Assembly (NCBI GenBank): GCA_022823865.1
Contig: JAJEHF010000066.1
Span: 1-64,000, forward strand
Reading direction: 5' to 3'
Source of the DNA: Bryobacterales bacterium
GTDB taxonomy: Bacteria; Acidobacteriota; Terriglobia; Bryobacterales; UBA6623
Length of the DNA: 64,000 nt
In this document: positions 1 to 64,000 of the stretch, in pieces
Layout of the letters: each line of letters begins with the position of its first letter
Position numbering within the stretch: the first letter of the stretch is position 1
Program-made: the position numbers and the translations under genes
Notes under the pieces: generated by a model
The model's database searches: none
The model's input: the letters and a program-made list of their open reading frames with translations, nothing else
Told to the model about the DNA's origin: nothing

Positions 1-131
1 GGAGCATGCCTGAACGAGCGGTCGTCGACCTGTCAAATCCCGGTGCCCGAAAGGGGCGAAAGTGGGGGTCTAGGTAACAACACCAACTCACGATCCTTTA
101 GAATCAATAAGATACAAACGACAATGTCGAA

Positions 132-215
132 CATGCGCTAGAGGACGGAGAGAATGCCCGTCGGCACCCGGTGTGAGGGTAACCCCCCACTTGAGGGGGA
201 CCGCTCTAGCGCATG
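132..215. repeat. 12-bp perfect inverted repeat with 60-bp spacer
   Basis: CATGCGCTAGAG at 132-143 is the exact reverse complement of CTCTAGCGCATG at 204-215. The spacer holds a smaller C-run/G-run hairpin (about 183-199). It lies just beyond the 3' end of the FRG gene. It could be a terminator-like fold or the end of a mobile unit; nothing decides between these. Confidence 0.5.
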
Positions 216-234
216 CGGTTGCCCGTCGAGTGGA

Positions 235-1485
235 TCAGCGGTGACCTTCGTCCGCCGCTGCCGCCCGATCGCCCTCCGTCTCGTCGCTCGTGAGCAATTG
301 GTACTCAGCGTGGGCCGGCGGGTGAGCGACTATTCCGCCCACTGTCTCTGAGTGATACCGCTTGACGCCGAGCTCTATGGCCTTCTTGAAATCCCCAACA
401 GCCCGCTCCATCTGCTCAAGCCTCTGATGCACGGTACCCCTCAGCCAATAGACCTCGGCAACCCTCGGCGAACCGGTGTCGTCACCTTCGAGAAGAACGA
501 TCTCGGTATCGTAGTCTGTGAGCGCACCGGCGAAATCGCCCATTAGGGTCAACTCTCTCGCCCGGTTGTGGAATGGTCCGGGATGGTCGGGATCTAACTC
601 GATGGCTTTCGTATAGTGTTGGACCGCAGATTCCACGTCCCGGATCGCAGAATGCGCCAGGCCGAGGCGCGCGTGGGCTATAGCTCTCTCCTTTCGAGTC
701 GAGGCTACTTCCACCTGGTAGAACCAGAGTTGGAGAGACCGGCCATCGTCGAGGTGTCTTGATACCGAATTGGCCTGCGCGAATCCGGGAAGATCGGCGA
801 ATAGATCCTCCTCCCGGATGCCGTAGTCGTCGCGCAGCTCTCTTATCAACTCCGTCTTGGCTCCCTTGGCTACGACGCATTTCTTAAGGCGGTACGGGGC
901 GATCTGAGACGTAACGCCGAGGACGAACGCCGACTGTTGGTGCTCCGCCCTTCCGGGCAATCTCTTCGGGAACCATACGTAGGGCGGGTCATCCCAAGTG
1001 GTCTCCGGGTAAAAGTAGCTTATGATATCCTTCGCGCCCACGTCGGATTCGTCGATCTCCCGCAGGTCGCGGCGCGACAGGGTGTAGACTGCACCGTCCC
1101 TGTCCAGTCGATCGTTGCTGGCGAACCACAGAGCCACGAACGGATTCAGCGTGAAGTCGATCAACGGGGTAGCCGCTCCAAAATGCTGCAACTGAGCAAG
1201 GATCTGGAGTTGAGAAAAGCCGCCCGGTAGGTCGGCCCATTTGCCGACGTGTTGCGCCGCCTCACGAAGCAGGCTGTCCAAGTAAGAAACGACAGCCGGA
1301 TGCGCCGGAGCCTGCTGCGTGTCAGCACGATTTGTTGCGAGCCGCCGCACTGCGGAGCAGTTCACGTCCCAATCACTATCGGCCTGCCCCCGGTAGAGAA
1401 AACTGTCGGGTGCCGCGCCTCTCGTCATTGGTTCAAGACATTGGAGAAACTCTCCAACCGTCGAGATGGGAGGCGGCAGCGTCAC
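235..1485 (-). CDS. FRG-domain protein with C-terminal TPR repeats
   Basis: The product is about 416 residues. The N-terminal half is a FRG domain: FLYRGQ near residues 29-34, then HFGAATPLIDFT near 101-112, followed by NPFVALWFA. The C-terminal half (about 270-400) has tandem TPR helices such as YTKAIELDPDHPG. FRG domains are widespread in conflict and defence loci, but their biochemical role here is unknown. I prefer the GTG at 1485 because AGAGGG sits 7 nt upstream and the residues before it look like noncoding translation. An in-frame ATG at 1599 would overlap the upstream gene. Its neighbour upstream on the same strand is a gamma-glutamylcyclotransferase-like gene, so the two may be cotranscribed. 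Confidence 0.8.
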   Translation of the reverse strand: MTLPPPISTVGEFLQCLEPMTRGAAPDSFLYRGQADSDWDVNCSAVRRLATNRADTQQAPAHPAVVSYLDSLLREAAQHVGKWADLPGGFSQLQILAQLQHFGAATPLIDFTLNPFVALWFASNDRLDRDGAVYTLSRRDLREIDESDVGAKDIISYFYPETTWDDPPYVWFPKRLPGRAEHQQSAFVLGVTSQIAPYRLKKCVVAKGAKTELIRELRDDYGIREEDLFADLPGFAQANSVSRHLDDGRSLQLWFYQVEVASTRKERAIAHARLGLAHSAIRDVESAVQHYTKAIELDPDHPGPFHNRARELTLMGDFAGALTDYDTEIVLLEGDDTGSPRVAEVYWLRGTVHQRLEQMERAVGDFKKAIELGVKRYHSETVGGIVAHPPAHAEYQLLTSDETEGDRAAAADEGHR

Positions 1486-1580
1486 GGTGAAACCCTCTGG
1501 CCCCGGTTGGTCCGCAGCGCCGCCGGGGCCAACTCTGGATTGCGGGAGGCGGCTGTGCAGGTTTGCATGGCAGGTGGAAT

Positions 1581-2114
1581 CTACGTGTAAGGCGTACATC
1601 CGAGGGACTGCTCAAAGCGCTCACGGTAGGCCGTGCGTATTTGTCGCGGAGCGCGTCGCACGTACTGTTCGGCCTTAACGCGCTTGCGATCCGTGAGGTT
1701 CCTCAAGTGAGCTAGTGCTTGGTCCACGTTCGGTCGTTCGTCCTTCGTTCCGCGGAACTTTGGCTCCAGCGCCGTCCAGATCACGTAGTGGATTTCCCGG
1801 CCGGTAGCCCACTCCCGGAGGCCCGGTAGTTTCTCCGGGTCTTCCTTACCCGCGGACCAAGTGGCGATCTTGCTTCGACCCGTTTGCTCACGAGCCGCCA
1901 ACTCCGTGACGGCCGTACTCAGGTCGGTCACAGTCATGGGTGCCCAGAGGCTCGTCACCGAGACAGCGTTTGGATCCAACACGAGCGTCAGCCGACCATC
2001 CTCCGACTCGCGTACGAACTCCACACTGACTGGCGGGCCGTCGTCCCGCCAGTCGCCGACCGGTAGGTCTCCCGGCCTCCAGATGAGTGAGCCCCACCCC
2101 AGACACACGATCAC
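1581..2114 (-). CDS. Gamma-glutamylcyclotransferase-like fold protein
   Basis: The protein is about 177 residues from a GTG start at 2114, which directly precedes the diagnostic N-terminal strand-loop CLGWGSLIW. That loop matches the YGSL/F-type substrate loop of the gamma-glutamylcyclotransferase (AIG2/ChaC) superfamily. A basic C-terminal helix follows. Longer readings upstream are Cys/Arg/Pro-rich and look noncoding. It would be cytosolic; the substrate is unknown. It sits upstream of the FRG-TPR gene on the same strand, with about 95 nt between the preferred starts and stops, so the two may form one accessory unit. The family call is moderately sure, the enzymatic role is not. Confidence 0.6.
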   Translation of the reverse strand: MIVCLGWGSLIWRPGDLPVGDWRDDGPPVSVEFVRESEDGRLTLVLDPNAVSVTSLWAPMTVTDLSTAVTELAAREQTGRSKIATWSAGKEDPEKLPGLREWATGREIHYVIWTALEPKFRGTKDERPNVDQALAHLRNLTDRKRVKAEQYVRRAPRQIRTAYRERFEQSLGCTPYT

Positions 2115-2323
2115 GTCGCGATCGTAGCACGCGTACCCCGCCTGAGCGCTTGAACACACGACGGCTATCGAGGTGCAGCAGGGAGGTCGGACAGAGGCCG
2201 GTGCTGTGCCTCCGAGGCCGTCTCTGTACTGTGCCCGTGGGCCGTTGCGGTCCGATTCCGGGCGGCGGGTGCAACGGGGGGAACACACGCGAACGAGCCC
2301 ACAAGTCACACCTTATCAATATG

Positions 2324-3610
2324 TTACGGACTATCTGCAACGCAGAACGTCTCGGCCGAGAACAGCGGCTCGCCGGAGACCATCGCCGAGGATCCGACGC
2401 CGGCGAAGATCAGGCCCACCTCGCCGCGGGGAATCATGCTCACGCCGACAGCGATGCGATTGATCTTCTTGTCCAGCACGCCAAGCGAGCAGATCAGCTT
2501 GCTGACAACGGCCGTCACGCTGAGCAGGGCGGCGAAGACCAGCACGGCCGGGAATGCGAACAGCGACAGTTCGACGCCCATGCCCATGTAGACAAAGAAG
2601 ACGGGAACGAAGATGGCGCCGATCGGCGCCACGGATTGCTCGATCCTGTGCAAGGGCTCCTTTCCCCCGAAGTGCTTGGTGATGGCCCGATCGAGGACCA
2701 GACCGGCGGCGAAGGCGCCCACGATGTCGGCCAGGCCTATTAATTCGGCGAGAGCGGCCATCACGAAGCAATAGGCGACCGAGAGCACGATTCCGCCGCC
2801 GCGCGACTTGAAGTGCTCCACCAGCGAGATGATCGGCATGATGATCGTGCGGCTCATGAGGATCGAGCCCGCCAGGAAACCGACCGCCTTGACAGCGATC
2901 AAGATGATCGGCAGCAGGCTGAAATCCGCGCTCAGACCCTGGTCTGCGGAATGCACCAAGCCGAGCATGAAGGCCAAGATGACGAGTCCGAGGATGTCGT
3001 CCACCACGGCCGCGCCTAGCACGAGCTTGGACTCGGCCTTCTCGATCAATCCCAGGTCTTTCAGCACCCGCGCCGTGATCCCGACGCTGGTCGCAGCGAG
3101 CGTGGCGCCGACGAAGAGATGCGCGTACCATGCGACGTCCTCGGGCATGAAGGTGTACGACACGGCGAAGCCCAGCGCCAGCGGCGCCGCGACGCCGATC
3201 ACCGCAACAGTGACCGCGGACGGACCGACGGCCAGCAGGTCGTCCAAGTCGCATTCGAGACCGACTTGGAAGAGCAGCAGTATCACTCCGATCTCGGCTG
3301 CGACGGCAAGGAACGGGGTGTCCCGGAGAGCCTCCGCTTGCAACCCCAGCAGCCCGAGGTTGCCTAGCAGGATGCCGAATACCAGTTCGCCCAAGACAGC
3401 GGGCTGCTTGAGCCGTTCGAAGATCTCGCCGCCCGCCTTGGCCGCGAGCAAGATCACCGAAAAGGCCAGCAGGAAGGAGGTTACGTCGCCGCCGTGCTCG
3501 CCGATATCTTCCGGCCCCGAGGCCAGCCAGATGACCGTCCCGATCAGGGCCAGGCAGATCAGGCGCAGAAGGTACGACTTCGGGAATCGGAGGGTGTGCC
3601 CGTGAAACAG
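2324..3610 (-). pseudogene. CPA2-type cation:proton antiporter, both ends lost
   Basis: The frame encodes a multi-spanning transporter of the CPA2 (KefB-like) monovalent cation:proton antiporter family. GGEIFERLKQPAVLGELVFG, the Asp-containing VGLECDLDDLL helix and GAAVVDDILGLVIL are typical. Two defects suggest a relic. The C-terminus ends FSAETFCVADSP then stop, where relatives continue with a last helix, so homology breaks near 2343. At the 5' side there is no ATG, GTG or TTG in frame between 3901 and the first membrane segment (about 3586), and the open frame runs back through the duplicated aldehyde dehydrogenase tail. The given right boundary is therefore approximate. It could still be expressed from an unusual start, but a normal length product is not possible. 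Confidence 0.7.
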
Positions 3611-3752
3611 CCGCCCTCGCTCTCGCAGCGGTCCCCTCAGGCTGGCGAACGCAATACGCCCGGCCCCGGCGGCCGGCCGACGGCAGTGCCAGCCCCATCG
3701 TAGCGCGGGCGCGCCTCGGCCCCGAGCCTTGAAGCGAGACGTTTCGGCGCCC

Positions 3753-3820
3753 GTGCGATCAGGGGCAGGTGCATCACGACCATCTTGGTCTCGGTCATCT
3801 CTTCGACCGCGTAGTGCGGG
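3753..3820. repeat. Left direct repeat (copy of aldehyde dehydrogenase 3' end)
   Basis: This 68-nt stretch matches 12719-12785 with one extra G and one substitution (T at 3815, C at 12780). Read on the minus strand it encodes the aldehyde dehydrogenase tail YAVEEMTETKMVVMHLP. The extra G removes the stop, so this copy is a remnant. It has the layout expected of an attL-like junction of the 8.9 kb segment to its right. Confidence 0.75.
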
Positions 3821-4358
3821 TCCACGGGTCGACCTCGCTGCACCCGACCGAGCACCATTGGTCCATCCGTGCGAGCGCAGGCTGCAGTCGTCGCCACTCA
3901 TTGGCGGCGCAGCAGAACACGAATGGCTTCCTGCGATGAGCACGACAGAGTAAAAGGGTTGCTCTCGAAGAGCTGACGGAAGTATGTGTGGCTAGGGCAC
4001 CGTTACCGGCGATTGCGGCTGGACTCATTGCCCGACGCACAATGTCACGGACCGTTGAACTCGACAAACTACCGTACAGGGCGAGGAACCGTAGTTACAC
4101 CATCGCGTCTTGAGTGCGCGGCCACGCTCCGACGACGCGGTCCTGAGGCCCTGGCCTTGCTGAAATTAGCAAATACGGTTCTCGCTATACCTACGCGGTC
4201 GCGAGATCCTCGTCGTCCCAATGGACCCTCAGTTATTCGTAAGAGAACCTGCAGGATTGCAGACCGTCGGCGACCGGTTGTCGTTCGATACCATTGATCT
4301 TGCGTTAGCCCCGTACCCTCCTAACGGTGCGTGATGACTGTAAGGAGCTATACAACAA
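3821..4358. other. Intergenic stretch inside the left end of the island
   Basis: About 540 nt with no recognisable gene on either strand; short open frames here have no coding character I can identify. No integrase, tRNA or second repeat is visible. The 3' part carries the leader of the DUF262 gene, with AAGGAG at 4342-4347, 11 nt before its ATG. Confidence 0.5.
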
Positions 4359-5552
4359 ATGAACAATACCGCCGAAGTCGAATTTGGGGACGATGGGTTC
4401 GAGGACGAATCCATCGGCCAAGGGGATGAGAAAGAGAGTCTGGACGACTATTTCGCAGCTCGCTGGCCGCTTCGCGTGGTCTACCAGACCTCCACCTACT
4501 TCCTACCTCAGATCGTTGATTTGATCGGCGAGAATGGCAAGATCACACTCAGGCCAGAGTACCAACGGCGGCTCAGATGGAGCAACGTGAAGAAGTCGGC
4601 ACTCATCGAATCGATGCTCCTGAACATGCCGGTGCCGCCAATCTATCTCTACGAGAACGATGCCGCACGCTATGAAGTCATGGACGGGCAGCAACGGATT
4701 AATGCAATACGGGAGTTTCTTTCAAATCGATTGAAGCTTAGCGGATTGCGGATCTTGTCGCGCCTAAATGGCTTGAAGTATCAGGATTGTCCAGAGCGCG
4801 TGCTGCGCGCCCTAGAGCGCGCGAGCGTGTCTGCAATCGTGCTTCTGATGGAGAGCCATCAGGAATACCAGTCGATTCCAGACGTGAGGGTAGGCGATCT
4901 TCGGCGGCGCGTGTTTGATCGTCTGAACACCGGGGGAATCAACCTCAACCCGCACGAAGTCAGAAACGCAATGAATCCCGGCCACCTGAGAGAAGCGCTC
5001 GTTCGAATGAGTCAGCTTCCTGTGTTCACGGCGGCGTTCGGGATTCCAGAGTACGATCCGGACGACGAAGAGAATGAGAAGCGGATCAAGAATACGTTGT
5101 ATGCCAGCATGAAGGATTGCGAACTGGCGCTCAGGTTCGTCGCGCTTCGCGACGAGGATCAGATCCGTGGTGCCATGCGGAACAATCTGGATCGCGCCAT
5201 GGAGAAAGAACTGAGCCAAGAGGAAGCGGACACCCTCGTGGAGGAGTTCCGCGAACGTCTCGAGTTCCTTTCTGAGCTATTCGAGAACCGACCGTTCAGG
5301 ATCGAAGACCCAGGTGAAGCGAGCAGTCGTATTTACGCCGGCCTGTACGATGCGTCGATGATTGCACTGGACCGTCGCTGGGATCGCCGCGAGGCGATTA
5401 TGGAACGCGCGGCCGAGATTCGTGCGGAACTGCGCCGGGCGTTCGAGGACGACGAACAACACAAGATTCTGACCGGGCGGCGTAACACGGCGAGTGCCGT
5501 GCGGGAGAGGATTTCGCTTGTCGGAAATCTGCTGCTACGGGCGGGAAACTGA
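4359..5552 (+). CDS. DUF262 (ParB/Srx-like) domain protein
   Basis: A 397-residue protein. The N-terminal half is a DUF262 domain: the RPEYQRRLRWSNVKKSALIES segment, the hallmark DGQQR near residues 110-114, and FDRLNTGGINLNPHEVRNA. DUF262 proteins include the GmrS half of GmrSD type IV restriction enzymes and the N-terminus of SspE, where the domain hydrolyses NTPs and senses modified DNA. The DUF1524 His-Asn-His nuclease usually attached in those proteins is absent; the C-terminal half is charged and helical. The HEPN gene follows 2 nt downstream, so the nuclease activity may be supplied in trans. It converges on the cysteine-desulfurase operon. The ATG at 4359 is the natural start. Confidence 0.8.
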   Translation: MNNTAEVEFGDDGFEDESIGQGDEKESLDDYFAARWPLRVVYQTSTYFLPQIVDLIGENGKITLRPEYQRRLRWSNVKKSALIESMLLNMPVPPIYLYENDAARYEVMDGQQRINAIREFLSNRLKLSGLRILSRLNGLKYQDCPERVLRALERASVSAIVLLMESHQEYQSIPDVRVGDLRRRVFDRLNTGGINLNPHEVRNAMNPGHLREALVRMSQLPVFTAAFGIPEYDPDDEENEKRIKNTLYASMKDCELALRFVALRDEDQIRGAMRNNLDRAMEKELSQEEADTLVEEFRERLEFLSELFENRPFRIEDPGEASSRIYAGLYDASMIALDRRWDRREAIMERAAEIRAELRRAFEDDEQHKILTGRRNTASAVRERISLVGNLLLRAGN

Positions 5553-5554
5553 GC

Positions 5555-6313
5555 GTGGTTTCTCGGTTCCGGGCGGTGGCGGATGAGTTTTGCACCGAAG
5601 TTCAAGTAATCCAAGCCCTCGTGTCTGCATTCGATACAACTGAGGTGAGGCCAAAGTTGAGGGCTGCGGCGTCGAATTCCGCGATGCTCCTGCTTGCTGC
5701 GACATTCGAGGTCTTCGTGCGGGACATGGCGGGTGTGGTTGCTCGGGCCGCAGTGGCCAGCGCAGATGAGGTCGCCCGTATTCCGACCGGGATACTGCGA
5801 ACCGCATGGAAACGTGTGTTCGATTCCATCGCGCGTTTAGATTTACCGCAGAACACGAGGACTCAAGATATCCAACAGATTGTGGGTGATGCCGAAGCTC
5901 GCTCCGGGGCTGTATTTGCATTCTTGAGGGGCAACACCGAACAGGACATCTATGCCGATCTAGTGCAGCACGACGTCAACCTACGCACACAAGAGATCAA
6001 TCGGCTCTTCAGCATAAGCGGGGTGTCGGACGTGTGCGGGCTGGTGTCGCAGGAGCAAAACGTCGCCGACCACTTCCAAGCGGATCGTGCGAACGCGACC
6101 GGAAGAGAGCTGGGCGAGTTCATCGACCGTTTCATCGAGCAACGAAACAGCATCGCCCATTCGCTCACGTCAGCGTCTTCGGTGGGGGCGAATGAAGTAT
6201 CCAACCATATTGAGACGTTTCGTGTGTTCGCGACGGCACTTTGCGTGGTCTTGGAGCAGAGGTTTCCGCCAGCGGGGCGCAGGCGTGTAGGGCCTGAGAC
6301 GACGACACCGTAG
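5555..6313 (+). CDS. HEPN-like nuclease (MAE_28990/MAE_18760-like)
   Basis: A 252-residue, mostly helical protein starting with GTG 2 nt after the DUF262 stop, which implies translational coupling. Near the C-terminus it carries RNSIAH, an R-x4-H motif of the HEPN superfamily, the catalytic signature of HEPN ribonucleases in toxin and abortive-infection systems. An earlier helix (NSAMLLLAATFEVFVRDM) is typical of the HEPN proteins found beside DUF262 genes. The likely role is RNA cleavage on infection, with the DUF262 protein as sensor or partner; that is inference. Its 3' end faces the desulfurase gene tail-to-tail, leaving 21 nt. Confidence 0.7.
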   Translation: MVSRFRAVADEFCTEVQVIQALVSAFDTTEVRPKLRAAASNSAMLLLAATFEVFVRDMAGVVARAAVASADEVARIPTGILRTAWKRVFDSIARLDLPQNTRTQDIQQIVGDAEARSGAVFAFLRGNTEQDIYADLVQHDVNLRTQEINRLFSISGVSDVCGLVSQEQNVADHFQADRANATGRELGEFIDRFIEQRNSIAHSLTSASSVGANEVSNHIETFRVFATALCVVLEQRFPPAGRRRVGPETTTP

Positions 6314-6334
6314 CGCGGTGAGGCCGTAACTCTC

Positions 6335-7516
6335 TCAGCCGATGCCGACTCTTGCGGTTCGCCCAATCGGGGACGAGATCGAAAGTTGCCGCGCGGCGCT
6401 CCGGACGACATCGCCAGCGATGCGAATCTCTTCTTGGGTTGTGAACCGACCTACGCAGAACCGTAGCGACCTATCGGCCTCCGCTGAGGAGAGACCGTAG
6501 GCTACTAGAACGGGCGACGGCTCGGTGACTACCGACGCACAGGCTGATCCCGAAGAAGCCTGAACGCCCTCAAGGGCATCGAGCAATTCGTCGCCGCTCG
6601 CGCTGGGGAATCGCACGTTGAAAGCACCTGGCGCCCGGTGCGTTGGCGAACCGTTGAGCTCTGCGCGTGGAAATGCGTCGAGGATGGTCTTGAGTAGCTC
6701 CTCGGCCAGACTGCTCATGCGTTCTGCATCGACATGGACATCGATTGCTGCCACCCGACACGCTTCGCCGAAGCCAATGCACAGTGGAACAGGCAACGTG
6801 CCGGGTCGGAGACCGCCCTCTTGGCCGCCCCCCAATGTGACCGGTCTGATGCCATTCCTAGCACGGGTGCCGATGTAAAGTGCACCAATGCCCTTGGGTC
6901 CATAGCACTTATGGGCCGACAGGGTCAGGAGGTCGGCACCGAAATTGCGGACGTCCAAGGGTAGTCGCCCCAAAGATTGCGCACAGTCAGAATGCAGAAT
7001 CGCGCCGAAGCGTTGGCAGATCTCGGCGATGGCCGGAATCGCCTGAATGACCCCAGTCTCGTTGTTGACGTGCATGACCGATACGAGCAGCGTCCGCTCG
7101 TTGACCGCTCGTTCGACGGCGTCGAGGTCGACAATGCCGTCTGACTGGACCGGCAGCGTCTGGACGTCAAAACCCATTTCTCCCAACGCCTGCGCCGGCT
7201 CCAACACCGAACTGTGTTCGGTCCCTAGTGTGACAATCCCACGTCGGCCGGAGGAGGCCCGTGCCGCTCCAAACAGTGCCAAGTTGTTGGCTTCTGTCGC
7301 TCCCGATGTGAACACTACCCGGCGAGCGTCACCGCCAATAGCACGAGCTACTTGTCGTCGGGCTGTCTCTACTGCACGGGCAGCCTCGATTCCCGCCAAG
7401 TGGTTGGTAGAATGGGGGTTGCCGTAGAGTCCATCATTACGCGTCATTGCTGCCCTGACGCGGGGGTCGAGCGGAGTCGACGCTTGATGATCGAGATAGA
7501 TTGGGGCGTGCGCCAT
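6335..7516 (-). CDS. Cysteine desulfurase (IscS/NifS/DndA type)
   Basis: A 393-residue PLP enzyme that would take sulfur from cysteine as a protein persulfide. From the ATG at 7516: YLDHQASTPLDP at the N-terminus, cofactor-stacking His near 101 (TEHSS), PLP lysine near 203 in SAHKCYGPKG, and catalytic Cys near 326 in SSGSACAS, followed by TEPSPVL. It is the last gene of a five-gene minus-strand operon, 4 nt after a PP-loop protein that is its likely sulfur acceptor. No IscU, IscA or Fe-S operon genes are nearby, so a dedicated DndA/SspA-like role in nucleic-acid thiolation is more likely than housekeeping Fe-S assembly. An ATG at 7576 is open but would add 20 poorly conserved residues. Confidence 0.88.
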   Translation of the reverse strand: MAHAPIYLDHQASTPLDPRVRAAMTRNDGLYGNPHSTNHLAGIEAARAVETARRQVARAIGGDARRVVFTSGATEANNLALFGAARASSGRRGIVTLGTEHSSVLEPAQALGEMGFDVQTLPVQSDGIVDLDAVERAVNERTLLVSVMHVNNETGVIQAIPAIAEICQRFGAILHSDCAQSLGRLPLDVRNFGADLLTLSAHKCYGPKGIGALYIGTRARNGIRPVTLGGGQEGGLRPGTLPVPLCIGFGEACRVAAIDVHVDAERMSSLAEELLKTILDAFPRAELNGSPTHRAPGAFNVRFPSASGDELLDALEGVQASSGSACASVVTEPSPVLVAYGLSSAEADRSLRFCVGRFTTQEEIRIAGDVVRSAARQLSISSPIGRTARVGIG

Positions 7517-7520
7517 GCTG

Positions 7521-8864
7521 TTAGTCCGTGCAGTCGCACGGTAACGCTGCCCGGCCCGAGTAGCCCTCGAGCGCAACCAATTCGTCTTCGTCCAATTCGC
7601 TCAGGTCGCGGTAGGTCACATCGGCGTCGACGCCCCAGAAGCCGATAGTTACTTTCTTGTGGCTCCTCCGCCCCCGGCCCTTATATCGCTTCAGTGGACG
7701 GCGCTCATAGCGCGCCTCAAGGTTAGCCCACCAGTGGATGTCCGACGGGGTGTCAGCTACACTTCTGAGCTCCTCGGCGAGTACGACATCTGACAACGCG
7801 ACGTCTCGGCGGACCTTCGGAATGGCGGTAGTACCTTTCATGAAGCAGTAGACGCAGTTCGACAGGTTGGTCTCCGGCGCCAGTGCTAGCTTCCAATCGC
7901 GGTCTGCCCAGAAGGCAATGACGTCCTCGTTGCCGACACCGGCGTCCGCCAGCGGTGTGCACAGAATCTCGCCATCGGTCATTTCTCGGCTTGCTCGTTC
8001 GGGATTGCCTGAACCGAGACGGTTTCGCGCCATGACGCGGGCGACGCGACGGGGCTCGTCGGCGCGCAGCCCTATCAGCGATATGTACTCGACGGAGTCT
8101 TCGCCGCTCATTGGCGCGAACTCGGCGTAGCCTCGCTCCGCGAACGTCCCACGGGCCATGTGGCTCGCCCCTACACGCGAGAAGTTGGCGAAGTCCTGCT
8201 CAGGCAGCGCTGACGGGCGCGATCGCACAAAGGCCTTCTTGCGTAGGAGTTCGGCATCGTCCATCTTGCCGCGGGCTCGTCGGTGGCGCGAGATCACCCC
8301 GCTATCTGTCAACTGGGGCTCGGGATGAAAATGCCCGCGCCTTTCGGTTGTCTCCTTGCCGGCGAACCACTCGGCCAAGAAATCGTTTGTGGTTCGGAGT
8401 TTGAGGTGCGTTGTGCAGATGCGTTTGTGGCGGCTCGGCAAGAACCCTTGGTGGCTGACAAGTTCCTCGAAGACCTCGCCCCGCCACCGGTAGCCGGTCG
8501 GATTGGATTCATCGAGCGGCTGGTCATTGACGAGACGATAGCTTCCCCGCCTAGTCCACTCGCCCTTGTGAGCATCCTCGTAGGTTGCGTACTCAATCCA
8601 AAAGAAGGGAATGCCGTGCTCGACTTCCGCAAACCGGGAGCATGCACGCACGAAGTCGTAGGTGGCGGGGTGTTCGGCGGAGGTATTGTTGAAGACGATG
8701 ACGTCGCCGCGGTCTCGGTGTAGGAGGCCCTGCTCGAGGAGGAGCATTAGCATCATGCCGCTCGAGCGGCCGCCTGAGAACTTGACTACATGCGGCAGCG
8801 ACTCGTGCTCGGAGGCGTCGTACTCTAGATCGAGGCTGATTGCCTCACGCGGTTCGCCGTTCAT
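7521..8864 (-). CDS. PP-loop ATP pyrophosphatase, PAPS reductase/DndC-like
   Basis: A 447-residue protein of the adenine-nucleotide alpha-hydrolase (PAPS reductase/DndC) superfamily. It has the PP-loop variant SGGRSSG (residues 30-36), then FNNTSAEHPATYDFVRAC, which matches the PAPS-reductase motif around the nucleotide. Cysteines at about 150 (RICTTHLK), 302, 337 and 340 (NCVYC) could bind an iron-sulfur cluster, as in DndC. These proteins adenylate a substrate and transfer sulfur. Its ATG overlaps the upstream stop by 4 nt and the cysteine desulfurase lies 4 nt downstream, so the pair form a sulfur-transfer module. It is longer than assimilatory PAPS reductases (about 240 residues) and no cysteine biosynthesis genes are adjacent. 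Substrate unknown. Confidence 0.8.
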   Translation of the reverse strand: MNGEPREAISLDLEYDASEHESLPHVVKFSGGRSSGMMLMLLLEQGLLHRDRGDVIVFNNTSAEHPATYDFVRACSRFAEVEHGIPFFWIEYATYEDAHKGEWTRRGSYRLVNDQPLDESNPTGYRWRGEVFEELVSHQGFLPSRHKRICTTHLKLRTTNDFLAEWFAGKETTERRGHFHPEPQLTDSGVISRHRRARGKMDDAELLRKKAFVRSRPSALPEQDFANFSRVGASHMARGTFAERGYAEFAPMSGEDSVEYISLIGLRADEPRRVARVMARNRLGSGNPERASREMTDGEILCTPLADAGVGNEDVIAFWADRDWKLALAPETNLSNCVYCFMKGTTAIPKVRRDVALSDVVLAEELRSVADTPSDIHWWANLEARYERRPLKRYKGRGRRSHKKVTIGFWGVDADVTYRDLSELDEDELVALEGYSGRAALPCDCTD

Positions 8865-9733
8865 GCAGTCTCCTGCGAACCCAGAAACTGCTCCGCGATC
8901 AGTTTTCTCACGTATTCGGGTCCGAGTGCGCCGAGCGCTTGGACCGTGGTTCTGCGACCTATCCAGCCTAGCAAATCAGCGACTTCCCGACTTGTGCCGC
9001 CGGCACCATCGGCTAGGCATTGCGCGAGAGCTGGCCGTATGGCGCTGTCTCCAATCACAGTCAACTTAGAAACCATAGCTTCTACCAGTGCCTCCCAGCG
9101 GAACGCTGGCCGTAGTGCAGCGGATAGGTCTTCAACCCTACGGCGACCGAAGCACTTGTGGGCTTCCTTGGCGTAGCGGTGCCGCCACCAAGCTCTAGCC
9201 AGTGGACAGTCTAGGAAGGCCGTGCGGTTGGCGCGCGCCTCGATGACGCCGCCGAGGTGTCGGAGCACCGTGCGCACGCAGGCGTCCACCGGCTGCGGAT
9301 CGTCGCCCTTGAGCGCGCGAGCAATGAGCCTCTTGCCCGATTCGCCGTTCCCGCTGGCAGCGAGGTAGGAACTCCTGATGAGACCCCTCTCGATCATCTC
9401 AACGTGGATTCGCGTCCATGTCTCCGGGCGTGCAGCGAGATTTACAGGGAGATCCTCCCATGTGGACGCAATCACACACTCGGTGGACCAAGGAGGGTCC
9501 GATAGCTCTCGCTCGCTCAGAGGAGTATCCATGACTGGAGGCGTCTTGCCCTGCCGCAGCCCCCATGACTTCACTATCCGGCAAAACTCTGCATCGTCGC
9601 CTATGGCGAGATGAAGGAATGCGCGCTGCTCTTGGCCGCCGCGAGCGCCACTGTCACGCTTGGGCAGGAGGTTCTTCTGAGCCTGTTCAAGGCCCGGGCG
9701 GTCGATGGTCTCAATATCCAGCGGATCAATCAT
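8861..9733 (-). CDS. Uncharacterised protein, middle gene of thiolation-like operon
   Basis: A 290-residue protein with no family I can name. The ATG at 9733 overlaps the preceding stop by 8 nt and its own stop overlaps the next ATG by 4 nt, strong signs of translational coupling, so I prefer it to the longer reading from 9826. The sequence looks mostly helical and basic, has no signal peptide or membrane segment, and contains a Trp/Arg-rich patch near the middle (RAWWRHRYAKEAHKCFGRRR). The repeated helices toward the C-terminus might form an all-alpha scaffold. Its fixed place between the GHKL/272-residue pair and the sulfur genes argues for a structural or specificity role in the same complex. 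Confidence 0.7.
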   Translation of the reverse strand: MIDPLDIETIDRPGLEQAQKNLLPKRDSGARGGQEQRAFLHLAIGDDAEFCRIVKSWGLRQGKTPPVMDTPLSERELSDPPWSTECVIASTWEDLPVNLAARPETWTRIHVEMIERGLIRSSYLAASGNGESGKRLIARALKGDDPQPVDACVRTVLRHLGGVIEARANRTAFLDCPLARAWWRHRYAKEAHKCFGRRRVEDLSAALRPAFRWEALVEAMVSKLTVIGDSAIRPALAQCLADGAGGTSREVADLLGWIGRRTTVQALGALGPEYVRKLIAEQFLGSQETA

Positions 9734-10544
9734 CTGGGTTGGCAGTGAAGCTGAGAGGTCGTAGGCGGCTGGCGACTTCGTCTGGATTGAAGGAGTTGCC
9801 ATCTTCCCAAGTACCGAGCCCATCATCCACTAGCCGCCTGTGCAATGCACGCAGTACGGGGAACTCGCGCCAGCGGTCTGTGTCACCGAACTCAGCGTGG
9901 ATCAGCTCAAATGCTCGCGAGAGGCATCCAGTGAGGATTGAATCGCGATGGCGCGTCTTGTCAGGATTGACCATCCACCAAAAGAGTTTCGGATGCATTT
10001 GGACTATGAAGTGGAGTCCTTCACCCGTATTCATCTCTACCCGATAAGCGCCCTCGGAGAGTTCGTCGTTCGAGGCGAGGCGGATCAGGCTCTCCATCGT
10101 GGATGAGGTACGCCAAAATTGATCGTGGGCGAGGATGGTGCCAGGGGCCACTGAGACCTCGACATCGTGCCAGAGGTCGTGAACGCCATGCTGGCCGTTC
10201 AGCCTAACCGAAATGGGCTTGTCCAGCACCGAGATGACTAGCGGACGCACGTAAACCGGCGGAACAATCTTCTCGGTCTCCCAAGTAACCTCTTGTGTCA
10301 GCGTGATCTCACGACGTGGTTCGGCGATGTGTATTCGCCTGTATGTGGCGTAGGGCGAAGAAACCTCGGTGGCGAAGGCTGCCTCGCCGCGTTCGAGGAG
10401 GCCGACGACCAGATTGCTTCCGTCAACCGCATGGCGGACAGCCATGCCGTTGCCTTGCGGGAGGCGCGCGATGGCTGTGACGTAGGTACCGTTTACGTAA
10501 TCGAGGCGATCTTGGGACAAGACCGGATAATTGCCGTTCAGCAT
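9726..10544 (-). CDS. Uncharacterised 272-residue protein of the same operon
   Basis: No recognised domain. The protein starts at ATG 10544, 3 nt after the GHKL gene stop, and its last 8 nt overlap the start of the next gene. It is rich in beta-strand-like segments in the first two thirds and ends with a helical part (SRAFELIHAEFGDTDRW, then LRALHRRLVDDG). No signal peptide or transmembrane helix is visible and no catalytic motif stands out. It may be a subunit working with the GHKL ATPase, judged only from coupling and order. Confidence 0.7.
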   Translation of the reverse strand: MLNGNYPVLSQDRLDYVNGTYVTAIARLPQGNGMAVRHAVDGSNLVVGLLERGEAAFATEVSSPYATYRRIHIAEPRREITLTQEVTWETEKIVPPVYVRPLVISVLDKPISVRLNGQHGVHDLWHDVEVSVAPGTILAHDQFWRTSSTMESLIRLASNDELSEGAYRVEMNTGEGLHFIVQMHPKLFWWMVNPDKTRHRDSILTGCLSRAFELIHAEFGDTDRWREFPVLRALHRRLVDDGLGTWEDGNSFNPDEVASRLRPLSFTANPDD

Positions 10545-10547
10545 CGG

Positions 10548-12473
10548 TCAGTCTCCGTTGGTGGTGGCCGCTCGGCGAACCAGTTCGATCCGGAGGTTGC
10601 CTATGGACGTCGTAGGCCGACAGGGCAACCAGATGTCTAGCTCCTCAGCCGCAGAGGAAACGGGGCCGAGGAGCACTGCTCGGTTCCTGCCGTCATGATC
10701 AGGCACGTAGCCCTTCACCGGTTTGCCGCCGATTGTTGCGCCGGAGGTGATCTCGAGGAACTGATCAGGCTCAGGACTATCGCATGTCTCGTCTGATCCA
10801 TTAGAGATCACCACGCGGAGTTCGGCATTGAGGGCGTCGGCGAGGGGTTTGGCGCGCAAACGCAGTCCGCGGGTGCGCCGGACGGCGACGAAGCGAGCGT
10901 CGATGCGCTTGCCTTGGCGGCGGAGACGCCGTCGAGGACGGGGAGTGGGATTAGGATTCGGCGATGGACCTGGCGAGGGAGGTTCAGGCCTCGGTACCCG
11001 TTCGGGGGTACCCTGGCCAGCCGTAGCAGCCCGCGGGTTCTTGCGTACGCCGTCTCCCAGTACCTCGACTGAAAAGAATCCTGGATCGTGCTCTTTCGAG
11101 TCGATCTTCGGCACGAGCGCAAGCACCTTGTCGTGGAGTTCGTTGAAGAAAGCATCTAGGGCTCGTCGGTCAGCCGCGCCGCGCTTTTGCCGGGTTAGGT
11201 CGATGTCTATGTGCCTAGGACCCTCGAAAACACCAACCAGTCGGCAGGCTTCCTTTGCATTTAAGGGGTCCAGCAGCACAACGCCGTTGAAGGGGACCAC
11301 GTTGCGGTAGTCGGAGGCTCGGTTGTGCGGCACATCGTTCGTTATCCACATGCCGTTGCGGAACAACTGCAAGTGCGTTCCACCGGCGTCGGCCGGCAAC
11401 TCCCGGAAGTGGAACAGCACAGTGCCCGCGCTGGTTTCGATCTTGTGGCCATACTCGGTCTTGAGGGTCTCGAGCGTGTGCCACGCTTGGCGTCCGCTCG
11501 GTCCGATCGAGTTGCGGTCACGTCGTTCACGCTGCTTGCGGCCGGCGAGAATCCGCTCTACGACCTCGGCGTCGATGGTTCTCGGCGGCCTGTCAGCAGC
11601 GAGGAGTTCGACGGCCATACGTTTTTCGCGGATGGCGGGGGTGAAATGGGTCGCGACCACCGTCTCCACGATGTCAAGCACTTCTTCGTCGTCTTCGCAG
11701 CGGTTGAAGCGGTTGAAACCCATTACGCCGACGACGGATCCGGTTGCGAACTGCTGCTCGATCCGGTCGAGCTTTTTCTTTAGAAGCGGGATGCCAGATC
11801 CGTCGTAGAAGTCGAAACGGTCGAATAGGTGGTCTGTTCGGACAGTCCTAGCAAGGAAGCCGTCCTCGCCAAGAAGCTTCTCTTGGTAGAGATGCGTTGC
11901 GAGGATGGTGTGTCCTGATACAGTCCGCCCCTCGTGGTGAACGCCTCCGTAGAGGATATAGCGCGGGTCGGAAGCCGGAAACGACGTCATGTGGCCATTG
12001 CCATAGGATCCCGCTGTTGACTCGTCTGCCTTGCTGCTCTGGCCATCGCCGAGGAGGGCCTCCATGCCCTGCGCATCTAGGCCGATGCCGTTGTCCAGCA
12101 CCCACATGACGGGCATACGGTCTTTCTTGATGGCATCTTCCATAGCGTCAACCATGGCTTTGGACTGCGCCAAGTTGCGCTTCCTACGTTGAGTGTCGAT
12201 GGCGCACCGAAGGTGGTCGCGATACTGGGCAAGAGCCGGAACTTCCGCGGTAGCGACCTCATCGATCTCGAATACCACGCGGACGACATCGCGGTTTGCG
12301 GTCATCGCCGCATCAAGCGCGTTCTGGACCAGTTCCCGCACGATGGTGTGTGGATCGACGTTGTTATAGGCGGAAAGGCCAGACGAACGAAAACCATAGA
12401 ACTTTGCTGTGCGAATGAACTGCAGTTCAGCCTGTTCGCGTCGGCTCACGTCAACGCTACCCGCTTCAACCAA
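10548..12473 (-). CDS. GHKL-type (Hsp90/MutL/MORC-like) ATPase
   Basis: A 641-residue protein and first gene of the operon. The Bergerat ATP fold is clear: N box RELVQNALDAA (Glu47, Asn51, Asp54), G1 box DNGIGL (127-132) and G2 box GSYGNGH (155-161). No histidine-kinase phosphoacceptor domain is present. A proline-rich linker (about residues 480-515, PSPGPSPNPNPTPRPRRR) joins a small C-terminal beta-rich domain. Such ATPases act as nucleotide-gated clamps in Hsp90, MutL, topoisomerases and some defence proteins. The start is TTG 12473, supported by GGGAGG 7 nt upstream; a possible -10 (TATGAT, 12514-12509) lies just before. In this operon it takes the place where Dnd/Ssp systems have an SMC-like or P-loop ATPase. 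Confidence 0.82.
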   Translation of the reverse strand: MVEAGSVDVSRREQAELQFIRTAKFYGFRSSGLSAYNNVDPHTIVRELVQNALDAAMTANRDVVRVVFEIDEVATAEVPALAQYRDHLRCAIDTQRRKRNLAQSKAMVDAMEDAIKKDRMPVMWVLDNGIGLDAQGMEALLGDGQSSKADESTAGSYGNGHMTSFPASDPRYILYGGVHHEGRTVSGHTILATHLYQEKLLGEDGFLARTVRTDHLFDRFDFYDGSGIPLLKKKLDRIEQQFATGSVVGVMGFNRFNRCEDDEEVLDIVETVVATHFTPAIREKRMAVELLAADRPPRTIDAEVVERILAGRKQRERRDRNSIGPSGRQAWHTLETLKTEYGHKIETSAGTVLFHFRELPADAGGTHLQLFRNGMWITNDVPHNRASDYRNVVPFNGVVLLDPLNAKEACRLVGVFEGPRHIDIDLTRQKRGAADRRALDAFFNELHDKVLALVPKIDSKEHDPGFFSVEVLGDGVRKNPRAATAGQGTPERVPRPEPPSPGPSPNPNPTPRPRRRLRRQGKRIDARFVAVRRTRGLRLRAKPLADALNAELRVVISNGSDETCDSPEPDQFLEITSGATIGGKPVKGYVPDHDGRNRAVLLGPVSSAAEELDIWLPCRPTTSIGNLRIELVRRAATTNGD

Positions 12474-12718
12474 TCTGCAACCTCCCAGTGGACCAACAGG
12501 GCGGGACGATCATAGCTTGCACGATTCACCAATCCTCTGGACTTGGGGGACGACTACGGCGCATTTCCAGATGTACCCCCTCGCAGCACGGGTGAATATC
12601 GTCTTGACTCCTGACGGCTCCGTAGGTAACGAAATGCAACGTAGCCTAAGCCCGCAGATAGAACACTTTAGCGCACTGGCAGGCGAGCTACCGTCGGCCT
12701 TGTTTCGATGCCGCCATG

Positions 12719-12785
12719 GTGCGATCAGGGCAGGTGCATCACGACCATCTTGGTCTCGGTCATCTCTTCGACCGCGTAGCGCGGG
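12719..12785. repeat. Right direct repeat, in the intact aldehyde dehydrogenase gene
   Basis: A 67-nt match to 3753-3820, covering the last codons and stop of the intact aldehyde dehydrogenase gene. This copy retains the stop. With the left copy it brackets 8,898 bp containing the DUF262-HEPN and GHKL-PP-loop-desulfurase genes, in the same orientation, as expected for attR. Confidence 0.75.
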
Positions 12786-14140
12786 CCTTCCTTGCCGAAG
12801 CCGCTCTCCTTGAGGCCGCCGTAGGGCATCAGGTCGGCTCGCCACTGGGTGCCCCAGTTGATATGGATGTTGCCCGAATCGACTTCCTTGGCGAAGCGCA
12901 TCGCGTTGTCGAGGCTCTCGGTGAAAATCGCCGCGGACAGCCCGTAGTTGGTGTCGTTGGCGCTGGCGATGGCCGCGTCCACCGACTCGAACGGCGTCAG
13001 GCCGACGGCCGGCCCGAACAGCTCGTCGCAGGAAATACGCATGTCGGGGCTGACATCGGCCACGATGGCAGGCTCGACGATGGCCCTGTCGCGCTCTCCG
13101 CCGGCGAGCAGGCGGCCGCCCGTTGCGGCCGCGTCGCGGATCCACTCTTGCACGCGAATCGCGTCGTTCTCGCGCACCATCGGGCCGACGCGGACGTCGT
13201 CGTCGAGTGGATTGCCCGTCTGCAGGCCCTGCACGCGGGGGCCGAGGTTGTCCAGCAATTCGGAGTAGACCTTCTCGTGGGCGAGGATGCGCTGTGCGCT
13301 GATGCAGACTTGGCCGGCATTGGCGAAGCCGGTCGCCACGATGGCGTTCGCGGCCTTGTCCAGATCGGCATCCGGCAGCACGATGACGGGCGAGTTGCTG
13401 CCGAGTTCCATCGTGACTTTCTTCAGCCCCGCCATTCCGCAGATGGCCTCGCCGACGTCACGGCTCCCGGTGAAGCTGATCTTGCGGATGCGCGGGTCCG
13501 AGCACAGCTGGCGGCCGACTTCGCTGCCCGAGCCAGTCACGACTTGGATGGCCTCCGGAGGCAGGCCCGCGTCCAGCAGCACCTTGGCGAACTTCAGCGC
13601 CACCAGAGGGGTGTCCGTGGCGGGCTTGAGAATGGCGCTGTTGCCGGCCGCGAACGCGGGGCCGATCTTGTGGCATACAAGGTTGAGCGGGAAGTTGAAC
13701 GGAGTCACCGCGAGCACCACGCCGCACGGCACGCGCAGCGTGAAGCCGAAGCGGTTGCCGGCGGCTGGCGCCCCGTCCAGCGGCACGACTTCCGAGCCCA
13801 GCCGCTTGGCCTCTTCGGCCGAGCCGATCATCGTTTCCCGGGCGCGGTCCACTTCGAGGCGGGCCTCGGCGATGATCTTGCCCTCTTCGAGAGTGATGGT
13901 GCGGGCCAGATCCTCGAGACGCTCCTCCATCAGGGCGGCAGCCTTCATCAGCAGGTGGTAGCGTTCGTAGCCAGACAGCGCCTTGACGTTCCTGGCACCT
14001 TCCACCGCGAATGCGATGGCGCGGTCGATGTCGGCGCTGGAGGCGCGCGGCACGGTGTCGACCTCGCTGCCGTCGTATGGATTCAGGACCGGAATTGAGC
14101 CTGAGCCGCCGGTCCAGTCTCCCGCAATGAGCATCTCCAT
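12725..14140 (-). CDS. NAD(P)-dependent aldehyde dehydrogenase
   Basis: A 471-residue member of the aldehyde dehydrogenase superfamily that oxidises an aldehyde to the acid. Visible are the PFNFPLNL segment and KPATDTP of the cofactor pocket, the general base Glu245 in TMELGSNSP, and the nucleophile Cys279 in NAGQVCIS. Sequence style fits the lactaldehyde/phosphonoacetaldehyde/non-phosphorylating GAPDH branch, so the substrate stays open. ATG 14140 is preceded by GAGGAG at good spacing. Its 3' end is duplicated at 3753-3820, marking it as the probable insertion site of the accessory segment downstream. It is divergent from the ThyX-like gene. Confidence 0.9.
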   Translation of the reverse strand: MEMLIAGDWTGGSGSIPVLNPYDGSEVDTVPRASSADIDRAIAFAVEGARNVKALSGYERYHLLMKAAALMEERLEDLARTITLEEGKIIAEARLEVDRARETMIGSAEEAKRLGSEVVPLDGAPAAGNRFGFTLRVPCGVVLAVTPFNFPLNLVCHKIGPAFAAGNSAILKPATDTPLVALKFAKVLLDAGLPPEAIQVVTGSGSEVGRQLCSDPRIRKISFTGSRDVGEAICGMAGLKKVTMELGSNSPVIVLPDADLDKAANAIVATGFANAGQVCISAQRILAHEKVYSELLDNLGPRVQGLQTGNPLDDDVRVGPMVRENDAIRVQEWIRDAAATGGRLLAGGERDRAIVEPAIVADVSPDMRISCDELFGPAVGLTPFESVDAAIASANDTNYGLSAAIFTESLDNAMRFAKEVDSGNIHINWGTQWRADLMPYGGLKESGFGKEGPRYAVEEMTETKMVVMHLP

Positions 14141-14337
14141 GGTGCAGTTCTCCTCGCTCGCCGCGCGCCGAAACCGATCGTTGGCGCGAACCGAAAAGAG
14201 AATCTTCCACCGTTTCGCGCCCGTGTGTCAAGCCAGCCCAGGCTTCCCCGCCGGGCCAGCGGGTCATCAGGCTTGTACAATCGCAGATTCCCGCAACTCT
14301 TCGCGCTCGGAGAGGTCCTGCGGGCTGCCGCACGCCC

Positions 14338-15798
14338 ATGCCGCCCGACGCCAAGTCCGACCACCGCCGGGTCGTGGTCGTCGCGCCCATGCCACCGGAG
14401 AAGAGCGCCTATGCGCTCGCCCGCTATAGCCGCTCCCCTGACTCGATCACCGACAGCTTGGCTTGGGTCAAGGACCACAGCGCCGCGAAGTTTCTGGACA
14501 GCTTCTACTTCCAGTACGGCCACGCCTCGATCGCGGACCTGGGCCACTGCATCTTTTGCTTCGAGGGGATCTCCGAGCTGGCCGCGATCGAAATCGAGGA
14601 CGAGCAGCTCTGGGACGGCCAGGCCAAGTCCAGCCGCTACCAAGACTTCTCCAAGGGCAGGGTCATTGTCCCGGACGAACTGCGCGGCTCGCCCCTCGAG
14701 AGCGTGTATGCCTCGGCCTCCGCGGACCAGCTTCGCGCCTATCTGGAGCTGCACGCCGCGCTGATCGAGCCGCTTCGCGAAGCCAACCCCAAGCCGGAGG
14801 CGATGAAGGCCGGCGCGTACCGGCGCACGATCGAGGCGCGCGCGTTCGATGTGGCTAGGTATTTGCTGTTCACCGGCATCTCCACGAACATCGGGCAAGT
14901 GACCAGCATTCGCACGCTCGAGAAGCAGATGCGCAAGCTCGGCGTGTCCGACTACGCGGAGGTCCGCTCGCTGGCCGAGGAGATGCACGAAGCCTGCGCT
15001 GCCCCTCCGGCGTGCGGGCTGGAGGCCGACGGGCCTTCCGAGCCCCTGGCGCCCACGCTGGCCAAGTATGCCGACCCGGACACTTCGCAACTGCACTCCA
15101 GAGAGCGCGTGGCAGCTTGGGCTAGCCAGAATTTCAACCCTGGCAGCTACGCTGCGCCGCGCGACGTCGACCTCGTCCAGCCCGGTGACGCGCTGGACGA
15201 GTCCGTCGCAAGCTGGCTCTATGCCGTGACCGACCACCCCTTCCGGGTCATATTGGACGCGGTCAGCGGCTGGAGCGCGGCGCGCAAGATGGAGGTGCTT
15301 GACACCGCCTTGGAAGGCCGCCACTCGCGCGACGAGTTCATGCAGCCGTTCCGCAGCGGGTACCGCTACGTGTTCGACATCGTGTGCGACATCGGAGCGT
15401 ACCGCGACATGCACCGCCACCGCCGCTGCCAGCAGATCCGCCAAAGGTTCTCTGACCGCTTGGGCTGCGAGCGGCCGGAGCTGCTGGACGAAGCCGGGGT
15501 TGGCGATATATTCGACCGCGCACTGGCGGCGGCGGCGGCGGCGCGCGCCGCGATTCGCGCCGCGTCAGAGCCCGCCAGCCACTACTTGCTGCCGTTTGCG
15601 GCACGCTGCCGTTCGCTGTTCAAGATGGACTTCGCCGAAGCCGAGTACATCATCCGTGTCCGTTCCGGCGTCAAGGGTCATATCTCCTACCGCAGGATCG
15701 CTTGGCAGATGCGCGAGCGCATCCGCGAGGCCGAGCCTGACTTGGGCCGCCTGCTGCGCGCCACGCCTCCGTGGGAGGAGGACGCGTTGACGCGCTGA
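14338..15798 (+). CDS. Double-domain ThyX-like protein (FAD-dependent thymidylate synthase family)
   Basis: A 486-residue protein with two tandem ThyX-like halves. In the first, YGHASIADLGHCIFCFEGIS matches the ThyX helix, but the signature usually reading RHRxxSxNxxSxRY is reduced to EDEQL...SSRYQDF. The second half has FDIVCDIGAYRDMHRHRRCQQ in the same place. ThyX makes dTMP from dUMP with FAD and methylene-tetrahydrofolate; two divergent copies in one chain with both signatures altered make that activity uncertain. Such long duplicated forms occur in several phyla. The start is the ATG at 14338; the next gene, a HAD phosphatase, begins 6 nt after the stop. Confidence 0.75.
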   Translation: MPPDAKSDHRRVVVVAPMPPEKSAYALARYSRSPDSITDSLAWVKDHSAAKFLDSFYFQYGHASIADLGHCIFCFEGISELAAIEIEDEQLWDGQAKSSRYQDFSKGRVIVPDELRGSPLESVYASASADQLRAYLELHAALIEPLREANPKPEAMKAGAYRRTIEARAFDVARYLLFTGISTNIGQVTSIRTLEKQMRKLGVSDYAEVRSLAEEMHEACAAPPACGLEADGPSEPLAPTLAKYADPDTSQLHSRERVAAWASQNFNPGSYAAPRDVDLVQPGDALDESVASWLYAVTDHPFRVILDAVSGWSAARKMEVLDTALEGRHSRDEFMQPFRSGYRYVFDIVCDIGAYRDMHRHRRCQQIRQRFSDRLGCERPELLDEAGVGDIFDRALAAAAAARAAIRAASEPASHYLLPFAARCRSLFKMDFAEAEYIIRVRSGVKGHISYRRIAWQMRERIREAEPDLGRLLRATPPWEEDALTR

Positions 15799-15803
15799 AC
15801 CCG

Positions 15804-16454
15804 ATGTTGCGCGGCGTGATCTTCGACCTCGACGGGACTCTGGGGGACACGCTCCCGGTCTGCTATCGAGCGTTCTCCCGCGTCTTCGCCAAACGGCTCG
15901 GTCGCGAATTCTCCGACGCCGAGATCCACGCCATGTTCGGACCCAGCGAGGAGGGAATTCTGGCCCGGCTCTGCCCCAACGCTGCCGAAACGGCGCTAGA
16001 CGAGTATCTGGCCGAGTACCGGCTTGCGCATGCGATCTGCCCCGCGCCGTTCGAAGGCATCCCGGAATTGCTGGAGTCGTTGCGGAGCAACGGCGTGGAG
16101 CTGGCGATCGTGACGGGCAAGGGGCCGCACAGCGCGCGGATTTCGCTCGAAGCGTTCGGGCTGGTCGCCCGGCTCCCGGTGGTCGAGGCCGGATCCGCCG
16201 CCGGCGGCGTCAAGCCTGCCGCGATGCGGCGCGTGCTGGCCGGCTGGGGCCTCGCTCCCGGCGAGGTGGCGGGCGTGGGAGATTCGCCCTCGGACGTGCG
16301 CGCCGCCAAGGAGCTCGGCATTACGAGCGTGGCGGCCGCCTGGGCTCCGGGCGCGGCCCGGGACCGCCTCGCCGCCAGCCGGCCCGACTGCCTGTTCGAC
16401 TCGGTTCCGGCCCTGGGCGCGTGGCTGGCGCAGCGCACGGCGGGAGCTACGTGA
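15804..16454 (+). CDS. HAD-superfamily phosphatase, phosphoglycolate-phosphatase-like
   Basis: A protein of about 216 residues beginning MLRGVIFDLDGTLGDT, which carries the HAD nucleophile motif DxDGT. A helical cap follows, then motif II (AIVTGKG), a motif III lysine in GGVKPA and motif IV GVGDSPSDVRAAKELG. These are cytosolic phosphomonoesterases of the Gph/PGP group; the true substrate cannot be told. ATG 15804 lies 6 nt after the ThyX-like stop; a GTG at 15771 would overlap that gene. Its last 8 nt overlap the 3' end of the convergent queA gene. Confidence 0.85.
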   Translation: MLRGVIFDLDGTLGDTLPVCYRAFSRVFAKRLGREFSDAEIHAMFGPSEEGILARLCPNAAETALDEYLAEYRLAHAICPAPFEGIPELLESLRSNGVELAIVTGKGPHSARISLEAFGLVARLPVVEAGSAAGGVKPAAMRRVLAGWGLAPGEVAGVGDSPSDVRAAKELGITSVAAAWAPGAARDRLAASRPDCLFDSVPALGAWLAQRTAGAT

Positions 16455-17490
16455 TCAGCATGCAATCGCCGTACGAGTAGAAGCGGTACTCCTGCCCGAC
16501 AGCGTGGGCATAGGCAGCGCGCGTGAGATCCTTGCCCGCGAACGCCGCCACGAGCATCAGCAGGGTCGACCGGGGCAGGTGAAAGTTGGTCAGCAGGGCG
16601 CCAACCGCTTGAAAGCGGTGCCCCGGCGTGATGAAGAGCTCGGTCTCGCCGCGCAGGGGCCGGATCGGCCCCCCTCCCGCGCTCGCAGCCGCCTCCAGCG
16701 TGCGTACCGCAGTCGTGCCGACCGCCACGACGCGGCCTGCCGCTTGAATGCAAGCGGCCGCCTGGCGCGAGATTTCAAAGCGCTCGGCATGCATGGCGTG
16801 GTCTTCGACCCGTTCCGAGGAGAGCGGGCGGAACGTGCCGAGCCCGACATGCAGCGTGATCTGGGCGATCATCGCTCCCCGTGCCTGCACCCGCTCGAGC
16901 AACGGGCCGTCGAAGTGCAGGCCTGCCGTGGGCGCCGCCACCGACCCCGCCGCTCGGGCGAACACGGTCTGGTAGCGCTCGTGATCGGCCAGCTCGTCTG
17001 CCCGGTGGATGTACGGCGGCAGCGGCATGTGTCCGTGCTCGCTCATGAGACGCTCCACGGCCGTGCCGTCCAGGCCCGGAAACTCGACCAAGCGGACGCC
17101 GTCGGGCAAGCGATCCCCGATGCGCACCGAGACGCCGCCGACCTCCACCGCAGTCCCCGGCGCGAGCCTCTTCCCGGGCCGGACAAGCGCGCGCCACAGC
17201 CCCGCGCGAGTCGGGTCCGGCTCCAGCAACAGGATCTCGGCGGCTCCGCCTCCGGGCCGCCCCGGGGAGTCGCGGCGCGTTCCGAGCAGACGCGCGGGCA
17301 GCACGCGGCTGTTGTTGACGACCAGGCAATCGCCAGGCCCGACGAAGCGCGGCAGGTCGGCGACCATGCTGTCGGTCCAAGTGCCTGACCGGCGGTCGAT
17401 CGCCAGCATGCGGCTGTCGCTGCGCCCGGGGAGCGGGCGCTGGGCGATCAGCCGCTTGGGCAGTTCGTAGTCGAAATCCGCGGCGAGCAA
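16447..17490 (-). CDS. queA: S-adenosylmethionine:tRNA ribosyltransferase-isomerase QueA
   Basis: A 347-residue protein of full family length that adds the ribosyl part of SAM to preQ1 in tRNA, giving epoxyqueuosine. Diagnostic segments: FDYELPKRLIAQRPLPGRSDSR at the start (broken here by family-typical variation), the VNNSRVLPARL strand, MPLPPYIHR, RYQTVFAR and GSVAAPTAGLHF, and FHLPRSTLLMLVAAF near the end. The ATG at 17490 is the only sensible start. Other queuosine genes are not in the window. Convergent with the HAD gene and divergent from the response regulator. Confidence 0.96.
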   Translation of the reverse strand: MLAADFDYELPKRLIAQRPLPGRSDSRMLAIDRRSGTWTDSMVADLPRFVGPGDCLVVNNSRVLPARLLGTRRDSPGRPGGGAAEILLLEPDPTRAGLWRALVRPGKRLAPGTAVEVGGVSVRIGDRLPDGVRLVEFPGLDGTAVERLMSEHGHMPLPPYIHRADELADHERYQTVFARAAGSVAAPTAGLHFDGPLLERVQARGAMIAQITLHVGLGTFRPLSSERVEDHAMHAERFEISRQAAACIQAAGRVVAVGTTAVRTLEAAASAGGGPIRPLRGETELFITPGHRFQAVGALLTNFHLPRSTLLMLVAAFAGKDLTRAAYAHAVGQEYRFYSYGDCMLIT

Positions 17491-17552
17491 GCCCCATTCT
17501 AGGGACGGCCGCGCCTGCGGGGCGCCGCGGGCCGCTACCGGGCGGGCATTCC

Positions 17553-17591
17553 TTCACCAACCTTTAACGCTCCTGACACCTAGCGTTAACG
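17553..17591 (+). promoter_or_regulatory. Pho-box-like array of 11-bp-period repeats
   Basis: Hexamers recur every 11 nt: TTCACC (17553), TTAACG (17564), GACACC (17575), TTAACG (17586). An exact inverted repeat, TTAACGCT 17564-17571 and AGCGTTAA 17582-17589, is embedded. One helical turn spacing is how PhoB-family dimers bind direct repeats. A -10-like CTATCG begins about 10 nt downstream, and the response regulator ATG is at 17625. Autoregulation by that regulator is the simplest inference. Confidence 0.6.
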
Positions 17592-17624
17592 GCCCGCTGG
17601 CTATCGTGCGGATAGGAAGACTAG

Positions 17625-18350
17625 ATGCCGCTCAAGGTCGCTGTCATCGAAGACGATCGAGATCTGACAGGCCTGCTGCAGTACGCCCTTGAGCAAGAGG
17701 GGTTCGAATTCAGCTGCATCCACGATGGCCTGTCTGCCACCGACTTCTGCCAGCGCGTCCAGCCGGACGCCATCGTGCTGGACGTGATGCTGCCGGGCTT
17801 GGACGGATTCTCGGTCTGCAAGGAATTGCGGCGGGATCCCGCGCTGAGGGATGTTCCGGTTGTTTTCCTTACCGCCCGTACCGAAGAGGCAGAGCGGCTG
17901 CGCGGCTTGGAGATCGGCGGCGATGACTATGTCGTCAAGCCGTTCTCGGTAAGGGAGCTGGTGGCGCGCCTGAAGCTTAGGCTGCGCTCGAGCAGGGCGC
18001 TGGATTCGCTAGCCCGGGTGGGCGGCCTGGAATTGGACAAGGAGCGCCGGGAGGTGCGCCTGGATGGGCGGCTGATCCCGGTGACGGCCACCGAATTTCA
18101 GATTCTGGAGAGGATGCTGCGCCAGCCTGGACGCGTGTGGAGTCGCGAGGCCCTGCTGCAAGCGGTCTGGGGACTGGCCTGCCACGTCACCGATCGCACC
18201 GTGGACGTGCACATCCGGCGCCTGCGGAGCAAGCTCGAGGCCGACCCCTCCAATCCTCAGTACATCCGCTCGGTGCGCGGCTTCGGATACACCGTGCGCG
18301 ACCCGAGCGAGGGTTCATCAAACCTTAATGACAGTGCCGCACGAACGTAA
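17625..18350 (+). CDS. OmpR/PhoB-family response regulator
   Basis: A 241-residue two-domain regulator. The receiver domain (1-120) has the acidic pair Glu9-Asp10/11, phosphoacceptor Asp53 (IVLDVMLP), Thr83 and Lys105 (VVKPF). A winged-helix DNA-binding domain (about 130-228) follows, with TATEFQILERML and the recognition helix DRTVDVHIRRLRSKLE. The architecture is PhoB/OmpR-like. No sensor kinase is beside it; the next gene is a TonB-dependent receptor. Both this gene and the receptor are preceded by repeats with 11-bp period, suggesting it controls itself and the receptor. Phosphate sensing is plausible but not shown. Confidence 0.92.
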   Translation: MPLKVAVIEDDRDLTGLLQYALEQEGFEFSCIHDGLSATDFCQRVQPDAIVLDVMLPGLDGFSVCKELRRDPALRDVPVVFLTARTEEAERLRGLEIGGDDYVVKPFSVRELVARLKLRLRSSRALDSLARVGGLELDKERREVRLDGRLIPVTATEFQILERMLRQPGRVWSREALLQAVWGLACHVTDRTVDVHIRRLRSKLEADPSNPQYIRSVRGFGYTVRDPSEGSSNLNDSAART

Positions 18351-18363
18351 CGCAACGGTAATA
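18314..18363 (+). promoter_or_regulatory. Second 11-bp-period repeat array before the TonB receptor
   Basis: TTCATC (18314), TTAATG (18325), GTAACG (18347) and GTAATA (18358) fall on the same 11-nt register, with one poor unit at 18336. The array overlaps the end of the response regulator gene and precedes the receptor start at 18462. It resembles the array at 17553-17591, more loosely, so binding by the same regulator is inferred. Confidence 0.45.
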
Positions 18364-18461
18364 CGTTCAGAGCAGGCGCGGCTGTGCGGGATGTCGTATT
18401 CGGGGCGCATGCGGGTTTGCCCTGCGCTCAGGCCTTGGGGGAGGAATCGAGGTACCGATCT

Positions 18462-21266
18462 ATGCAGGTTCGACTAGGCAGGATCCTTCATTCGACGATG
18501 GCGGTCTTGCTGGCTGCCGGCGGTGCCGCGCTGCAGGCGCAGGATGGCGGCGGCAGCGTGCTGGGCTTCGTCTATGACGCCAGCACCGGGAATCCGATCC
18601 CGCAGGTCGAAGTCGAGGTGACGGGCGAACTGACCGTCACGGCGACCACGACGATCGAAGGCAGCTTCACGATCGACAACGTCCCGCCCGGCACGTACAC
18701 GGTCAGCTACAAGTCCGCCCATCACCAAGCGGTCAACGTCGAGGGCCTGGAAGTGCTCGCTGGCGAGATCGCCGACGCCAGCACGGTGATGTCCGCCAAG
18801 GGGGAGAAGACGGTGGTCGATGTCGTCGCCTCGGTGGCATCCTCGGTGGCCACCCAGGAGGCGATGCTGGTCGAGCGCAAGCTGGCGTCCACTGTCTCTG
18901 ACACCATTAGCGCCGAGGAGATTCGCGGCGGCACCTCGTCGGACGCTTCCGAGGCCATCGAGAAGGTCACGGGCGTGACGACCATGAATGATTTCGTGTT
19001 CGTGCGCGGCCTCGATCCCCGCTATAGCGGGACGACGCTGAACAACGCGCTGCTGGCCAGCACCGAGCCGGAGCGCCGGGTCGTGCCCCTCGACCTGTTC
19101 CCGGCCAGCCTGATCGACAGCATCAAGGTCCAGAAGACCTACTCCCCGCACCTGCCGGGCGAGTTCTCCGCGGGCTTGGTGCAGGTGGAGACGACCGAGT
19201 TTCCGACGCGTCCGACGCTCAACGTGAGCTATTCGATCGGCTACAACGACCAGACGCAGGGCCGCCCGTTCCTCGACTACCCGGGCGGCGGCCGCGACTT
19301 CTTCGGCTTTGACGACGGCACGCGCAGCCTGCCCGGCGTCATACCGGCGGACCAGCGGATCGATCGCTTCACCTTCAGCCGGAACGAGTTGCAGGAGCTC
19401 GGGCGCGCCTTCTCCAATAACTGGGAGCAGGTGCCGCGCGACCTGAGCCGGCCTTCGATGAGCTGGAACATCGTGGCGGGCAATACCTTCGGCAAGCTCG
19501 GCATCGTCGGCGCGCTGACGTTTTCGAACTCGCTGCAGTCGATCTTCGACCAAGAGCGCAACTACTACTTCCCCAATCCGATGGCTGCCATGGACCCGAC
19601 CAACGCCGGCCCTCCGGTGCTGCAGAGCGAATTCGACTATGACGAGTCGACCGAGGCCGTGCGCTTGGGCGGCGTGCTGAACGTGTCCTATCAGTTCGAT
19701 CCGGCCAACAAGCTGTCGCTGAAGAACTTCTTCTCGCGCGACACCGACGACAACGCGCGCTACTACGAGGGCTACTACCAGGACTTCAACACTGACATCC
19801 GCAACCAGCGCCTGCGCTTCATCGAGCGCACCATCCAGAACACCCAGATCGACGGCGAGCACCTGTTCGCGGGACTGAACAACAGCGTCCTGACGTGGAG
19901 CATGGCCTACTCCAAGGCCACGCGCGACGAGCCGGACCTGCGCGAGAGCCTGCAGATCTTCCAGCCGCGCACCGAGTCGTTCATCTTCTTCGACGACAGC
20001 CAGAGCGCGTTCCGCATGTTCAACGACCTCAACGAGACGATCCTCAACCCGAGCGTCGACATGATGGTGCCCTTCTACCGGGGCGCCTTCAGCGGGGCGG
20101 TGCGCTTCGGAGCGAACTACTCGTCGCGCGGGCGCAATTTCAACTCGCGACGCTTCCGCTACAACCTGCGCAGCACGCGCGGCATCGACCTGACGCTGCC
20201 GCCTAACGAGCTGTTCTCGCCCGACAACATCCGCCCGCGCGGGTTCGAGCTGAACGAGACGACCAGGGTCACCGACGCCTACCGGGGCACCCGCGACGTG
20301 TTTGGCTACTACGGCATGGTCGAATTGAACTTCGCCGCCAAGTGGCGCATCATCGGCGGCCTGCGCGTGGAAGACATGCAGCAGGACGTGACGACCTTCA
20401 ACCAGTTCCTGCCGGACACCGGCCGCGAGCCAGCGCCGTTCGATGCGCTGAACTACTTGCCCGCGGTCAACGTGATCTACGCGCTGTCGCCGAAGCAGAA
20501 CCTGCGCGTCGGCTACAGCCAGACCGTGTCGCGCCCCGACTTCCGCGAGCTGGCGCGCTTTGGCTTCCTGAACGTGGTGGGCGGCCTGCAGACTATCGGC
20601 AACCCGGAACTGGTGCAGACCGACATCAGCAACTACGACTTCCGCTGGGAGTACTTCCCGGGCGGCAACCAGCTGCTGGCGGCGAGCTTCTTCTTCAAGA
20701 ACTTCGACAGTCCGATCGAGCAGACCATGATCGCGGCCGTGGCGCTCCTGCGCACGTTCTCGAACGCGACCGCCGCGCGCAACTACGGCGTGGAGTTCGA
20801 GTTCCGGCGCGGCCTGGACTTCGTGTCGCCGCGGCTGCGCGAATTCGCCGTGTCGTCGAATTTCACCATGGTGGACTCGGACATCGACCTGAGCAATGTT
20901 TCGGACACCGTTGTCCTCACCTCCTTGGTGCGCCCGATGCAGGGCCAGTCGCGCTACGTGTCGAACGTAATCGCGGAGTGGGCGCGGCCCAAGGCGCGGA
21001 GCACGGCCCGCTTCTACCTGAACTACTTCTCGAGCCGCATCACCGACGTGGGCGCGTTCGGGCTGCCCGACGTGGTCCAGGACGGGCTGGCGACGATGGA
21101 CCTGGTCTACGAATTGACGCTCAAGGGAGACGATCGCTGGAAGATGCGCTTCGCGGCCGAGAACCTCAACAACGCCCGCTGGTTCTGGACGCAGGGCGGG
21201 GAGACCTTCCTCGGCTACAGGGAGGGTCGCACCTTCACGGTCGGGACAAGCTTCAGGGTTTTCTAG
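18462..21266 (+). CDS. TonB-dependent outer-membrane receptor with N-terminal carboxypeptidase-regulatory domain
   Basis: A 934-residue outer-membrane receptor. I chose ATG 18462 because GAGG lies 9 nt upstream and the product then starts with a signal peptide (LHSTMAVLLAAGGAALQAQ). Next is a carboxypeptidase-regulatory-like beta domain (GFVYDASTGNPIPQVEVEV, with GSFTIDNVPPGTYTVSY), then a plug domain (ASEAIEKVTGVT, FVRGLDPRYSGTTLNN) and a long beta-barrel ending in the aromatic FRVF typical of outer-membrane barrels. Such receptors import large or chelated substrates with energy from TonB-ExbBD, none of which is in the window. The preceding response regulator and shared 11-bp repeats suggest nutrient-limitation control. 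The ligand is unknown. Confidence 0.92.
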   Translation: MQVRLGRILHSTMAVLLAAGGAALQAQDGGGSVLGFVYDASTGNPIPQVEVEVTGELTVTATTTIEGSFTIDNVPPGTYTVSYKSAHHQAVNVEGLEVLAGEIADASTVMSAKGEKTVVDVVASVASSVATQEAMLVERKLASTVSDTISAEEIRGGTSSDASEAIEKVTGVTTMNDFVFVRGLDPRYSGTTLNNALLASTEPERRVVPLDLFPASLIDSIKVQKTYSPHLPGEFSAGLVQVETTEFPTRPTLNVSYSIGYNDQTQGRPFLDYPGGGRDFFGFDDGTRSLPGVIPADQRIDRFTFSRNELQELGRAFSNNWEQVPRDLSRPSMSWNIVAGNTFGKLGIVGALTFSNSLQSIFDQERNYYFPNPMAAMDPTNAGPPVLQSEFDYDESTEAVRLGGVLNVSYQFDPANKLSLKNFFSRDTDDNARYYEGYYQDFNTDIRNQRLRFIERTIQNTQIDGEHLFAGLNNSVLTWSMAYSKATRDEPDLRESLQIFQPRTESFIFFDDSQSAFRMFNDLNETILNPSVDMMVPFYRGAFSGAVRFGANYSSRGRNFNSRRFRYNLRSTRGIDLTLPPNELFSPDNIRPRGFELNETTRVTDAYRGTRDVFGYYGMVELNFAAKWRIIGGLRVEDMQQDVTTFNQFLPDTGREPAPFDALNYLPAVNVIYALSPKQNLRVGYSQTVSRPDFRELARFGFLNVVGGLQTIGNPELVQTDISNYDFRWEYFPGGNQLLAASFFFKNFDSPIEQTMIAAVALLRTFSNATAARNYGVEFEFRRGLDFVSPRLREFAVSSNFTMVDSDIDLSNVSDTVVLTSLVRPMQGQSRYVSNVIAEWARPKARSTARFYLNYFSSRITDVGAFGLPDVVQDGLATMDLVYELTLKGDDRWKMRFAAENLNNARWFWTQGGETFLGYREGRTFTVGTSFRVF

Positions 21267-21272
21267 GGGCAG

Positions 21273-21295
21273 CGCTTGATCGCGACGATCAAGCG
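21273..21295 (+). terminator. Perfect 9-bp hairpin after the receptor gene
   Basis: CGCTTGATC and GATCAAGCG flank a 5-nt loop, starting 7 nt after the receptor stop. Position and symmetry suit a transcription end, but no T-run follows, so it is not a classical intrinsic terminator. It may protect the mRNA 3' end. Confidence 0.45.
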
Positions 21296-21497
21296 TGGCC
21301 GGGCGGCTCCAACCGCGCCCGTTTCCGCAGATCAAGGTTTCCTTGCGCAATCGGTACCCGGGCTAGCAGCCCGTCAGGCTCGGAGCCCCATACCGCGCTC
21401 GGGTGGTTGATGCAGCAGGGGCGTCGTACCGAGTGCGACCGCCGCCACATGCGGGTGGTGACGACGCAGCAGCTCCAGAGCAGACTGTTCGTGTGCT

Positions 21498-22442
21498 ATG
21501 GTCACGGCGACGATGCAGCCCGTCACCGAGCCGGACATCGGCAGACTGCGGTTCAGTCTCAGATCGAATTTCGAAGAACGCGCGATTTCCCCGTACCGGG
21601 AAATGGGAGCCTACGAGATCCTCTGGTCCGATCCCCGCGCGACGTTCAAGTCGCTGTCAAAGCGCTTTGCCCAACATCCCGACAACGTTCCTTCGGATTT
21701 TGTCCCCCGCGAGGACGCGATTTCGTGCGCTGCGTCGGTCAGGCAACAGTTCGCTGCTGCCTCGATCGCCCGGTTTGGCGTCTGCGTGCACGGTACCAGC
21801 GAGTACCCGGAGAGACTGAGGGATGCGGCCCATCCGATCGAGCTGCTCTACTACCAAGGGTGGTGGGATCTAGTAGCATCCCGCTCGGTCGCCGTGGTCG
21901 GAACCCGGAAGCCGTCTCGGGACGCCGTGCTCCGTACGCGGCGTCTGGTCCGCGAACTCGTCAACGACGATTTCACCGTCGTATCCGGACTGGCCGCTGG
22001 CATCGATCATGCTGCCCACCAGACCGCCATCGAGGGTAACGGCCGCACGATCGCCGTCATCGGGACACCTTTGTCGCATGTCTATCCAAAGCAGCATGCT
22101 GCCCTGCAGTCTCAGATCGCAGAGCGCTTTCTGCTCGTCAGCCCAGTACCAGTGAGGCGGTACGAGTCACAGGACTACCGCCTTAACCGGCTATTCTTTC
22201 CGGAGCGCAACGTCCTGATGTCAGCCCTGACGGAAGCGACCATCATCGTCGAAGCGGGAGAGACCTCCGGCACCTTGATCCAAGCGAAAGCTGCGCTCCA
22301 GCAGGGCAGGAAGCTCTTCATACTCGACAGCTGCTTCCGTGATCCGCGCCTGACTTGGCCGGCGCGCTTGGCGGCGAAGGGTGCCACCCGGGTGGCGGAG
22401 TACGATGACATCCGACGTGGCCTTTCCGGATCGCCTCACTGA
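21498..22442 (+). CDS. DprA/Smf-like Rossmann-fold protein
   Basis: A 314-residue protein whose middle and C-terminal parts match the DprA (Smf) Rossmann domain: VAVVGTRKPS, VVSGLAAGIDHAAHQTAI, TIAVIGTPLSHVYP and SGTLIQAKAALQQGRKLF. Housekeeping DprA loads RecA on incoming DNA during transformation. This one has a divergent N-terminus and lacks the usual C-terminal winged helix. It overlaps a phosphoribosyltransferase gene by 38 nt, a pairing unlike the topA or smg neighbourhood of normal dprA. Related LOG/DprA folds in conflict systems process nucleotides, so a defence role is possible. The start may be ATG 21498 or 21513. Confidence 0.75.
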   Translation: MVTATMQPVTEPDIGRLRFSLRSNFEERAISPYREMGAYEILWSDPRATFKSLSKRFAQHPDNVPSDFVPREDAISCAASVRQQFAAASIARFGVCVHGTSEYPERLRDAAHPIELLYYQGWWDLVASRSVAVVGTRKPSRDAVLRTRRLVRELVNDDFTVVSGLAAGIDHAAHQTAIEGNGRTIAVIGTPLSHVYPKQHAALQSQIAERFLLVSPVPVRRYESQDYRLNRLFFPERNVLMSALTEATIIVEAGETSGTLIQAKAALQQGRKLFILDSCFRDPRLTWPARLAAKGATRVAEYDDIRRGLSGSPH

Positions 22443-23052
22443 GATTGACGAGCTCACCCGGCCGGATCACTACTGGCTCACCGACGACGACCGTTGTTAT
22501 TTTCTGGGTGAGTACACAGCTCGCAAGGGTTACTCGTACAGCCGGACCAATCAACTCATCCTGAACTTCAAGAAGCCGCTCGACCGGCAAGGCAAACCCG
22601 AGTGGCCGTACAAGCAGTCTGCGCTACGCCAAGCGGCTGCCGCGTTCCGGCGTGCGCTGGGCGAGGATCCGCCCGCGTACGTATTCGTGCCTGTGCCACC
22701 GTCGAAGGCCCGGGGCAATCCACTTCACGATGATCGGGTGACACGAATGCTCCGCGCCATTTGGCCCGGCCAGTCGGCCGACGTGCGCGAGCTGATCGTC
22801 CAGTTGGAGAGCACGGACGCGACGCACGAGAATCCGCTACGCCCCAAGCCGGCGCAGATCCAGGCCGCTTACCAAATCGACGAGTCTCTGGCGACCCCGG
22901 AACCCAGAACGATCGCGGTTGTTGACGACTTGCTGACAACGGGGGCGCACTTTCGGGCGGCGAGTACGGTGTTGGCGGCACGCTTCCCCGCGGCACAGAT
23001 CATTGGGTTGTTCATCGCGCGGCGAGTACCGGACACAGAAGCGTTGCTTTGA
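22405..23052 (+). CDS. Phosphoribosyltransferase-domain protein
   Basis: A protein of about 215 residues from ATG 22405. The C-terminal half has a PRPP-binding loop, TIAVVDDLLTTGAHF, of type I phosphoribosyltransferases and ComF-like proteins, preceded by FVPVPPSKARGNPLHDDRV. The N-terminal 60 residues (HYWLTDDDRCYFLGEYTARKGYS) are not familiar. It overlaps the DprA-like gene by 38 nt, so the two are coupled and probably work together, perhaps on a nucleotide substrate. The zinc-binding cysteines of classical ComF are not seen. Confidence 0.75.
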   Translation: MTSDVAFPDRLTEIDELTRPDHYWLTDDDRCYFLGEYTARKGYSYSRTNQLILNFKKPLDRQGKPEWPYKQSALRQAAAAFRRALGEDPPAYVFVPVPPSKARGNPLHDDRVTRMLRAIWPGQSADVRELIVQLESTDATHENPLRPKPAQIQAAYQIDESLATPEPRTIAVVDDLLTTGAHFRAASTVLAARFPAAQIIGLFIARRVPDTEALL

Positions 23053-23066
23053 CCGAAGAGCCATCT

Positions 23067-23082
23067 TCCATCACGTGATGGA
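23067..23082. repeat. 16-bp perfect palindrome after the DprA/PRTase pair
   Basis: TCCATCACGTGATGGA reads the same on both strands, 14 nt past the phosphoribosyltransferase stop. There is no loop, so it looks more like a dimer-binding or recombination site than a terminator. Confidence 0.4.
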
Positions 23083-23230
23083 GGACTCAAGAGATGCGAC
23101 CGAGAAATCAGGGCCTGCGCGGCGGGAGCCCGATGGGTCGAATAGCGGCTTACAGGCCGGCAGGAAGGCAAACTTCCTTCTGCTTCGGGCCCTTTGAGTT
23201 CTCGTAGATAGCGATTCTCGCGGCCAGTTG

Positions 23231-24289
23231 CTACCCGATCTGCCTGAGGAACGTTACGCGGCCGATCTCGACCCACTCGGCCACGAAGATGTTGCCTTCG
23301 TGGTCGAAGCAAGCGCCGTGAGGGCAAACGAACTGGCCCGCGGGGAAGTGGCTGCGGTCGAGCAGCCGTCGCTCTCGCCAATCGCCCGGCCCCGCGCCGA
23401 GGTGGCCGATAAGGTCGTTGGCGGAGTCGAGCAAGGTGACGCGCGCGGCCAGATCCGGCACCAACAGCGTGCCGTCGCGGAAGATGTCGAAGTGGCACGG
23501 CAGGTCGACGCCGCCCGCGAAGCGCAAGTGCTTGCCGTCGAGGTCGAAGTACTGCAGGCGATGGTTGGAGCGGTCCGCGACAAGGATTTCCTCAGCTTCG
23601 CCGCGGGCATCGATCTCGATTCCGTGCGGACAGTGCAGACTGCCGGGAGCCTCGTTCTGCCCGCCGCCAAAGGTCTGGAGATAGCGGCCCTCGCGGTCGT
23701 AGCGAACCACGTAGCTCGAACCGTAGCCATCGGCAACGTAGATGTCGCCGTTGCGCGCCACGGCCAGATTCGTGGGTTTCCAAGACGGGGCGAGCCGGCC
23801 TTCGCGGACGGCGTAGGCCGGCGATTCCGACGGATATCCCAGGGTGAGCAGGACCTCGCCGTCCAGGCGGGTCTTTTGCACGATGCCGCGCCGGATATCG
23901 CAGAAGTAGAGAAATTCATCGCCGCCCTCGCGGGTGAGACGGAAGCCGTGCGCCCCGCCGGCGAAGGCGCCGCCCCATGACCTTACGAACGCGCCCTGCG
24001 GATCGAACACCACCACCGAGTGATCGCTCGGAGAGTCCGCGTTAACGGTGTGGTGGACGTAGACAAGCCCCTGGGAATCCACTTGCACACCGTGGCAGTT
24101 TCCATAGCGGATGCTGGCCGGAAGCACGCCCCAGTCGTGGTGTACCTCGTAAGCCCTGTCCGCGGCTTCGACGATTGGCAGGGATGGCATGTCCATTGAT
24201 TGTACGGAGCGGCACATCCTGCTGGCGGCCGGGCGAATGACTCGAAGGAGCAGTACCAGCGCAGCGACGGCCAGAGCCGAGGGTGGCAT
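23231..24289 (-). CDS. NHL-repeat six-bladed beta-propeller protein
   Basis: A 352-residue protein made of repeated NHL-like units, for example GNCHGVQVDSQGLVYVHH, PTNLAVARNGDIYVADGYG, CPHGIEIDARG with ILVADRSNHRLQYFD, and CPHGACFDHEGNIFVAEW. The pattern fits the peptidylglycine alpha-amidating-lyase/SMP-30-like propellers. A hydrophobic N-terminus (ALAVAALVLLLRVIRP) from the ATG at 24289 could be a signal peptide; ATGs at 24217 and 24196 would give a cytosolic form. It is likely secreted, with a binding or lyase function that cannot be fixed. Divergent from a glycosyltransferase gene. Confidence 0.8.
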   Translation of the reverse strand: MPPSALAVAALVLLLRVIRPAASRMCRSVQSMDMPSLPIVEAADRAYEVHHDWGVLPASIRYGNCHGVQVDSQGLVYVHHTVNADSPSDHSVVVFDPQGAFVRSWGGAFAGGAHGFRLTREGGDEFLYFCDIRRGIVQKTRLDGEVLLTLGYPSESPAYAVREGRLAPSWKPTNLAVARNGDIYVADGYGSSYVVRYDREGRYLQTFGGGQNEAPGSLHCPHGIEIDARGEAEEILVADRSNHRLQYFDLDGKHLRFAGGVDLPCHFDIFRDGTLLVPDLAARVTLLDSANDLIGHLGAGPGDWRERRLLDRSHFPAGQFVCPHGACFDHEGNIFVAEWVEIGRVTFLRQIG

Positions 24290-24370
24290 CTCGCCGCGCC
24301 CGCGGAGCGGGCCGCGGGCCTACACTGGATCGTTGCCGACAACGGGCGCTGCCGGGCGCGTTGGCTTGGA

Positions 24371-25096
24371 ATGTACGCGGGGCTGAGCATTGGCGCGGTG
24401 ATTCCCGCGCACGACGAAGAGGACAACATCGGGGCCGTCGTGCGCGCCTTGCTGGCACTGCGCGAGCCGCAGGGCCAGCCGTTGATCGACGAGGTGGTTG
24501 TCTGCGACAACGCTTCCTCGGATGCGACTGCCGAGCGGGCGGTCTTGGCGGGCGCGCGCGTTGTCGAGCAACCGCGGCCCGGCTATGGGATCGCCTGCCA
24601 GACAGCGCTCGCTGCGCTGCCACCGTCGGACGTGGTCCTGTTCGTCGACGGAGACCAGGCGTTTGACGTGCGGCAGTCCGTCGATCTGCTAGCCGCGATC
24701 GCGGACGGCGCCGACATTGCGATCGGATCGCGCGTGCAGGGAACCGTCGAGCCCGGCGCGATGTCGCTGCCGCAGGTGCTGGGCAACCGCGTCGCGGCTG
24801 TACTGATCCGACTGTTGTGGGGCAGGCGCATCACAGATCTCGGACCTTTCCGGGCTGTCCGCGCGGATGCGCTGCGCCGCCTTGACATGCGGGATGCCGC
24901 CTACGGCTGGACGGTGGAGATGCAGGTCAAGGCCATTCAGCACGGGATGAACATGGTCGAGCGCCCGGTCGACACCCGGCGTCGTCGCTTCGGCAAGTCC
25001 AAGGTGGGCGGCACGGTCCGCGGCGTCGTCGGTGCCAGCGTCGGCATACTGTCGACCATCCTGCGGCTGCGCTGCCGCGGCAGGGGGCCCGGATGA
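24371..25096 (+). CDS. Family 2 glycosyltransferase (DPM/UDP-sugar type)
   Basis: A 241-residue GT-A enzyme. It starts MYAGLSIGAVIPAHDEEDNIG, then VVCDNASSDAT, the DxD-like metal site VLFVDGDQAFD and an acceptor region with YGWTVEMQVKAIQ. There is no C-terminal membrane anchor. It transfers a nucleotide-activated sugar, perhaps to a lipid carrier. The open frame extends upstream to 24200 but the homology begins at ATG 24371. Its neighbours do not form an obvious pathway. Confidence 0.85.
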   Translation: MYAGLSIGAVIPAHDEEDNIGAVVRALLALREPQGQPLIDEVVVCDNASSDATAERAVLAGARVVEQPRPGYGIACQTALAALPPSDVVLFVDGDQAFDVRQSVDLLAAIADGADIAIGSRVQGTVEPGAMSLPQVLGNRVAAVLIRLLWGRRITDLGPFRAVRADALRRLDMRDAAYGWTVEMQVKAIQHGMNMVERPVDTRRRRFGKSKVGGTVRGVVGASVGILSTILRLRCRGRGPG

Positions 25097-25190
25097 AACC
25101 TGTCTGACAGCGAGGGGACGGTGTCGCGAAGAGCCGAGCGCTGGCCGATCCTGCAGAGAGCCCGGCTGGCTCGCGCCGCGAGACCCGACC

Positions 25191-25919
25191 TTACCGCCTG
25201 TCAGTTCCTCGGACCATCGGCACGAACCGGACGGGCAGTTGGTCCTGTTGCCGGACATTCCCCCGGGCGTCCTTCGTGACCAAGACAATCTTCTGCGCGT
25301 CGGGATTCCTGCCTACGGGTGCCACGAGCCGGCCCTGCGTTGCGAGTTGGTCAACCAGGGCCTGGGGAAGCTGGGGCGGAGCGGCCGTGACAATGATTCG
25401 GTCGTAAGGGGCGTGCTCGGGCCAGCCGAGGTAGCCGTCTCCCAAGCGAACGCTGACGTTGCGGTAGTCCAGTTCCTGAAGGATCTTCGCGCTGCGCTCG
25501 GCAAGCTCGGGGACGATCTCGATGCTGTAGACGTGATCGCACAGGGTCGCGAGAACCGCTGTCTGGTAACCGGACCCGGTTCCGATCTCCAAGACTCGGT
25601 GGTCGCTATCAAGCGCCAGCATCTCCGTCATGTAAGCCACGATGTAGGGCTGGGAGATGGTTTGCTCGAAACCGATCGGCAACGGGCTATCCGAGGCGGC
25701 GTAAGTGCGAATCGACTCCGGAACGAATTGTTCCCGCCGGACCGTGCGCATTGCCTCTAGCACCCGGGGATCCCGCACCCCGCGGGCCTCGATCTGCTGC
25801 CGAACCATGCGCACGCGCTGGCTATCCCACCCTTCCCGCTGCGACTGCGCGGGGCCAGTCAGGACCGCGAGAGCGATCGCTACCACCACGGCACAGCCGA
25901 GTAGGATTCGCCCTAGCAT
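25191..25919 (-). CDS. pcm: Exported protein-L-isoaspartate O-methyltransferase
   Basis: A 242-residue protein with a signal peptide (LLGCAVVVAIALAVLTGPAQSQ) followed by a full PCMT domain: VRREQFVPE, YAASDSPLPIGFEQTISQPYIVAYM, and the SAM motif VLEIGTGSGYQTAVLA. It repairs isoaspartyl residues by methylation; export to the periplasm is known for some bacterial relatives. ATG 25919 is the only start that keeps the signal. Next to a divergent methyltransferase gene that also has an N-terminal hydrophobic segment. Confidence 0.92.
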   Translation of the reverse strand: MLGRILLGCAVVVAIALAVLTGPAQSQREGWDSQRVRMVRQQIEARGVRDPRVLEAMRTVRREQFVPESIRTYAASDSPLPIGFEQTISQPYIVAYMTEMLALDSDHRVLEIGTGSGYQTAVLATLCDHVYSIEIVPELAERSAKILQELDYRNVSVRLGDGYLGWPEHAPYDRIIVTAAPPQLPQALVDQLATQGRLVAPVGRNPDAQKIVLVTKDARGNVRQQDQLPVRFVPMVRGTDRR

Positions 25920-26098
25920 GGACAGCGCTCATGGTACCAACCGACCATCGCACGCTAGCGGAGCATCGACGGGCGCGAGTCAGCTTTCGGCACGTGGCAT
26001 ACTGGGCGGCGCCGCAGCCGCGCCAGCTCGACCGCGGCGGGCGGTAAGGACACGTTCCCCGCGGCGCTGCCAAAGGGAACCTGAAAGGGGGAATCGGT

Positions 26099-26749
26099 AT
26101 GCAACTTAGAAGAGTCCGAGTAGCAGCCATGGCGGCTTTCCTCGGCACCATCGGCGCAGCGGGAGGTATTGCTTGGCAGCTGGGATCGCGACCTGCCGAA
26201 CGATGGATCGAAACCCTCGACCGGCGCGAACGAGTCAAGGGACTCCAGATCGACGAGGTTATCGCCAGGCTCCGGCTCAAGCCCGGGGACATCCTGACAG
26301 ACATCGGTGCCGGCACGGGAGTGTTCAGCCTGCCGTTCGCACGCGCCGTCGCTCCCGGCGGCAAAGTCTATGCCGTGGAGGTGGACCAAGGCCTTGTCGA
26401 CCACATCGCGGAGAAGGTACGGGTCGAGGGCGTCTCGAACGTCGAAACCGTGCTCGGCGAGTTCACGGACCCCAATCTTCCGACGCGGGACATCGACGTG
26501 GCGTTCTTTCACAACGTCTTGCACCATGTCAAGGATCGAGCCGGCTACCTCAAGAACCTCGCCCGTTACGTCAAACCGGAAGGCAGAATTGCGATTATAG
26601 AGCGCGGGCACACACGGCCGGACGAGCACGAGTTGCATATGAGCCAAGAACAGGTGACCGCATGGATGGCAGACGTGGGTTTCCAACCCTCCGAGGAGTA
26701 TTACCTGTTCGAGGGCGGGAAATGGTTCGTGGTGTATTCAAGGCGGTGA
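26099..26749 (+). CDS. Class I SAM-dependent methyltransferase with signal/anchor
   Basis: A 216-residue protein. The N-terminus (VAAMAAFLGTIGAAGGIAW) looks like a signal or membrane anchor. The methyltransferase domain has motif I ILTDIGAGTGVFSLPFA, the acidic end of strand 2 in VYAVEVDQ, and VAFFHNVLHHVKDRAGYL. This fits the UbiE/COQ5-like Methyltransf_11/25 group. A strong GGGGGA lies 6 nt before the ATG. Substrate unknown. It is divergent from the exported PCMT, so two exported methyltransferases may share a control region at 25920-26098. Confidence 0.85.
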   Translation: MQLRRVRVAAMAAFLGTIGAAGGIAWQLGSRPAERWIETLDRRERVKGLQIDEVIARLRLKPGDILTDIGAGTGVFSLPFARAVAPGGKVYAVEVDQGLVDHIAEKVRVEGVSNVETVLGEFTDPNLPTRDIDVAFFHNVLHHVKDRAGYLKNLARYVKPEGRIAIIERGHTRPDEHELHMSQEQVTAWMADVGFQPSEEYYLFEGGKWFVVYSRR

Positions 26750-27036
26750 AGGCATCTTCCTCCGCGCGCTTGGCTCTGGGCGAAGGGCCAGCGGCTTGAA
26801 CGGCACGGGCTGCGGCTCCACCCGCACAAGATGCGGCGACCCAGCGCTGGGCGCATCTCGCGCGCGTGTCTCGGGGGTGCTGGAACGATTCCGGTCTCCG
26901 GGGCGACAGCGTGCGGCTGTCGAGTTTTTGATCCCAAGTCACACACATATGGCGGAAGCGGAAATGTGTGCCGAAGTGCCTAGGGTTTCTGGGCGTTCTG
27001 GTATGTAACTCCCCTTTGTTAGACTGCGATTTGACC

Positions 27037-28431
27037 ATGGATCACGATGTCTTGGTCATCGGCAGCGGCCCCGGCGGCTACGTAGCGGCTATTCGCGCCG
27101 CACAGTATGGCCTCAAGGTTGGAGTGGTCGAGAAGGACCCGCACTTGGGAGGCACTTGCCTGCACGTCGGCTGTATCCCGACCAAGGCCTTGCTGCACTT
27201 TGCGGAGGTGTACGAGTCTGCGCTCCACGGCAAGCAGATCGGCGTGCTGGCCGATAGCGTCTCGATTGATTTCAAGACGATGGGCAAGCGCAAGACCGAA
27301 ATCGTGAGCAAGCATGCAACCGGCATCGGGCAGCTCTTCAAGCGCCACAAGATCAGCACCATAACCGGATACGCAACGTTGCAAGGGGGCGGCAAGGTCA
27401 AGGTGGCGGATCCGGACGGAGAGCGCACGCTGAAAGCCGCGCACATCGTCTTGGCGACCGGCTCGGAAGCCCGCATGCTGCCTGGCCTGGACGTAAAGTC
27501 GGGGCGCGTGCTGACGAACGTCGAAGTTCTGGACCTCGAACAAGTGCCCGGATCGCTCGCGGTCATCGGCGCTGGCGCGGTGGGGGTCGAATTCGCCTCG
27601 ATGTACCGCAGCTTCGGAGCGGATGTCGCCCTCTTCGAAATGCTGCCCCGCGTGGTTCCCCTCGAAGACGAGGAAGTCTCGGCCGGGCTGCTGCGAGCGT
27701 TCAAGGCCAAGGGCATCGAGGTGTTTGCCGGCACGTCCGTGGACAAGATCGAGGAAACTTCGAGCGGCGTCAAGCTGGCCTTCAAAGACCCGGCGGGAAA
27801 GAAGCAGTCCCGGGAGTTCGAAAAGTTGCTCGTCGCGGTCGGCCGCAAGCCCAACACGGAGAATGTCGGCCTCAAGAACACGGCAATCGCGACCGACGGC
27901 GGATTCATCCCGGTGAACGGGTATATGGAAACCGCTGAGATGGGCGTCTACGCCATCGGCGATATCGTGGCGGGCACGCCCCAGCTGGCGCACGTGGCAT
28001 CTGCGGAGGGCTTGGTCGCCGCCGCCCGCATCGCCGGACAGCCGGTCGAGCCGATCGACTACAACCTGAACCCGAACTGCACCTACTGCGAGCCGCAGGT
28101 CGCCAGCGTCGGGCTCAGCGAGGCCAAGGCCCGCGCCGCCGGCTGGAAGGTCAAGGTCTCGAAGTTCCCGTTCGCGGCCAACAGCAAGGCGTCGATCCTC
28201 GACAGCGATGCCGGATTCGTGAAGGTCGTGGCTGACGAGCAGTTCGACGAAATCCTCGGCGTGCACATCCTGGGGCCGCAGGCGACGGAGCTGATTCACG
28301 AGGCGATCGTGGCGATGAAGAGCGAGGCCACCGCCGAGTCCATGCGCACGACCATTCACGCGCACCCCACGCTGTCAGAAGCAGTTCTCGACGCGTTCAA
28401 CGGAATTTACGGGCAGGCCATCAATGCCTGA
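27037..28431 (+). CDS. lpdA: Dihydrolipoyl dehydrogenase (E3)
   Basis: A 464-residue flavoprotein that reoxidises dihydrolipoyl groups of 2-oxoacid dehydrogenase complexes and the glycine cleavage system. It has the FAD motif VLVIGSGPGGYVAA, the redox disulfide GGTCLHVGCIPTK, the NAD motif AVIGAGAVGVEFA, a second FAD strand GVYAIGDI, and the C-terminal HAHPTLSE with the catalytic His-Glu pair. ATG 27037 begins right at the FAD motif. Its stop overlaps lipB by 8 nt, and an E2 gene follows, making a lipoate/2-oxoacid dehydrogenase operon. Confidence 0.96.
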   Translation: MDHDVLVIGSGPGGYVAAIRAAQYGLKVGVVEKDPHLGGTCLHVGCIPTKALLHFAEVYESALHGKQIGVLADSVSIDFKTMGKRKTEIVSKHATGIGQLFKRHKISTITGYATLQGGGKVKVADPDGERTLKAAHIVLATGSEARMLPGLDVKSGRVLTNVEVLDLEQVPGSLAVIGAGAVGVEFASMYRSFGADVALFEMLPRVVPLEDEEVSAGLLRAFKAKGIEVFAGTSVDKIEETSSGVKLAFKDPAGKKQSREFEKLLVAVGRKPNTENVGLKNTAIATDGGFIPVNGYMETAEMGVYAIGDIVAGTPQLAHVASAEGLVAAARIAGQPVEPIDYNLNPNCTYCEPQVASVGLSEAKARAAGWKVKVSKFPFAANSKASILDSDAGFVKVVADEQFDEILGVHILGPQATELIHEAIVAMKSEATAESMRTTIHAHPTLSEAVLDAFNGIYGQAINA

Positions 28432-29155
28432 AGCGGTTCTCGGCGCGGCAGGGCCCTCCTCGGGCGTCATGCCGTCCGCCCGGACTTGCGAGGTTCGCGA
28501 CCTGGGTCGATGCGGATACCGCGAGGCCTGGGATGTGCAGTTGGACTTGGTGCGGCGCCGCAAGCTGGGGGCGGTCTGCGATCAACTGCTGTTCGTAGAG
28601 CACCCGCCGACCATCACCACGGGCCGGAATGCTGATGCGGCGCACATTCTGGCCGCGCCAGGCCGGCTCCGCCAGCTCGGCTTCTCTGTGGAGGAGACCG
28701 ACCGCGGCGGGGATGTGACCTATCACGGTCCCGGCCAAGTCGTGGCGTACCCGATCTTGGACCTGAAGCAGTGGCGCCGCGATGTCGGCGCCTACCTGCG
28801 GGCGCTTGAAGAGGTCATCATGGCGGCGCTGCTGGATTTCGGCATCCAGTCGCGACGCGTCGAAGGCCTGACCGGCGTCTGGGTCGCGGATGCCAAGATC
28901 GCGGCTCTGGGCGTCCACCTGAGCCGCTGGGTCACTTCGCACGGGCTGGCGCTGAACGTGAGCACGGACTTGGACCATTTCAAGTGGATCGTGCCGTGCG
29001 GGCTGACCAAGCCGGTCACTTCCATGGAGAGGGTTTTGGGCACGGCGCCGAGCCGCCAGGCCGTGATCGAGTCGATGAGCGCGAGGTTTGGCGAGGTCTT
29101 CGGTCGCACGATCGCCGGTATTCTGGGCAGCGACCGGAGCCACGAGAAGGACTGA
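28424..29155 (+). CDS. lipB: Octanoyl-[ACP]:protein N-octanoyltransferase LipB
   Basis: A 243-residue enzyme that moves octanoate from acyl carrier protein to the lipoyl domains, the first step of lipoate synthesis. It shows VEHPPTITTGRNA, the RGGDVTYHGPGQVVAYPI core, lysine in AKIAALGVH and catalytic cysteine in VPCGL. The start ATG overlaps the lpd stop. The E2 it would modify lies 19 nt downstream. LipA is not in the window. Confidence 0.95.
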   Translation: MPEAVLGAAGPSSGVMPSARTCEVRDLGRCGYREAWDVQLDLVRRRKLGAVCDQLLFVEHPPTITTGRNADAAHILAAPGRLRQLGFSVEETDRGGDVTYHGPGQVVAYPILDLKQWRRDVGAYLRALEEVIMAALLDFGIQSRRVEGLTGVWVADAKIAALGVHLSRWVTSHGLALNVSTDLDHFKWIVPCGLTKPVTSMERVLGTAPSRQAVIESMSARFGEVFGRTIAGILGSDRSHEKD

Positions 29156-29174
29156 GAAGCGAGGAAGGGCGGAA

Positions 29175-30437
29175 ATGGCTGACGTTGTCATGCCCCAGAT
29201 GGGGGAGAGCATTGTCGAGGGCACCATCACGAAGTGGCTGAAAGGCCCCGGCGACAAGGTGGAGCGCGACGAGGTGCTGTTCGAGATCTCGACAGACAAG
29301 GTCGATTCGGAGGTTCCCGCGCCGGATTCGGGCGTGTTGGAAGCGATCTTCTTCCCCGAGGGCGAGACAGTCGAGATCAACACGGTGGTAGCCGTCATAG
29401 GCGACGGCTCCAGGCTCGGCAAGCACGCCGCGCCGACGGCCGCCCCGGCTGCCGCTGCCCCGGCGCGGCCAGAGCCGGCCGCACCGCCCAAGGAGGCAGA
29501 GCCGGCTCCCGCAGCCGCTCCCGAGCCTTCCCCGTCTGATAACGGCAAGCGCATCCACAGCTCGCCGCTGGTACGCAGTATCGCCAAGGAAAAAGGAATC
29601 GACCTGGCCAAGCTGGGCAAGGGCACGGGCGCGGGCGGCCGCATCACCAAGAAAGACATCCTGGGGTACATCGAGAGCCAAGAGCGGGCCGCTGTAGGAG
29701 GCCTGCCCGCAACGGCATTCCCGCCCGCTCCCGAAGCGCGCTTCGGCGATTTCGATGTCGAGCCGCTCAGCGGGATGCGCCTGAGCATCGCCGAGCACAT
29801 GGTGCGGACCAAGCGGACCTCCCCGCACGTCTCGACCGTGCATGCGGTCGATTGCACCAGCATTGCCAAGCTGCGCGGTGCCGCCAAGGACAAGTTCTTG
29901 GAGCAGAACGGCACCAAGCTGACGTTCCTGCCGTTCTTCCTGCAGGCCGCGGCGTCCGCCCTGAAGGCCTACCCGACGGTGAACGCGTCGCTGGACGGCA
30001 AGCAGTTGATCAAACACAACGACGTCAACATCGGCATAGCCGTGGCCTTGGACTGGGGTCTGATCGTGCCCGTCATCCGCAAGGCTGACGAGCTGAGCCT
30101 GCTTGGCCTGCAGCGCGCCGTCAACGACCTCGCCGCGCGGGCCCGCTCCAAGGCGCTCAAGCCCGACGAGATTTCGCAGGGCACCTTCTCGGTTTCCAAC
30201 TACGGCAGCTACAATTCGCTGCTGGCCACGCCCGCCATCAACCAGCCCCAGGTGGCGATTCTCGGAATCGGCTCTGTCACCAAGACGCCGGTTGTCATCA
30301 ACGACGCGATCGCGATCCGCTCGATGGCCTATCTAACGCTGAGCTTCGACCACCGCGTGCTCGATGGCGCGATCGCGGACCTGTTCTTGGAGCACATGCG
30401 CGAGGTCGTGGAAGGCTGGAGCACTCCCGTCCTGTAG
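29175..30437 (+). CDS. 2-oxoacid dehydrogenase E2 (dihydrolipoyl acyltransferase)
   Basis: A 420-residue E2. One lipoyl domain (1-80) has the lipoylated lysine in ISTDKVDSEVP. An Ala/Pro-rich linker follows (about 88-125), then a peripheral subunit-binding domain (SSPLVRSIAKEKGIDL), then the catalytic domain ending with SFDHRVLDGAIADLF, where His and Asp act in acyl transfer. It may belong to the 2-oxoglutarate or branched-chain 2-oxoacid complex; no E1 is nearby to decide. ATG 29175 is preceded by a purine-rich leader, GAAGGGCGGAA. Confidence 0.93.
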   Translation: MADVVMPQMGESIVEGTITKWLKGPGDKVERDEVLFEISTDKVDSEVPAPDSGVLEAIFFPEGETVEINTVVAVIGDGSRLGKHAAPTAAPAAAAPARPEPAAPPKEAEPAPAAAPEPSPSDNGKRIHSSPLVRSIAKEKGIDLAKLGKGTGAGGRITKKDILGYIESQERAAVGGLPATAFPPAPEARFGDFDVEPLSGMRLSIAEHMVRTKRTSPHVSTVHAVDCTSIAKLRGAAKDKFLEQNGTKLTFLPFFLQAAASALKAYPTVNASLDGKQLIKHNDVNIGIAVALDWGLIVPVIRKADELSLLGLQRAVNDLAARARSKALKPDEISQGTFSVSNYGSYNSLLATPAINQPQVAILGIGSVTKTPVVINDAIAIRSMAYLTLSFDHRVLDGAIADLFLEHMREVVEGWSTPVL

Positions 30438-30473
30438 GGCGGAAGCCTCGCGGGCGGCGCAGGTCTGGCAACG

Positions 30474-31592
30474 ATGCGGGTCTTGGTTCCCAACCTAGGT
30501 TCTACCTCGCTCAAGTACAAGCTGCTGGACTTCCCCGCCGAGCGAGAGCTTGCCGCGGGCCGGCTGGAGCGCATCGGCCGCCCCGGCGGCGACGCGCCCA
30601 GCTATCGCGCAGCCATTGACCGAGTGCTGCGTGCCGCGGGGCAAATCGACGCCGTCGGCTTCAAGGCGGTGCATGCCGGCCCGGACTTCTGCGGCACGTT
30701 CCGGATCGATCAGAGCCTGCTCGCTGCGCTGCGCGAGTACGAGCCCGTCGCGCCCCTGCACAACGGGATCTACATCGAGGGCATCGAAGAGTTCCGCAGC
30801 CAGCGCCCCGACCTGCCCTTGGTTGCGGTCATGGAGACGGGCTTTCACAGCACGATGCCCGCCCGGGCCAGCACCTACGGCCTGCCCGAGGAATGGCGCG
30901 AGGGCTTCGGGATCCGGCGCTACGGATTTCACGGCGCTTCGCACCGATCCGTCGCGGAGCGGCTGCCCGGATTGCTCGGCGCAGACGGCGCGAGCCTGCG
31001 GGCGGTGTCATGCCACTTGGGAGGCAGTTCTTCGATGTGCGCCATTCGCGGCGGGCGCTCGGTCGACACGACGATGGGTTTTTCGCCGCAGTCAGGCTTG
31101 GAGAACGCCACGCGCCACGGGGAACTGGATTCGTTCGCAGCGCTGTACCTGATGGATCGCGTGCAGCTCTCTGCCGCCGAGATGCGCGAGCGCTTGGTCC
31201 AGTCCGGCGGACTGGCCGGGCTCTCGGGGATTCCAGGCGGTGACGTCCGGGACATCGAGGACGCCGCCTCCAAGGGTGATGCCCGCGCCGAACTGGCGCT
31301 CGAGGTGTTTGTCTACCAAGTGCGCAAGACGATCGGAGCCTATGCGGCCGCCATGGGCGGACTGGACGCGCTGGTCTTTACCGGCGGGATCGGCGAGAAC
31401 GCCGCCGGACTGCGCCAGCGGATCTGCGCCGGCCTGGAGTTCCTGTCGATCGCGCTCGATCCCGACAAGAACAGCAATCCCGTCCCGGACTGCCGGATCG
31501 AGCGGCACGACGCGACGGTGGCGTGCCTGGTCTTGGCGGCGCAGGAGGAACTTGTGGTGGGCCGCGAAGTCTACCGCCTTCTAGGCCGCTAG
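30474..31592 (+). CDS. ackA: Acetate kinase (ASKHA acyl kinase)
   Basis: A 372-residue kinase that interconverts acetate and acetyl phosphate with ATP. Visible are NLGSTSLKYKL at the N-terminus, FHSTMPARASTYGLP, YGFHGASHRSV, a variant of the phosphate loop CHLGGSSSMCAI, DTTMGFSPQSGLENATR and FTGGIGENAAGLR. It is about 25 residues shorter than typical AckA. It ends the lpd-lipB-E2 operon after a 36-nt gap; phosphotransacetylase is not present. Confidence 0.92.
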   Translation: MRVLVPNLGSTSLKYKLLDFPAERELAAGRLERIGRPGGDAPSYRAAIDRVLRAAGQIDAVGFKAVHAGPDFCGTFRIDQSLLAALREYEPVAPLHNGIYIEGIEEFRSQRPDLPLVAVMETGFHSTMPARASTYGLPEEWREGFGIRRYGFHGASHRSVAERLPGLLGADGASLRAVSCHLGGSSSMCAIRGGRSVDTTMGFSPQSGLENATRHGELDSFAALYLMDRVQLSAAEMRERLVQSGGLAGLSGIPGGDVRDIEDAASKGDARAELALEVFVYQVRKTIGAYAAAMGGLDALVFTGGIGENAAGLRQRICAGLEFLSIALDPDKNSNPVPDCRIERHDATVACLVLAAQEELVVGREVYRLLGR

Positions 31593-31611
31593 GCGGGTTC
31601 CAGCGCTGCCG

Positions 31612-33279
31612 TCAAGGCAGGAACAGGATGCCCTTGGCGAGCGCGATCAGCGCGACCACCACCAGCGCGGCGACCAGCAAGCCGTTGATATCCACGCGGA
31701 AGCGCTCGTAGAAGCTCCGCAGGCCGCGGCTGAGCCCGAGGTCGAAGAGGTGCACGAAGAGCAGGTCGTGACCCGGCTGGCTGACTTCGACTTCGGTCCC
31801 GCTGCTAGCATCCCAGCGGGATCTGCGGTTGAGCCGCTCGTAGAACGGATCCAGCCGCTGTTTGGATTCCGGCGGGGTCAGCAGGCTGATGGCCGCCAGC
31901 GCCAGGAAGCCGACGACCAGCGAGATTCCGAAGTTGAGCGCTTCCCACTGCAGCAGCACGCCGTACTGCCTATACGTCAGCCAAAAGAAGACGCCCGCCG
32001 AGGTCAGCAGGCTGGCAAGGGCGCCCCAGCGGTTCGAACGCCGCCAGGAGATCGCGCCGAACATGCTGATCCCCATGAACGCGGCCAGCGTCTCGGTGAA
32101 CAGGAAGGCTTGCAGCACGCTGCCGACGAACAGTCCGAAGCAAACGCCAAGCAACGTAATCGCCACGCCCGCGAAGCGCCCGGACCACAGGTAGTGCCGA
32201 TCGGTCTCGTCCTTGCGGAAGTAGCGGCGGTAGAGGTTCTGCGTGAAGAGCGCGGCGCTGTCGACCATGAATGCCGAGCCGGTCGACATGTTCGCGGCGA
32301 GCACGCAGGCGATCATCAGCCCCAGCCCGCCGGGGAACAGCAGTTCGCGCGTGGCATAGCCGAATGCGTCCTCGGGGTCGGCGAACGCGACTTCGCCGCG
32401 CTGGATCAGCAGCGTGGCCACCACGATCCCGACCAAGGCCCATCCGATGGTGCAGAAGCGCTTGATGAAGTTGCCGTAAGCCATGCCGATGCGGCACGAG
32501 CGCTCGTCCTTGCCCGTGCCCACGCTGGCTAGGATGTGCGGCTGGGCGACGATGCCGATCAGCCCGTTCAAGGTCAGCATCACGATCGTGAAGACCCCGA
32601 CGTCGCCGGGCGTGACCATCGAGAGCATGCCCGGATCGAGAGTCTCGCGGATGCCGGTGAAGCCGCCGGTCTCCCGCAGGCCCATCGGGATCAGCAGGAA
32701 GCTGAGGGCGATGATGAACAGGCTCTGGACGAAGTCGGTGTAGGCCGCCGAGACCAGCCCCCCGACAAAGCTGTAGAGCAGGAAGGTGGCGGTCATGGCG
32801 AGCACGACCGCGTTGGCGGACACGGCTTCTCCGGAGGCCACGCTGACGAGCTTGCCCGCGCCCTTTAGCATGGCGCCCATGTTGAACGTGAAATAGGCCA
32901 GCGCGAACGCCGTGTACACCGCGCCCATCCAGTCGCCGTAGCGATCCTCGTAGACTTCGCCCGTGGTCGTGCGGCGGAAGCGACGGAAGAGCGGCGCCAG
33001 GATCCAGTAGAAGGGCGTGATGAAGAGGTTTTTCCACTGGTACCAGATGCCGGCGTAGCCGGATTGGTAGACCTTGCCGGCCAGCGAGACCGGCATTTCG
33101 GCGTGCGTGCCGACGCCGAGGGCCTGGCCGATGACCAGCCAGACGTTGAAGCTGCGGTTGCCGAGGAAGTAGTCGGAGGTTTGGCGGACCCGCCGGGCGG
33201 CGTATAGCCCGACCGCGACCATCATGGCGAAGTAGACGGCGATCACCGCCCAATCAATGGCCTGCAGGGACGTCTCCAT
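31612..33279 (-). CDS. Sodium:solute symporter (SSS family)
   Basis: A protein of about 555 residues with some 13 membrane segments. SSS features include YFLGNRSFNVWLVIGQALG near the start, the VYEDRYGDWM cytoplasmic loop and the sodium-site segment ANMSTGSAFMVDSAAL. It lies directly downstream of a second SSS gene on the same strand. The first in-frame ATG is 33279; a TTG at 33294 is also possible. Substrate (sugar, amino acid or acetate) unknown; the neighbouring acetate kinase is only suggestive. Confidence 0.88.
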   Translation of the reverse strand: METSLQAIDWAVIAVYFAMMVAVGLYAARRVRQTSDYFLGNRSFNVWLVIGQALGVGTHAEMPVSLAGKVYQSGYAGIWYQWKNLFITPFYWILAPLFRRFRRTTTGEVYEDRYGDWMGAVYTAFALAYFTFNMGAMLKGAGKLVSVASGEAVSANAVVLAMTATFLLYSFVGGLVSAAYTDFVQSLFIIALSFLLIPMGLRETGGFTGIRETLDPGMLSMVTPGDVGVFTIVMLTLNGLIGIVAQPHILASVGTGKDERSCRIGMAYGNFIKRFCTIGWALVGIVVATLLIQRGEVAFADPEDAFGYATRELLFPGGLGLMIACVLAANMSTGSAFMVDSAALFTQNLYRRYFRKDETDRHYLWSGRFAGVAITLLGVCFGLFVGSVLQAFLFTETLAAFMGISMFGAISWRRSNRWGALASLLTSAGVFFWLTYRQYGVLLQWEALNFGISLVVGFLALAAISLLTPPESKQRLDPFYERLNRRSRWDASSGTEVEVSQPGHDLLFVHLFDLGLSRGLRSFYERFRVDINGLLVAALVVVALIALAKGILFLP

Positions 33280-33294
33280 GAGGCAAGCCGTCAA

Positions 33295-34680
33295 TTATAA
33301 GCCGCCGGCCGGCCGGCCGATTCTTGCGTGTGCGGCATACACGATCGCTCCCGCCAGGATGCCCACCGGAACTGGTGGAAGCCAGCCCTCGGCGCCGCCG
33401 CCCGCGAGCAGCGCAAGGCCGGCGGCCCCGAGTGAGGAAGCGATGGCGGCAAGCGCGACGGATTGGCCAGGCCGCCTCCAGAACAAGCCCGCGACCAGCG
33501 GCACGAACAGTGTCAGCGTGAGCAGGCTATAGAAGAAGCTCAGCGCCGAGAGGATCGATTGGAACCAGTTGGCAAGCAGGATGCTCAGCGCTCCCGCGCC
33601 CAACGCGGAGCGCCTTGCCAGCGCCAGCCGCTCCCGGTCGGTGAGCTTGCCGGGAAAGAGCGGCTCCAACACGTCGCGAGACAGCGACGTGGCGATCATG
33701 AACAAGACCGCATCGGCCGAGCTGACCTCGGCGGACAGGATCGCTGCCAGCATCAGGGCTCCCAGCCACAGGGGCGCGACCTCGGTGAAGAGCCTGACCA
33801 AGGCGCTTCCCGGGTCGGCCAGATCCGGGAAATGCACGCGGGCCGCCATGCCGAGCAGCACGGGCAGGACGGCATAGGCGAGCAGGGCCGCCGCTTGCAG
33901 CCCCACGCCGACCCGGACTGCGTGCTCGTCCCGTGCCCCGAAGAGCTTTTGCACCAGTCCCGGCGAGACCACGAAGGCCGGGGCCAGCAGCAGCACGAGC
34001 TGGGCCGTCTCCCCGAAGCCCGCCCCGCCGAGCGATAGCGCTGTTTCGTCAGCGGCGGCGGCCGCCACCTCCGTCCAGCCGCCGCTGGCGCGGATCATCC
34101 ACGGCACCGCGACCAAGAATCCGACGGCCTTGACCGCTACCTGCAGCGAATTCACCCACGACGCCGAACGCAGACCGCCCATGGCAAAGTAAACGGTCGC
34201 GAGGGTGCCGGCGATCGCCGTGCCGAGACTCTTGGGCAAGCCGACGGCGGCTTGCAGCACCAAGCCCGCCGCGATGATCTGCCCGGCTAGGATTGCGGGC
34301 GCGCCCACCAGCAGGATCGCGGCGACCGCTAGGCGGGTGGTCCGGCCGTAGCGAAGCTCCAGGTAGTCGCCGACGGTGTACAGGCCGCGCGCCTTGGCGA
34401 CGCGATGCAAGCGCGGTCCCACTAGGAAGGCCAGCGCCACGGAGCCGATCCCGGCCGAACCCACCCACCACCACGCCGGCAGGCCGGATGTGTAGCCGAA
34501 CTCGGCGGCGCCAACCGTGCTTCCTGCCCCGAGGTTGGCTGCGAGAAATGTGGAGAAGATCAGCGTGGGCGGCAGACTTCGCCCGGCTACGAAGAAGTCT
34601 TCCGCCCGGCGGACAGAACGGGATGCGAACGCTCCCACCAGCAGGAGCGCGAGGGAATAGGCGACTAGGATGGACAGCAT
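33295..34680 (-). CDS. Sodium:solute symporter (SSS family), shorter paralogue
   Basis: A 461-residue membrane protein with about 12-13 helices. It has FVAGRSLPPTLIFSTFLAAN, the YTVGDYLELRYG loop and the sodium-site-like LSAEVSSADAVLFMIAT. It differs strongly from the neighbour and ends right where that gene begins, so the two are probably cotranscribed and may be related transporters for similar solutes. The start is the ATG at 34680. A tRNA-Glu lies upstream on the same strand. Confidence 0.88.
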   Translation of the reverse strand: MLSILVAYSLALLLVGAFASRSVRRAEDFFVAGRSLPPTLIFSTFLAANLGAGSTVGAAEFGYTSGLPAWWWVGSAGIGSVALAFLVGPRLHRVAKARGLYTVGDYLELRYGRTTRLAVAAILLVGAPAILAGQIIAAGLVLQAAVGLPKSLGTAIAGTLATVYFAMGGLRSASWVNSLQVAVKAVGFLVAVPWMIRASGGWTEVAAAAADETALSLGGAGFGETAQLVLLLAPAFVVSPGLVQKLFGARDEHAVRVGVGLQAAALLAYAVLPVLLGMAARVHFPDLADPGSALVRLFTEVAPLWLGALMLAAILSAEVSSADAVLFMIATSLSRDVLEPLFPGKLTDRERLALARRSALGAGALSILLANWFQSILSALSFFYSLLTLTLFVPLVAGLFWRRPGQSVALAAIASSLGAAGLALLAGGGAEGWLPPVPVGILAGAIVYAAHARIGRPAGGL

Positions 34681-34749
34681 GGCCCGGTACTGGCTAGGGA
34701 AAGCCTAGCGAAGCGTCGGCAGTTCGGGCGAACGTGCGGCTGTGTAAAC

Positions 34750-34827
34750 TGGCGTCCCCAGCGGGATTCGAACCCGCGTTGCCGCCGTGAAAGGGCGGTG
34801 TCCTAGGCCGGGCTAGACGATGGGGAC
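34750..34827 (-). tRNA. tRNA-Glu(TTC)
   Basis: On the minus strand, from 34827, the acceptor GTCCCCA pairs with TGGGGAC. The anticodon arm CCGCC-CTTTCAC-GGCGG gives anticodon TTC, and the T arm has GGTTCGAATCC. Discriminator G is at 34753 and the 3' CCA is encoded at 34752-34750. It is not split or flanked by a repeat, so no island has used it here. Confidence 0.97.
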
Positions 34828-34951
34828 GCGGTAGCGGGAGCGCCGGGGCCGCTCCTGATTTGATCCTAGCACGCAAAGCGGCGCTTCAATGGCACCTGCA
34901 CCGGCGGTCTGGATCTCGGCCTAGAGGCCCGCTCCGCCAGCTGCGATCAAG

Positions 34952-36406
34952 CTATCGCTGCGCCAGCTGGGTCGGCGCTTCGATGGGCTGGGCGGCGACC
35001 ATTTCGCCTTCGTTCAGCCCCGAAACCACCACCGCTTGCGTGTCGCTGATCGAGCCGAGCTGGAGCTGGCGCATCTCGAATGCCTGATCGTCCTCCACCC
35101 ATACCACCGGCGCGCCACCGACTTCGGCGATGGCTGCCCGCGGAATGACCAGAACGTCTTCCTGCTTGTCGACGATGACATCGACGCTTGCGGACAGATC
35201 CGGCTGGATGCGCTCGTCGGAATCTACGATCTCCACCAATACCGGCACCTTCTTGATCCAGTCACCTCGCGTCCCGCTTGATCCGGGAGGGCCGCGGCGG
35301 CCGCCGCTCCCGCCGCTCGAAGTGGCCATTGCGCCGACGTTCTTGATGCGGCCCTCGAACTCGACGTCGGGGTAAGCGTCCAGCCGGACGATGACGGGGG
35401 CACCCAATTCAATGATCTGGCTGTCGGCTTGGTTCAGCTCGGCGTATACCGCCATGCTGGACAGGTCGACGATGCGCATGAAGTACGCCCCTCCGTAGAC
35501 CTGATCGCCAGGCGAGGCCTGCTGGAAGCTGCCCCGCGAGAACATGGTCTCGATCACGACCAAGCCCCCGACCGGAGTCCGCAGCCGCATCTTTTCGAAG
35601 TCAAACTCGGTCCGATCCAAACGCTTCTGATCCTGCTCGACGGTGATGTCGAGGCTGCGCCGCTCCGCCTCGTCTGCGAGCTCCTGTAGGCGCACTTCCT
35701 GTTCCAGCTGCTCTGTCGACGCTGTGCCCTCCTCGGCAAGCAGCTGGAAGATCTCCGCTTGAATCGCTGACCGCACCTCGGCAGTCTGGAGGTCAAAGGC
35801 TGCCTTCTCAGCCTCGGCCTTGGTGGTGCGGTAGTTCTGCCGCAGGGTCTCGGTGGCGATCAGCATCTCGGCCTTGCGCGTGGCTGTCTGGGACCTAGTC
35901 TGGGCCAGCATCGAGGCGTAGGTGTCCATCTGGTCTTGGGTGCTCTTGGACTCGAACTCGGCCACCACGTCGCCGGCCTGGACCACGGTACCGCCTTCGG
36001 CGAGCGTTTGAATCGTTAGCGAGGAGCCGCCTCCGCGGTCTCTGCCGCCGCGCATCCGAGGCGCGCGGATCATGGCGAAATTCGTGGCGCCAACCGTTCC
36101 GCCAATCCGGATCGACTTTTCGAAGGTGGTCTTTTCGGCGGCCACCGTGCTGGTGAGCGTCGGCTGCACTGCGGTTGGCTGCGCTGCCTGTCCGGTAAAG
36201 GCTTGGTAGACGACGAAGCCGGCCAGAATGCCGCCGATGACCAACAATGCGATGCCCCATCCGGGCACGTTGGGCGGCTCGCCCTGCGGGTCTGGCACGG
36301 GCTCCGGACCAGGCTGTTGTTGCGTGGGCGGCAACTCATCTGGCGCTGATCCCGCTGCGAAGATTGGCCTCGAAATCCAAGAAGGGGTGAAAGCTGATGT
36401 CGCCAT
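34952..36406 (-). CDS. Periplasmic adaptor (HlyD/RND membrane fusion family)
   Basis: A protein of about 484 residues. A proline-rich cytoplasmic N-terminus precedes one membrane helix (GIALLVIGGILAGFVVYQAF), then a lipoyl/barrel-sandwich half (VQAGDVVAEFESK), a long coiled-coil hairpin (about residues 190-290), the second half (MRLRTPVGGLVV) and beta-barrel parts with a Gly/Ser/Arg-rich insert (GGSGGRRGPPGSSG). Adaptors of this type link an inner-membrane pump to an outer-membrane channel. No transporter partner is adjacent. ATG 36406 or 36436 are both possible. Divergent from the M28 peptidase. Confidence 0.85.
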   Translation of the reverse strand: MATSAFTPSWISRPIFAAGSAPDELPPTQQQPGPEPVPDPQGEPPNVPGWGIALLVIGGILAGFVVYQAFTGQAAQPTAVQPTLTSTVAAEKTTFEKSIRIGGTVGATNFAMIRAPRMRGGRDRGGGSSLTIQTLAEGGTVVQAGDVVAEFESKSTQDQMDTYASMLAQTRSQTATRKAEMLIATETLRQNYRTTKAEAEKAAFDLQTAEVRSAIQAEIFQLLAEEGTASTEQLEQEVRLQELADEAERRSLDITVEQDQKRLDRTEFDFEKMRLRTPVGGLVVIETMFSRGSFQQASPGDQVYGGAYFMRIVDLSSMAVYAELNQADSQIIELGAPVIVRLDAYPDVEFEGRIKNVGAMATSSGGSGGRRGPPGSSGTRGDWIKKVPVLVEIVDSDERIQPDLSASVDVIVDKQEDVLVIPRAAIAEVGGAPVVWVEDDQAFEMRQLQLGSISDTQAVVVSGLNEGEMVAAQPIEAPTQLAQR

Positions 36407-36662
36407 GGTTCCGGCCTCGCGATTCGAAAACCGCACTAAGGGTAAGGCGAATTTCCGCGCTGCGCGGTTATCGACTGGCAGAAAGAAGTTGACGAGGAGC
36501 GACGAGCGCGCCCCTAACCGGCATGGATCTCGGGGCCGTGCCTATACAATGGAAAACCGGAACCCGCCTGCTTCAGGGCAGCGCAGCCCCGCCCCAGCCG
36601 CGATCGGCTCGCGGATGAATCTGCTCCAACCAGCCCAGCAGGCACAGGTGCCCGAAGCCGCC

Positions 36663-38549
36663 ATGCAACCCCCCCACATTCCCCGGTCTCGCAGCGTGCC
36701 CTGCTTGCGCTCGCCAATAGGCTGGCTGGCCGTCGCCTCTCTCCTGTTGGTCGGCTGGCCGGCTCAAGGTGCCGCGGACGAGCAGGCCGTCGAGCGATAC
36801 ATGGGCCATGTCGAATTCTTGGCATCCCCTGAGATGCGGGGCCGCGGAGCGGGCATGCCCGAGTTGGATGAGGCTGCGGACTACATCGCCCAAGCTCTCA
36901 AGGCGCAAGGGGTGGTGCCGGCTGGCAAGGACGGCACATATCTGCAGCCGTTCGAAGTCACCACCGGTGCCAGCCTGGGCGAAGACAACAGCCTGCGAGT
37001 GGAGCGCAAACGAGGTGCCAGCGAACTCGAACTGAAGGAGGACTTCATCCCGATCAACTTCTCGGGCAGTGGCAGCGTCGAGGGCGAGGTCGTGTTCGTA
37101 GGATATGGTGCCACGGCCGAGGAGTTTGACTACGACGACTACTTCCATCTCGACGTCAAGGACAAGATCGTCTTGGTGATGCGCTACGAGCCTCGCTTCT
37201 TCAGCGAGGAGGACTCGTCCGAGCAGGCCGACCGCGAGTCCGGGAGCAATCGCCGAATGACGCGGCACTCTCACCTGATCGCCAAGGCGATTCAAGCTCG
37301 CAAGCGCGGAGCCAAGGCGGTGTTGCTGGTCAACTCCCGCAGTCGGGGTAGCCGTCGCGATCGCTTGATCCGATTCGGCAGCGTGTCCGGACCCACCGAT
37401 GCCGGGATTCCGATGGTGCAGATCCGCACCACGATCGCGGAGCAGTGGCTGCGTGGTTCCGGTCGCTCGTTGCGCCTTTTGGAGAGGGACATCGAAGAGT
37501 CTAAGCAGGCCCAATCATTCCCGCTCGCCTCCTCCTTGCGGGTGAGCCTGTCGGTGGACGTCGAGCACCAGCGCGCGACGGTCAGCAACGTGGCGGGCTA
37601 CCTGCCCGGCAAGTCGGAGGAGTACCTCGTCGTCGGGGCGCACTATGACCACTTGGGGTTGGGCGGCGAGGGCTCTTTGGCGCGGAATCGCCGCGCGCCC
37701 CATCTCGGGGCCGATGACAACGCTTCCGGCGTGGCCGCGATCTTGGAACTGGCTCGCAGCTACGCCCAAGGCGACGAGCTCGAGCGCGGGATCCTGTTCC
37801 TCGCCTTTGCGGGCGAGGAGATCGGCCTGCTGGGCTCCAGCCATTGGGTCGAGAACCCCACGCTGCCCTTGGAGAACGCGGTGGCGATGTTCAACTTCGA
37901 CATGGTCGGCCGGATCGAGAACCGCAAGCTCTACGTGGGCGGCGTCGGCACCGCCGAGCCGTTCGAAGCCTTGGTGCAGGCGGCCGCGACCGAGCACGAA
38001 CTGAGGGTGGACAAGTCCAAGAGCGGGTACAGTTCCAGCGACCACACCTCGTTCGCGGCCAAGAAGATCCCGGTCCTGTTCTTTTTCTCGGGGCTGCACT
38101 CTGACTACCACAAGCCGAGCGACACCGCCGACAAGATCGATGGCGCAACGACTGTCGAGATGCTCGCCATGGCGCGCCAGATTATTGACGGCGTCGGGGA
38201 GCGCCCCGAGCGGCTCGCGTTCGTGAAGGCCGCGCCTGACTCCAGTCACGGCCCGGGCGCGGGGGACGGGGAGCAGCGCGGCTACGGCCCGTGGTTCGGC
38301 TCGATCCCGGACTTCGGCGAGGTTCCCAATGGCGTGAAGTTCGCGGACGTCCGAGCGGGTTCCCCGGCTGGCAAGGCCGGACTGCAGGGTGGCGACATCC
38401 TCACGCACTGGAACGATGCTGCCATCACGAATCTGTATGACTTCACATACGCCTTGCGCGACTCGAAGGTCGGCGATGTCGTCACGGTGCGAGTGCTGCG
38501 CGGCGAGCAGGAGGTCACCGCCAAGGTGACCCTAGCCCCGCGACCCTAA
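36663..38549 (+). CDS. Secreted M28 zinc aminopeptidase with PA and PDZ domains
   Basis: A protein of about 628 residues. A signal peptide (PIGWLAVASLLLVGWPAQG) is followed by a peptidase part interrupted by a PA-like domain (about 100-270), the M28 core and a C-terminal PDZ (GVKFADVRAGSPAGKAGLQGGDIL). All metal-ligand motifs are there: GAHYDHLG, GADDNASGVAA, AGEEIGLLGS with the base Glu, NFDMVG and LHSDYHKPSDTADK. It should hydrolyse N-terminal residues of peptides in the periplasm or outside. Starts at 36615 and 36549 are open too; 36663 gives the shortest leader. Confidence 0.92.
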   Translation: MQPPHIPRSRSVPCLRSPIGWLAVASLLLVGWPAQGAADEQAVERYMGHVEFLASPEMRGRGAGMPELDEAADYIAQALKAQGVVPAGKDGTYLQPFEVTTGASLGEDNSLRVERKRGASELELKEDFIPINFSGSGSVEGEVVFVGYGATAEEFDYDDYFHLDVKDKIVLVMRYEPRFFSEEDSSEQADRESGSNRRMTRHSHLIAKAIQARKRGAKAVLLVNSRSRGSRRDRLIRFGSVSGPTDAGIPMVQIRTTIAEQWLRGSGRSLRLLERDIEESKQAQSFPLASSLRVSLSVDVEHQRATVSNVAGYLPGKSEEYLVVGAHYDHLGLGGEGSLARNRRAPHLGADDNASGVAAILELARSYAQGDELERGILFLAFAGEEIGLLGSSHWVENPTLPLENAVAMFNFDMVGRIENRKLYVGGVGTAEPFEALVQAAATEHELRVDKSKSGYSSSDHTSFAAKKIPVLFFFSGLHSDYHKPSDTADKIDGATTVEMLAMARQIIDGVGERPERLAFVKAAPDSSHGPGAGDGEQRGYGPWFGSIPDFGEVPNGVKFADVRAGSPAGKAGLQGGDILTHWNDAAITNLYDFTYALRDSKVGDVVTVRVLRGEQEVTAKVTLAPRP

Positions 38550-38581
38550 TCCGGCTGCGAGCGGTCCGGACCGGCGGCACG

Positions 38582-39364
38582 ATGCGATCCTTCGGCGTTA
38601 CCGCCAGCCTGCTGTACCAGCTGACGCGACGCGATTTCCGGCAGCGCTACGTCGGGTCGGTGCTCGGCTGGCTGTGGGGCGTGATCCACCCGCTGGTCCT
38701 GCTGGCCATCTACTGGTTCTTGTTTCGGCACGCCTTCGGCGCGCGCCTGCCCGCGGAAGAGGCGACCGACAACTACCCCCTGTTCTTGATGGCGGGGATG
38801 CTGCCTTGGCTGTTCTTCTCGGAGACTCTGGCGCGCTCGGCTCCGGCTATCGTCGAACACTCGGCCTTGGTGAAGAGGAGCGTTTTCCCGTCCGAAGCCG
38901 TGCCGGTGAGCATCCTTGCATCGACCGGCGCGACGCATTTGCTGTCCGTGTTGGCGCTGCTGGTCGCGGCCGCGTTTTGGGGGCACCCCCCGGGCGCGTC
39001 GGTGGCGCTTCTGGCGCTCTGGCTGTTGCCGATGGCGCTGTTCAGCTTGGGCCTGGCTTGGTTCGCAGCCGGCCTGCAGGTTTATGTCAAGGACACTTCG
39101 CAGGTACTCTCGGTGGTGCTGATGGCCTGGTTCTGGGCCACTCCCGTGTTCTTGCCGGAGGCCTTTTACCGGGGCCGCGTCGATTTCGTGCTCGAATGGA
39201 ATCCACTGCGCTACGTCGTGCTCGGATACCGCAGCGCGATCCTCGGAGGAACCGGCCCCAGCCCCAGTGAGACCGCCTATCTCGTCGGCGCGGCCTGTGC
39301 AGTCTTCCTTCTCGGAGCGCTGTTCTTCCGGCGTGCCAAGAGAGGGTTTCCAGACGTGATCTAG
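38582..39364 (+). CDS. ABC-2 type polysaccharide export permease (Wzm/TagG-like)
   Basis: A 260-residue permease with about six helices. It opens with LLYQLTRRDFRQRYVGSVLGWLWGVIHPL, the usual amphipathic start of Wzm/TagG/KpsM permeases, and ends with RFNP-like WNPLRYVVLGYRSAILGG. It would move a lipid-linked O-antigen or similar glycan across the inner membrane. The cognate ATPase follows 168 nt downstream and a glycosyltransferase after that. Confidence 0.9.
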   Translation: MRSFGVTASLLYQLTRRDFRQRYVGSVLGWLWGVIHPLVLLAIYWFLFRHAFGARLPAEEATDNYPLFLMAGMLPWLFFSETLARSAPAIVEHSALVKRSVFPSEAVPVSILASTGATHLLSVLALLVAAAFWGHPPGASVALLALWLLPMALFSLGLAWFAAGLQVYVKDTSQVLSVVLMAWFWATPVFLPEAFYRGRVDFVLEWNPLRYVVLGYRSAILGGTGPSPSETAYLVGAACAVFLLGALFFRRAKRGFPDVI

Positions 39365-39532
39365 GGCTGAAGCGAGGCCGCCGATCTGACGGCGGAGTCC
39401 AGCGGCGTAGGTGACCGGTTTGGATCTCGGGAGCACTTCCGAGAGCCGAGTAAGTGACGGACGTGGCCAACCATCAGGACGAGCCGGCGCGGCGTCTAAG
39501 ATAGGATTCGCCCCGCATGGGGCGGTGCATCC

Positions 39533-40816
39533 TTGGCAAAGGTCGTATTCAGTTCCGTCTCGAAGAGCTATGCAGCCTATACCCGCCCGGTGGATCGCCT
39601 GCGGGAGGTGGTGCTGCCCGGCCGCTCTAGGATTCGGGGCGAATTCTGGGCGCTGCGGGATGTCTCGTTCGAGGCCTCGACCGGCGAAACGCTGTGCCTG
39701 ATCGGCGCGAATGGCTCCGGCAAGAGCACCTCGCTCCAACTGGCGGCGGGCATCTTGCGGCCGACGACCGGGTCTGTCCAGGTCGAAGGGCGGGTGGCTG
39801 CCTTGCTGGAACTCGGCGCCGGATTCCATCCCGAGTTCACCGGGCGGGAGAACGCCAGGCTGAGCGCGGCCTTGTTCGGCCTGTCCGGGCGGGAATTCCG
39901 CCACAGGTGCCCGCAGATCGAGGAGTTCGCCGAAATCGGCGACTTCATTGACAAGCCGGTCAAGACCTATTCCAGCGGGATGCTGGTGCGGCTCGCGTTC
40001 GCGGTAGCAATCCATGTCGAGCCGGAAGTGCTGCTGGTGGACGAGGCGCTGGCTGTCGGGGACTACTACTTCCGCCAGCGCTGCATGCGCAAGGTCCACG
40101 AGCTGCGGAGCAAGCAGGTGACGATCCTGTTCGTCTCTCACGCCATGGCGGACGTGCAATCGTTGGGCACGCGGGTGGTCTGGCTCGACCAAGGCCGGGT
40201 AGTCGAGCAAGGCGAGCCTAGCGCCGTGGTCCGCAAATACCTGGCCGACATGACGGCGCGAGATCGGCAGGCCGGCGGCAGGCCGGCGGTCCGGGAGGAC
40301 GATCCGGAGCCGGTCGAACCGGGCGTCCCCGGGCCGCGGGAAACGGACGCGATTCCGAACGTTGACGGCCGCTTCGGAACCGGCCGCGCGGAAGTGACGT
40401 CGATCGCCGTCTTTGACAGCCAGGGCCGGCGCCTGCGGGAGTTGGTTCCCCGCGAGCGGACCACCGTGCGCGTCGCCGTGCGCGCCCGCGACCGGATCGC
40501 CGCCCCGAACGTGGGCTTCATGATGCGCAACCACTTGGGCATTGACTTCGCGGGCACGAACACTGCCCGCGAGGGCATCGCGCTGGATCCGCTGGAGCCG
40601 GGCCGCACACTCGCGGTCGACTTTCATATCGACCTGCCCGAGCTCTACCCCGGCTCGTTCGCGTTCGCTCCGGCGGTCGCGGACGGGGATCTCGCCGACT
40701 ACGAGATCTGCGACTGGATTGACAACGCCCTGACAGTGCCGATGGCCCGTGGCGCCGGCGAGATCTACGGCTACATCCACCTGCCCTGCCGGGTCGATGT
40801 GCGCGGCGGCGCGTAG
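39533..40816 (+). CDS. ABC exporter ATPase with C-terminal glycan-binding-type domain (Wzt-like)
   Basis: A 427-residue protein. The ATPase part (1-240) has Walker A GANGSGKST, the signature YSSGMLVRLAFA, Walker B VLLVDEALAVGD and switch His in FVSHAMAD. The Y-loop position and the FTGRENARL segment are those of polysaccharide exporters. The extra C-terminal beta domain (about 280-425) resembles the Wzt domain that reads the capped end of the O-polysaccharide, so export specificity may reside there. The start is TTG 39533, since no ATG precedes the conserved AKVVFSSVSKSY. Confidence 0.9.
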   Translation: MAKVVFSSVSKSYAAYTRPVDRLREVVLPGRSRIRGEFWALRDVSFEASTGETLCLIGANGSGKSTSLQLAAGILRPTTGSVQVEGRVAALLELGAGFHPEFTGRENARLSAALFGLSGREFRHRCPQIEEFAEIGDFIDKPVKTYSSGMLVRLAFAVAIHVEPEVLLVDEALAVGDYYFRQRCMRKVHELRSKQVTILFVSHAMADVQSLGTRVVWLDQGRVVEQGEPSAVVRKYLADMTARDRQAGGRPAVREDDPEPVEPGVPGPRETDAIPNVDGRFGTGRAEVTSIAVFDSQGRRLRELVPRERTTVRVAVRARDRIAAPNVGFMMRNHLGIDFAGTNTAREGIALDPLEPGRTLAVDFHIDLPELYPGSFAFAPAVADGDLADYEICDWIDNALTVPMARGAGEIYGYIHLPCRVDVRGGA

Positions 40817-40826
40817 GGGGCGGCCG

Positions 40827-43196
40827 ATGACTCGAGTCTGGGCCGGCCTCGCAACCCTTGCGACGGTGGTGTTCCTCGTGGCGCTTGCCCCGGCGCTGCT
40901 GGTCCTGCTGGCCTTGCTGCTGCTCGGCGCCGACGTCGTGGCGATCATGTCGGGCAGGCGAGCGGCGGATCATGACACGGGAATCTCGAGGCGCGCAGTA
41001 AGCGTCGTCATCCCGACTTGGAACGGTCGCGAGCTCTTGGCGCGCAACCTGCCGCACCTGCTCAGAGCCTTGGCGGACGTCGCTGAATACGAAGTGCTGA
41101 TCATGGAGAACGCCTCCGAGGATGGGACCACGGAGTACCTCGCGAAGCACTTCCCCGGCGTGCGCGTGGTCGAGATGGGCTCGAATCTTGGCTTCGGGCG
41201 GGCTTGCAACATCGGCTGCAGCCTGGCCCGCTTCGACATCGTGCTCATGCTCAACAACGACATGCGCGTGGAGCCCGGATTCTTGCAGCCGTTGCTGGAC
41301 GGCTTCCGCGATCCGCGCGTGTTTTCGGTCACGGGCCAGATCTATTTCGAATCGGCCGCCAAGCCCCGCGAGGAGACCGGCTTGACGATGGGGCGCTGGC
41401 ATCGGGGCCGCATCCACCTGCAGCACATGGCAGATCCCGAGGTGGACGAACTGTTCCCGACCTTCTACACGGGGGGCGGCTCGACTGCGTACGACCGGCA
41501 GAAGCTTCTGGATCTCGGCGGCTTCGACGAGTTGCTGGCCCCGTTCTACATGGAAGACGTGGACTTGGCCTACATGGCGTGGAAACGCGGCTGGATCAAC
41601 TTCTACGCGCCGGCTAGCGTGCTGCACCACGAACACCGCGGCACGATCGGGAGGCACTTCTCGGCAGAGCACATCCAGCATGTGCTGCAAAAGAACCGGC
41701 TGTTGTTCGTGTGGAAGAACATGCACGAGTGGACCCGCCTCGCGGGCCATCTCGGCTGGCTGTACGGAGACATGTGGCTGTCGCTGCTGGCGGGCAAGAG
41801 CGCGGACCGAGCCAGCGCCGCAGCGTTCTTGGGGGCCTTGCGCCAGGGACTGCGCGCCGCCGGCCACCGGGCGACCGCGCGCAGGCTGGCTGAGATCTCT
41901 GACTCTGAAGCGCTGCTGCGGCCCTTGGGCGGGTTCTTCCGCGACCGCTTCCAGCGGCTGGAGAGCAAGCCGGCGAAAGATCTCGACGTGCTCTTCGTGT
42001 CCCCGTATCCGATCGATCCGCCGCTGCACGGCGGCGCGGTCTTCATGAAGCAGGCGGTTGAAGGGCTGGCCGCCGGTTGCCGCCTGCACCTGCTCTGCCT
42101 CGTGGAGCGCGAAGCCGACTTCGCGAGCCACCGTGAGCTCGCCGGCAAGTGTGCCAGCGCGGAGTTCCTGCTGCACGATCCGCGCCGCCGCCGGGGTGCT
42201 CCGCTGCTGTGGCCGCACTCGGCCCAGTCCTTCTGGGATCCCGACGTGCTTTGGAAGATCCAGCGCACGATCTTGCTCCGCCGCATTGACATCGTCCAGC
42301 TCGAATACGCCCAGCTCGCATCCTACGGCGCCCGGTTCCGGCAACTGGTGTCGTGCCTCTTCGAGCATGACCTGCACTTCCAGTCCGTCCAGCGCGGGAT
42401 GCTAGCCGCCGGCCTGCCGGGCCTGCCCCGCAGGGCATACGAATACCTGCGAGCCCTCCGCTTCGAGCTGACTCGGCTGCGCCACTTCGACGTGGTTCAG
42501 GTCTGCAGCGCCGCGCAGCGCCACGCGTTGCGCGCGCTGCTCGGGGACGAGCCGCCCGTCAAGGACAACCTGCGCACTGCGATTGACGTCTCCGCCTACC
42601 CGTTTCGCCTCGAGCGGCGAGAGGAGGGCACGGTGCTGTTCGTGGGCAATTTCCGGCACCCGCCGAACCTGGAAGCGCTGACGCACTTCCGCAAGCACAT
42701 CGCTCCCTTGGTGCGAGACAGGGTGGAGGGCGCTCGCTTCGCCGTTGCGGGTTCCGATGCGCCGGATTGGCTCGCGTCGGTGCTGGAGGCCGACGGCATG
42801 GACTTCCTCGGCCCGGTGGGCGACATTCGCGACGTGCTGGGACGCTACGCGGTTTTCGCTGCGCCGATACTGAGCGGCTCCGGCGTGCGCGTCAAGCTGC
42901 TGGAGGCGTTCGCGAGCGGCATTCCCGTGGTTGCCACGAGCCTGGCCGCCGAGGGGCTGTGCAAGGACGGCGCCGCCGAAGCCTGGATCGAAGACGAGGA
43001 CGAGGCGTTTGCCGAGGCCATCGTCGCACTGTTGTCGAGCCCCGCGCAGGGCCATGCCTTGGCCACCACCGCTCGCGCTTCGGTGGAGCGGAATTGGGAC
43101 CGCGGGGCAGCGGTCTCACGCCTGCTGGCTCAGTACAGGGCCATCCACACGACCAAGCTCCTGACACGGCCGGCCTATCCGCTGCCGCTGGCCTGA
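40827..43196 (+). CDS. Fused GT2-GT4 double glycosyltransferase
   Basis: A 789-residue protein. An N-terminal membrane helix (VVFLVALAPALLVLLALLLLG) anchors a GT2 domain: SVVIPTWNGRELL, MLNNDMRVEPG as metal site, and GGFDELLAPFYMEDVDLAYM. A connecting stretch of about 100 residues leads to a second, GT-B type domain starting DVLFVSPYPIDPPLHGGAVF, with C-terminal VLFVGNFRHPPNLEAL and SGSGVRVKLLEAFASGIPVVAT of the GT4 family. One chain could add two sugars to the glycan exported by the adjacent Wzm/Wzt pair. It starts 10 nt after the ATPase stop. Confidence 0.9.
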   Translation: MTRVWAGLATLATVVFLVALAPALLVLLALLLLGADVVAIMSGRRAADHDTGISRRAVSVVIPTWNGRELLARNLPHLLRALADVAEYEVLIMENASEDGTTEYLAKHFPGVRVVEMGSNLGFGRACNIGCSLARFDIVLMLNNDMRVEPGFLQPLLDGFRDPRVFSVTGQIYFESAAKPREETGLTMGRWHRGRIHLQHMADPEVDELFPTFYTGGGSTAYDRQKLLDLGGFDELLAPFYMEDVDLAYMAWKRGWINFYAPASVLHHEHRGTIGRHFSAEHIQHVLQKNRLLFVWKNMHEWTRLAGHLGWLYGDMWLSLLAGKSADRASAAAFLGALRQGLRAAGHRATARRLAEISDSEALLRPLGGFFRDRFQRLESKPAKDLDVLFVSPYPIDPPLHGGAVFMKQAVEGLAAGCRLHLLCLVEREADFASHRELAGKCASAEFLLHDPRRRRGAPLLWPHSAQSFWDPDVLWKIQRTILLRRIDIVQLEYAQLASYGARFRQLVSCLFEHDLHFQSVQRGMLAAGLPGLPRRAYEYLRALRFELTRLRHFDVVQVCSAAQRHALRALLGDEPPVKDNLRTAIDVSAYPFRLERREEGTVLFVGNFRHPPNLEALTHFRKHIAPLVRDRVEGARFAVAGSDAPDWLASVLEADGMDFLGPVGDIRDVLGRYAVFAAPILSGSGVRVKLLEAFASGIPVVATSLAAEGLCKDGAAEAWIEDEDEAFAEAIVALLSSPAQGHALATTARASVERNWDRGAAVSRLLAQYRAIHTTKLLTRPAYPLPLA

Positions 43197-43265
43197 TTCG
43201 GTCTGGGGGTTGCGCCCCGTGGCGCGGAGTTGCCAGCATAGATTCCGCGCCGCCGGCGCGTTACG

Positions 43266-43610
43266 ATGCCTCCAGCCCCCGATCAAAGCTATTGCGTCGC
43301 GCTTTGCACGTGCCCGCCCGAAAGGGCCGAGGAGATTGCCAGCGAGCTCGTTCGTCAGCGGGTCTGCGCTTGCGTGAATGTCGTTCCCGGCTTGACCTCT
43401 GTCTACGAGTGGAAGGGCGAAGTCGAGCGGGATCCCGAGTCGCTGCTCGTCATCAAGACGAGGTCCGACCGTTTCGGTGAGTTGGAAGCAGCGGTCGCGG
43501 CCGTGCATCCTTACGAGGTATTCGAACTGATTGCCCTGCCAGTCGGGCAAGGCAATGGGGCCTATCTCCGCTGGATCGACAGCGTGCTGGACACCAGCTC
43601 GGCGGGCTGA
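43266..43610 (+). CDS. cutA: CutA1 divalent-cation tolerance protein
   Basis: A 114-residue trimeric-type protein. Family marks are CPPERAEEIASELVRQRVCACVNVVPGLTSVYEWKG (interrupted here at family-typical points), then ESLLVIKTRSDRF and VHPYEVFELIALPV. Full length for CutA1, linked to metal tolerance with an unclear molecular role. The ATG at 43266 fits. Confidence 0.94.
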   Translation: MPPAPDQSYCVALCTCPPERAEEIASELVRQRVCACVNVVPGLTSVYEWKGEVERDPESLLVIKTRSDRFGELEAAVAAVHPYEVFELIALPVGQGNGAYLRWIDSVLDTSSAG

Positions 43611-43707
43611 TCGATTGGCACTCTCAGCCGAATCTCTCCCGACCTACGTGGCGCGCCGCCTCGGGCACCGCAACGAGCCGGGTCCAACCAAGTCGCACGG
43701 CCCGTAG

Positions 43708-43968
43708 TCAGATACTGGATTTCGCCTGCATCTCCCGGGCCTCGTTTTCGACGAAGCCTTCCATGTCGGGGATTCCTTGACGAGCCAAGCCTGACTTTCT
43801 GTATGCCTCCCTGCGGTGGAGCACGCGCACGACCGAAATACCTTCCTTTTCCTCATCCACTTGTTCATAGCAATACCGCACTCGCCAAACGCCCACCCTG
43901 AGTCTGTACTCCGGAGGATCGAATCCTCTCAGGCGCTCGATGTTTCCCTGCCCCGAGACATGACCTGC
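43708..43968 (-). pseudogene. ParE/RelE-type toxin, N-terminus missing
   Basis: The frame encodes the second half of a ParE/RelE toxin: GNIERLRGFDPPEYRLRVG then VWRVRYCYE and VVRVLHRREAY, the usual beta-sheet core and end. It is in the same frame as the upstream antitoxin, right after its TGA at 43971-43969, and no ATG or GTG precedes the homologous part. The first two helices (some 35-45 residues) are absent. The first usable GTG is 43896, inside the core. Presumably inactive. Confidence 0.7.
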
Positions 43969-44220
43969 TCATTCTATGCGGAATTCTCGCTTGATCTCCT
44001 CGTGAGGGATCCCCCTGCCACCGTTTTGCCTGAGCCATTCCTTAGCTTCTGCCACCAATCGAGCTTCTTCCTCGGTCTCCGGCTCGTCGGATTCCGGGGC
44101 ATTGCGGCACGCAGCAGCGAGCGGCGTCGGGAAGGAAGCTAGGAATTCCTTCAAGAGTGCAACGTCCCTTTCCGTCATCCGATCGATCTCTTCGTGAACT
44201 TCCTTGCGAATATCAGTCAT
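43969..44220 (-). CDS. Antitoxin of a ParDE/RelBE-type pair
   Basis: An 83-residue acidic helical protein. The C-terminus, GGRGIPHEEIKREFRIE, is typical of antitoxins that precede ParE toxins in many genomes, as is the EEARLVAEAKEWL helix. It ends where the truncated toxin frame begins. With its toxin broken it is now probably an orphan. Confidence 0.65.
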   Translation of the reverse strand: MTDIRKEVHEEIDRMTERDVALLKEFLASFPTPLAAACRNAPESDEPETEEEARLVAEAKEWLRQNGGRGIPHEEIKREFRIE

Positions 44221-44717
44221 CTCTCTTTCTCAACATGTCCTTTGGCCGCAACTCCTTGCTAGCTGTTCGCCCCAACACGGGCCCGAACTTGGCCGGTTAT
44301 CGCATAGAGCTGCTCTACAGCCGAGACAGTTGCAGCATAGCAGCGAACCGTCAGAACCGTTTCTCGCACAATCCGTCTGGTTCACACCAATCAGAAGCGT
44401 CCGATGACCGGATTGCCCCCTTGGATCCCAGCGAAGGTCGATAGCTGCCGAGGCAACCGCAACCGTGCGACGCGACCAACCGACAACAGCGGTTCTGTCA
44501 CAAGCTTGGTGGCTTGTGGATCGCCAAACTCTTGAGGTATCGCGCTAGCGGTCCGTCCGGGCTGCTGCTGGTGTGCACCGACTGCCATTCATGAAGCTGC
44601 GGAAACCAGACAGCCCCATTAGGCGTAGAGGGAGATCGACCATGTGACACTTCTTCGCGAGCTCAGCGACCCTCGCGCAGTCATCTTCCTCGCTGGACCG
44701 TCTGGATTTTTTGGGGC
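44221..44717. other. Gene-poor stretch between toxin-antitoxin relics
   Basis: About 500 nt without a gene I can identify. On the minus strand an open stretch at 44545-44716 reads EEDDCARVAELAKKCHMVDL and onwards, which looks protein-like but has no start of its own and no known family. It may be the remains of a gene cut by recombination. Confidence 0.35.
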
Positions 44718-45017
44718 CTACGAGGTCTTGGCCGCAGCGAGTGGTGCCGCGAACAACTCCCGGTGATCGGCCCGGAGTCGCGATTGTGCTTCGTGGTAGG
44801 CGGCTTGCAGGCGCAACCAGAGTTTCCTCCGGGACCAACCTGCGGCTTCCAGCCGAGACGCCAGCTTGGGAGAGATACCCTCCCGGCCGTCTAGGACACG
44901 GCTCAGGGTGTCTGGCCGCACACCGATCCAAGCGGCCGCTTCAGACGCAGACATCCCGTCTGCCATCCACGCCTCTCGGACATGCATGCCAGGCTGCGGC
45001 GGGTTGCGCATTGCCAT
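44718..45017 (-). CDS. higA: HigA-type XRE antitoxin, without HigB
   Basis: A 99-residue helix-turn-helix protein of the HigA addiction-module family: PPQPGMHVREAWMADGMSAS, the recognition segment RPDTLSRVLDGREGISPKLA and RLEAAGWSRRKLWLRLQAAY. In normal loci the HigB toxin gene sits immediately upstream; here rhlE ends 17 nt upstream and no HigB-like frame is seen on either side. It would now act as an orphan repressor or is a relic. Confidence 0.8.
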   Translation of the reverse strand: MAMRNPPQPGMHVREAWMADGMSASEAAAWIGVRPDTLSRVLDGREGISPKLASRLEAAGWSRRKLWLRLQAAYHEAQSRLRADHRELFAAPLAAAKTS

Positions 45018-45034
45018 GGTCCGGCTAGGTCTCG

Positions 45035-46264
45035 CTAGGCTGCGCGCTTCCGGCGCTCGGCCTTTCTGGCTCGATTTCTGGCTCGAATCGTTGTGATGCG
45101 GTTGGTCAGGGGCACCTCCGCTGGCGCCTCTCCGCCGTCCGTCGCATATGAGAAGCCATCCAGACGCACCCTTGGAATCTTGGATCCGACAGCTCGCTCG
45201 ATCTGGCGGATGTCGGACTCCTCCTCCGGGGCCACGAGTGTGATGGCGTTTCCGGTCAACTCTGCACGGCCGGTGCGCCCCACCCTGTGGATGTAGTCCT
45301 CCGGTACGGCGGGGACGTCGAAGTTCACCACATGTCCTAAGGCTTCGACATCGATCCCCCGCGCCGCGATGTCCGTGGCCACTAGTACCCGGTACTTCCC
45401 GGCCTTGAATCCCGCGAGTGCCTTCGTGCGCTGCGCCTGCGACCGGTTTCCATGGATACGCTCGGCGGTGATGCCGTTTCGGACCAGGAGCTTGCACAGC
45501 CGATCCGCCCGGTGCTTGGTCCGGGTGAAGACCAGCGCGTCGTAGATGCGGTCGCCCTTCAGGAACTCCACCAGAAGCGCCCCTTTGAGCGTGCGGGGCA
45601 CCGGATAGAGGGCCTGAGAGATGCCAGCGGCCGGTGCAGCCTTGCGCTGAAGGGAGATCTTCACCGGATTCCGGAGGATCTCACGGGTGAGAACCTCGAT
45701 CGGCGGCGGCATCGTGGCGCTGAAGAAGAGGGTCTGCTTGGGTCTCGGCACGTGCCGGAGCACGCGCCGGATGTCAGGCAGGAAGCCCATGTCCAGCATG
45801 CGATCCGCCTCGTCCAGAACTAGGTACTTCAGCCCCGACAGGGGTGAGTGCCCGTGCTGGAAGTGATCGAGCAGGCGCCCGGGCGTGGCGACGATCACGT
45901 CAACGCCTCGCCGAAACGCCTTCACCTGCGGCCCCATTCCCACGCCGCCGTGGACGGCTGCGGCCTTGATCCCCGTATGGCGCGCCAACGCCCGCAGATC
46001 TTCCAGGAGCTGCAGGGCCAGTTCCCGGGTGGGTGCCAGGACTAGGGCCCGCGTGGTGCCCCGAGGCAGATCCACGAGCCGGTGCAGAATGGGTAGCAAG
46101 AAGGCGGCAGTCTTGCCGCTTCCCGTGGCGGCGCAGGCGAGAAGATCTCGCCCCTTGAGGGCCGGAGGGATCGCGTCCGATTGAATGGGAGTCGGGGCAG
46201 TGAACCCCAGATCGTCGACGCCCTTCAAGAGAGTCGGGTGCAATTCGATGGTAGAGAAAGACAA
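45035..46264 (-). CDS. rhlE: DEAD-box RNA helicase, RhlE group
   Basis: A 409-residue ATP-dependent RNA helicase. Motifs in order: Q motif GFTAPTPIQSDAIP, motif I AATGSGKTAAF, Ia PTRELALQL, II VLDEADRMLDMGF, III SAT, IV-V ALVFTRTKHRADRL and ATDIAARGIDV, VI HRVGRTGRA. The C-terminal tail is short and basic (NRARKAERRKR), as in RhlE. It acts in ribosome assembly or RNA decay. The start ATG at 46264 is the family start. Confidence 0.94.
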   Translation of the reverse strand: MSFSTIELHPTLLKGVDDLGFTAPTPIQSDAIPPALKGRDLLACAATGSGKTAAFLLPILHRLVDLPRGTTRALVLAPTRELALQLLEDLRALARHTGIKAAAVHGGVGMGPQVKAFRRGVDVIVATPGRLLDHFQHGHSPLSGLKYLVLDEADRMLDMGFLPDIRRVLRHVPRPKQTLFFSATMPPPIEVLTREILRNPVKISLQRKAAPAAGISQALYPVPRTLKGALLVEFLKGDRIYDALVFTRTKHRADRLCKLLVRNGITAERIHGNRSQAQRTKALAGFKAGKYRVLVATDIAARGIDVEALGHVVNFDVPAVPEDYIHRVGRTGRAELTGNAITLVAPEEESDIRQIERAVGSKIPRVRLDGFSYATDGGEAPAEVPLTNRITTIRARNRARKAERRKRAA

Positions 46265-46749
46265 GGGTATTCCTATTGCGGGGCCTCAGCAGACCGGCCG
46301 GAGAGGCCGACCCGAGAGGCCGGAGCAGAGTTTTGGGGCGAATGCTGCCCCCGAGCCGAGGAGCCTAGGTAGGATCCTAGAGGGCGGAAGTTAGCCTGAC
46401 GGTGGGGACGGTGATGAGATGGGTCGCATCCTTCGCCAGCTTGGCGGCCATACGCGTTGCCGGTTTCCAAGTGCGGGGCAACGCAGGGCGGAAGCGCCTA
46501 CCTGTCATTCTCGCACACATTCTCCGTAAACTGTTGTACCGGTCTAGTCCGACGCCGGATGAGCCCGAAGTTAGCACGGGCCGCGGGCAACCTCAGAACA
46601 GAATAGAAACGGGTCCAGGCTGCCAGCGTTACCCGCGTGCTGTAATGGTAGTGCGCTCCCCAATAACCAGTTATTGACCTTTGAGTGGCGCGCCCAGCCT
46701 CAAGTCTTCCCGCGGACGCCTTAGCGGCTTTTCCGACTTGTTTTCTCGA
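46265..46749. other. Intergenic region between rhlE and the YfiT-like gene
   Basis: Nearly 500 nt with no convincing gene. A minus-strand open frame (46377-46577) ends WKPATRMAAKLAKDATHLIT..., which could be a degraded protein end but is not recognised. It should contain the rhlE promoter and that of the 46750 gene. Confidence 0.35.
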
Positions 46750-47295
46750 ATGGAATCCATGAGCCCAGAAACTCCCGACCTCCGATATCCGATAGGGCGA
46801 TTTTTGCCCGCCGAACCAGTCATGCCAGAGGAGGTGAACGGCTGGATCGACGACATTGCGGCGCTGCCGGCGGATCTTCGTCGCGTCGTCTCCCGGTTGT
46901 CGCAACGGCAGCTTGACACCCCCTATCGCCCGGGCGGCTGGACGGTCCGGCAGGTAGTGCACCATTTGCCAGACAGCCATATGAACAGCTTTATTCGGTT
47001 CAAGTGGGCATTGACCGAGAGACGACCGATGATCAAGGCCTACGACGAGAAGGGCTGGGCAGCGCTTGCTGACTACCGGGGACCGATCGCTGATTCGCTC
47101 GACATGCTCGAAGCACTCCACGGTCGCTGGACGAGCCTGCTGCGCAGCCTGCGCTGGCCGGAATTGCAGCGCGAGTTCGTGCACCCGGAGTCGGGTCCCT
47201 CGACGCTGGCTGTGACGGTCGGCGCCTATGCTTGGCACGGCCAGCACCATCTCGCACACATCGAGCGGCTGATCGAACGCGAAGGCTGGAGCTAA
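46750..47295 (+). CDS. YfiT/DinB-family metal-dependent thiol transferase
   Basis: A 181-residue four-helix protein of the DinB superfamily. LRYPIGRFLPAEPVMPEEVNGWI (family-typical start), then RPGGWTVRQVVHHLPDSHMNS and WHGQHHLAHIERL supply the His triad for a divalent metal. YfiT-like members are annotated as bacillithiol transferases or hydrolases. ATG 46750 or 46759 both fit; nothing nearby suggests its substrate. Confidence 0.88.
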   Translation: MESMSPETPDLRYPIGRFLPAEPVMPEEVNGWIDDIAALPADLRRVVSRLSQRQLDTPYRPGGWTVRQVVHHLPDSHMNSFIRFKWALTERRPMIKAYDEKGWAALADYRGPIADSLDMLEALHGRWTSLLRSLRWPELQREFVHPESGPSTLAVTVGAYAWHGQHHLAHIERLIEREGWS

Positions 47296-47514
47296 GCGGC
47301 GGGTCCAGCTAGCCACCCAGCGTGTCTCGGACAGTCTGAGTACATCGGGGCGGCCGGCCCTAAGGGCACTGTTGGTGGATTGACCGAACTGCGCTGACCT
47401 GCCCGAATGGCCCAAAGGCCTTGTTGTCGTGACCGGATTCAGCCATGGCCCAGACCGTTGCAAAGGGAGCGCTTCCCGCAAACGCCGCTGTCGTGTGTCT
47501 TGGGATTGCAAAAC

Positions 47515-47534
47515 GTATACTCCGCAACGTATAC
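47515..47534. promoter_or_regulatory. Candidate operator of the VapB antitoxin
   Basis: AACGTATAC occurs at 47512-47520 and again at 47526-47534. The palindromic GTATAC cores are 14 nt apart and end 7 nt before the antitoxin ATG. Paired palindromes so close to the start are typical of autoregulated VapBC operons. Confidence 0.5.
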
Positions 47535-47541
47535 CGAGAGC

Positions 47542-47763
47542 ATGGCGCAAGTCACCGTTTACTTGCCCGAGGATGTCCTCGCCGTAGCGCGGAAATGCGC
47601 AATGCATGAGGGCAAGAGCCTGTCTGCGTGGGTGGGCGCACGCATTCGTGAGTCGACCTTGACCGAGTGGCCGGAAAGCCTCGTTGACCTGCTGCGCCAT
47701 GGCACCGGGGATATCGTCGAGCCCGACGACCCGCCCCCGCGGGACCGGAACCTCTTCCTGTAA
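47542..47763 (+). CDS. VapB-like ribbon-helix-helix antitoxin
   Basis: A 73-residue protein that begins MAQVTVYLPEDVLAVARKCA, a ribbon-helix-helix strand and helix, then GKSLSAWVGARIRES. The C-terminal tail (PPPRDRNLFL) is the toxin-wrapping part in VapB. It would bind the operator just upstream. Its partner VapC is broken immediately downstream. Confidence 0.75.
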   Translation: MAQVTVYLPEDVLAVARKCAMHEGKSLSAWVGARIRESTLTEWPESLVDLLRHGTGDIVEPDDPPPRDRNLFL

Positions 47764-47828
47764 CGTGTCTGTTCGATACCGGTGTCTGCGTGGCGCTCAT
47801 CAAGCGGTCCGACTCGCACCCTACATAG
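47763..47828 (+). pseudogene. VapC PIN-domain toxin remnant
   Basis: Overlapping the antitoxin stop by one base, the frame reads CLFDTGVCVALIKRS, the first strand and catalytic Asp of a PIN ribonuclease, then hits TAG at 47826. The codon at the expected start is ACG, a likely mutated ATG. Nothing of the rest of VapC is found downstream. Confidence 0.65.
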
Positions 47829-47998
47829 CTATCTCGCGAGTCCTCGGTTTCCTTGGCTGCGCGAGACAAGACCCCGGGGGTGGCCCATCCTGGCACCATC
47901 GGCAGGACGATCCCCGGTGCGGGATCGCTGCCCCTCCGGCGTCGGGGAGTGCACCAGAGTGAGACATGTAGGGTCTGATAGAATGCCCACAGAAGGCC

Positions 47999-48322
47999 AT
48001 GCCAGACACGAATTCTGCCACCGCCGAGGCCGTCGCCGCCAAGCCCGAAGCTGACGAGGCGGCCGTTCCGGAGCCGAAGAATCTGGTCGCGAAACTGGCC
48101 GACGGCACGTTCGTCAAGCGCCGGATCGAGCGCCAGCGGGCCTGCGACGAGCCCAAAGGCAAGAAGATCTGCGCCGGGCATCTCAAGCGGTGGTACGGCT
48201 ATGGAGACGAGCTTGTCGCCATGTTCGGCCGGGATCCGGAGATCTACCGCTGCGAGCGCTGCCAGATACTCTACCGGCCAAATGAATCCGAGACCGCGCG
48301 CACCGGTACGCTCGCCTTCTAG
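47999..48322 (+). CDS. Small cysteine-containing protein of unknown function
   Basis: A 107-residue protein. After an Ala/Glu/Pro-rich start (to about residue 30) it has RIERQRACDEPKGKKICAGHLKRWY (split here by no known motif) and ends YRCERCQILYRPNE. Four cysteines and a histidine could form a zinc ribbon. It lies 3 nt upstream of the methylmalonyl-CoA mutase gene and is probably cotranscribed with it, so a link to that enzyme is possible but unproven. Confidence 0.65.
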   Translation: MPDTNSATAEAVAAKPEADEAAVPEPKNLVAKLADGTFVKRRIERQRACDEPKGKKICAGHLKRWYGYGDELVAMFGRDPEIYRCERCQILYRPNESETARTGTLAF

Positions 48323-48325
48323 GCC

Positions 48326-49894
48326 GTGGGCCGGCACACAGTCTCCAGCCTCTTAGAGGAGAGGCTCTACAGCTCAGCCGACGGGTCGGTCGGCGATGGC
48401 TCGCGCCCGGGCGAGCCCCCTTATACGCGCGGCATCCATTCGCGCATGTATCTCGAACGGCTCTGGACGATGCGCCAGTTTGCCGGCTACGGCACTCCCG
48501 AGGAGACCAATCGGCGCTTCCGATTCTTGCTCGAGCAAGGCCAGACCGGGCTGTCGGTGGCCTTCGACCTGCCGACGCTGATGGGCTACGACAGCGACCA
48601 CGCAATGGCCGAGGGCGAGGTCGGCAAATGCGGCGTGGCGATCTCTTCTCTGGCCGACATGGAGGAACTCTTCGCGGAAATTCCGCTGGACCAGATCACC
48701 ACTTCGATGACGATCACGTCCTCGGCAGCCATCCTGTGGGCGATGTACTTGGTGGTGGCCGAACGGCAAGGTGCGGAATGGAGCGGACTATCCGGAACAG
48801 TCCAGAACGACATCCTCAAGGAGTTCATGGCGCAGAAGGAGTACATCTACCCGCCTCGCGAGTCGATGCGGCTGGTAGCGGACTCGATCGAGTACTCGGC
48901 CCGGCACACTCCGCGCTTCAATCCCGTTTCCATCAGCGGTTACCACATCCGCGAAGCGGGGGCGACAGCTGCGCAGGAGCTGGCGTACACGTTGGGTGCG
49001 GGCATCGCGTATGTCGAATCGACCCTGGAACGCGGGCTTGCCGTCGATGAGTTCGCGCCAAGGCTCAGCTTCTTCTTCGACGCCCACACTGACTTCTTCG
49101 AAGAGGTTGCCAAGTTCCGCGCTGCCCGGCGGGTGTGGTGCAAGGTGATGCAAGAGCGATTCGGCGCGAAGGATCCCCGATCCCTCAAGCTGCGCTTCCA
49201 TGCGCAGACGGCGGGTGTCTCGCTGACAGTGCAGCAGCCGCAGGTCAATATCGTCAGGACGGCCCTGCAGGCGCTGGCCGCGGTGCTCGGCGGCACGCAG
49301 TCGCTGCACACCAATGCCCTAGACGAGGCGTATGCCTTGCCGACGTCGGAAGCCGCTCTGCTAGCGTTGCGCACGCAGCAGGTGATCGCCGGAGAGACCG
49401 GCGTGACCCAGACGGTCGATCCGTTCGGAGGGAGCTACTTCGTGGAGCGGCTGACGGACGAGCTGGAAGCTGCCTGCTGGGAGGAGATTGGCAGGATCGA
49501 TTCTCAGGGCGGCATGGTGGCTGCCGTAGAGCGGGGCTACCCGCAGGCCGAGATCGCCAAGTCCAGTTACGACTACCAGCGTTGCGTCGAGAGCGGAGAA
49601 GTGAAGATCGTGGGAGTCAACGCGCACGCCGACGAGGTCACGGAACCGATCGAGACCTTGGTGATCGACGAACGCGTGAGCCGCCGCCAGACAGCTCGTC
49701 TGAAAGATCTGCGCGCCAAGCGGGATTCCAGTGCCGTCCAGACGGTACTTGCCAACGTTGGACAAGCCGCTGCCGGTGGCGCGAATCTGATGCCGGCGAT
49801 CTTGGAGGCGGTGCGGGCGTACGCCACGCTGGGAGAGATTTGCGACGTATTGCGGGCCGAGTTCGGCGTGTACAGCGAGCGGCCCGCGTTGTGA
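48326..49894 (+). CDS. Methylmalonyl-CoA mutase family, large catalytic subunit without B12 domain
   Basis: A 522-residue protein with the TIM-barrel substrate domain of acyl-CoA mutases: [59 protein letters not shown] and [20 protein letters not shown]. These convert methylmalonyl-CoA and succinyl-CoA (or butyryl isomers) with adenosylcobalamin. The cobalamin-binding half with DxHxxG is missing, as in organisms that encode it as a separate small subunit; that gene, the epimerase and MeaB are not in the window. The start is GTG 48326, 3 nt after the small Cys protein. Confidence 0.92.
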
Positions 49895-49941
49895 TGGTGC
49901 AGCGGCGCCGCAGCCCTGTCAGGGAGCGGGCAAGCGCGAGT

Positions 49942-51099
49942 TCAGGCCTTCCACTCCCGTAACCGCCCGTCTCGGGACAGCTCGTACGCGCGTCCGCGCC
50001 ACACGATGCGGCTGCCGAACAGCCCGGCGAACCAGACCAGCAGGCTGAGCCCGTCTTGCAGCGGCAGCAGCCAGAAACGCCACCACCGCAGGGTGTCGCC
50101 GAGCACGCGTCCCCCGACCGTCAGCGCTACCGATGCCCGCAAGGCGACGCACGCGCCCAGGGCCGCCCACGACCAACCCGCTCCCGATGCCGCAAGTGGC
50201 AGCAGCAGCGCCCACGGCAGAGGGTTGGCAAAGATCTCCCCCCAGTAGCCGACCGGGCGCGATCGGCGCGTGGAGCGTCGCCAGCGAAGCCGGTGGACGA
50301 GATTCTCGCGCAATGCTTGGCTGCCGATCCTGTGCTCGACGATGTGAGTAGACAGCCGGACCTCGTAGCCGGCTAGGCGAGCTTGACGGCCGACTTCGAA
50401 GTCCTCGGCCAGGAAATCACTGAACGCCTCCCACCCCCCGATGGCGTCCAGGCACGACTTGCGCACCGCCATGGTCGGTCCGACCGCGAAGTTCATGGGA
50501 GCGAGGAACTGGGCGACCAGCACGCCGCTCCAGAATTCCGTGTTCATTCCCAGGGCTTCCAGCGTCGACCACAGACTCGAGCCCGGCACGGCCCGGTAGG
50601 GACAGGTGACCACTCCGACCGCGGGATCCTCGAAGTCCTTCGAGATCTCCAATAGCAACGCCGGGTCGGCGCGGATGTCGCTGTCGCTGACGACGAGCAG
50701 TTCACCCGCCGCGGCGGCGGTCATCGCGGCCAGCGAATGCACCTTGGCATTGGGGCAGTCCGGCGCTCCGGCAACCAGCAGTTGCGCGTCTGAGTCGGGA
50801 TAGTCCGATCGCACCTCTCGCGCTATCGTCAGTGCTGGGTCGTCCGCGTCTCGCGCTGCACAAAGGACCTCGAATCGCGGATAGCTGAGGCGGAAGAAGC
50901 TGCCTAGGTTTTCGGCCAGCTCTGGCTCGTAGCCCGCCAGCGGCTTCAGCACGCTGATGGCGGGCACTTCTCCGAGGTAGGTCTTCGGCTCGCGCCTGCG
51001 CAGCAAGAACTGCCGCGCTGCCAGCAGCACCAGCACATAGTAGGCACAGCCTACGAGCACCAAGCCAGCGACAAGGGCTGGAATCGCGTCTTCCAGCAA
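49942..51099 (-). CDS. HpnI-like / ceramide-glucosyltransferase-like membrane GT
   Basis: A 385-residue GT21-like enzyme. An N-terminal helix (PALVAGLVLVGCAYYVLVLLAAR) leads to the catalytic domain: AISVLKPLAGYEPELAENL, VVSDSDIRADPALLLEI with the acidic metal site, VAVRKSCLDAIGGWEAFSDFLAEDFEVGRQ, and a Q/RxxRW site HRLRWRRSTR. Two to three C-terminal helices follow. HpnI adds GlcNAc to bacteriohopanetetrol, and close relatives glycosylate ceramides. No hopanoid genes are nearby. The likely start is TTG 51099, 8 nt after the ABC ATPase stop. Confidence 0.8.
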   Translation of the reverse strand: MLEDAIPALVAGLVLVGCAYYVLVLLAARQFLLRRREPKTYLGEVPAISVLKPLAGYEPELAENLGSFFRLSYPRFEVLCAARDADDPALTIAREVRSDYPDSDAQLLVAGAPDCPNAKVHSLAAMTAAAAGELLVVSDSDIRADPALLLEISKDFEDPAVGVVTCPYRAVPGSSLWSTLEALGMNTEFWSGVLVAQFLAPMNFAVGPTMAVRKSCLDAIGGWEAFSDFLAEDFEVGRQARLAGYEVRLSTHIVEHRIGSQALRENLVHRLRWRRSTRRSRPVGYWGEIFANPLPWALLLPLAASGAGWSWAALGACVALRASVALTVGGRVLGDTLRWWRFWLLPLQDGLSLLVWFAGLFGSRIVWRGRAYELSRDGRLREWKA

Positions 51100-51106
51100 C
51101 GCGCCG

Positions 51107-51922
51107 TCAGGCCTGCTTGTCGGGCCGGGCGCCGCCGTGATCAGCCGACCCGAACGCCGCGGCCAATGCCCACCGGGCTTCTTCGTCCTTCTCGACCTTG
51201 CCGTCGCGCAGCTGAACGATGCGGCGTGCGTACATGGCGATATCGGGCTCGTGGGTGACCAAGATGATCGTGTTGCCCTGCTTGTGCAGCACGTCGAACA
51301 CTCCCATGATCTCGGTCGACGTGGCCGTGTCGAGGTTCCCGGTCGGCTCGTCAGCCAGGATGATCGCCGGGTCTCCCACCAAGGCTCGCGCGATGGCCAC
51401 GCGCTGTCGCTGCCCGCCGGAAAGCTCACTGGGCGTGTGGTACATGCGCTCGGTGAGGTCGACTTGCGCCAAGGCGCGCTTCGCCCGCTCGGTCCGCTCG
51501 GCCGGTTGCGCGCCCGAGTACACCAGGGGCAACTCCACGTTCTGGAGAGCCGTGAGCCGGGGCAAGAGGTTGAATGTCTGAAAGACGAATCCGATCTCGC
51601 GGTTGCGGATATACGCCAGCTCGTCGTCCGACATCGTGCTGATGAGCTGGCCCGCGATGTAGTAGTCTCCGGCCGTGGGTGTGTCCAGCGCTCCGATCAG
51701 GTTCATGAAGGTGGACTTGCCCGAACCGGACGGACCCATCAACGCCACGTACTCGCCGTAGCGGATCTCCAGATCGACGCCGTTCACGGCATGGATCTGC
51801 TGATCGCCCATGATGTAGGTCTTGCGGATGCCGTAGGTGCGGATGACAATCTTTTGCTCAAGCAATTGCTTGCCGAGTGCCGCCGGATCTTGCTGCCCCA
51901 CAGTTTGCCCTGTTGCCATCAT
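51107..51922 (-). CDS. ABC transporter ATPase, MacB/LolD type
   Basis: A 271-residue ATPase: Walker [12 protein letters not shown]-loop [23 protein letters not shown] (the family mark runs over these), signature [15 protein letters not shown], Walker [13 protein letters not shown] and the H-loop VTHEPDIA. This is the MacB/LolD/FtsE group that drives non-transporting or efflux mechanotransmission. An adaptor gene precedes it by 37 nt. A FtsX/MacB-type permease is not present, so the complete transporter is elsewhere or lost. Confidence 0.9.
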
Positions 51923-51959
51923 TCCTAAGCTATTCTAGGCGCGAAGCTTCGCGCACTAG

Positions 51960-52889
51960 TTACTCTCTAGTCGACACCGCCAGCCGGCATTCGTCCCCCG
52001 GTCGAAGCCGCGGTGTCGGCGCCGCCAGCTTGAGCGTTGCGTCGCGCCGGGTGAACGCTAGCGGCCCCGGCACGCCGCAGGCCTCCTCGATGGCAACCAC
52101 TGTTGTGCCGGTAGAAATCTCCGTTACCAGCATGGGCAAGGCGGCCCGCGCGACCGTAGCCACGACCGCTCCACGCTCTGGCACGTCCCCGACCGCGACC
52201 AGCAGCTCCTTGACCGTCCCGTCCCAGGCGGTCTTGACCAGATAGGTCTTGGGCAGCTCTTGCAAGCGCTCCAACAGCCGTTGCGAGCGCCTCAGTTCCG
52301 CAGGCTCGGACGGTGCCTCGGCCTCGGTTTCTTGGGTGGCGGCGCGAGCCTCGCGCAGGCGCGTGCTGAGGGCTTCGAACTCCTGCCGCTTCGCCTCGAA
52401 GTCTAGGCGCGCCGCCAAGCCCTCTTCGAATAGCTCCGTCCAGCGCTGGAATTCTTCGCTGGCGCGGCGGTGGGTCTCCTCCAGCTGGTTTAGCGCCGCC
52501 ATGCGAAGGTCCCGGCTGGCACTCCGCTCGGTTGCGGCGGGCGTGGCTGCGGCGACCGCATGCGCTGCCCTCAGCTCCTCGATCTCGCGCCGCACGGCGG
52601 CCTTGGATTCCTCCAGCGCCAAGTCTTCGAATTCGATCAGGGCGTCGCCCTCGGAGACGACTTCCCCGGTCCGGGCTCGCAATGCCAGCACGCGACCGCC
52701 CCGCCTTGCCTTGACCGGCGCGTCGAGCGTGGCCACGGCCACCGCCGTCAGCTCGGCCGTGTTAGTCTTCGGCGGTTCTAGCTCGATCGCGCCGCTCCAG
52801 ATTCCCGGCTCCCACCCGCAGCCCGCGACCATGGCGCTGAGGAGCGCCAGCAAGGCGCTGGCTGGCGCTTTGGCCGGCTCGGGTGCCAT
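51960..52889 (-). CDS. Periplasmic adaptor lipoprotein of the MacA/HlyD type
   Basis: A 309-residue protein. A signal with a lipobox-like AMVAGC suggests lipidation of Cys24. Next are a biotinyl/lipoyl-like strand pair (RGGRVLALRARTGEVVSEGD), a coiled-coil hairpin (about 85-190, rich in Glu/Ala/Arg) and a beta domain (VGDVPERGAVVATVARAA). It is shorter than MacA. It lies between ubiD and the MacB-type ATPase in one apparent operon and probably works with that ATPase. Confidence 0.78.
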   Translation of the reverse strand: MAPEPAKAPASALLALLSAMVAGCGWEPGIWSGAIELEPPKTNTAELTAVAVATLDAPVKARRGGRVLALRARTGEVVSEGDALIEFEDLALEESKAAVRREIEELRAAHAVAAATPAATERSASRDLRMAALNQLEETHRRASEEFQRWTELFEEGLAARLDFEAKRQEFEALSTRLREARAATQETEAEAPSEPAELRRSQRLLERLQELPKTYLVKTAWDGTVKELLVAVGDVPERGAVVATVARAALPMLVTEISTGTTVVAIEEACGVPGPLAFTRRDATLKLAAPTPRLRPGDECRLAVSTRE

Positions 52890-52901
52890 GCAGCCCCGAT
52901 C

Positions 52902-54353
52902 CTAGCCGATCCCCAGCTCTTCCCAGATCGGGTCGACTCGTCGCTTGACGTCCTCGCTCATCTCGATCACTTCCGGCCACGGCCGCGTGAATCCTTCCGT
53001 CTTCCACTTGCGGGTCGCGTCGATGCCCATCTTGGAGCCGAAGTCCGGCAATCGGCTGGCATGATCCAGCGAGTCGATCGGCCCCAGCGTGAATTGGATG
53101 TCACGTTCGGGATCGATATTGTTCAGGGCCCGCCAAGCAGTCTCGGAGTAATTCTGCACGTCCACGTCGTGGTCGACTACCACGATGCACTTGGTCGACG
53201 AGGCTTGGCCGAGGCCCCAGATGGAATTCATCACCTTGCGCGCCTGCCCGGGATAGGACTTGCGGATCGAAACCAGCATCAGGTTGTGGAAGATCCCTTC
53301 GGCGGGCATGGCCATGTCGACGATCTCGGGTGCCTGTAGCTTTATCAGGGGCAGGAAGATCCGCTCGATCGCCTTGCCGATGAAGTAGTCCTCCATGGGC
53401 GGCCTGCCGACGATGGTGGTCGCATAGATCGGGTCCTTGCGCTGCGTGACGCAGTCGACGTGCAGCACGGGGTACTCGTCTTCGAGCGAGTAGTACCCGG
53501 TGTGGTCTCCGAACGGTCCCTCCGTGCGCAGCTCGCCGAGGTTGACGTGCCCCTCGAGCACGATTTCGGCATTGGCTGGCACTTCCAGATCGACGGTCTT
53601 GCACGGCACCATCTCGACCGGCTTGCGCCTGATGAAGCCCGCGAAGAGCATCTCGTCCAGGTCGGGCGGCAACGGAAGGCTTCCGGCGACCATCGTCGCG
53701 GGATCGGCGCCGATCGCCACCGCGACCTCCATCCGGGTGTCGCTGCCCTCTTGTTGCAGCCGCCGGTAGTGCTCGGCGCCCTGCTTGTGCGTTTGCCAGT
53801 GCATGCCCGTGGTGCGCCCGTCGTAGACCTGCAGGCGGTACATCCCGCAGTTGCGCTTGCCGGTGATCGGATTGCGCGAGAACACCATGGGCAGCGTGAT
53901 AAAGGGCCCCCCGTCGCCGGGCCAGCAGGTCAGCACCGGGTAGTCATGCAGCGAGAAGTTCTCGCTGTTGACGATCTGCTGGCACGGGCCGGAACGCACC
54001 GTCTTGGGCAGGAAGTTACGCAGCTCGGCGAGCCGGGCCAGCCCTTTGAGCTTGCCGGCCACTCCCTTGGGCACGCCAAGGTCCAAGTACTCCGAGATCC
54101 TCGCGGCAATGTCGCTGAGGTCATCTACCTCGAAGGCCAGCTGCATCTTCGACAGCGAGGCTACGGAATTGATTAGAACTGGGATGCTGGAGCCCTTGGG
54201 CCGCTCGAACAGCAGCGCCGGGCCGCCGCACTTGACGGCGCGGTCGGCAATCTCGGCGATTTCCAGCTTCGGATCAACCTCGGCGCGGATCCGCTTGAGT
54301 TCCCCTCGCTGCTCGAGCGCGGAAATGAATTCACGTAAGTCGCTGTACGCCAT
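52902..54353 (-). CDS. ubiD: UbiD-family prenylated-FMN decarboxylase
   Basis: A 483-residue decarboxylase. It starts DLREFISALEQRGELKRI, contains TCWPGDGGPFITLPMVFSR and NCGMYRLQVYD of the cofactor region, and the catalytic E-(R)-E set around EGPFGDHTGYY. In quinone synthesis UbiD decarboxylates the prenylated ring; with a UbiE/MenG-like methyltransferase also in the window a futalosine-type or classical menaquinone/ubiquinone route is possible. UbiX is not seen. The gene is followed 12 nt on by the adaptor lipoprotein. Confidence 0.93.
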   Translation of the reverse strand: MAYSDLREFISALEQRGELKRIRAEVDPKLEIAEIADRAVKCGGPALLFERPKGSSIPVLINSVASLSKMQLAFEVDDLSDIAARISEYLDLGVPKGVAGKLKGLARLAELRNFLPKTVRSGPCQQIVNSENFSLHDYPVLTCWPGDGGPFITLPMVFSRNPITGKRNCGMYRLQVYDGRTTGMHWQTHKQGAEHYRRLQQEGSDTRMEVAVAIGADPATMVAGSLPLPPDLDEMLFAGFIRRKPVEMVPCKTVDLEVPANAEIVLEGHVNLGELRTEGPFGDHTGYYSLEDEYPVLHVDCVTQRKDPIYATTIVGRPPMEDYFIGKAIERIFLPLIKLQAPEIVDMAMPAEGIFHNLMLVSIRKSYPGQARKVMNSIWGLGQASSTKCIVVVDHDVDVQNYSETAWRALNNIDPERDIQFTLGPIDSLDHASRLPDFGSKMGIDATRKWKTEGFTRPWPEVIEMSEDVKRRVDPIWEELGIG

Positions 54354-54417
54354 GATGGGGCCGCGCCGCGCCCGGCGCGGCTGGTCTCCACAATGATCCC
54401 ACGGGCGCGCTCCCGGC

Positions 54418-55101
54418 TCAGTGAGCCTGAACCGCTCGGTTGAGATATGCCATCAGGGGCGCGAGGGCACGGAAGTACTGGTCCAGCAGCGAGCCGATCG
54501 TAGGCTGCTCGATCGCATCGGCCGCAAGCGTAACCCCGGAGAGGAATTGCTTGTATACGAGCAGGTCTGCCGCCGGGTGGTCCGGGGCGAAGCCGCGCGG
54601 GGTCCGCTTGAGCCGCTGCCCCTCCAAGCCGTTGTAGCACTTGCGGTAGCCCGCGGCGGCAAGAATGCCGCGCAGTTCGTCCGGGTCCGCCGCGATCTGT
54701 GCGCGGATGCGCCGCAGGGTGTCTGGCGGGGGCGCGTAGACTCCTCCCCCCACCAGCAATTCCTCGGCCGAGAAGTGGAAGTAGAATCCCGCGCCGGCGT
54801 GGCGTTCCAGACCGGTCGGCGGGAATACAGCCGCCGCGTGCGTCTTGTAGGGATCCTTGTTCTTGGAAAAGCGGATATCGCGGTAGATGCGGTATACCGA
54901 CTTGCGCGGGTCGATGCTGTGCCCAGGCGAGTGCTCCTCGATGGCGATGCTGACTTCCAGCGCCAGCTCGAGCAGCGGGCCCCGCACGAACTGTTCGTAG
55001 TCCGGCTTGTGGGCCTGGAACCAATCTCGGTTGTTGTTCGCCCGCAGCTCGCGCAGGAACTGGCGGGCTTGGGGCTCGAAGCCGGGAAACGTGAACTCCA
55101 T
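54418..55101 (-). CDS. DUF2461 (TIGR02453) family protein
   Basis: A 227-residue protein of a widespread family of unknown function. It begins FPGFEPQARQFLRELRANNN, with NRDWFQAHKPDYE, the core RIYRDIRFSKNKDPYKTHAA and YFHFSAEELLVGGGVY, which mark the family well. The ATG at 55101 starts right at the conserved block; the longer open frame upstream is antisense to murB. Its role and partners are unknown. Confidence 0.88.
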   Translation of the reverse strand: MEFTFPGFEPQARQFLRELRANNNRDWFQAHKPDYEQFVRGPLLELALEVSIAIEEHSPGHSIDPRKSVYRIYRDIRFSKNKDPYKTHAAAVFPPTGLERHAGAGFYFHFSAEELLVGGGVYAPPPDTLRRIRAQIAADPDELRGILAAAGYRKCYNGLEGQRLKRTPRGFAPDHPAADLLVYKQFLSGVTLAADAIEQPTIGSLLDQYFRALAPLMAYLNRAVQAH

Positions 55102-55159
55102 GTCTCCATGATGCGCGACTGGCTGGGAGCGGCCTCGGGCCGCGCCATACAATTGGACC

Positions 55160-56134
55160 TTGCAGCCCGTGAGCGAAACCCACTCCGAGCTGGCGCGCTG
55201 TCTGGGAGCCATCGAAGGGCTGCGCTTGGACCGGGGCGTGCCGCTGAGCCGGCACACGCGCTTCGCGATCGGCGGTCCCGCAGACTTGTTCGGTGTGGCC
55301 AGCACCCCGCTCGCCTTGGCCGAGGCCTTTCAGGCGGCCCGCGCTGCGGAGGTGCCCTGCTATCTGCTCGGGGACGGCAGCAATGTCGTGGCCGACGACG
55401 ACGGCTTCCGCGGTTTGGTGCTGCGTTACACGGCGGACGCTTTGAGCTATGTCGACGGTGCCGTCGAAGCCGCCGCCGGCGGCAGCCTGCAAGCGTTGGT
55501 TGACTTGACGGTGGACCACGGCTTGGAGGGGTTGCACACCTTGGAGCGCATCCCGGGGTCGGTCGGAGGGGCGGTGTACGGCAATGCCGGGGCGTACGGG
55601 CACCAGATCGACGAATTCGTCCAGAGCGTCGACTTCCTCGATGGACACGAGGTGCGCTCGTTCGGACCCGACGAGTGCGACTTCGATTACCGCGAATCGA
55701 TATTCAAGCGTCGGAAGGACTGGCTGATCTTGGGCGTGCGCCTGGTCCTGCCGCCGGGCGACGCCGCGGCCCTGCGCGCCCGCGCCCGGGAAATCCGTAC
55801 GATCCGCGACGAGAAATTCCCCCCCGCCATGCGTTGCGCGGGCAGCATTTTTAAGAACTTGTTCCTAGACTCATTGCCAGCGGCGGCGGCGAAGATCGTG
55901 CCCGAGCGGGCCGTGCGCAGCGGCAAGGTGGCTTCGGCCTTCTTTCTCGAGCAGGTGGGTGCGAAGGGAATGCGCAACGGCGGGATCGAGATCGCGCCGT
56001 ATCACGCGAACCTGATCTACAACCTGGGCGGCGGCACGGCGGCTCAGATCCACGAATTGGTCCACGAACTGAAACGACGCGTGCGGGACCGCTTCGCCTT
56101 CGAGGTCGAGGAGGAAGTTCAATACGTCGGCTAG
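55160..56134 (+). CDS. murB: UDP-N-acetylenolpyruvoylglucosamine reductase MurB
   Basis: A 324-residue flavoenzyme that reduces the enolpyruvyl group to make UDP-N-acetylmuramate for peptidoglycan. LSRHTRFAIGGPADLFG and LLGDGSNVVADDDGFRG form the FAD domain; IPGSVGGAVYGNAGAYG, FDYRESIFKRRK and CAGSIFKN give the substrate and proton-donor region; the end is normal. The starts are TTG 55160 or GTG 55169. No other cell-wall genes are beside it. Confidence 0.95.
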   Translation: MQPVSETHSELARCLGAIEGLRLDRGVPLSRHTRFAIGGPADLFGVASTPLALAEAFQAARAAEVPCYLLGDGSNVVADDDGFRGLVLRYTADALSYVDGAVEAAAGGSLQALVDLTVDHGLEGLHTLERIPGSVGGAVYGNAGAYGHQIDEFVQSVDFLDGHEVRSFGPDECDFDYRESIFKRRKDWLILGVRLVLPPGDAAALRARAREIRTIRDEKFPPAMRCAGSIFKNLFLDSLPAAAAKIVPERAVRSGKVASAFFLEQVGAKGMRNGGIEIAPYHANLIYNLGGGTAAQIHELVHELKRRVRDRFAFEVEEEVQYVG

Positions 56135-56241
56135 AGCCGGCTGGAGCTGGGCGAACCGCTGGCCGGTGCAATCGCTGGCCTAATCGTCCGCGTGTGCCTG
56201 GGCGGCATTCGCGTAGGATGATACCTGGCGGAGGGGATCTG

Positions 56242-56916
56242 GTGAAAAGAGTGATTCTGGCCGTAGCGTTTGCCGCCATCGTCCCGATGGCCGTGGCCGC
56301 CGATTGGGACGACCTGCTCCGCAACGGACTTGACGACTGGGTAGTGCTTGGGGACGGCCACTGGCGGATTCGCTCTGACGGCGTCGTTACCGCGAACTTC
56401 GGGATAGACCGCCAGCGCGAAGTTCAAGGCACTGGAGACATCGGCCGGGAGGCCTTCGTCGCGTGGAGCACCCGGCAGTCGTGGCTGTACACCGAGCGCG
56501 AATTCGAAGAGTTCGACCTGCACTTGGAGTATTGGGTCAACACTCCCGGCAACAGCGGAATATCGATTCGCGACCCTTCCCAAGCCGCCTGCGGCATCGC
56601 GGAGCGTCCGGATTTTGCCTGCACGCCATCGAAGCAAGGCTATGAAATCCAAATCAACAGCGAGTACTCCGACAAGTGGTCGACGGGCTCGATCTACGGA
56701 CTGGCGCGGGCCCCCGGGGGGCTAGAGACGGTCGGCGAGTGGAATCGCCTCAACATCGAATCCCGGGCCGACGCGATTAGGGTCTATATCAACGGTGTGC
56801 TTGCAGCCGAGCACGCTGGGGATCCTGAGCGTCCGCTCAAGGGACCGATCGGTTTGCAGCTGCACGATATCCACAGCTTTGTGATGTTCCGCAACATCTG
56901 GATTCTCGAATACTGA
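56242..56916 (+). CDS. Secreted DUF1080 (3-keto-disaccharide hydrolase-like) protein
   Basis: A protein of about 224 residues. GTG 56242 with GGAGGGG just before it gives a signal peptide (VILAVAFAAIVPMAVAA) and then a concanavalin-like jelly-roll: RNGLDDWVVLGDGHWRI, FEEFDLHLEYWVNTPGNSGI, YEIQINSEYSDK, EWNRLNIESRADAIRVYINGV and a final IGLQLHDIHSFVMFRNIWI. DUF1080 proteins bind or cleave carbohydrates outside the cytoplasm; some act on 3-keto sugars. Confidence 0.88.
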   Translation: MKRVILAVAFAAIVPMAVAADWDDLLRNGLDDWVVLGDGHWRIRSDGVVTANFGIDRQREVQGTGDIGREAFVAWSTRQSWLYTEREFEEFDLHLEYWVNTPGNSGISIRDPSQAACGIAERPDFACTPSKQGYEIQINSEYSDKWSTGSIYGLARAPGGLETVGEWNRLNIESRADAIRVYINGVLAAEHAGDPERPLKGPIGLQLHDIHSFVMFRNIWILEY

Positions 56917-57115
56917 CGCCGAATCACAGTACCGCGTTGCCTAGTCCGACGGACGGCGCGACGCGGTCTACGCTGCGCTGGCTCGTGTCGTCCCCGGACA
57001 AGGTCGAGGCGGCCCATCGCCGAACGAACCGGTTTGAATGTCGGCGTTGAATCGGGTGGTGCGTCCCGCGTAGGCGTGGCGAACGGAGACGGAAGTGGAG
57101 CCCGCGTATGGGGCA

Positions 57116-57817
57116 TCAACGTTGCACGCGCTCCAAGTGCTTGAGCGCTTCGCGTCGGCTGAGGCCTGAGAGGCCGCCGTGCGTGGCGATGAACTTGATC
57201 ACCCAGTCGGGATCTGTCTTCGAGAATTCGCGCAACGCCCAGCCTATGCCCTTGCGCAGGAAGAACTCCCGCTCCCCGATGGAGGGCTCGATGACGTCGG
57301 CCAGCAGCTTCTGATCCGTCGCCCGCTTGCGGCGCAGTTGCGCCAGGATCGCGGTCCGCCGCTTCCACACGTTGTCGGATCTCGCCCAGTCGCGCAGCAG
57401 CGCCTTCGTCGGCCGCGGGTGGCCGGCGAGCATGGCGCCCATGGCGTGGCTGGCGACTGCGTCCACGTAGTCCCACCACGCGCCGGTGACGACAAGCTCC
57501 TCGATGAGGGGAGCGCGTACGGGCTCGATCCAGCGTGTGTAGCGCGGGAAGGTCAGAAGTTCGATCGCCGCGTAGCGTTCCTCACGAAACGCAGCCTTGC
57601 GCCAGAGAGCTAGGATCGCCGCCTCCCAAGCGTCCGCGTCTGCCAACGGGTGAGCCCCTAGCGCCGACCTGGTGATCCGCCGGCACTGCGGGACGGCCAC
57701 GCCGAGGAATGGCATCTCCGATTTCATGTACGCCTGTTGGTGCGGTGCTCTGTCGGGGTCGGCGGCCGCGCGCAGTGCTGCACCGATGGCGTTCCGGAGG
57801 TCCGTTGCGGCTGGCAT
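57116..57817 (-). CDS. AlkD-like DNA alkylation repair protein
   Basis: A protein of about 233 residues, all helical HEAT-like repeats of the DNA alkylation repair (AlkD) family: QQAYMKSEMPFLGVAVPQCRR, ALWRKAAFREERYAAIELL, VVTGAWWDYVDAVASHAMG, WARSDNVWKRRTAILAQL and FFLRKGIGWALREFSKTDPDWV. AlkD removes alkylated bases by flipping backbone rather than base. The ATG at 57817 precedes the conserved part; an extension to 57967 is noncoding-like and includes an inverted repeat. Confidence 0.9.
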   Translation of the reverse strand: MPAATDLRNAIGAALRAAADPDRAPHQQAYMKSEMPFLGVAVPQCRRITRSALGAHPLADADAWEAAILALWRKAAFREERYAAIELLTFPRYTRWIEPVRAPLIEELVVTGAWWDYVDAVASHAMGAMLAGHPRPTKALLRDWARSDNVWKRRTAILAQLRRKRATDQKLLADVIEPSIGEREFFLRKGIGWALREFSKTDPDWVIKFIATHGGLSGLSRREALKHLERVQR

Positions 57818-57854
57818 GTAGCGAGTCGGTACACGGCTGTCCGGTTGGAAGACC

Positions 57855-57937
57855 TTTAGAATCAGTACTTTACGAAGAAGTGTAGGCCGAGTTTTCGGAT
57901 GAGAGCGTCTCGGATTCCTCAACTCGTTGATTCTAAA
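57855..57937. repeat. Short element with 10-bp terminal inverted repeats
   Basis: TTTAGAATCA at 57855-57864 is the exact reverse complement of TGATTCTAAA at 57928-57937. The left arm with two extra bases (CCTTTAGAATCA) recurs at 95-106, near the start of the window. The 83-bp unit may be a miniature element or a control region of the AlkD-like gene. Confidence 0.4.
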
Positions 57938-58068
57938 TGGGTTGTGTGCTTGAGCGCAGCCGGCCAAGGCGACCCGAAAGTGTAGAATTCCAGCCTTGTC
58001 CCGGGCCGTTCCCGCGATGGCACGGGCTGGCCCGGCAGGAGCCGGGCCGCATCGCCCCGCAGGGCTGC

Positions 58069-59238
58069 TCAGGTCTCGAACAGCCCCATCTGGTGCGTGT
58101 CCGGAACCTGCTCCAAGGCCGGGACCTGCTCCGTAAGCAGTTGAGGCAAAGGCACTTGCATGAATGGCGTGAGATCCAGAACACGCAGGATGGTGTACAG
58201 GTCGTCAGGCAGTTCCAGTCGCTTCTTCAGGATGGCGATCAACACGTAGACACTGACCGCGATCCAGATCTGGGTCTTGACCGAGTTCTCGGAAGTGCCG
58301 AGGAAGCGCTGGATCCGAAGATGCTGTTTGAGCCAGCGAAAATGTAGTTCGACTTGCCAGCGTTGGCGGTACAAATCGGCGATCATGCGGGCTGGCAACT
58401 CGAAGTTGTTGGTCAGGAAATGGAAGGTGCGCTGCTGGTGCGTGTCGCGGAAGCCGACGCGGCGCAGCGGCTGGGGGTAGCTGGCGGCGGTCTTGGAGCC
58501 GGTCAGCAGGATGGTCTGATCGCAGCGCAGGTCCAGTTGCTTGTCGACCGCTCGGGAGTAGCGCCGGCGCCAGCGCAGGTTCGACTTGGCCCGGACGACG
58601 AAGAAGGCAGCGGCGGAGTGGAGGCCGAACAGGCGCAGAAAATCGATGTAGGCACGGTCCATGACGTAAATGGCGCCGGGTTCGACCGGCAGTTCGTCGA
58701 GCATCCTGACGTCATGCAGCCGACCAGCGGAGATGCGCACGAAAGTCGGGATATTGCCCTGTAAGTCCAACAGGGTGTGGAGTTTGACGGCACTCTTGGT
58801 GGACCGGAAGCGGGCCCACGGGAAGGCGTTCAGGCTCAGGTCGATGGTGGAGGAGTCGAGCGCGTAGACCGTGTTGTCGAGTTCTAGGCCGAGATCCTCG
58901 TCGCGGTACATGGGGCGGGCGATGCGGATCAGGGCTTGGCCGAAGTCCTGCCAGATCCTCCAGTCACGCACCTCGTTGGCGTCCGCCAGCGTGGAACGGG
59001 CGATGCCGCCACGGATGCCCATGTGGTAGAGCTTGCTGCCCTGGGCGCGCAAGGCGATCTCGAGATCGCGCAAGCTGCGCCGGCCGGTGATCTGGGCGAA
59101 CGCCATGCAGAGGAACTGGTCGAGGCAGGAGAAGGAGCGTACGCGACGGTCGCCGCCGTAGCGCTGCACACAGCGATGCAAGGTGTGCAGGGGCAGGTGG
59201 GCCATCACTTGGGCGAAGACGAGCTTTCCGGAATACAT
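58069..59238 (-). mobile_element. IS4-family transposase
   Basis: A 389-residue DDE transposase of the IS4 family. From ATG 59238: MYSGKLVFAQVMAHLPLHTL, SFSCLDQFLCMAFAQITGRRSLRDLEIAL, the first Asp in ALDSSTIDL, the second in YVMDRAYIDF, and the Y-R-E-K signature YRQRWQVELHFRWLKQH with the catalytic Glu. It appears full length. I could not find convincing terminal inverted repeats or a target duplication, so the element limits are unresolved. An in-frame ATG at 59322 would add 28 residues without family support. Confidence 0.93.
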
Positions 59239-59641
59239 CGGTTCTGGTCGCCAACCATGGTGGGAGGCGTGAAGAACACGATAGATTGTGCAGAGACGGC
59301 CCAGGCCGCTGAAGTCGTTCACATCAAGAAAATCCGTTCAACTTATTGAAATATAGTGGGTTATGAGACTGACAATGGCCGTAAGCCGGACAGCCGTGGA
59401 GTCGGTATATTTTGACAGGATGCACCATGACCTCCTTTGCCTGCCGCCTGCTTGGGACTCCGACGGCCGCAAGGATCCGCCCTAGCAGCGGGAGCGCACC
59501 CGTGAGCCATTGAGCGCAATAACGCGTCCGCTCGGCCGAGGCCCTTTACTGGATCGGGCACATGCCGACCCCGTCGGATCAGCTGGTCAGTCATGCCCGG
59601 CGGCAGCGCGTTCAGGACAGACCGAATGCTTTAGTTCGGTG
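59239..59641. other. Gene-free stretch between transposase and YafQ toxin
   Basis: About 400 nt. The left part is the IS leader and probably one IS end, with GTTATGAGACTGACAATG around 59360-59377 as a possible terminus. No gene is recognised in the rest. Confidence 0.4.
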
Positions 59642-59977
59642 TCATTCGAACAGTTCGGTGTGGCTGCCGACCCGAGCAAAGTAGACGGAGCCGCTCGGCC
59701 CATCCGTGGCGTCGATGCGATAGACCAGCAGGAAGTCACCGCCGATATGGCATTCCCGGTAGGGCGCCCATGAGCCTTTGAGCGCGTGATCCCTTCGTTC
59801 GGGACCGAGCGGCGCATCGTTGGCGATGAGGAGCAGCATCACCGCCTTCAGGCGGTTCATGTCGTATCTGCCAGAACGCGAGAGTCGCTCCCAGTCTTTG
59901 AGGAATTGCCGGCCGTAGTCAGCCCGACGTGGCAGCTTGGCCCGCCTATTGGCTGCTGGCGTCTTCAAGTTCCGCAA
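59642..59977 (-). CDS. yafQ: YafQ-type mRNA interferase toxin
   Basis: A protein of about 111 residues of the RelE/YafQ family. LPRRADYGRQFLKDWERLSRSG opens the fold (family motif), followed by LIANDAPLGPERRDHALKGSW, YRECHIGGDFLLVYRI and the C-terminal GSVYFARVGSHTELF with a conserved His. YafQ cuts mRNA on the ribosome. It overlaps the antitoxin by 32 nt from ATG 59977, although the real start may be further in. The partner is intact, so this pair may be active. Confidence 0.85.
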   Translation of the reverse strand: MRNLKTPAANRRAKLPRRADYGRQFLKDWERLSRSGRYDMNRLKAVMLLLIANDAPLGPERRDHALKGSWAPYRECHIGGDFLLVYRIDATDGPSGSVYFARVGSHTELFE

Positions 59978-60227
59978 ACATGTCGTCCGCGCTGGCGAAT
60001 CGCGCCTTGCGGGCCTCTACCATTTCGTCGATTTCGGCCATCGCCGCACGAGTTTGCGCGTTGGGCACCTTGAGTTCGAGCGGGAATGCTTGATCGGCTG
60101 CAATGCGGTGAAACAGCAACCGCACAGCTTCCGAGGCGGTCAGGCCCATCGCCGCGAGGGCCGCCGTAGCTTGCTGCTTCATTTCGGCGTTCATCCGAAC
60201 GTGCAACATGGAAGTCGGTGCTTTCAT
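59946..60227 (-). CDS. RelB/DinJ-type antitoxin
   Basis: A 93-residue protein with LHVRMNAEMKQQATAALAAMG and LTASEAVRLLFHRIAADQAFP, the ribbon-helix-helix part of RelB/DinJ, then a helical tail that neutralises the toxin (SADDMFAELEDA). It is upstream of and overlaps the YafQ gene. A sigma-70-like promoter and a palindromic operator lie just before its ATG. Confidence 0.88.
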   Translation of the reverse strand: MKAPTSMLHVRMNAEMKQQATAALAAMGLTASEAVRLLFHRIAADQAFPLELKVPNAQTRAAMAEIDEMVEARKARFASADDMFAELEDASSQ

Positions 60228-60243
60228 CCGCGGCTCCTGTATC

Positions 60244-60285
60244 GCATCTGAGATGCATTATGTCATGTCGGAGCGACTTGGTCAA
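60244..60285 (-). promoter_or_regulatory. Promoter and operator of the RelB-YafQ operon
   Basis: Read on the minus strand: -35 TTGACC (60285-60280), a 17-nt spacer, -10 CATAAT (60262-60257), then the palindrome GCATCT-C-AGATGC (60256-60244) covering the start region, 17 nt before the antitoxin ATG. Repressor binding there would block the polymerase, as expected of RelB autoregulation. Confidence 0.65.
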
Positions 60286-60310
60286 CTCGATAGGCGTTGT
60301 CAAGCACGAT

Positions 60311-61873
60311 TCAACTGGCACCTACTTCGACGAAACGCACTTGGGCTCCCCGCCGGATACGCGAGTGCTTGCGGAACTCGGTGCGCGCCGACGGGAAGTC
60401 TACGCGGTAGTGGCCGCCTCGACTCTCCTCGCGCGCAAACGCACAGCGCGTGATCAAGCGGATCACTTGGTACATGTTGTCGGTCTCGAATCCGTGGCGG
60501 CTGGTGCGTGCAAGCCCCTTTTCGAACATCGTTGAGAGCAGGTCTAGCTGTTCTAGACCGGCGCGGAGGCCCTCCCCGGACCGCGTGATCCCCGCGTGCC
60601 GCCATGCGAGATGGCGCAGGTTTGCAATGGCATTGCCTGGCAGGGCGCTGGCGCGCTTCCTGCTTGGCAGTGTTGGATTCCGGAGCGATTCGCCTGCGTG
60701 CTTGCGAATGACTTCCCCGCACCGCGCCCCGAATACCAGTCCCTCTAGCAGGGAATTGCTGGCCAGCCTGTTGGCGCCATGCACACCGTTGCAGGCCGCT
60801 TCGCCGGCTGCGTACAGCCCCGGCAGCGTGGTCGCTCCGTCGTGGTCGGTCAAGATTCCGCCCATGGCGTAGTGCGCCGCGGGATGCACAGGGACAGGTT
60901 CCACCTCAAGATCGACCCCGTATAGCAGGCAGGTGCGGTAGATGCGCGGAAAGCGCTTCGGTACGTAGCCATCACCCAGATGAGTCAGGTCAAGGTAGAC
61001 CGGCCCGCGGCGCAGCCGCGCGAGTTCGCTGACGATGGCCCGAGAGACCACATCCCGGGGTGCAAGCTCCTCGCTTTCGTGATAGCGCGACATAAAGCGC
61101 TGCATGTTGGCGTTGCGCAGGACCGCGCCCTCTCCGCGCAAGGCTTCCGACAGCAGGAAACGCGGAGCTCCCTCAAGGAACAGCGCTGTCGGGTGGAATT
61201 GGACCATCTCCATGTTGGCGATGACCGCCCCGGCACGGTAGGCCATGGCCACGCCGTCCCCGGTGGCAACGTCCGGGTTCGTGGTCTCTCGGTAGATCCG
61301 CCCGATGCCCCCGGTGGCGAGGAGCACTGCGCGGGCGTGGACCGGAACGAGCTCGCGCTGCTCTTCATTCCAGGCGAGTGCGCCGCAAACCGTTCCGTCT
61401 TCGACGAGCAGATCGACCACCGACGAAAAGCTCTGAAACTTGATCGCATCAATCGATCTCGCCTTGTGCAGCAGTGTGCGGCCAATCTCTTTCCCGGTGG
61501 AGTCCCCGCCAGCGTGGAGCACGCGGTTCACGCTGTGCGCTCCCTCGATGGAGAACGACAGCTTGCCTCCGGCCGAGTCGAATTCCGCGCCCCATTCGAT
61601 CAGTCTTTCAATCCGGCGCGGGCCGGCCTCGGTCAGGGCTCGCACCGCCCGCGGGTCACACAAGCCAGCTCCAGCCTGTAGCGTGTCCTGCTCGTGCAGG
61701 CCTACTTCGTCCTCGTCGCTGAGGGCGACGGCTACGCCGCCTTGCGAGTACTCCGTGGCCGATTCCCGCAAGCGGTCCTTCGTCAGCACCAGCACGCGGC
61801 CGGCCGGGGCCGCCTCAATGGCCGCGCTGAGGCCCGCCACGCCACCGCCGATCACCAGAAAGTCGGTTTCCAT
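60311..61873 (-). CDS. nadB: L-aspartate oxidase NadB
   Basis: A 520-residue flavoenzyme making iminoaspartate, the first step of de novo NAD synthesis. FAD motif FLVIGGGVAGLSAAIEA is at the start; TEYSQGGVAVAL, HSVNRVLHAGGDSTGKEI, MEMVQFHPTAL, HPAAHYAMGGILTD and GEAACNGVHGANRLASNSLLEGLVFG follow in the known order. ATG 61873 begins the FAD motif. NadA and NadC are not in the window. Divergent from aroB with 85 nt between. Confidence 0.95.
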   Translation of the reverse strand: METDFLVIGGGVAGLSAAIEAAPAGRVLVLTKDRLRESATEYSQGGVAVALSDEDEVGLHEQDTLQAGAGLCDPRAVRALTEAGPRRIERLIEWGAEFDSAGGKLSFSIEGAHSVNRVLHAGGDSTGKEIGRTLLHKARSIDAIKFQSFSSVVDLLVEDGTVCGALAWNEEQRELVPVHARAVLLATGGIGRIYRETTNPDVATGDGVAMAYRAGAVIANMEMVQFHPTALFLEGAPRFLLSEALRGEGAVLRNANMQRFMSRYHESEELAPRDVVSRAIVSELARLRRGPVYLDLTHLGDGYVPKRFPRIYRTCLLYGVDLEVEPVPVHPAAHYAMGGILTDHDGATTLPGLYAAGEAACNGVHGANRLASNSLLEGLVFGARCGEVIRKHAGESLRNPTLPSRKRASALPGNAIANLRHLAWRHAGITRSGEGLRAGLEQLDLLSTMFEKGLARTSRHGFETDNMYQVIRLITRCAFAREESRGGHYRVDFPSARTEFRKHSRIRRGAQVRFVEVGAS

Positions 61874-61958
61874 GGCAGTCGCAACGATACCGCTGAACGC
61901 CCGGGGCGCGCCCGGCCGGCACCGCTTGCGGCAAGTCCACATGGTACAAAAAGGACTA

Positions 61959-63068
61959 ATGGCCCTCGTGTCCGTCGAGACGCTTGGTTCCCGTTACGAT
62001 GTCCGCATCGAAGCCGGCCTGATCGGACGCGCCGGGTCGCTAATTCGCGAGACGCTCGGGGATCGCCGGCTGTTTGTGATTGCGGACGAGACCGTCTGGA
62101 GGCACTACGAGTCTCGTCTGGCGGAGGGACTCCAAGGCTGCGATTGGGTGGCGCTGCGCAGTCCACTCGACGAGCCGCGCAAGCGCATGTCCACGGTCGA
62201 GAGGCTGTGCTCGGACATGCACGCCGCGCGCGCGGACCGCGGCAGCGCCGTGGTGGCGTTCGGGGGCGGAGTCGCTGGCGACGTGGCTGGGTTCGTGGCC
62301 GCTTCCTACATGCGCGGCATCGACTTTGTCCAAGTCCCGACCACCTTGCTCGCCCAGGTCGATGCTTCGGTTGGCGGCAAGACAGGCGTCAACCTCTCCT
62401 CTGGCAAGAACCTAGTCGGAGCGTTCCACCAGCCGCGCCTCGTGCTGGTCGATCCGGACACGCTCGTCTCGCTGCCGGATCGCGAGTATCTTGCCGGCGT
62501 GCAAGAGGTGGTCAAGCACGGCATCATCCGCAGTCCGGAACTGTTCGCTTACATGGAAACGCGCGCGGCCATGGTCCGAGCGCGCGCGGGGGAAGCGGTC
62601 GAGAAGATGATTTCGGAATCGGTCCGCATCAAGGCCGCGGTCGTGCGCGCCGACGAGCGCGAGAGCGGGCTGAGGCGCATCCTGAACTTCGGCCACACGC
62701 TAGGCCACGCCTTGGAGGCCGAGACCGGCTACAGCACCCTGTTGCACGGCGAAGCAGTCGGCTTCGGGATGATCGCCGCGGCGCGCCTGTCGGAGTTGCG
62801 CGGCCGGTTGGGCTCCCGTGATCGCGGGCGGATCGAAGCTGTCGTGCTCTCGTACGGGTCGTTCGCGGGTCTGGAGAGCTTGGACGCCCGAAACATCGCC
62901 GCGCGGATCGCGGGCGACAAGAAGGCGGTCGGCGGCAGGGCGCGATTCGTGCTGGCCGATTCGATCGGAAGCGTCAGCGAGGAACTGGACCCGCCTGCCG
63001 ACCAGGTGATCGCTGCAACCGAGCACGCGCTCGCAGCCTGCGGCGCCGTCGAATCGGCAGCGGTCTAG
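61959..63068 (+). CDS. aroB: 3-dehydroquinate synthase AroB
   Basis: A 369-residue NAD- and metal-dependent enzyme of the shikimate pathway. It has VAFGGGVAGDVAGFVAASYMRGI, QVPTTLLAQVDASVGGKTGVN, GAFHQPRLVLVDPDTL, and the metal ligands in QEVVKHGII, NFGHTLGHALE and LLHGEAVGFGM. ATG 61959 follows AAGGA closely; ATG 61941 is an alternative. UbiE/MenG follows 10 nt downstream, perhaps in one operon supplying aromatics and quinones. Confidence 0.96.
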   Translation: MALVSVETLGSRYDVRIEAGLIGRAGSLIRETLGDRRLFVIADETVWRHYESRLAEGLQGCDWVALRSPLDEPRKRMSTVERLCSDMHAARADRGSAVVAFGGGVAGDVAGFVAASYMRGIDFVQVPTTLLAQVDASVGGKTGVNLSSGKNLVGAFHQPRLVLVDPDTLVSLPDREYLAGVQEVVKHGIIRSPELFAYMETRAAMVRARAGEAVEKMISESVRIKAAVVRADERESGLRRILNFGHTLGHALEAETGYSTLLHGEAVGFGMIAAARLSELRGRLGSRDRGRIEAVVLSYGSFAGLESLDARNIAARIAGDKKAVGGRARFVLADSIGSVSEELDPPADQVIAATEHALAACGAVESAAV

Positions 63069-63078
63069 AGCCGCATAC

Positions 63079-63858
63079 GTGGTGCCAGTGGAAGAGCCAC
63101 AGCGCGGCGCTTTGCCGGCTGGCATCGAGGTCGGCAACGAAGCCGAGGCTGCCCGCGCCGTGCGCGACATGTTCGCGCGAGTGGCGCCGCGCTATGACTT
63201 GCTCAATCACCTGCTATCAGGCCAGATCGACCGCTTCTGGCGCCGCAAGCTGGTGCGCGCCGTGCGGCCCTACTTGCAGCGCGATGCGGTGAGTATCGCC
63301 GATTGCTGCTGCGGCACGGGAGATCTGGCGCTGGCCTTGGCCCGTGAGCGGGCGCGCTTGCGCCCGGACAAGGTCCCAGCGTGCCTTGCCTCGGACTTCT
63401 GTCGCCCGATGTTGGTGCGTGCCGCCGACAAGTTCGAGCGTGCCGGCCTGCCTCGTATTCTGGCCGAGGCGGATGCCACCCGCATGCCGCTGCCTGACTC
63501 GAGCGTAGATTTGGTGACCATTGCCTTCGGGTTTCGAAACCTTGCAAACTATCGCGTCGGCGCCGAAGAGTTTTGCCGATTACTGGCCCCGGGCGGCTGC
63601 CTGGCGGTACTGGAGTTCTCCCAGCCGACCTTCAAGCTTTGGGGCGCACTGTTCAACTTCTATTTCCGGCACGTGCTACCGCGCCTGGGCAATGCCATTT
63701 CGGGCAGTGGAGGGGCCTACTCTTACTTGCAGGATTCTGTGCAGCGCTTTCCGTCGCCCGAGCAGGTTCGAAAGCTGCTGATTGGGGCAGGATTCAAGCG
63801 GGTCGAGATTCGGCCGCTATCCGGCGGTGTGAGCGTCTTGTATCTTGCCTACGTCTAG
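63079..63858 (+). CDS. ubiE: Demethylmenaquinone/ubiquinone C-methyltransferase (UbiE/MenG)
   Basis: A 259-residue class I methyltransferase. FARVAPRYDLLNHLLSGQIDRFWRR is the UbiE N-terminal mark, then the SAM motif ADCCCGTGDLALALA (cysteine-rich variant of the usual DVACGTGD), TRMPLPDSSVDLVTIAFGFRNL and GGCLAVLEFSQP near the end, with SGSGGAYSYLQDSVQRFPSPEQV. It methylates the quinone ring. The start is GTG 63079 (or GTG 63088). It follows aroB closely. The 140 nt after it hold nothing I recognise. Confidence 0.94.
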   Translation: MVPVEEPQRGALPAGIEVGNEAEAARAVRDMFARVAPRYDLLNHLLSGQIDRFWRRKLVRAVRPYLQRDAVSIADCCCGTGDLALALARERARLRPDKVPACLASDFCRPMLVRAADKFERAGLPRILAEADATRMPLPDSSVDLVTIAFGFRNLANYRVGAEEFCRLLAPGGCLAVLEFSQPTFKLWGALFNFYFRHVLPRLGNAISGSGGAYSYLQDSVQRFPSPEQVRKLLIGAGFKRVEIRPLSGGVSVLYLAYV

Positions 63859-64000
63859 TGCGATGAGTCTAAGGCACCTGAGATAGACAGGCGAAAGCTC
63901 GCTCTTCTTGGCCGCCAGGCTGGAGTCGATCATTGATCGCGAATCCTGTGGCGCCGTTAATCTTCAATTTAGGAATTCGTTGAGGCCGAAGATTGCGAGA

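Follow-up and report, generated by a model that had tools for sequence, protein, structure and literature searches.

Among natural modifications of the DNA backbone, phosphorothioation (PT) is the best known. As a rule, to our knowledge, the insertion of sulfur requires a partner of the DndDE or the SspBC/BREX type. The Dnd system joins the cysteine desulfurase DndA and the PP-loop enzyme DndC to the ABC-type DndD and to DndE, and the Ssp system contains the SspB (DUF4007) nickase and the SspC ATPase besides SspA and SspD. In BREX type 4, which exchanges methylation for PT, a PAPS-reductase-type PT writer is joined to another defence platform (PMC12839542). Furthermore, PADLOC models PDC-M33, an uncharacterised candidate of three proteins, whose plasmid trios are found beside methyltransferase-based restriction-modification (R-M) genes.

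The window analysed here, the whole stretch of 64,000 nucleotides from contig JAJEHF010000066.1 of a Bryobacterales bacterium that is probably a sponge symbiont, contains a five-gene operon related to these systems. It shares with Dnd and Ssp a desulfurase of the DndA/SspA type and a PP-loop enzyme, P0002, which resembles SspD over a short stretch and is far from DndC, and it resembles BREX type 4 in joining a writer of this type to a different platform. However, the operon has no ABC-type DndD and no DndE, it shows a GHKL ATPase and two proteins, B and C, in the place of SspB and SspC, and PglZ, BrxC, BrxL and DUF4007 are absent from it. The GHKL-B-C trio corresponds to PDC-M33 protein by protein and in gene order, by profile homology that for C comes from its relatives and from DUF6339, but in the window it is linked to a PP-loop gene. 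The operon probably encodes a kind of DNA PT machinery that the searched literature does not describe, and it looks like one that serves defence against viruses. A literature search whose scope excluded bioRxiv found no paper which joins PT with a GHKL protein and none which names PDC-M33 or DUF6339. The first-pass annotation had put the operon forward as a candidate undescribed one, which needs the qualification that PADLOC-DB already models the trio as an uncharacterised candidate.

Layout, mobility and proteins of the operon

The gene order of the window, GHKL-B-C-PP-CD, is designated type I (Table 1). All five minus-strand ORFs and their short junctions are as the first-pass annotation described them, with a gap of 3 nt, overlaps of 8 and 4 nt and a gap of 4 nt from the GHKL gene to the desulfurase gene, according to the ORF coordinates. 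The DUF262 and HEPN genes converge on the operon, leaving 21 nt to the end of the desulfurase gene, and this previously proposed pair is real by Pfam profiles (PF03235, 1.2e-24; PF18735, 2.3e-10). The DUF262 protein also matches the NsnA model (6.8e-62).

Table 1. Coordinates of the operon, the accessory genes and the island boundaries in the window.
Feature	Coordinates	Strand	Remarks
Left copy of 58-bp direct repeat	3763..3820	.	Duplicated ALDH 3' end, island boundary
DUF262/GmrSD_N protein	4359..5552	+	397 aa, accessory, convergent with operon
RiboL-PSP-type HEPN protein	5555..6313	+	252 aa, probable RNase effector
Cysteine desulfurase, DndA/SspA-like	6335..7516	-	393 aa, ATG start
PP-loop/PAPS-reductase-like sulfur transferase (P0002)	7521..8864	-	447 aa
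Protein C, DUF6339/PDC-M33C relative	8861..9733	-	290 aa, all-alpha
Protein B, PDC-M33B relative	9726..10544	-	272 aa, beta-sandwich-like domain and helical C-terminus
GHKL (Hsp90/MutL-type) ATPase, PDC-M33A relative	10548..12473	-	641 aa, TTG start
Aldehyde dehydrogenase (ALDH) gene	12725-14140	-	
Right copy of 58-bp repeat	12728..12785	.	Native ALDH 3' end

Both gene groups lie in an island (3763-12785) bounded by two copies of a 58-bp repeat which are 98% identical; the duplication and the island limits are additions to what the first-pass annotation saw. Four genomes of the same genus (L024-L027) show an empty site, where both flanks are adjacent and overlap by 57-58 bp, corresponding to a single repeat copy, and therefore 8.97 kb carrying both gene groups have been inserted. 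In the sister genome G001 the operon is found at the same ALDH gene and is also adjoined by the HEPN gene. The GC content of the island is 59.6%, in relation to 62.7 and 65.8% on its two sides. The 58-bp duplication and the empty sites show that the module is mobile and travels as an island. The repeat at the ALDH 3' end is att-like, yet the island is without a recombinase of its own, as no integrase or recombinase was found between 3763 and 12785.

The GHKL protein shows the Hsp90-like N-terminal ATPase domain of NF047352/PRK14083 (4e-7), its N-terminal part matches PDC-M33A of PADLOC (2.3e-16), and the motifs E47, N51, D127, G129, G131 and GxxGxGH are present in 66/66 homologues. Protein B matches the PADLOC profile PDC-M33B (6.6e-5) and is homologous to the B proteins of the plasmid trios (hhalign probability 98.9). 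Protein C is related to DUF6339 (hhalign probability 89, E 2e-6); eight of the 62 members of its family match PDC-M33C, weakly, the window copy itself has no match, and a PDC-M33C search of four genomes found nothing, this model being too distant. U272 and U321 show no relation to each other. Neither B nor C matches Pfam or NCBIfam above cut-off. AlphaFold gave confident models of both (pLDDT of 91.9 for B and 94.9 for C), which matched no PDB entry at E<=0.001; weak Ig/FN3-like matches were the only ones for the B model, and there were none for C. In these models, B and C bear no resemblance to DndB, DndE, SspB or nucleases. The DndD, DndE, SspB and SspC models match none of the seven island proteins, and the BREX models find nothing in the operon beyond a weak BrxP match to P0002. 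The profile scans agree with the first-pass annotation on the absence of DndB, DndD, DndE, SspB and SspC from the operon. The two proteins that it left unassigned, B and C, might have turned out to be divergent parts of these systems; the Dnd, Ssp and BREX models gave no match to either, and nor did the PDB folds at E<=0.001. A divergent Dnd/Ssp identity was rejected on profiles and folds.

The desulfurase matches the SspA and DndA models with 428 and 426 bits in the profile scan, and PF00266 (class V aminotransferase) at 8e-75, although it stays under the NCBIfam DndA equivalog cut-off (345 vs 480 bits). The PLP-lysine motif SAHK and the cysteine motif SSGSAC can be read in its sequence. A housekeeping IscS pathway is unlikely for this enzyme, which scores 390 bits with the IscS equivalog (cut-off 643 bits) and is encoded in a mobile island. 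P0002 matches the SspD model at 2.3e-8, covering residues 135-168 only, while its BrxP match is weak (0.005) and its best DndC model reaches 0.03. Across the family, SspD is matched by 66/68 members (best 1e-13) and BrxP by 35/68. The SGG..S loop residues and C150, C337 and C340 are invariant in 68/68 PP-loop homologues, and C443/C445 are kept in 65/68. The GHKL, PP-loop and desulfurase identities given earlier are borne out by profile scans (NF047352, SspD and SspA/PF00266, respectively). The PDC-M33 models do not match the PP-loop family, the PP-loop protein has no match among plasmid records, and PDB sequence searches with the B, C and PP-loop profiles gave chance matches only.

Distribution and variants of the gene set

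Within the genus, the GHKL gene was found in 5 of 11 genomes, counting that of the window, in three gene orders, and within the phylum the PP-loop protein was found in 4 of 396 sampled genomes. From a collection with one genome per species, 80 loci were kept after a scan, whose carriers are Campylobacterota, Gammaproteobacteria, Actinomycetota, Gemmatimonadota and Verrucomicrobiota, as well as many MAGs with sponge-symbiont names; reading the record titles, many hosts appear to be sponge symbionts. PT genes are reported to be enriched in sponge metagenomes (PMC5099237). Among the 38 loci, from about 10 phyla, with at least 6 kb on either side of the PP-loop gene, PP-loop, GHKL, B and C occur together in 36, according to in-house profiles. 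The desulfurase gene is optional, being no more than 3 kb away at 20 of these 38 loci; DndA is likewise optional in Dnd systems (PMC10853773). The neighbourhood survey suggested in the first-pass annotation thus places the gene set well beyond this organism, and a five-gene order unique to the window genome is ruled out by the same-genus and wider loci.

The PP-loop tree intermixes phyla. Distance matrices of the PP-loop protein and each trio member correlate with r of 0.88-0.91 (permutation maximum 0.21), and those of the trio members among themselves with 0.91-0.93; shared ancestry alone could be the source of part of the correlation between the PP-loop protein and the trio. At three loci a single PP-loop gene is accompanied by two trios: in L102 and L103 the paired copies resemble one old tandem duplication, and the second trio of L066 comes from another lineage. 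PP-loop genes without the trio were found alone (L063), on a phage-like contig (L091) or with a different partner (L106). A scan of IMG/VR with the PP-loop protein found one distant relative only, on a viral contig (L113:7021-7878); this gene and that of the phage-like contig (L091:3344-4549) are possibly phage-borne counter-defence or self-marking genes.

G/C tracts of 10-21 nt are present inside PP-loop (L087, L093, L107-L109, L111, L112), GHKL (L034, L041, L068, L070) and desulfurase (L058) genes, whereas the B and C genes are free of them. A run of G10-G18 at roughly the same site is shared by seven PP-loop genes, most or all of them from actinobacteria, and it is in frame in some and frameshifted in others. 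Runs of at least 10 nt number 13 in core genes, vs 4.5 expected, and the window copy has none. The pattern is as expected of phase-variable switches, and assembly errors could contribute to it.

The trio also occurs without sulfur genes. GHKL-B-DUF6339 trios that have no PP-loop gene were found on plasmids of Arthrobacter, Deinococcus, Priestia, Paenarthrobacter and L. salivarius. The neighbours of the plasmid trios are Dcm/Vsr/type II endonuclease, Dcm/MutH-type nuclease or N6-methyltransferase genes, and a Lactococcus trio lies near an AlwI-type endonuclease. At L114-L119, trios near type II R-M genes are carried by plasmids of lactobacillus, Lactococcus, Priestia, Deinococcus and Arthrobacter type, and their GHKL and B proteins are annotated as hypothetical. 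The GHKL proteins linked to a PP-loop gene fall into a well-supported clade apart from that of the plasmid proteins. As the plasmid trios show, the trio can occur apart from sulfur chemistry, and it might act as an effector; their place beside R-M genes, together with the homology of B and C, suggests that the trio partners DNA modification enzymes in a modular way. The DndD-DndE core, to which the trio may be compared, recruits cytosine methylases (PMC10853773), and the exchange of methylation for PT in BREX type 4 (PMC12839542) offers a similar comparison.

Phosphorothioation genes near the core

The neighbours of the core in related loci were clustered and then scanned with profiles. TIGR04096 (dnd_rel_methyl) is matched, by up to 2e-186, at L049, L051, L057, L058, L064, L083 and L100, DndB-like (DndB/DGQHR) proteins are encoded beside the core at L023, L048, L067 and L083, and a full-length SspE (1113 bits) adjoins it at L061. 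Other neighbours are PbeA-like helicases, PbeC-like ATPases and NF045808 SBD-HNH PT-DNA restriction enzymes, and DUF262 genes of one similarity cluster are present at 17 related loci. PDC-S01, SoFic, Zorya and a type II methyltransferase were also found near cores.

Whole-genome counts were made in 50 carrier genomes (49 for DUF4007), taking as near those matches at <=15 kb from the PP-loop gene. TIGR04096 has 8 of its 15 matches near the core (0.13 expected) and NF045808 has 6 of its 27 over-cut-off matches there (0.24 expected), Poisson values being optimistic since some related gammaproteobacterial loci are not independent. The rival writers, in contrast, are never near it (DndC, 0/12; DUF4007 of SspB/BREX-4, 0/21), so that the two PT families stand at 14/42 vs 0/33 (combined Fisher p=1.4e-4). 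Dnd and Ssp writers are also defence genes, and their absence near the core argues against plain defence-island clustering.

Three genomes, G168 (L061), G170 (L064) and G194 (L100, equal to the same-genus G003), have PT genes at the core and no match to DndC or DUF4007, which leaves the core as the sole candidate writer found in them. The genus has one NF045808 gene over cut-off, and it lies at the core of G003. The window genome shows no DndC (TIGR03183, 1e-15) and no NF045808 homologue, and its link to PT rests on homology with the related loci. The first-pass annotation had considered that the desulfurase and PP-loop protein might belong to a known tRNA or Fe-S pathway; in relatives the pair sits among PT genes, not tRNA or Fe-S genes.

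TIGR04096 and SBD-HNH genes occur as opposed neighbour pairs, 64-201 bp apart (G194:C10:87353-89841, G159:C82:2803-5025, G164:C145:235-2072). SBD-HNH enzymes cut PT DNA, so their coexistence with a PT writer would need a protection rule, and a methyl mark may shield self PT-DNA from this nuclease.

Proposed function and alternatives

The first-pass annotation left a choice between a new thio-modification system and a modification-independent complex. This proposal is supported and its alternatives are now partly separated: PT of DNA is favoured, with the trio as platform or effector. The PT reading is supported by an obligate four-gene core, three gene orders, many phyla, invariant catalytic motifs and PT neighbours. 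If the homologous pairs DndA-DndC and SspA-SspD are a guide, the desulfurase would take sulfur from cysteine and load the PP-loop protein, which would activate a DNA phosphate with ATP and insert the sulfur. GHKL, B and C would form an ATP-gated complex that engages DNA and both selects and presents it, replacing DndD-DndE or SspB-SspC, with the GHKL dimer as the clamp and B and C serving target choice. The sulfur mark would be read by separate, exchangeable effectors, such as SspE, SBD-HNH nucleases, Pbe-type helicase/ATPase and DUF262 proteins beside the core elsewhere. Effectors vary from locus to locus, and the likely reader/effector of the window locus is the DUF262-HEPN pair.

Alternatively, the PP-loop protein and desulfurase, maybe with a helper, might write PT or another sulfur mark on DNA, with the trio as an interference or surveillance arm that monitors DNA and acts where it is damaged or lacks the mark, regardless of which modification enzyme has set the self mark. 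The trios beside R-M genes on plasmids and the loci with two trios per PP-loop gene would fit such an arm; however, the PP-loop PT writers known so far depend on an ATPase and on a partner that binds DNA, for which the operon offers no other candidate, the PP-linked trio is a separate, well-supported clade that co-varies with the PP-loop protein, and the models of B and C show no nuclease fold. We regard this alternative as rather unlikely, and a role of the trio as writer platform is favoured over it.

Many thiolation pathways rely on cysteine desulfurases and PP-loop enzymes, and the sulfur might go to tRNA, a DNA base or a nucleotide, PT genes being near merely via defence-island clustering, as the non-PT defence genes near cores would allow. 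This is improbable, because the neighbours are often PT-specific while rival PT writers are missing within 15 kb, and the closest PP-loop models are SspD and BrxP. Those same likenesses, with that of the desulfurase to SspA/DndA, would suit a diverged form of Dnd, Ssp or BREX type 4 in which some parts escape recognition, but the operon gives no passing match to DndB/C/D/E, SspB/C or any other BREX model, the B and C folds are without PDB match at E<=0.001, and the ATPase is GHKL rather than ABC/SMC or AAA+, which makes this reading highly improbable.

Beyond the PT reading itself, we give about an even chance to a wider one, in which the operon represents a further, mechanistically distinct PT type besides Dnd, Ssp and BREX type 4. 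Here a GHKL (Hsp90/MutL-like) ATP-gated clamp and two novel-fold partners would bring a PP-loop sulfur transferase to DNA, the trio would serve methyl-based R-M elsewhere as a general 'modification companion', and poly-G tracts could switch the writer in several lineages. If true, the use of an unrelated GHKL platform would reveal which parts a PT writer cannot do without, and PT defence would extend to loci missed by present tools, in which the desulfurase is optional and B and C have no Pfam match. It would also help to explain why PT readers (SspE, SBD-HNH, Pbe) occur where DndC and DUF4007 are lacking, as in G168 and G194, and would suggest a function for the uncharacterised plasmid PDC-M33/DUF6339 trio.
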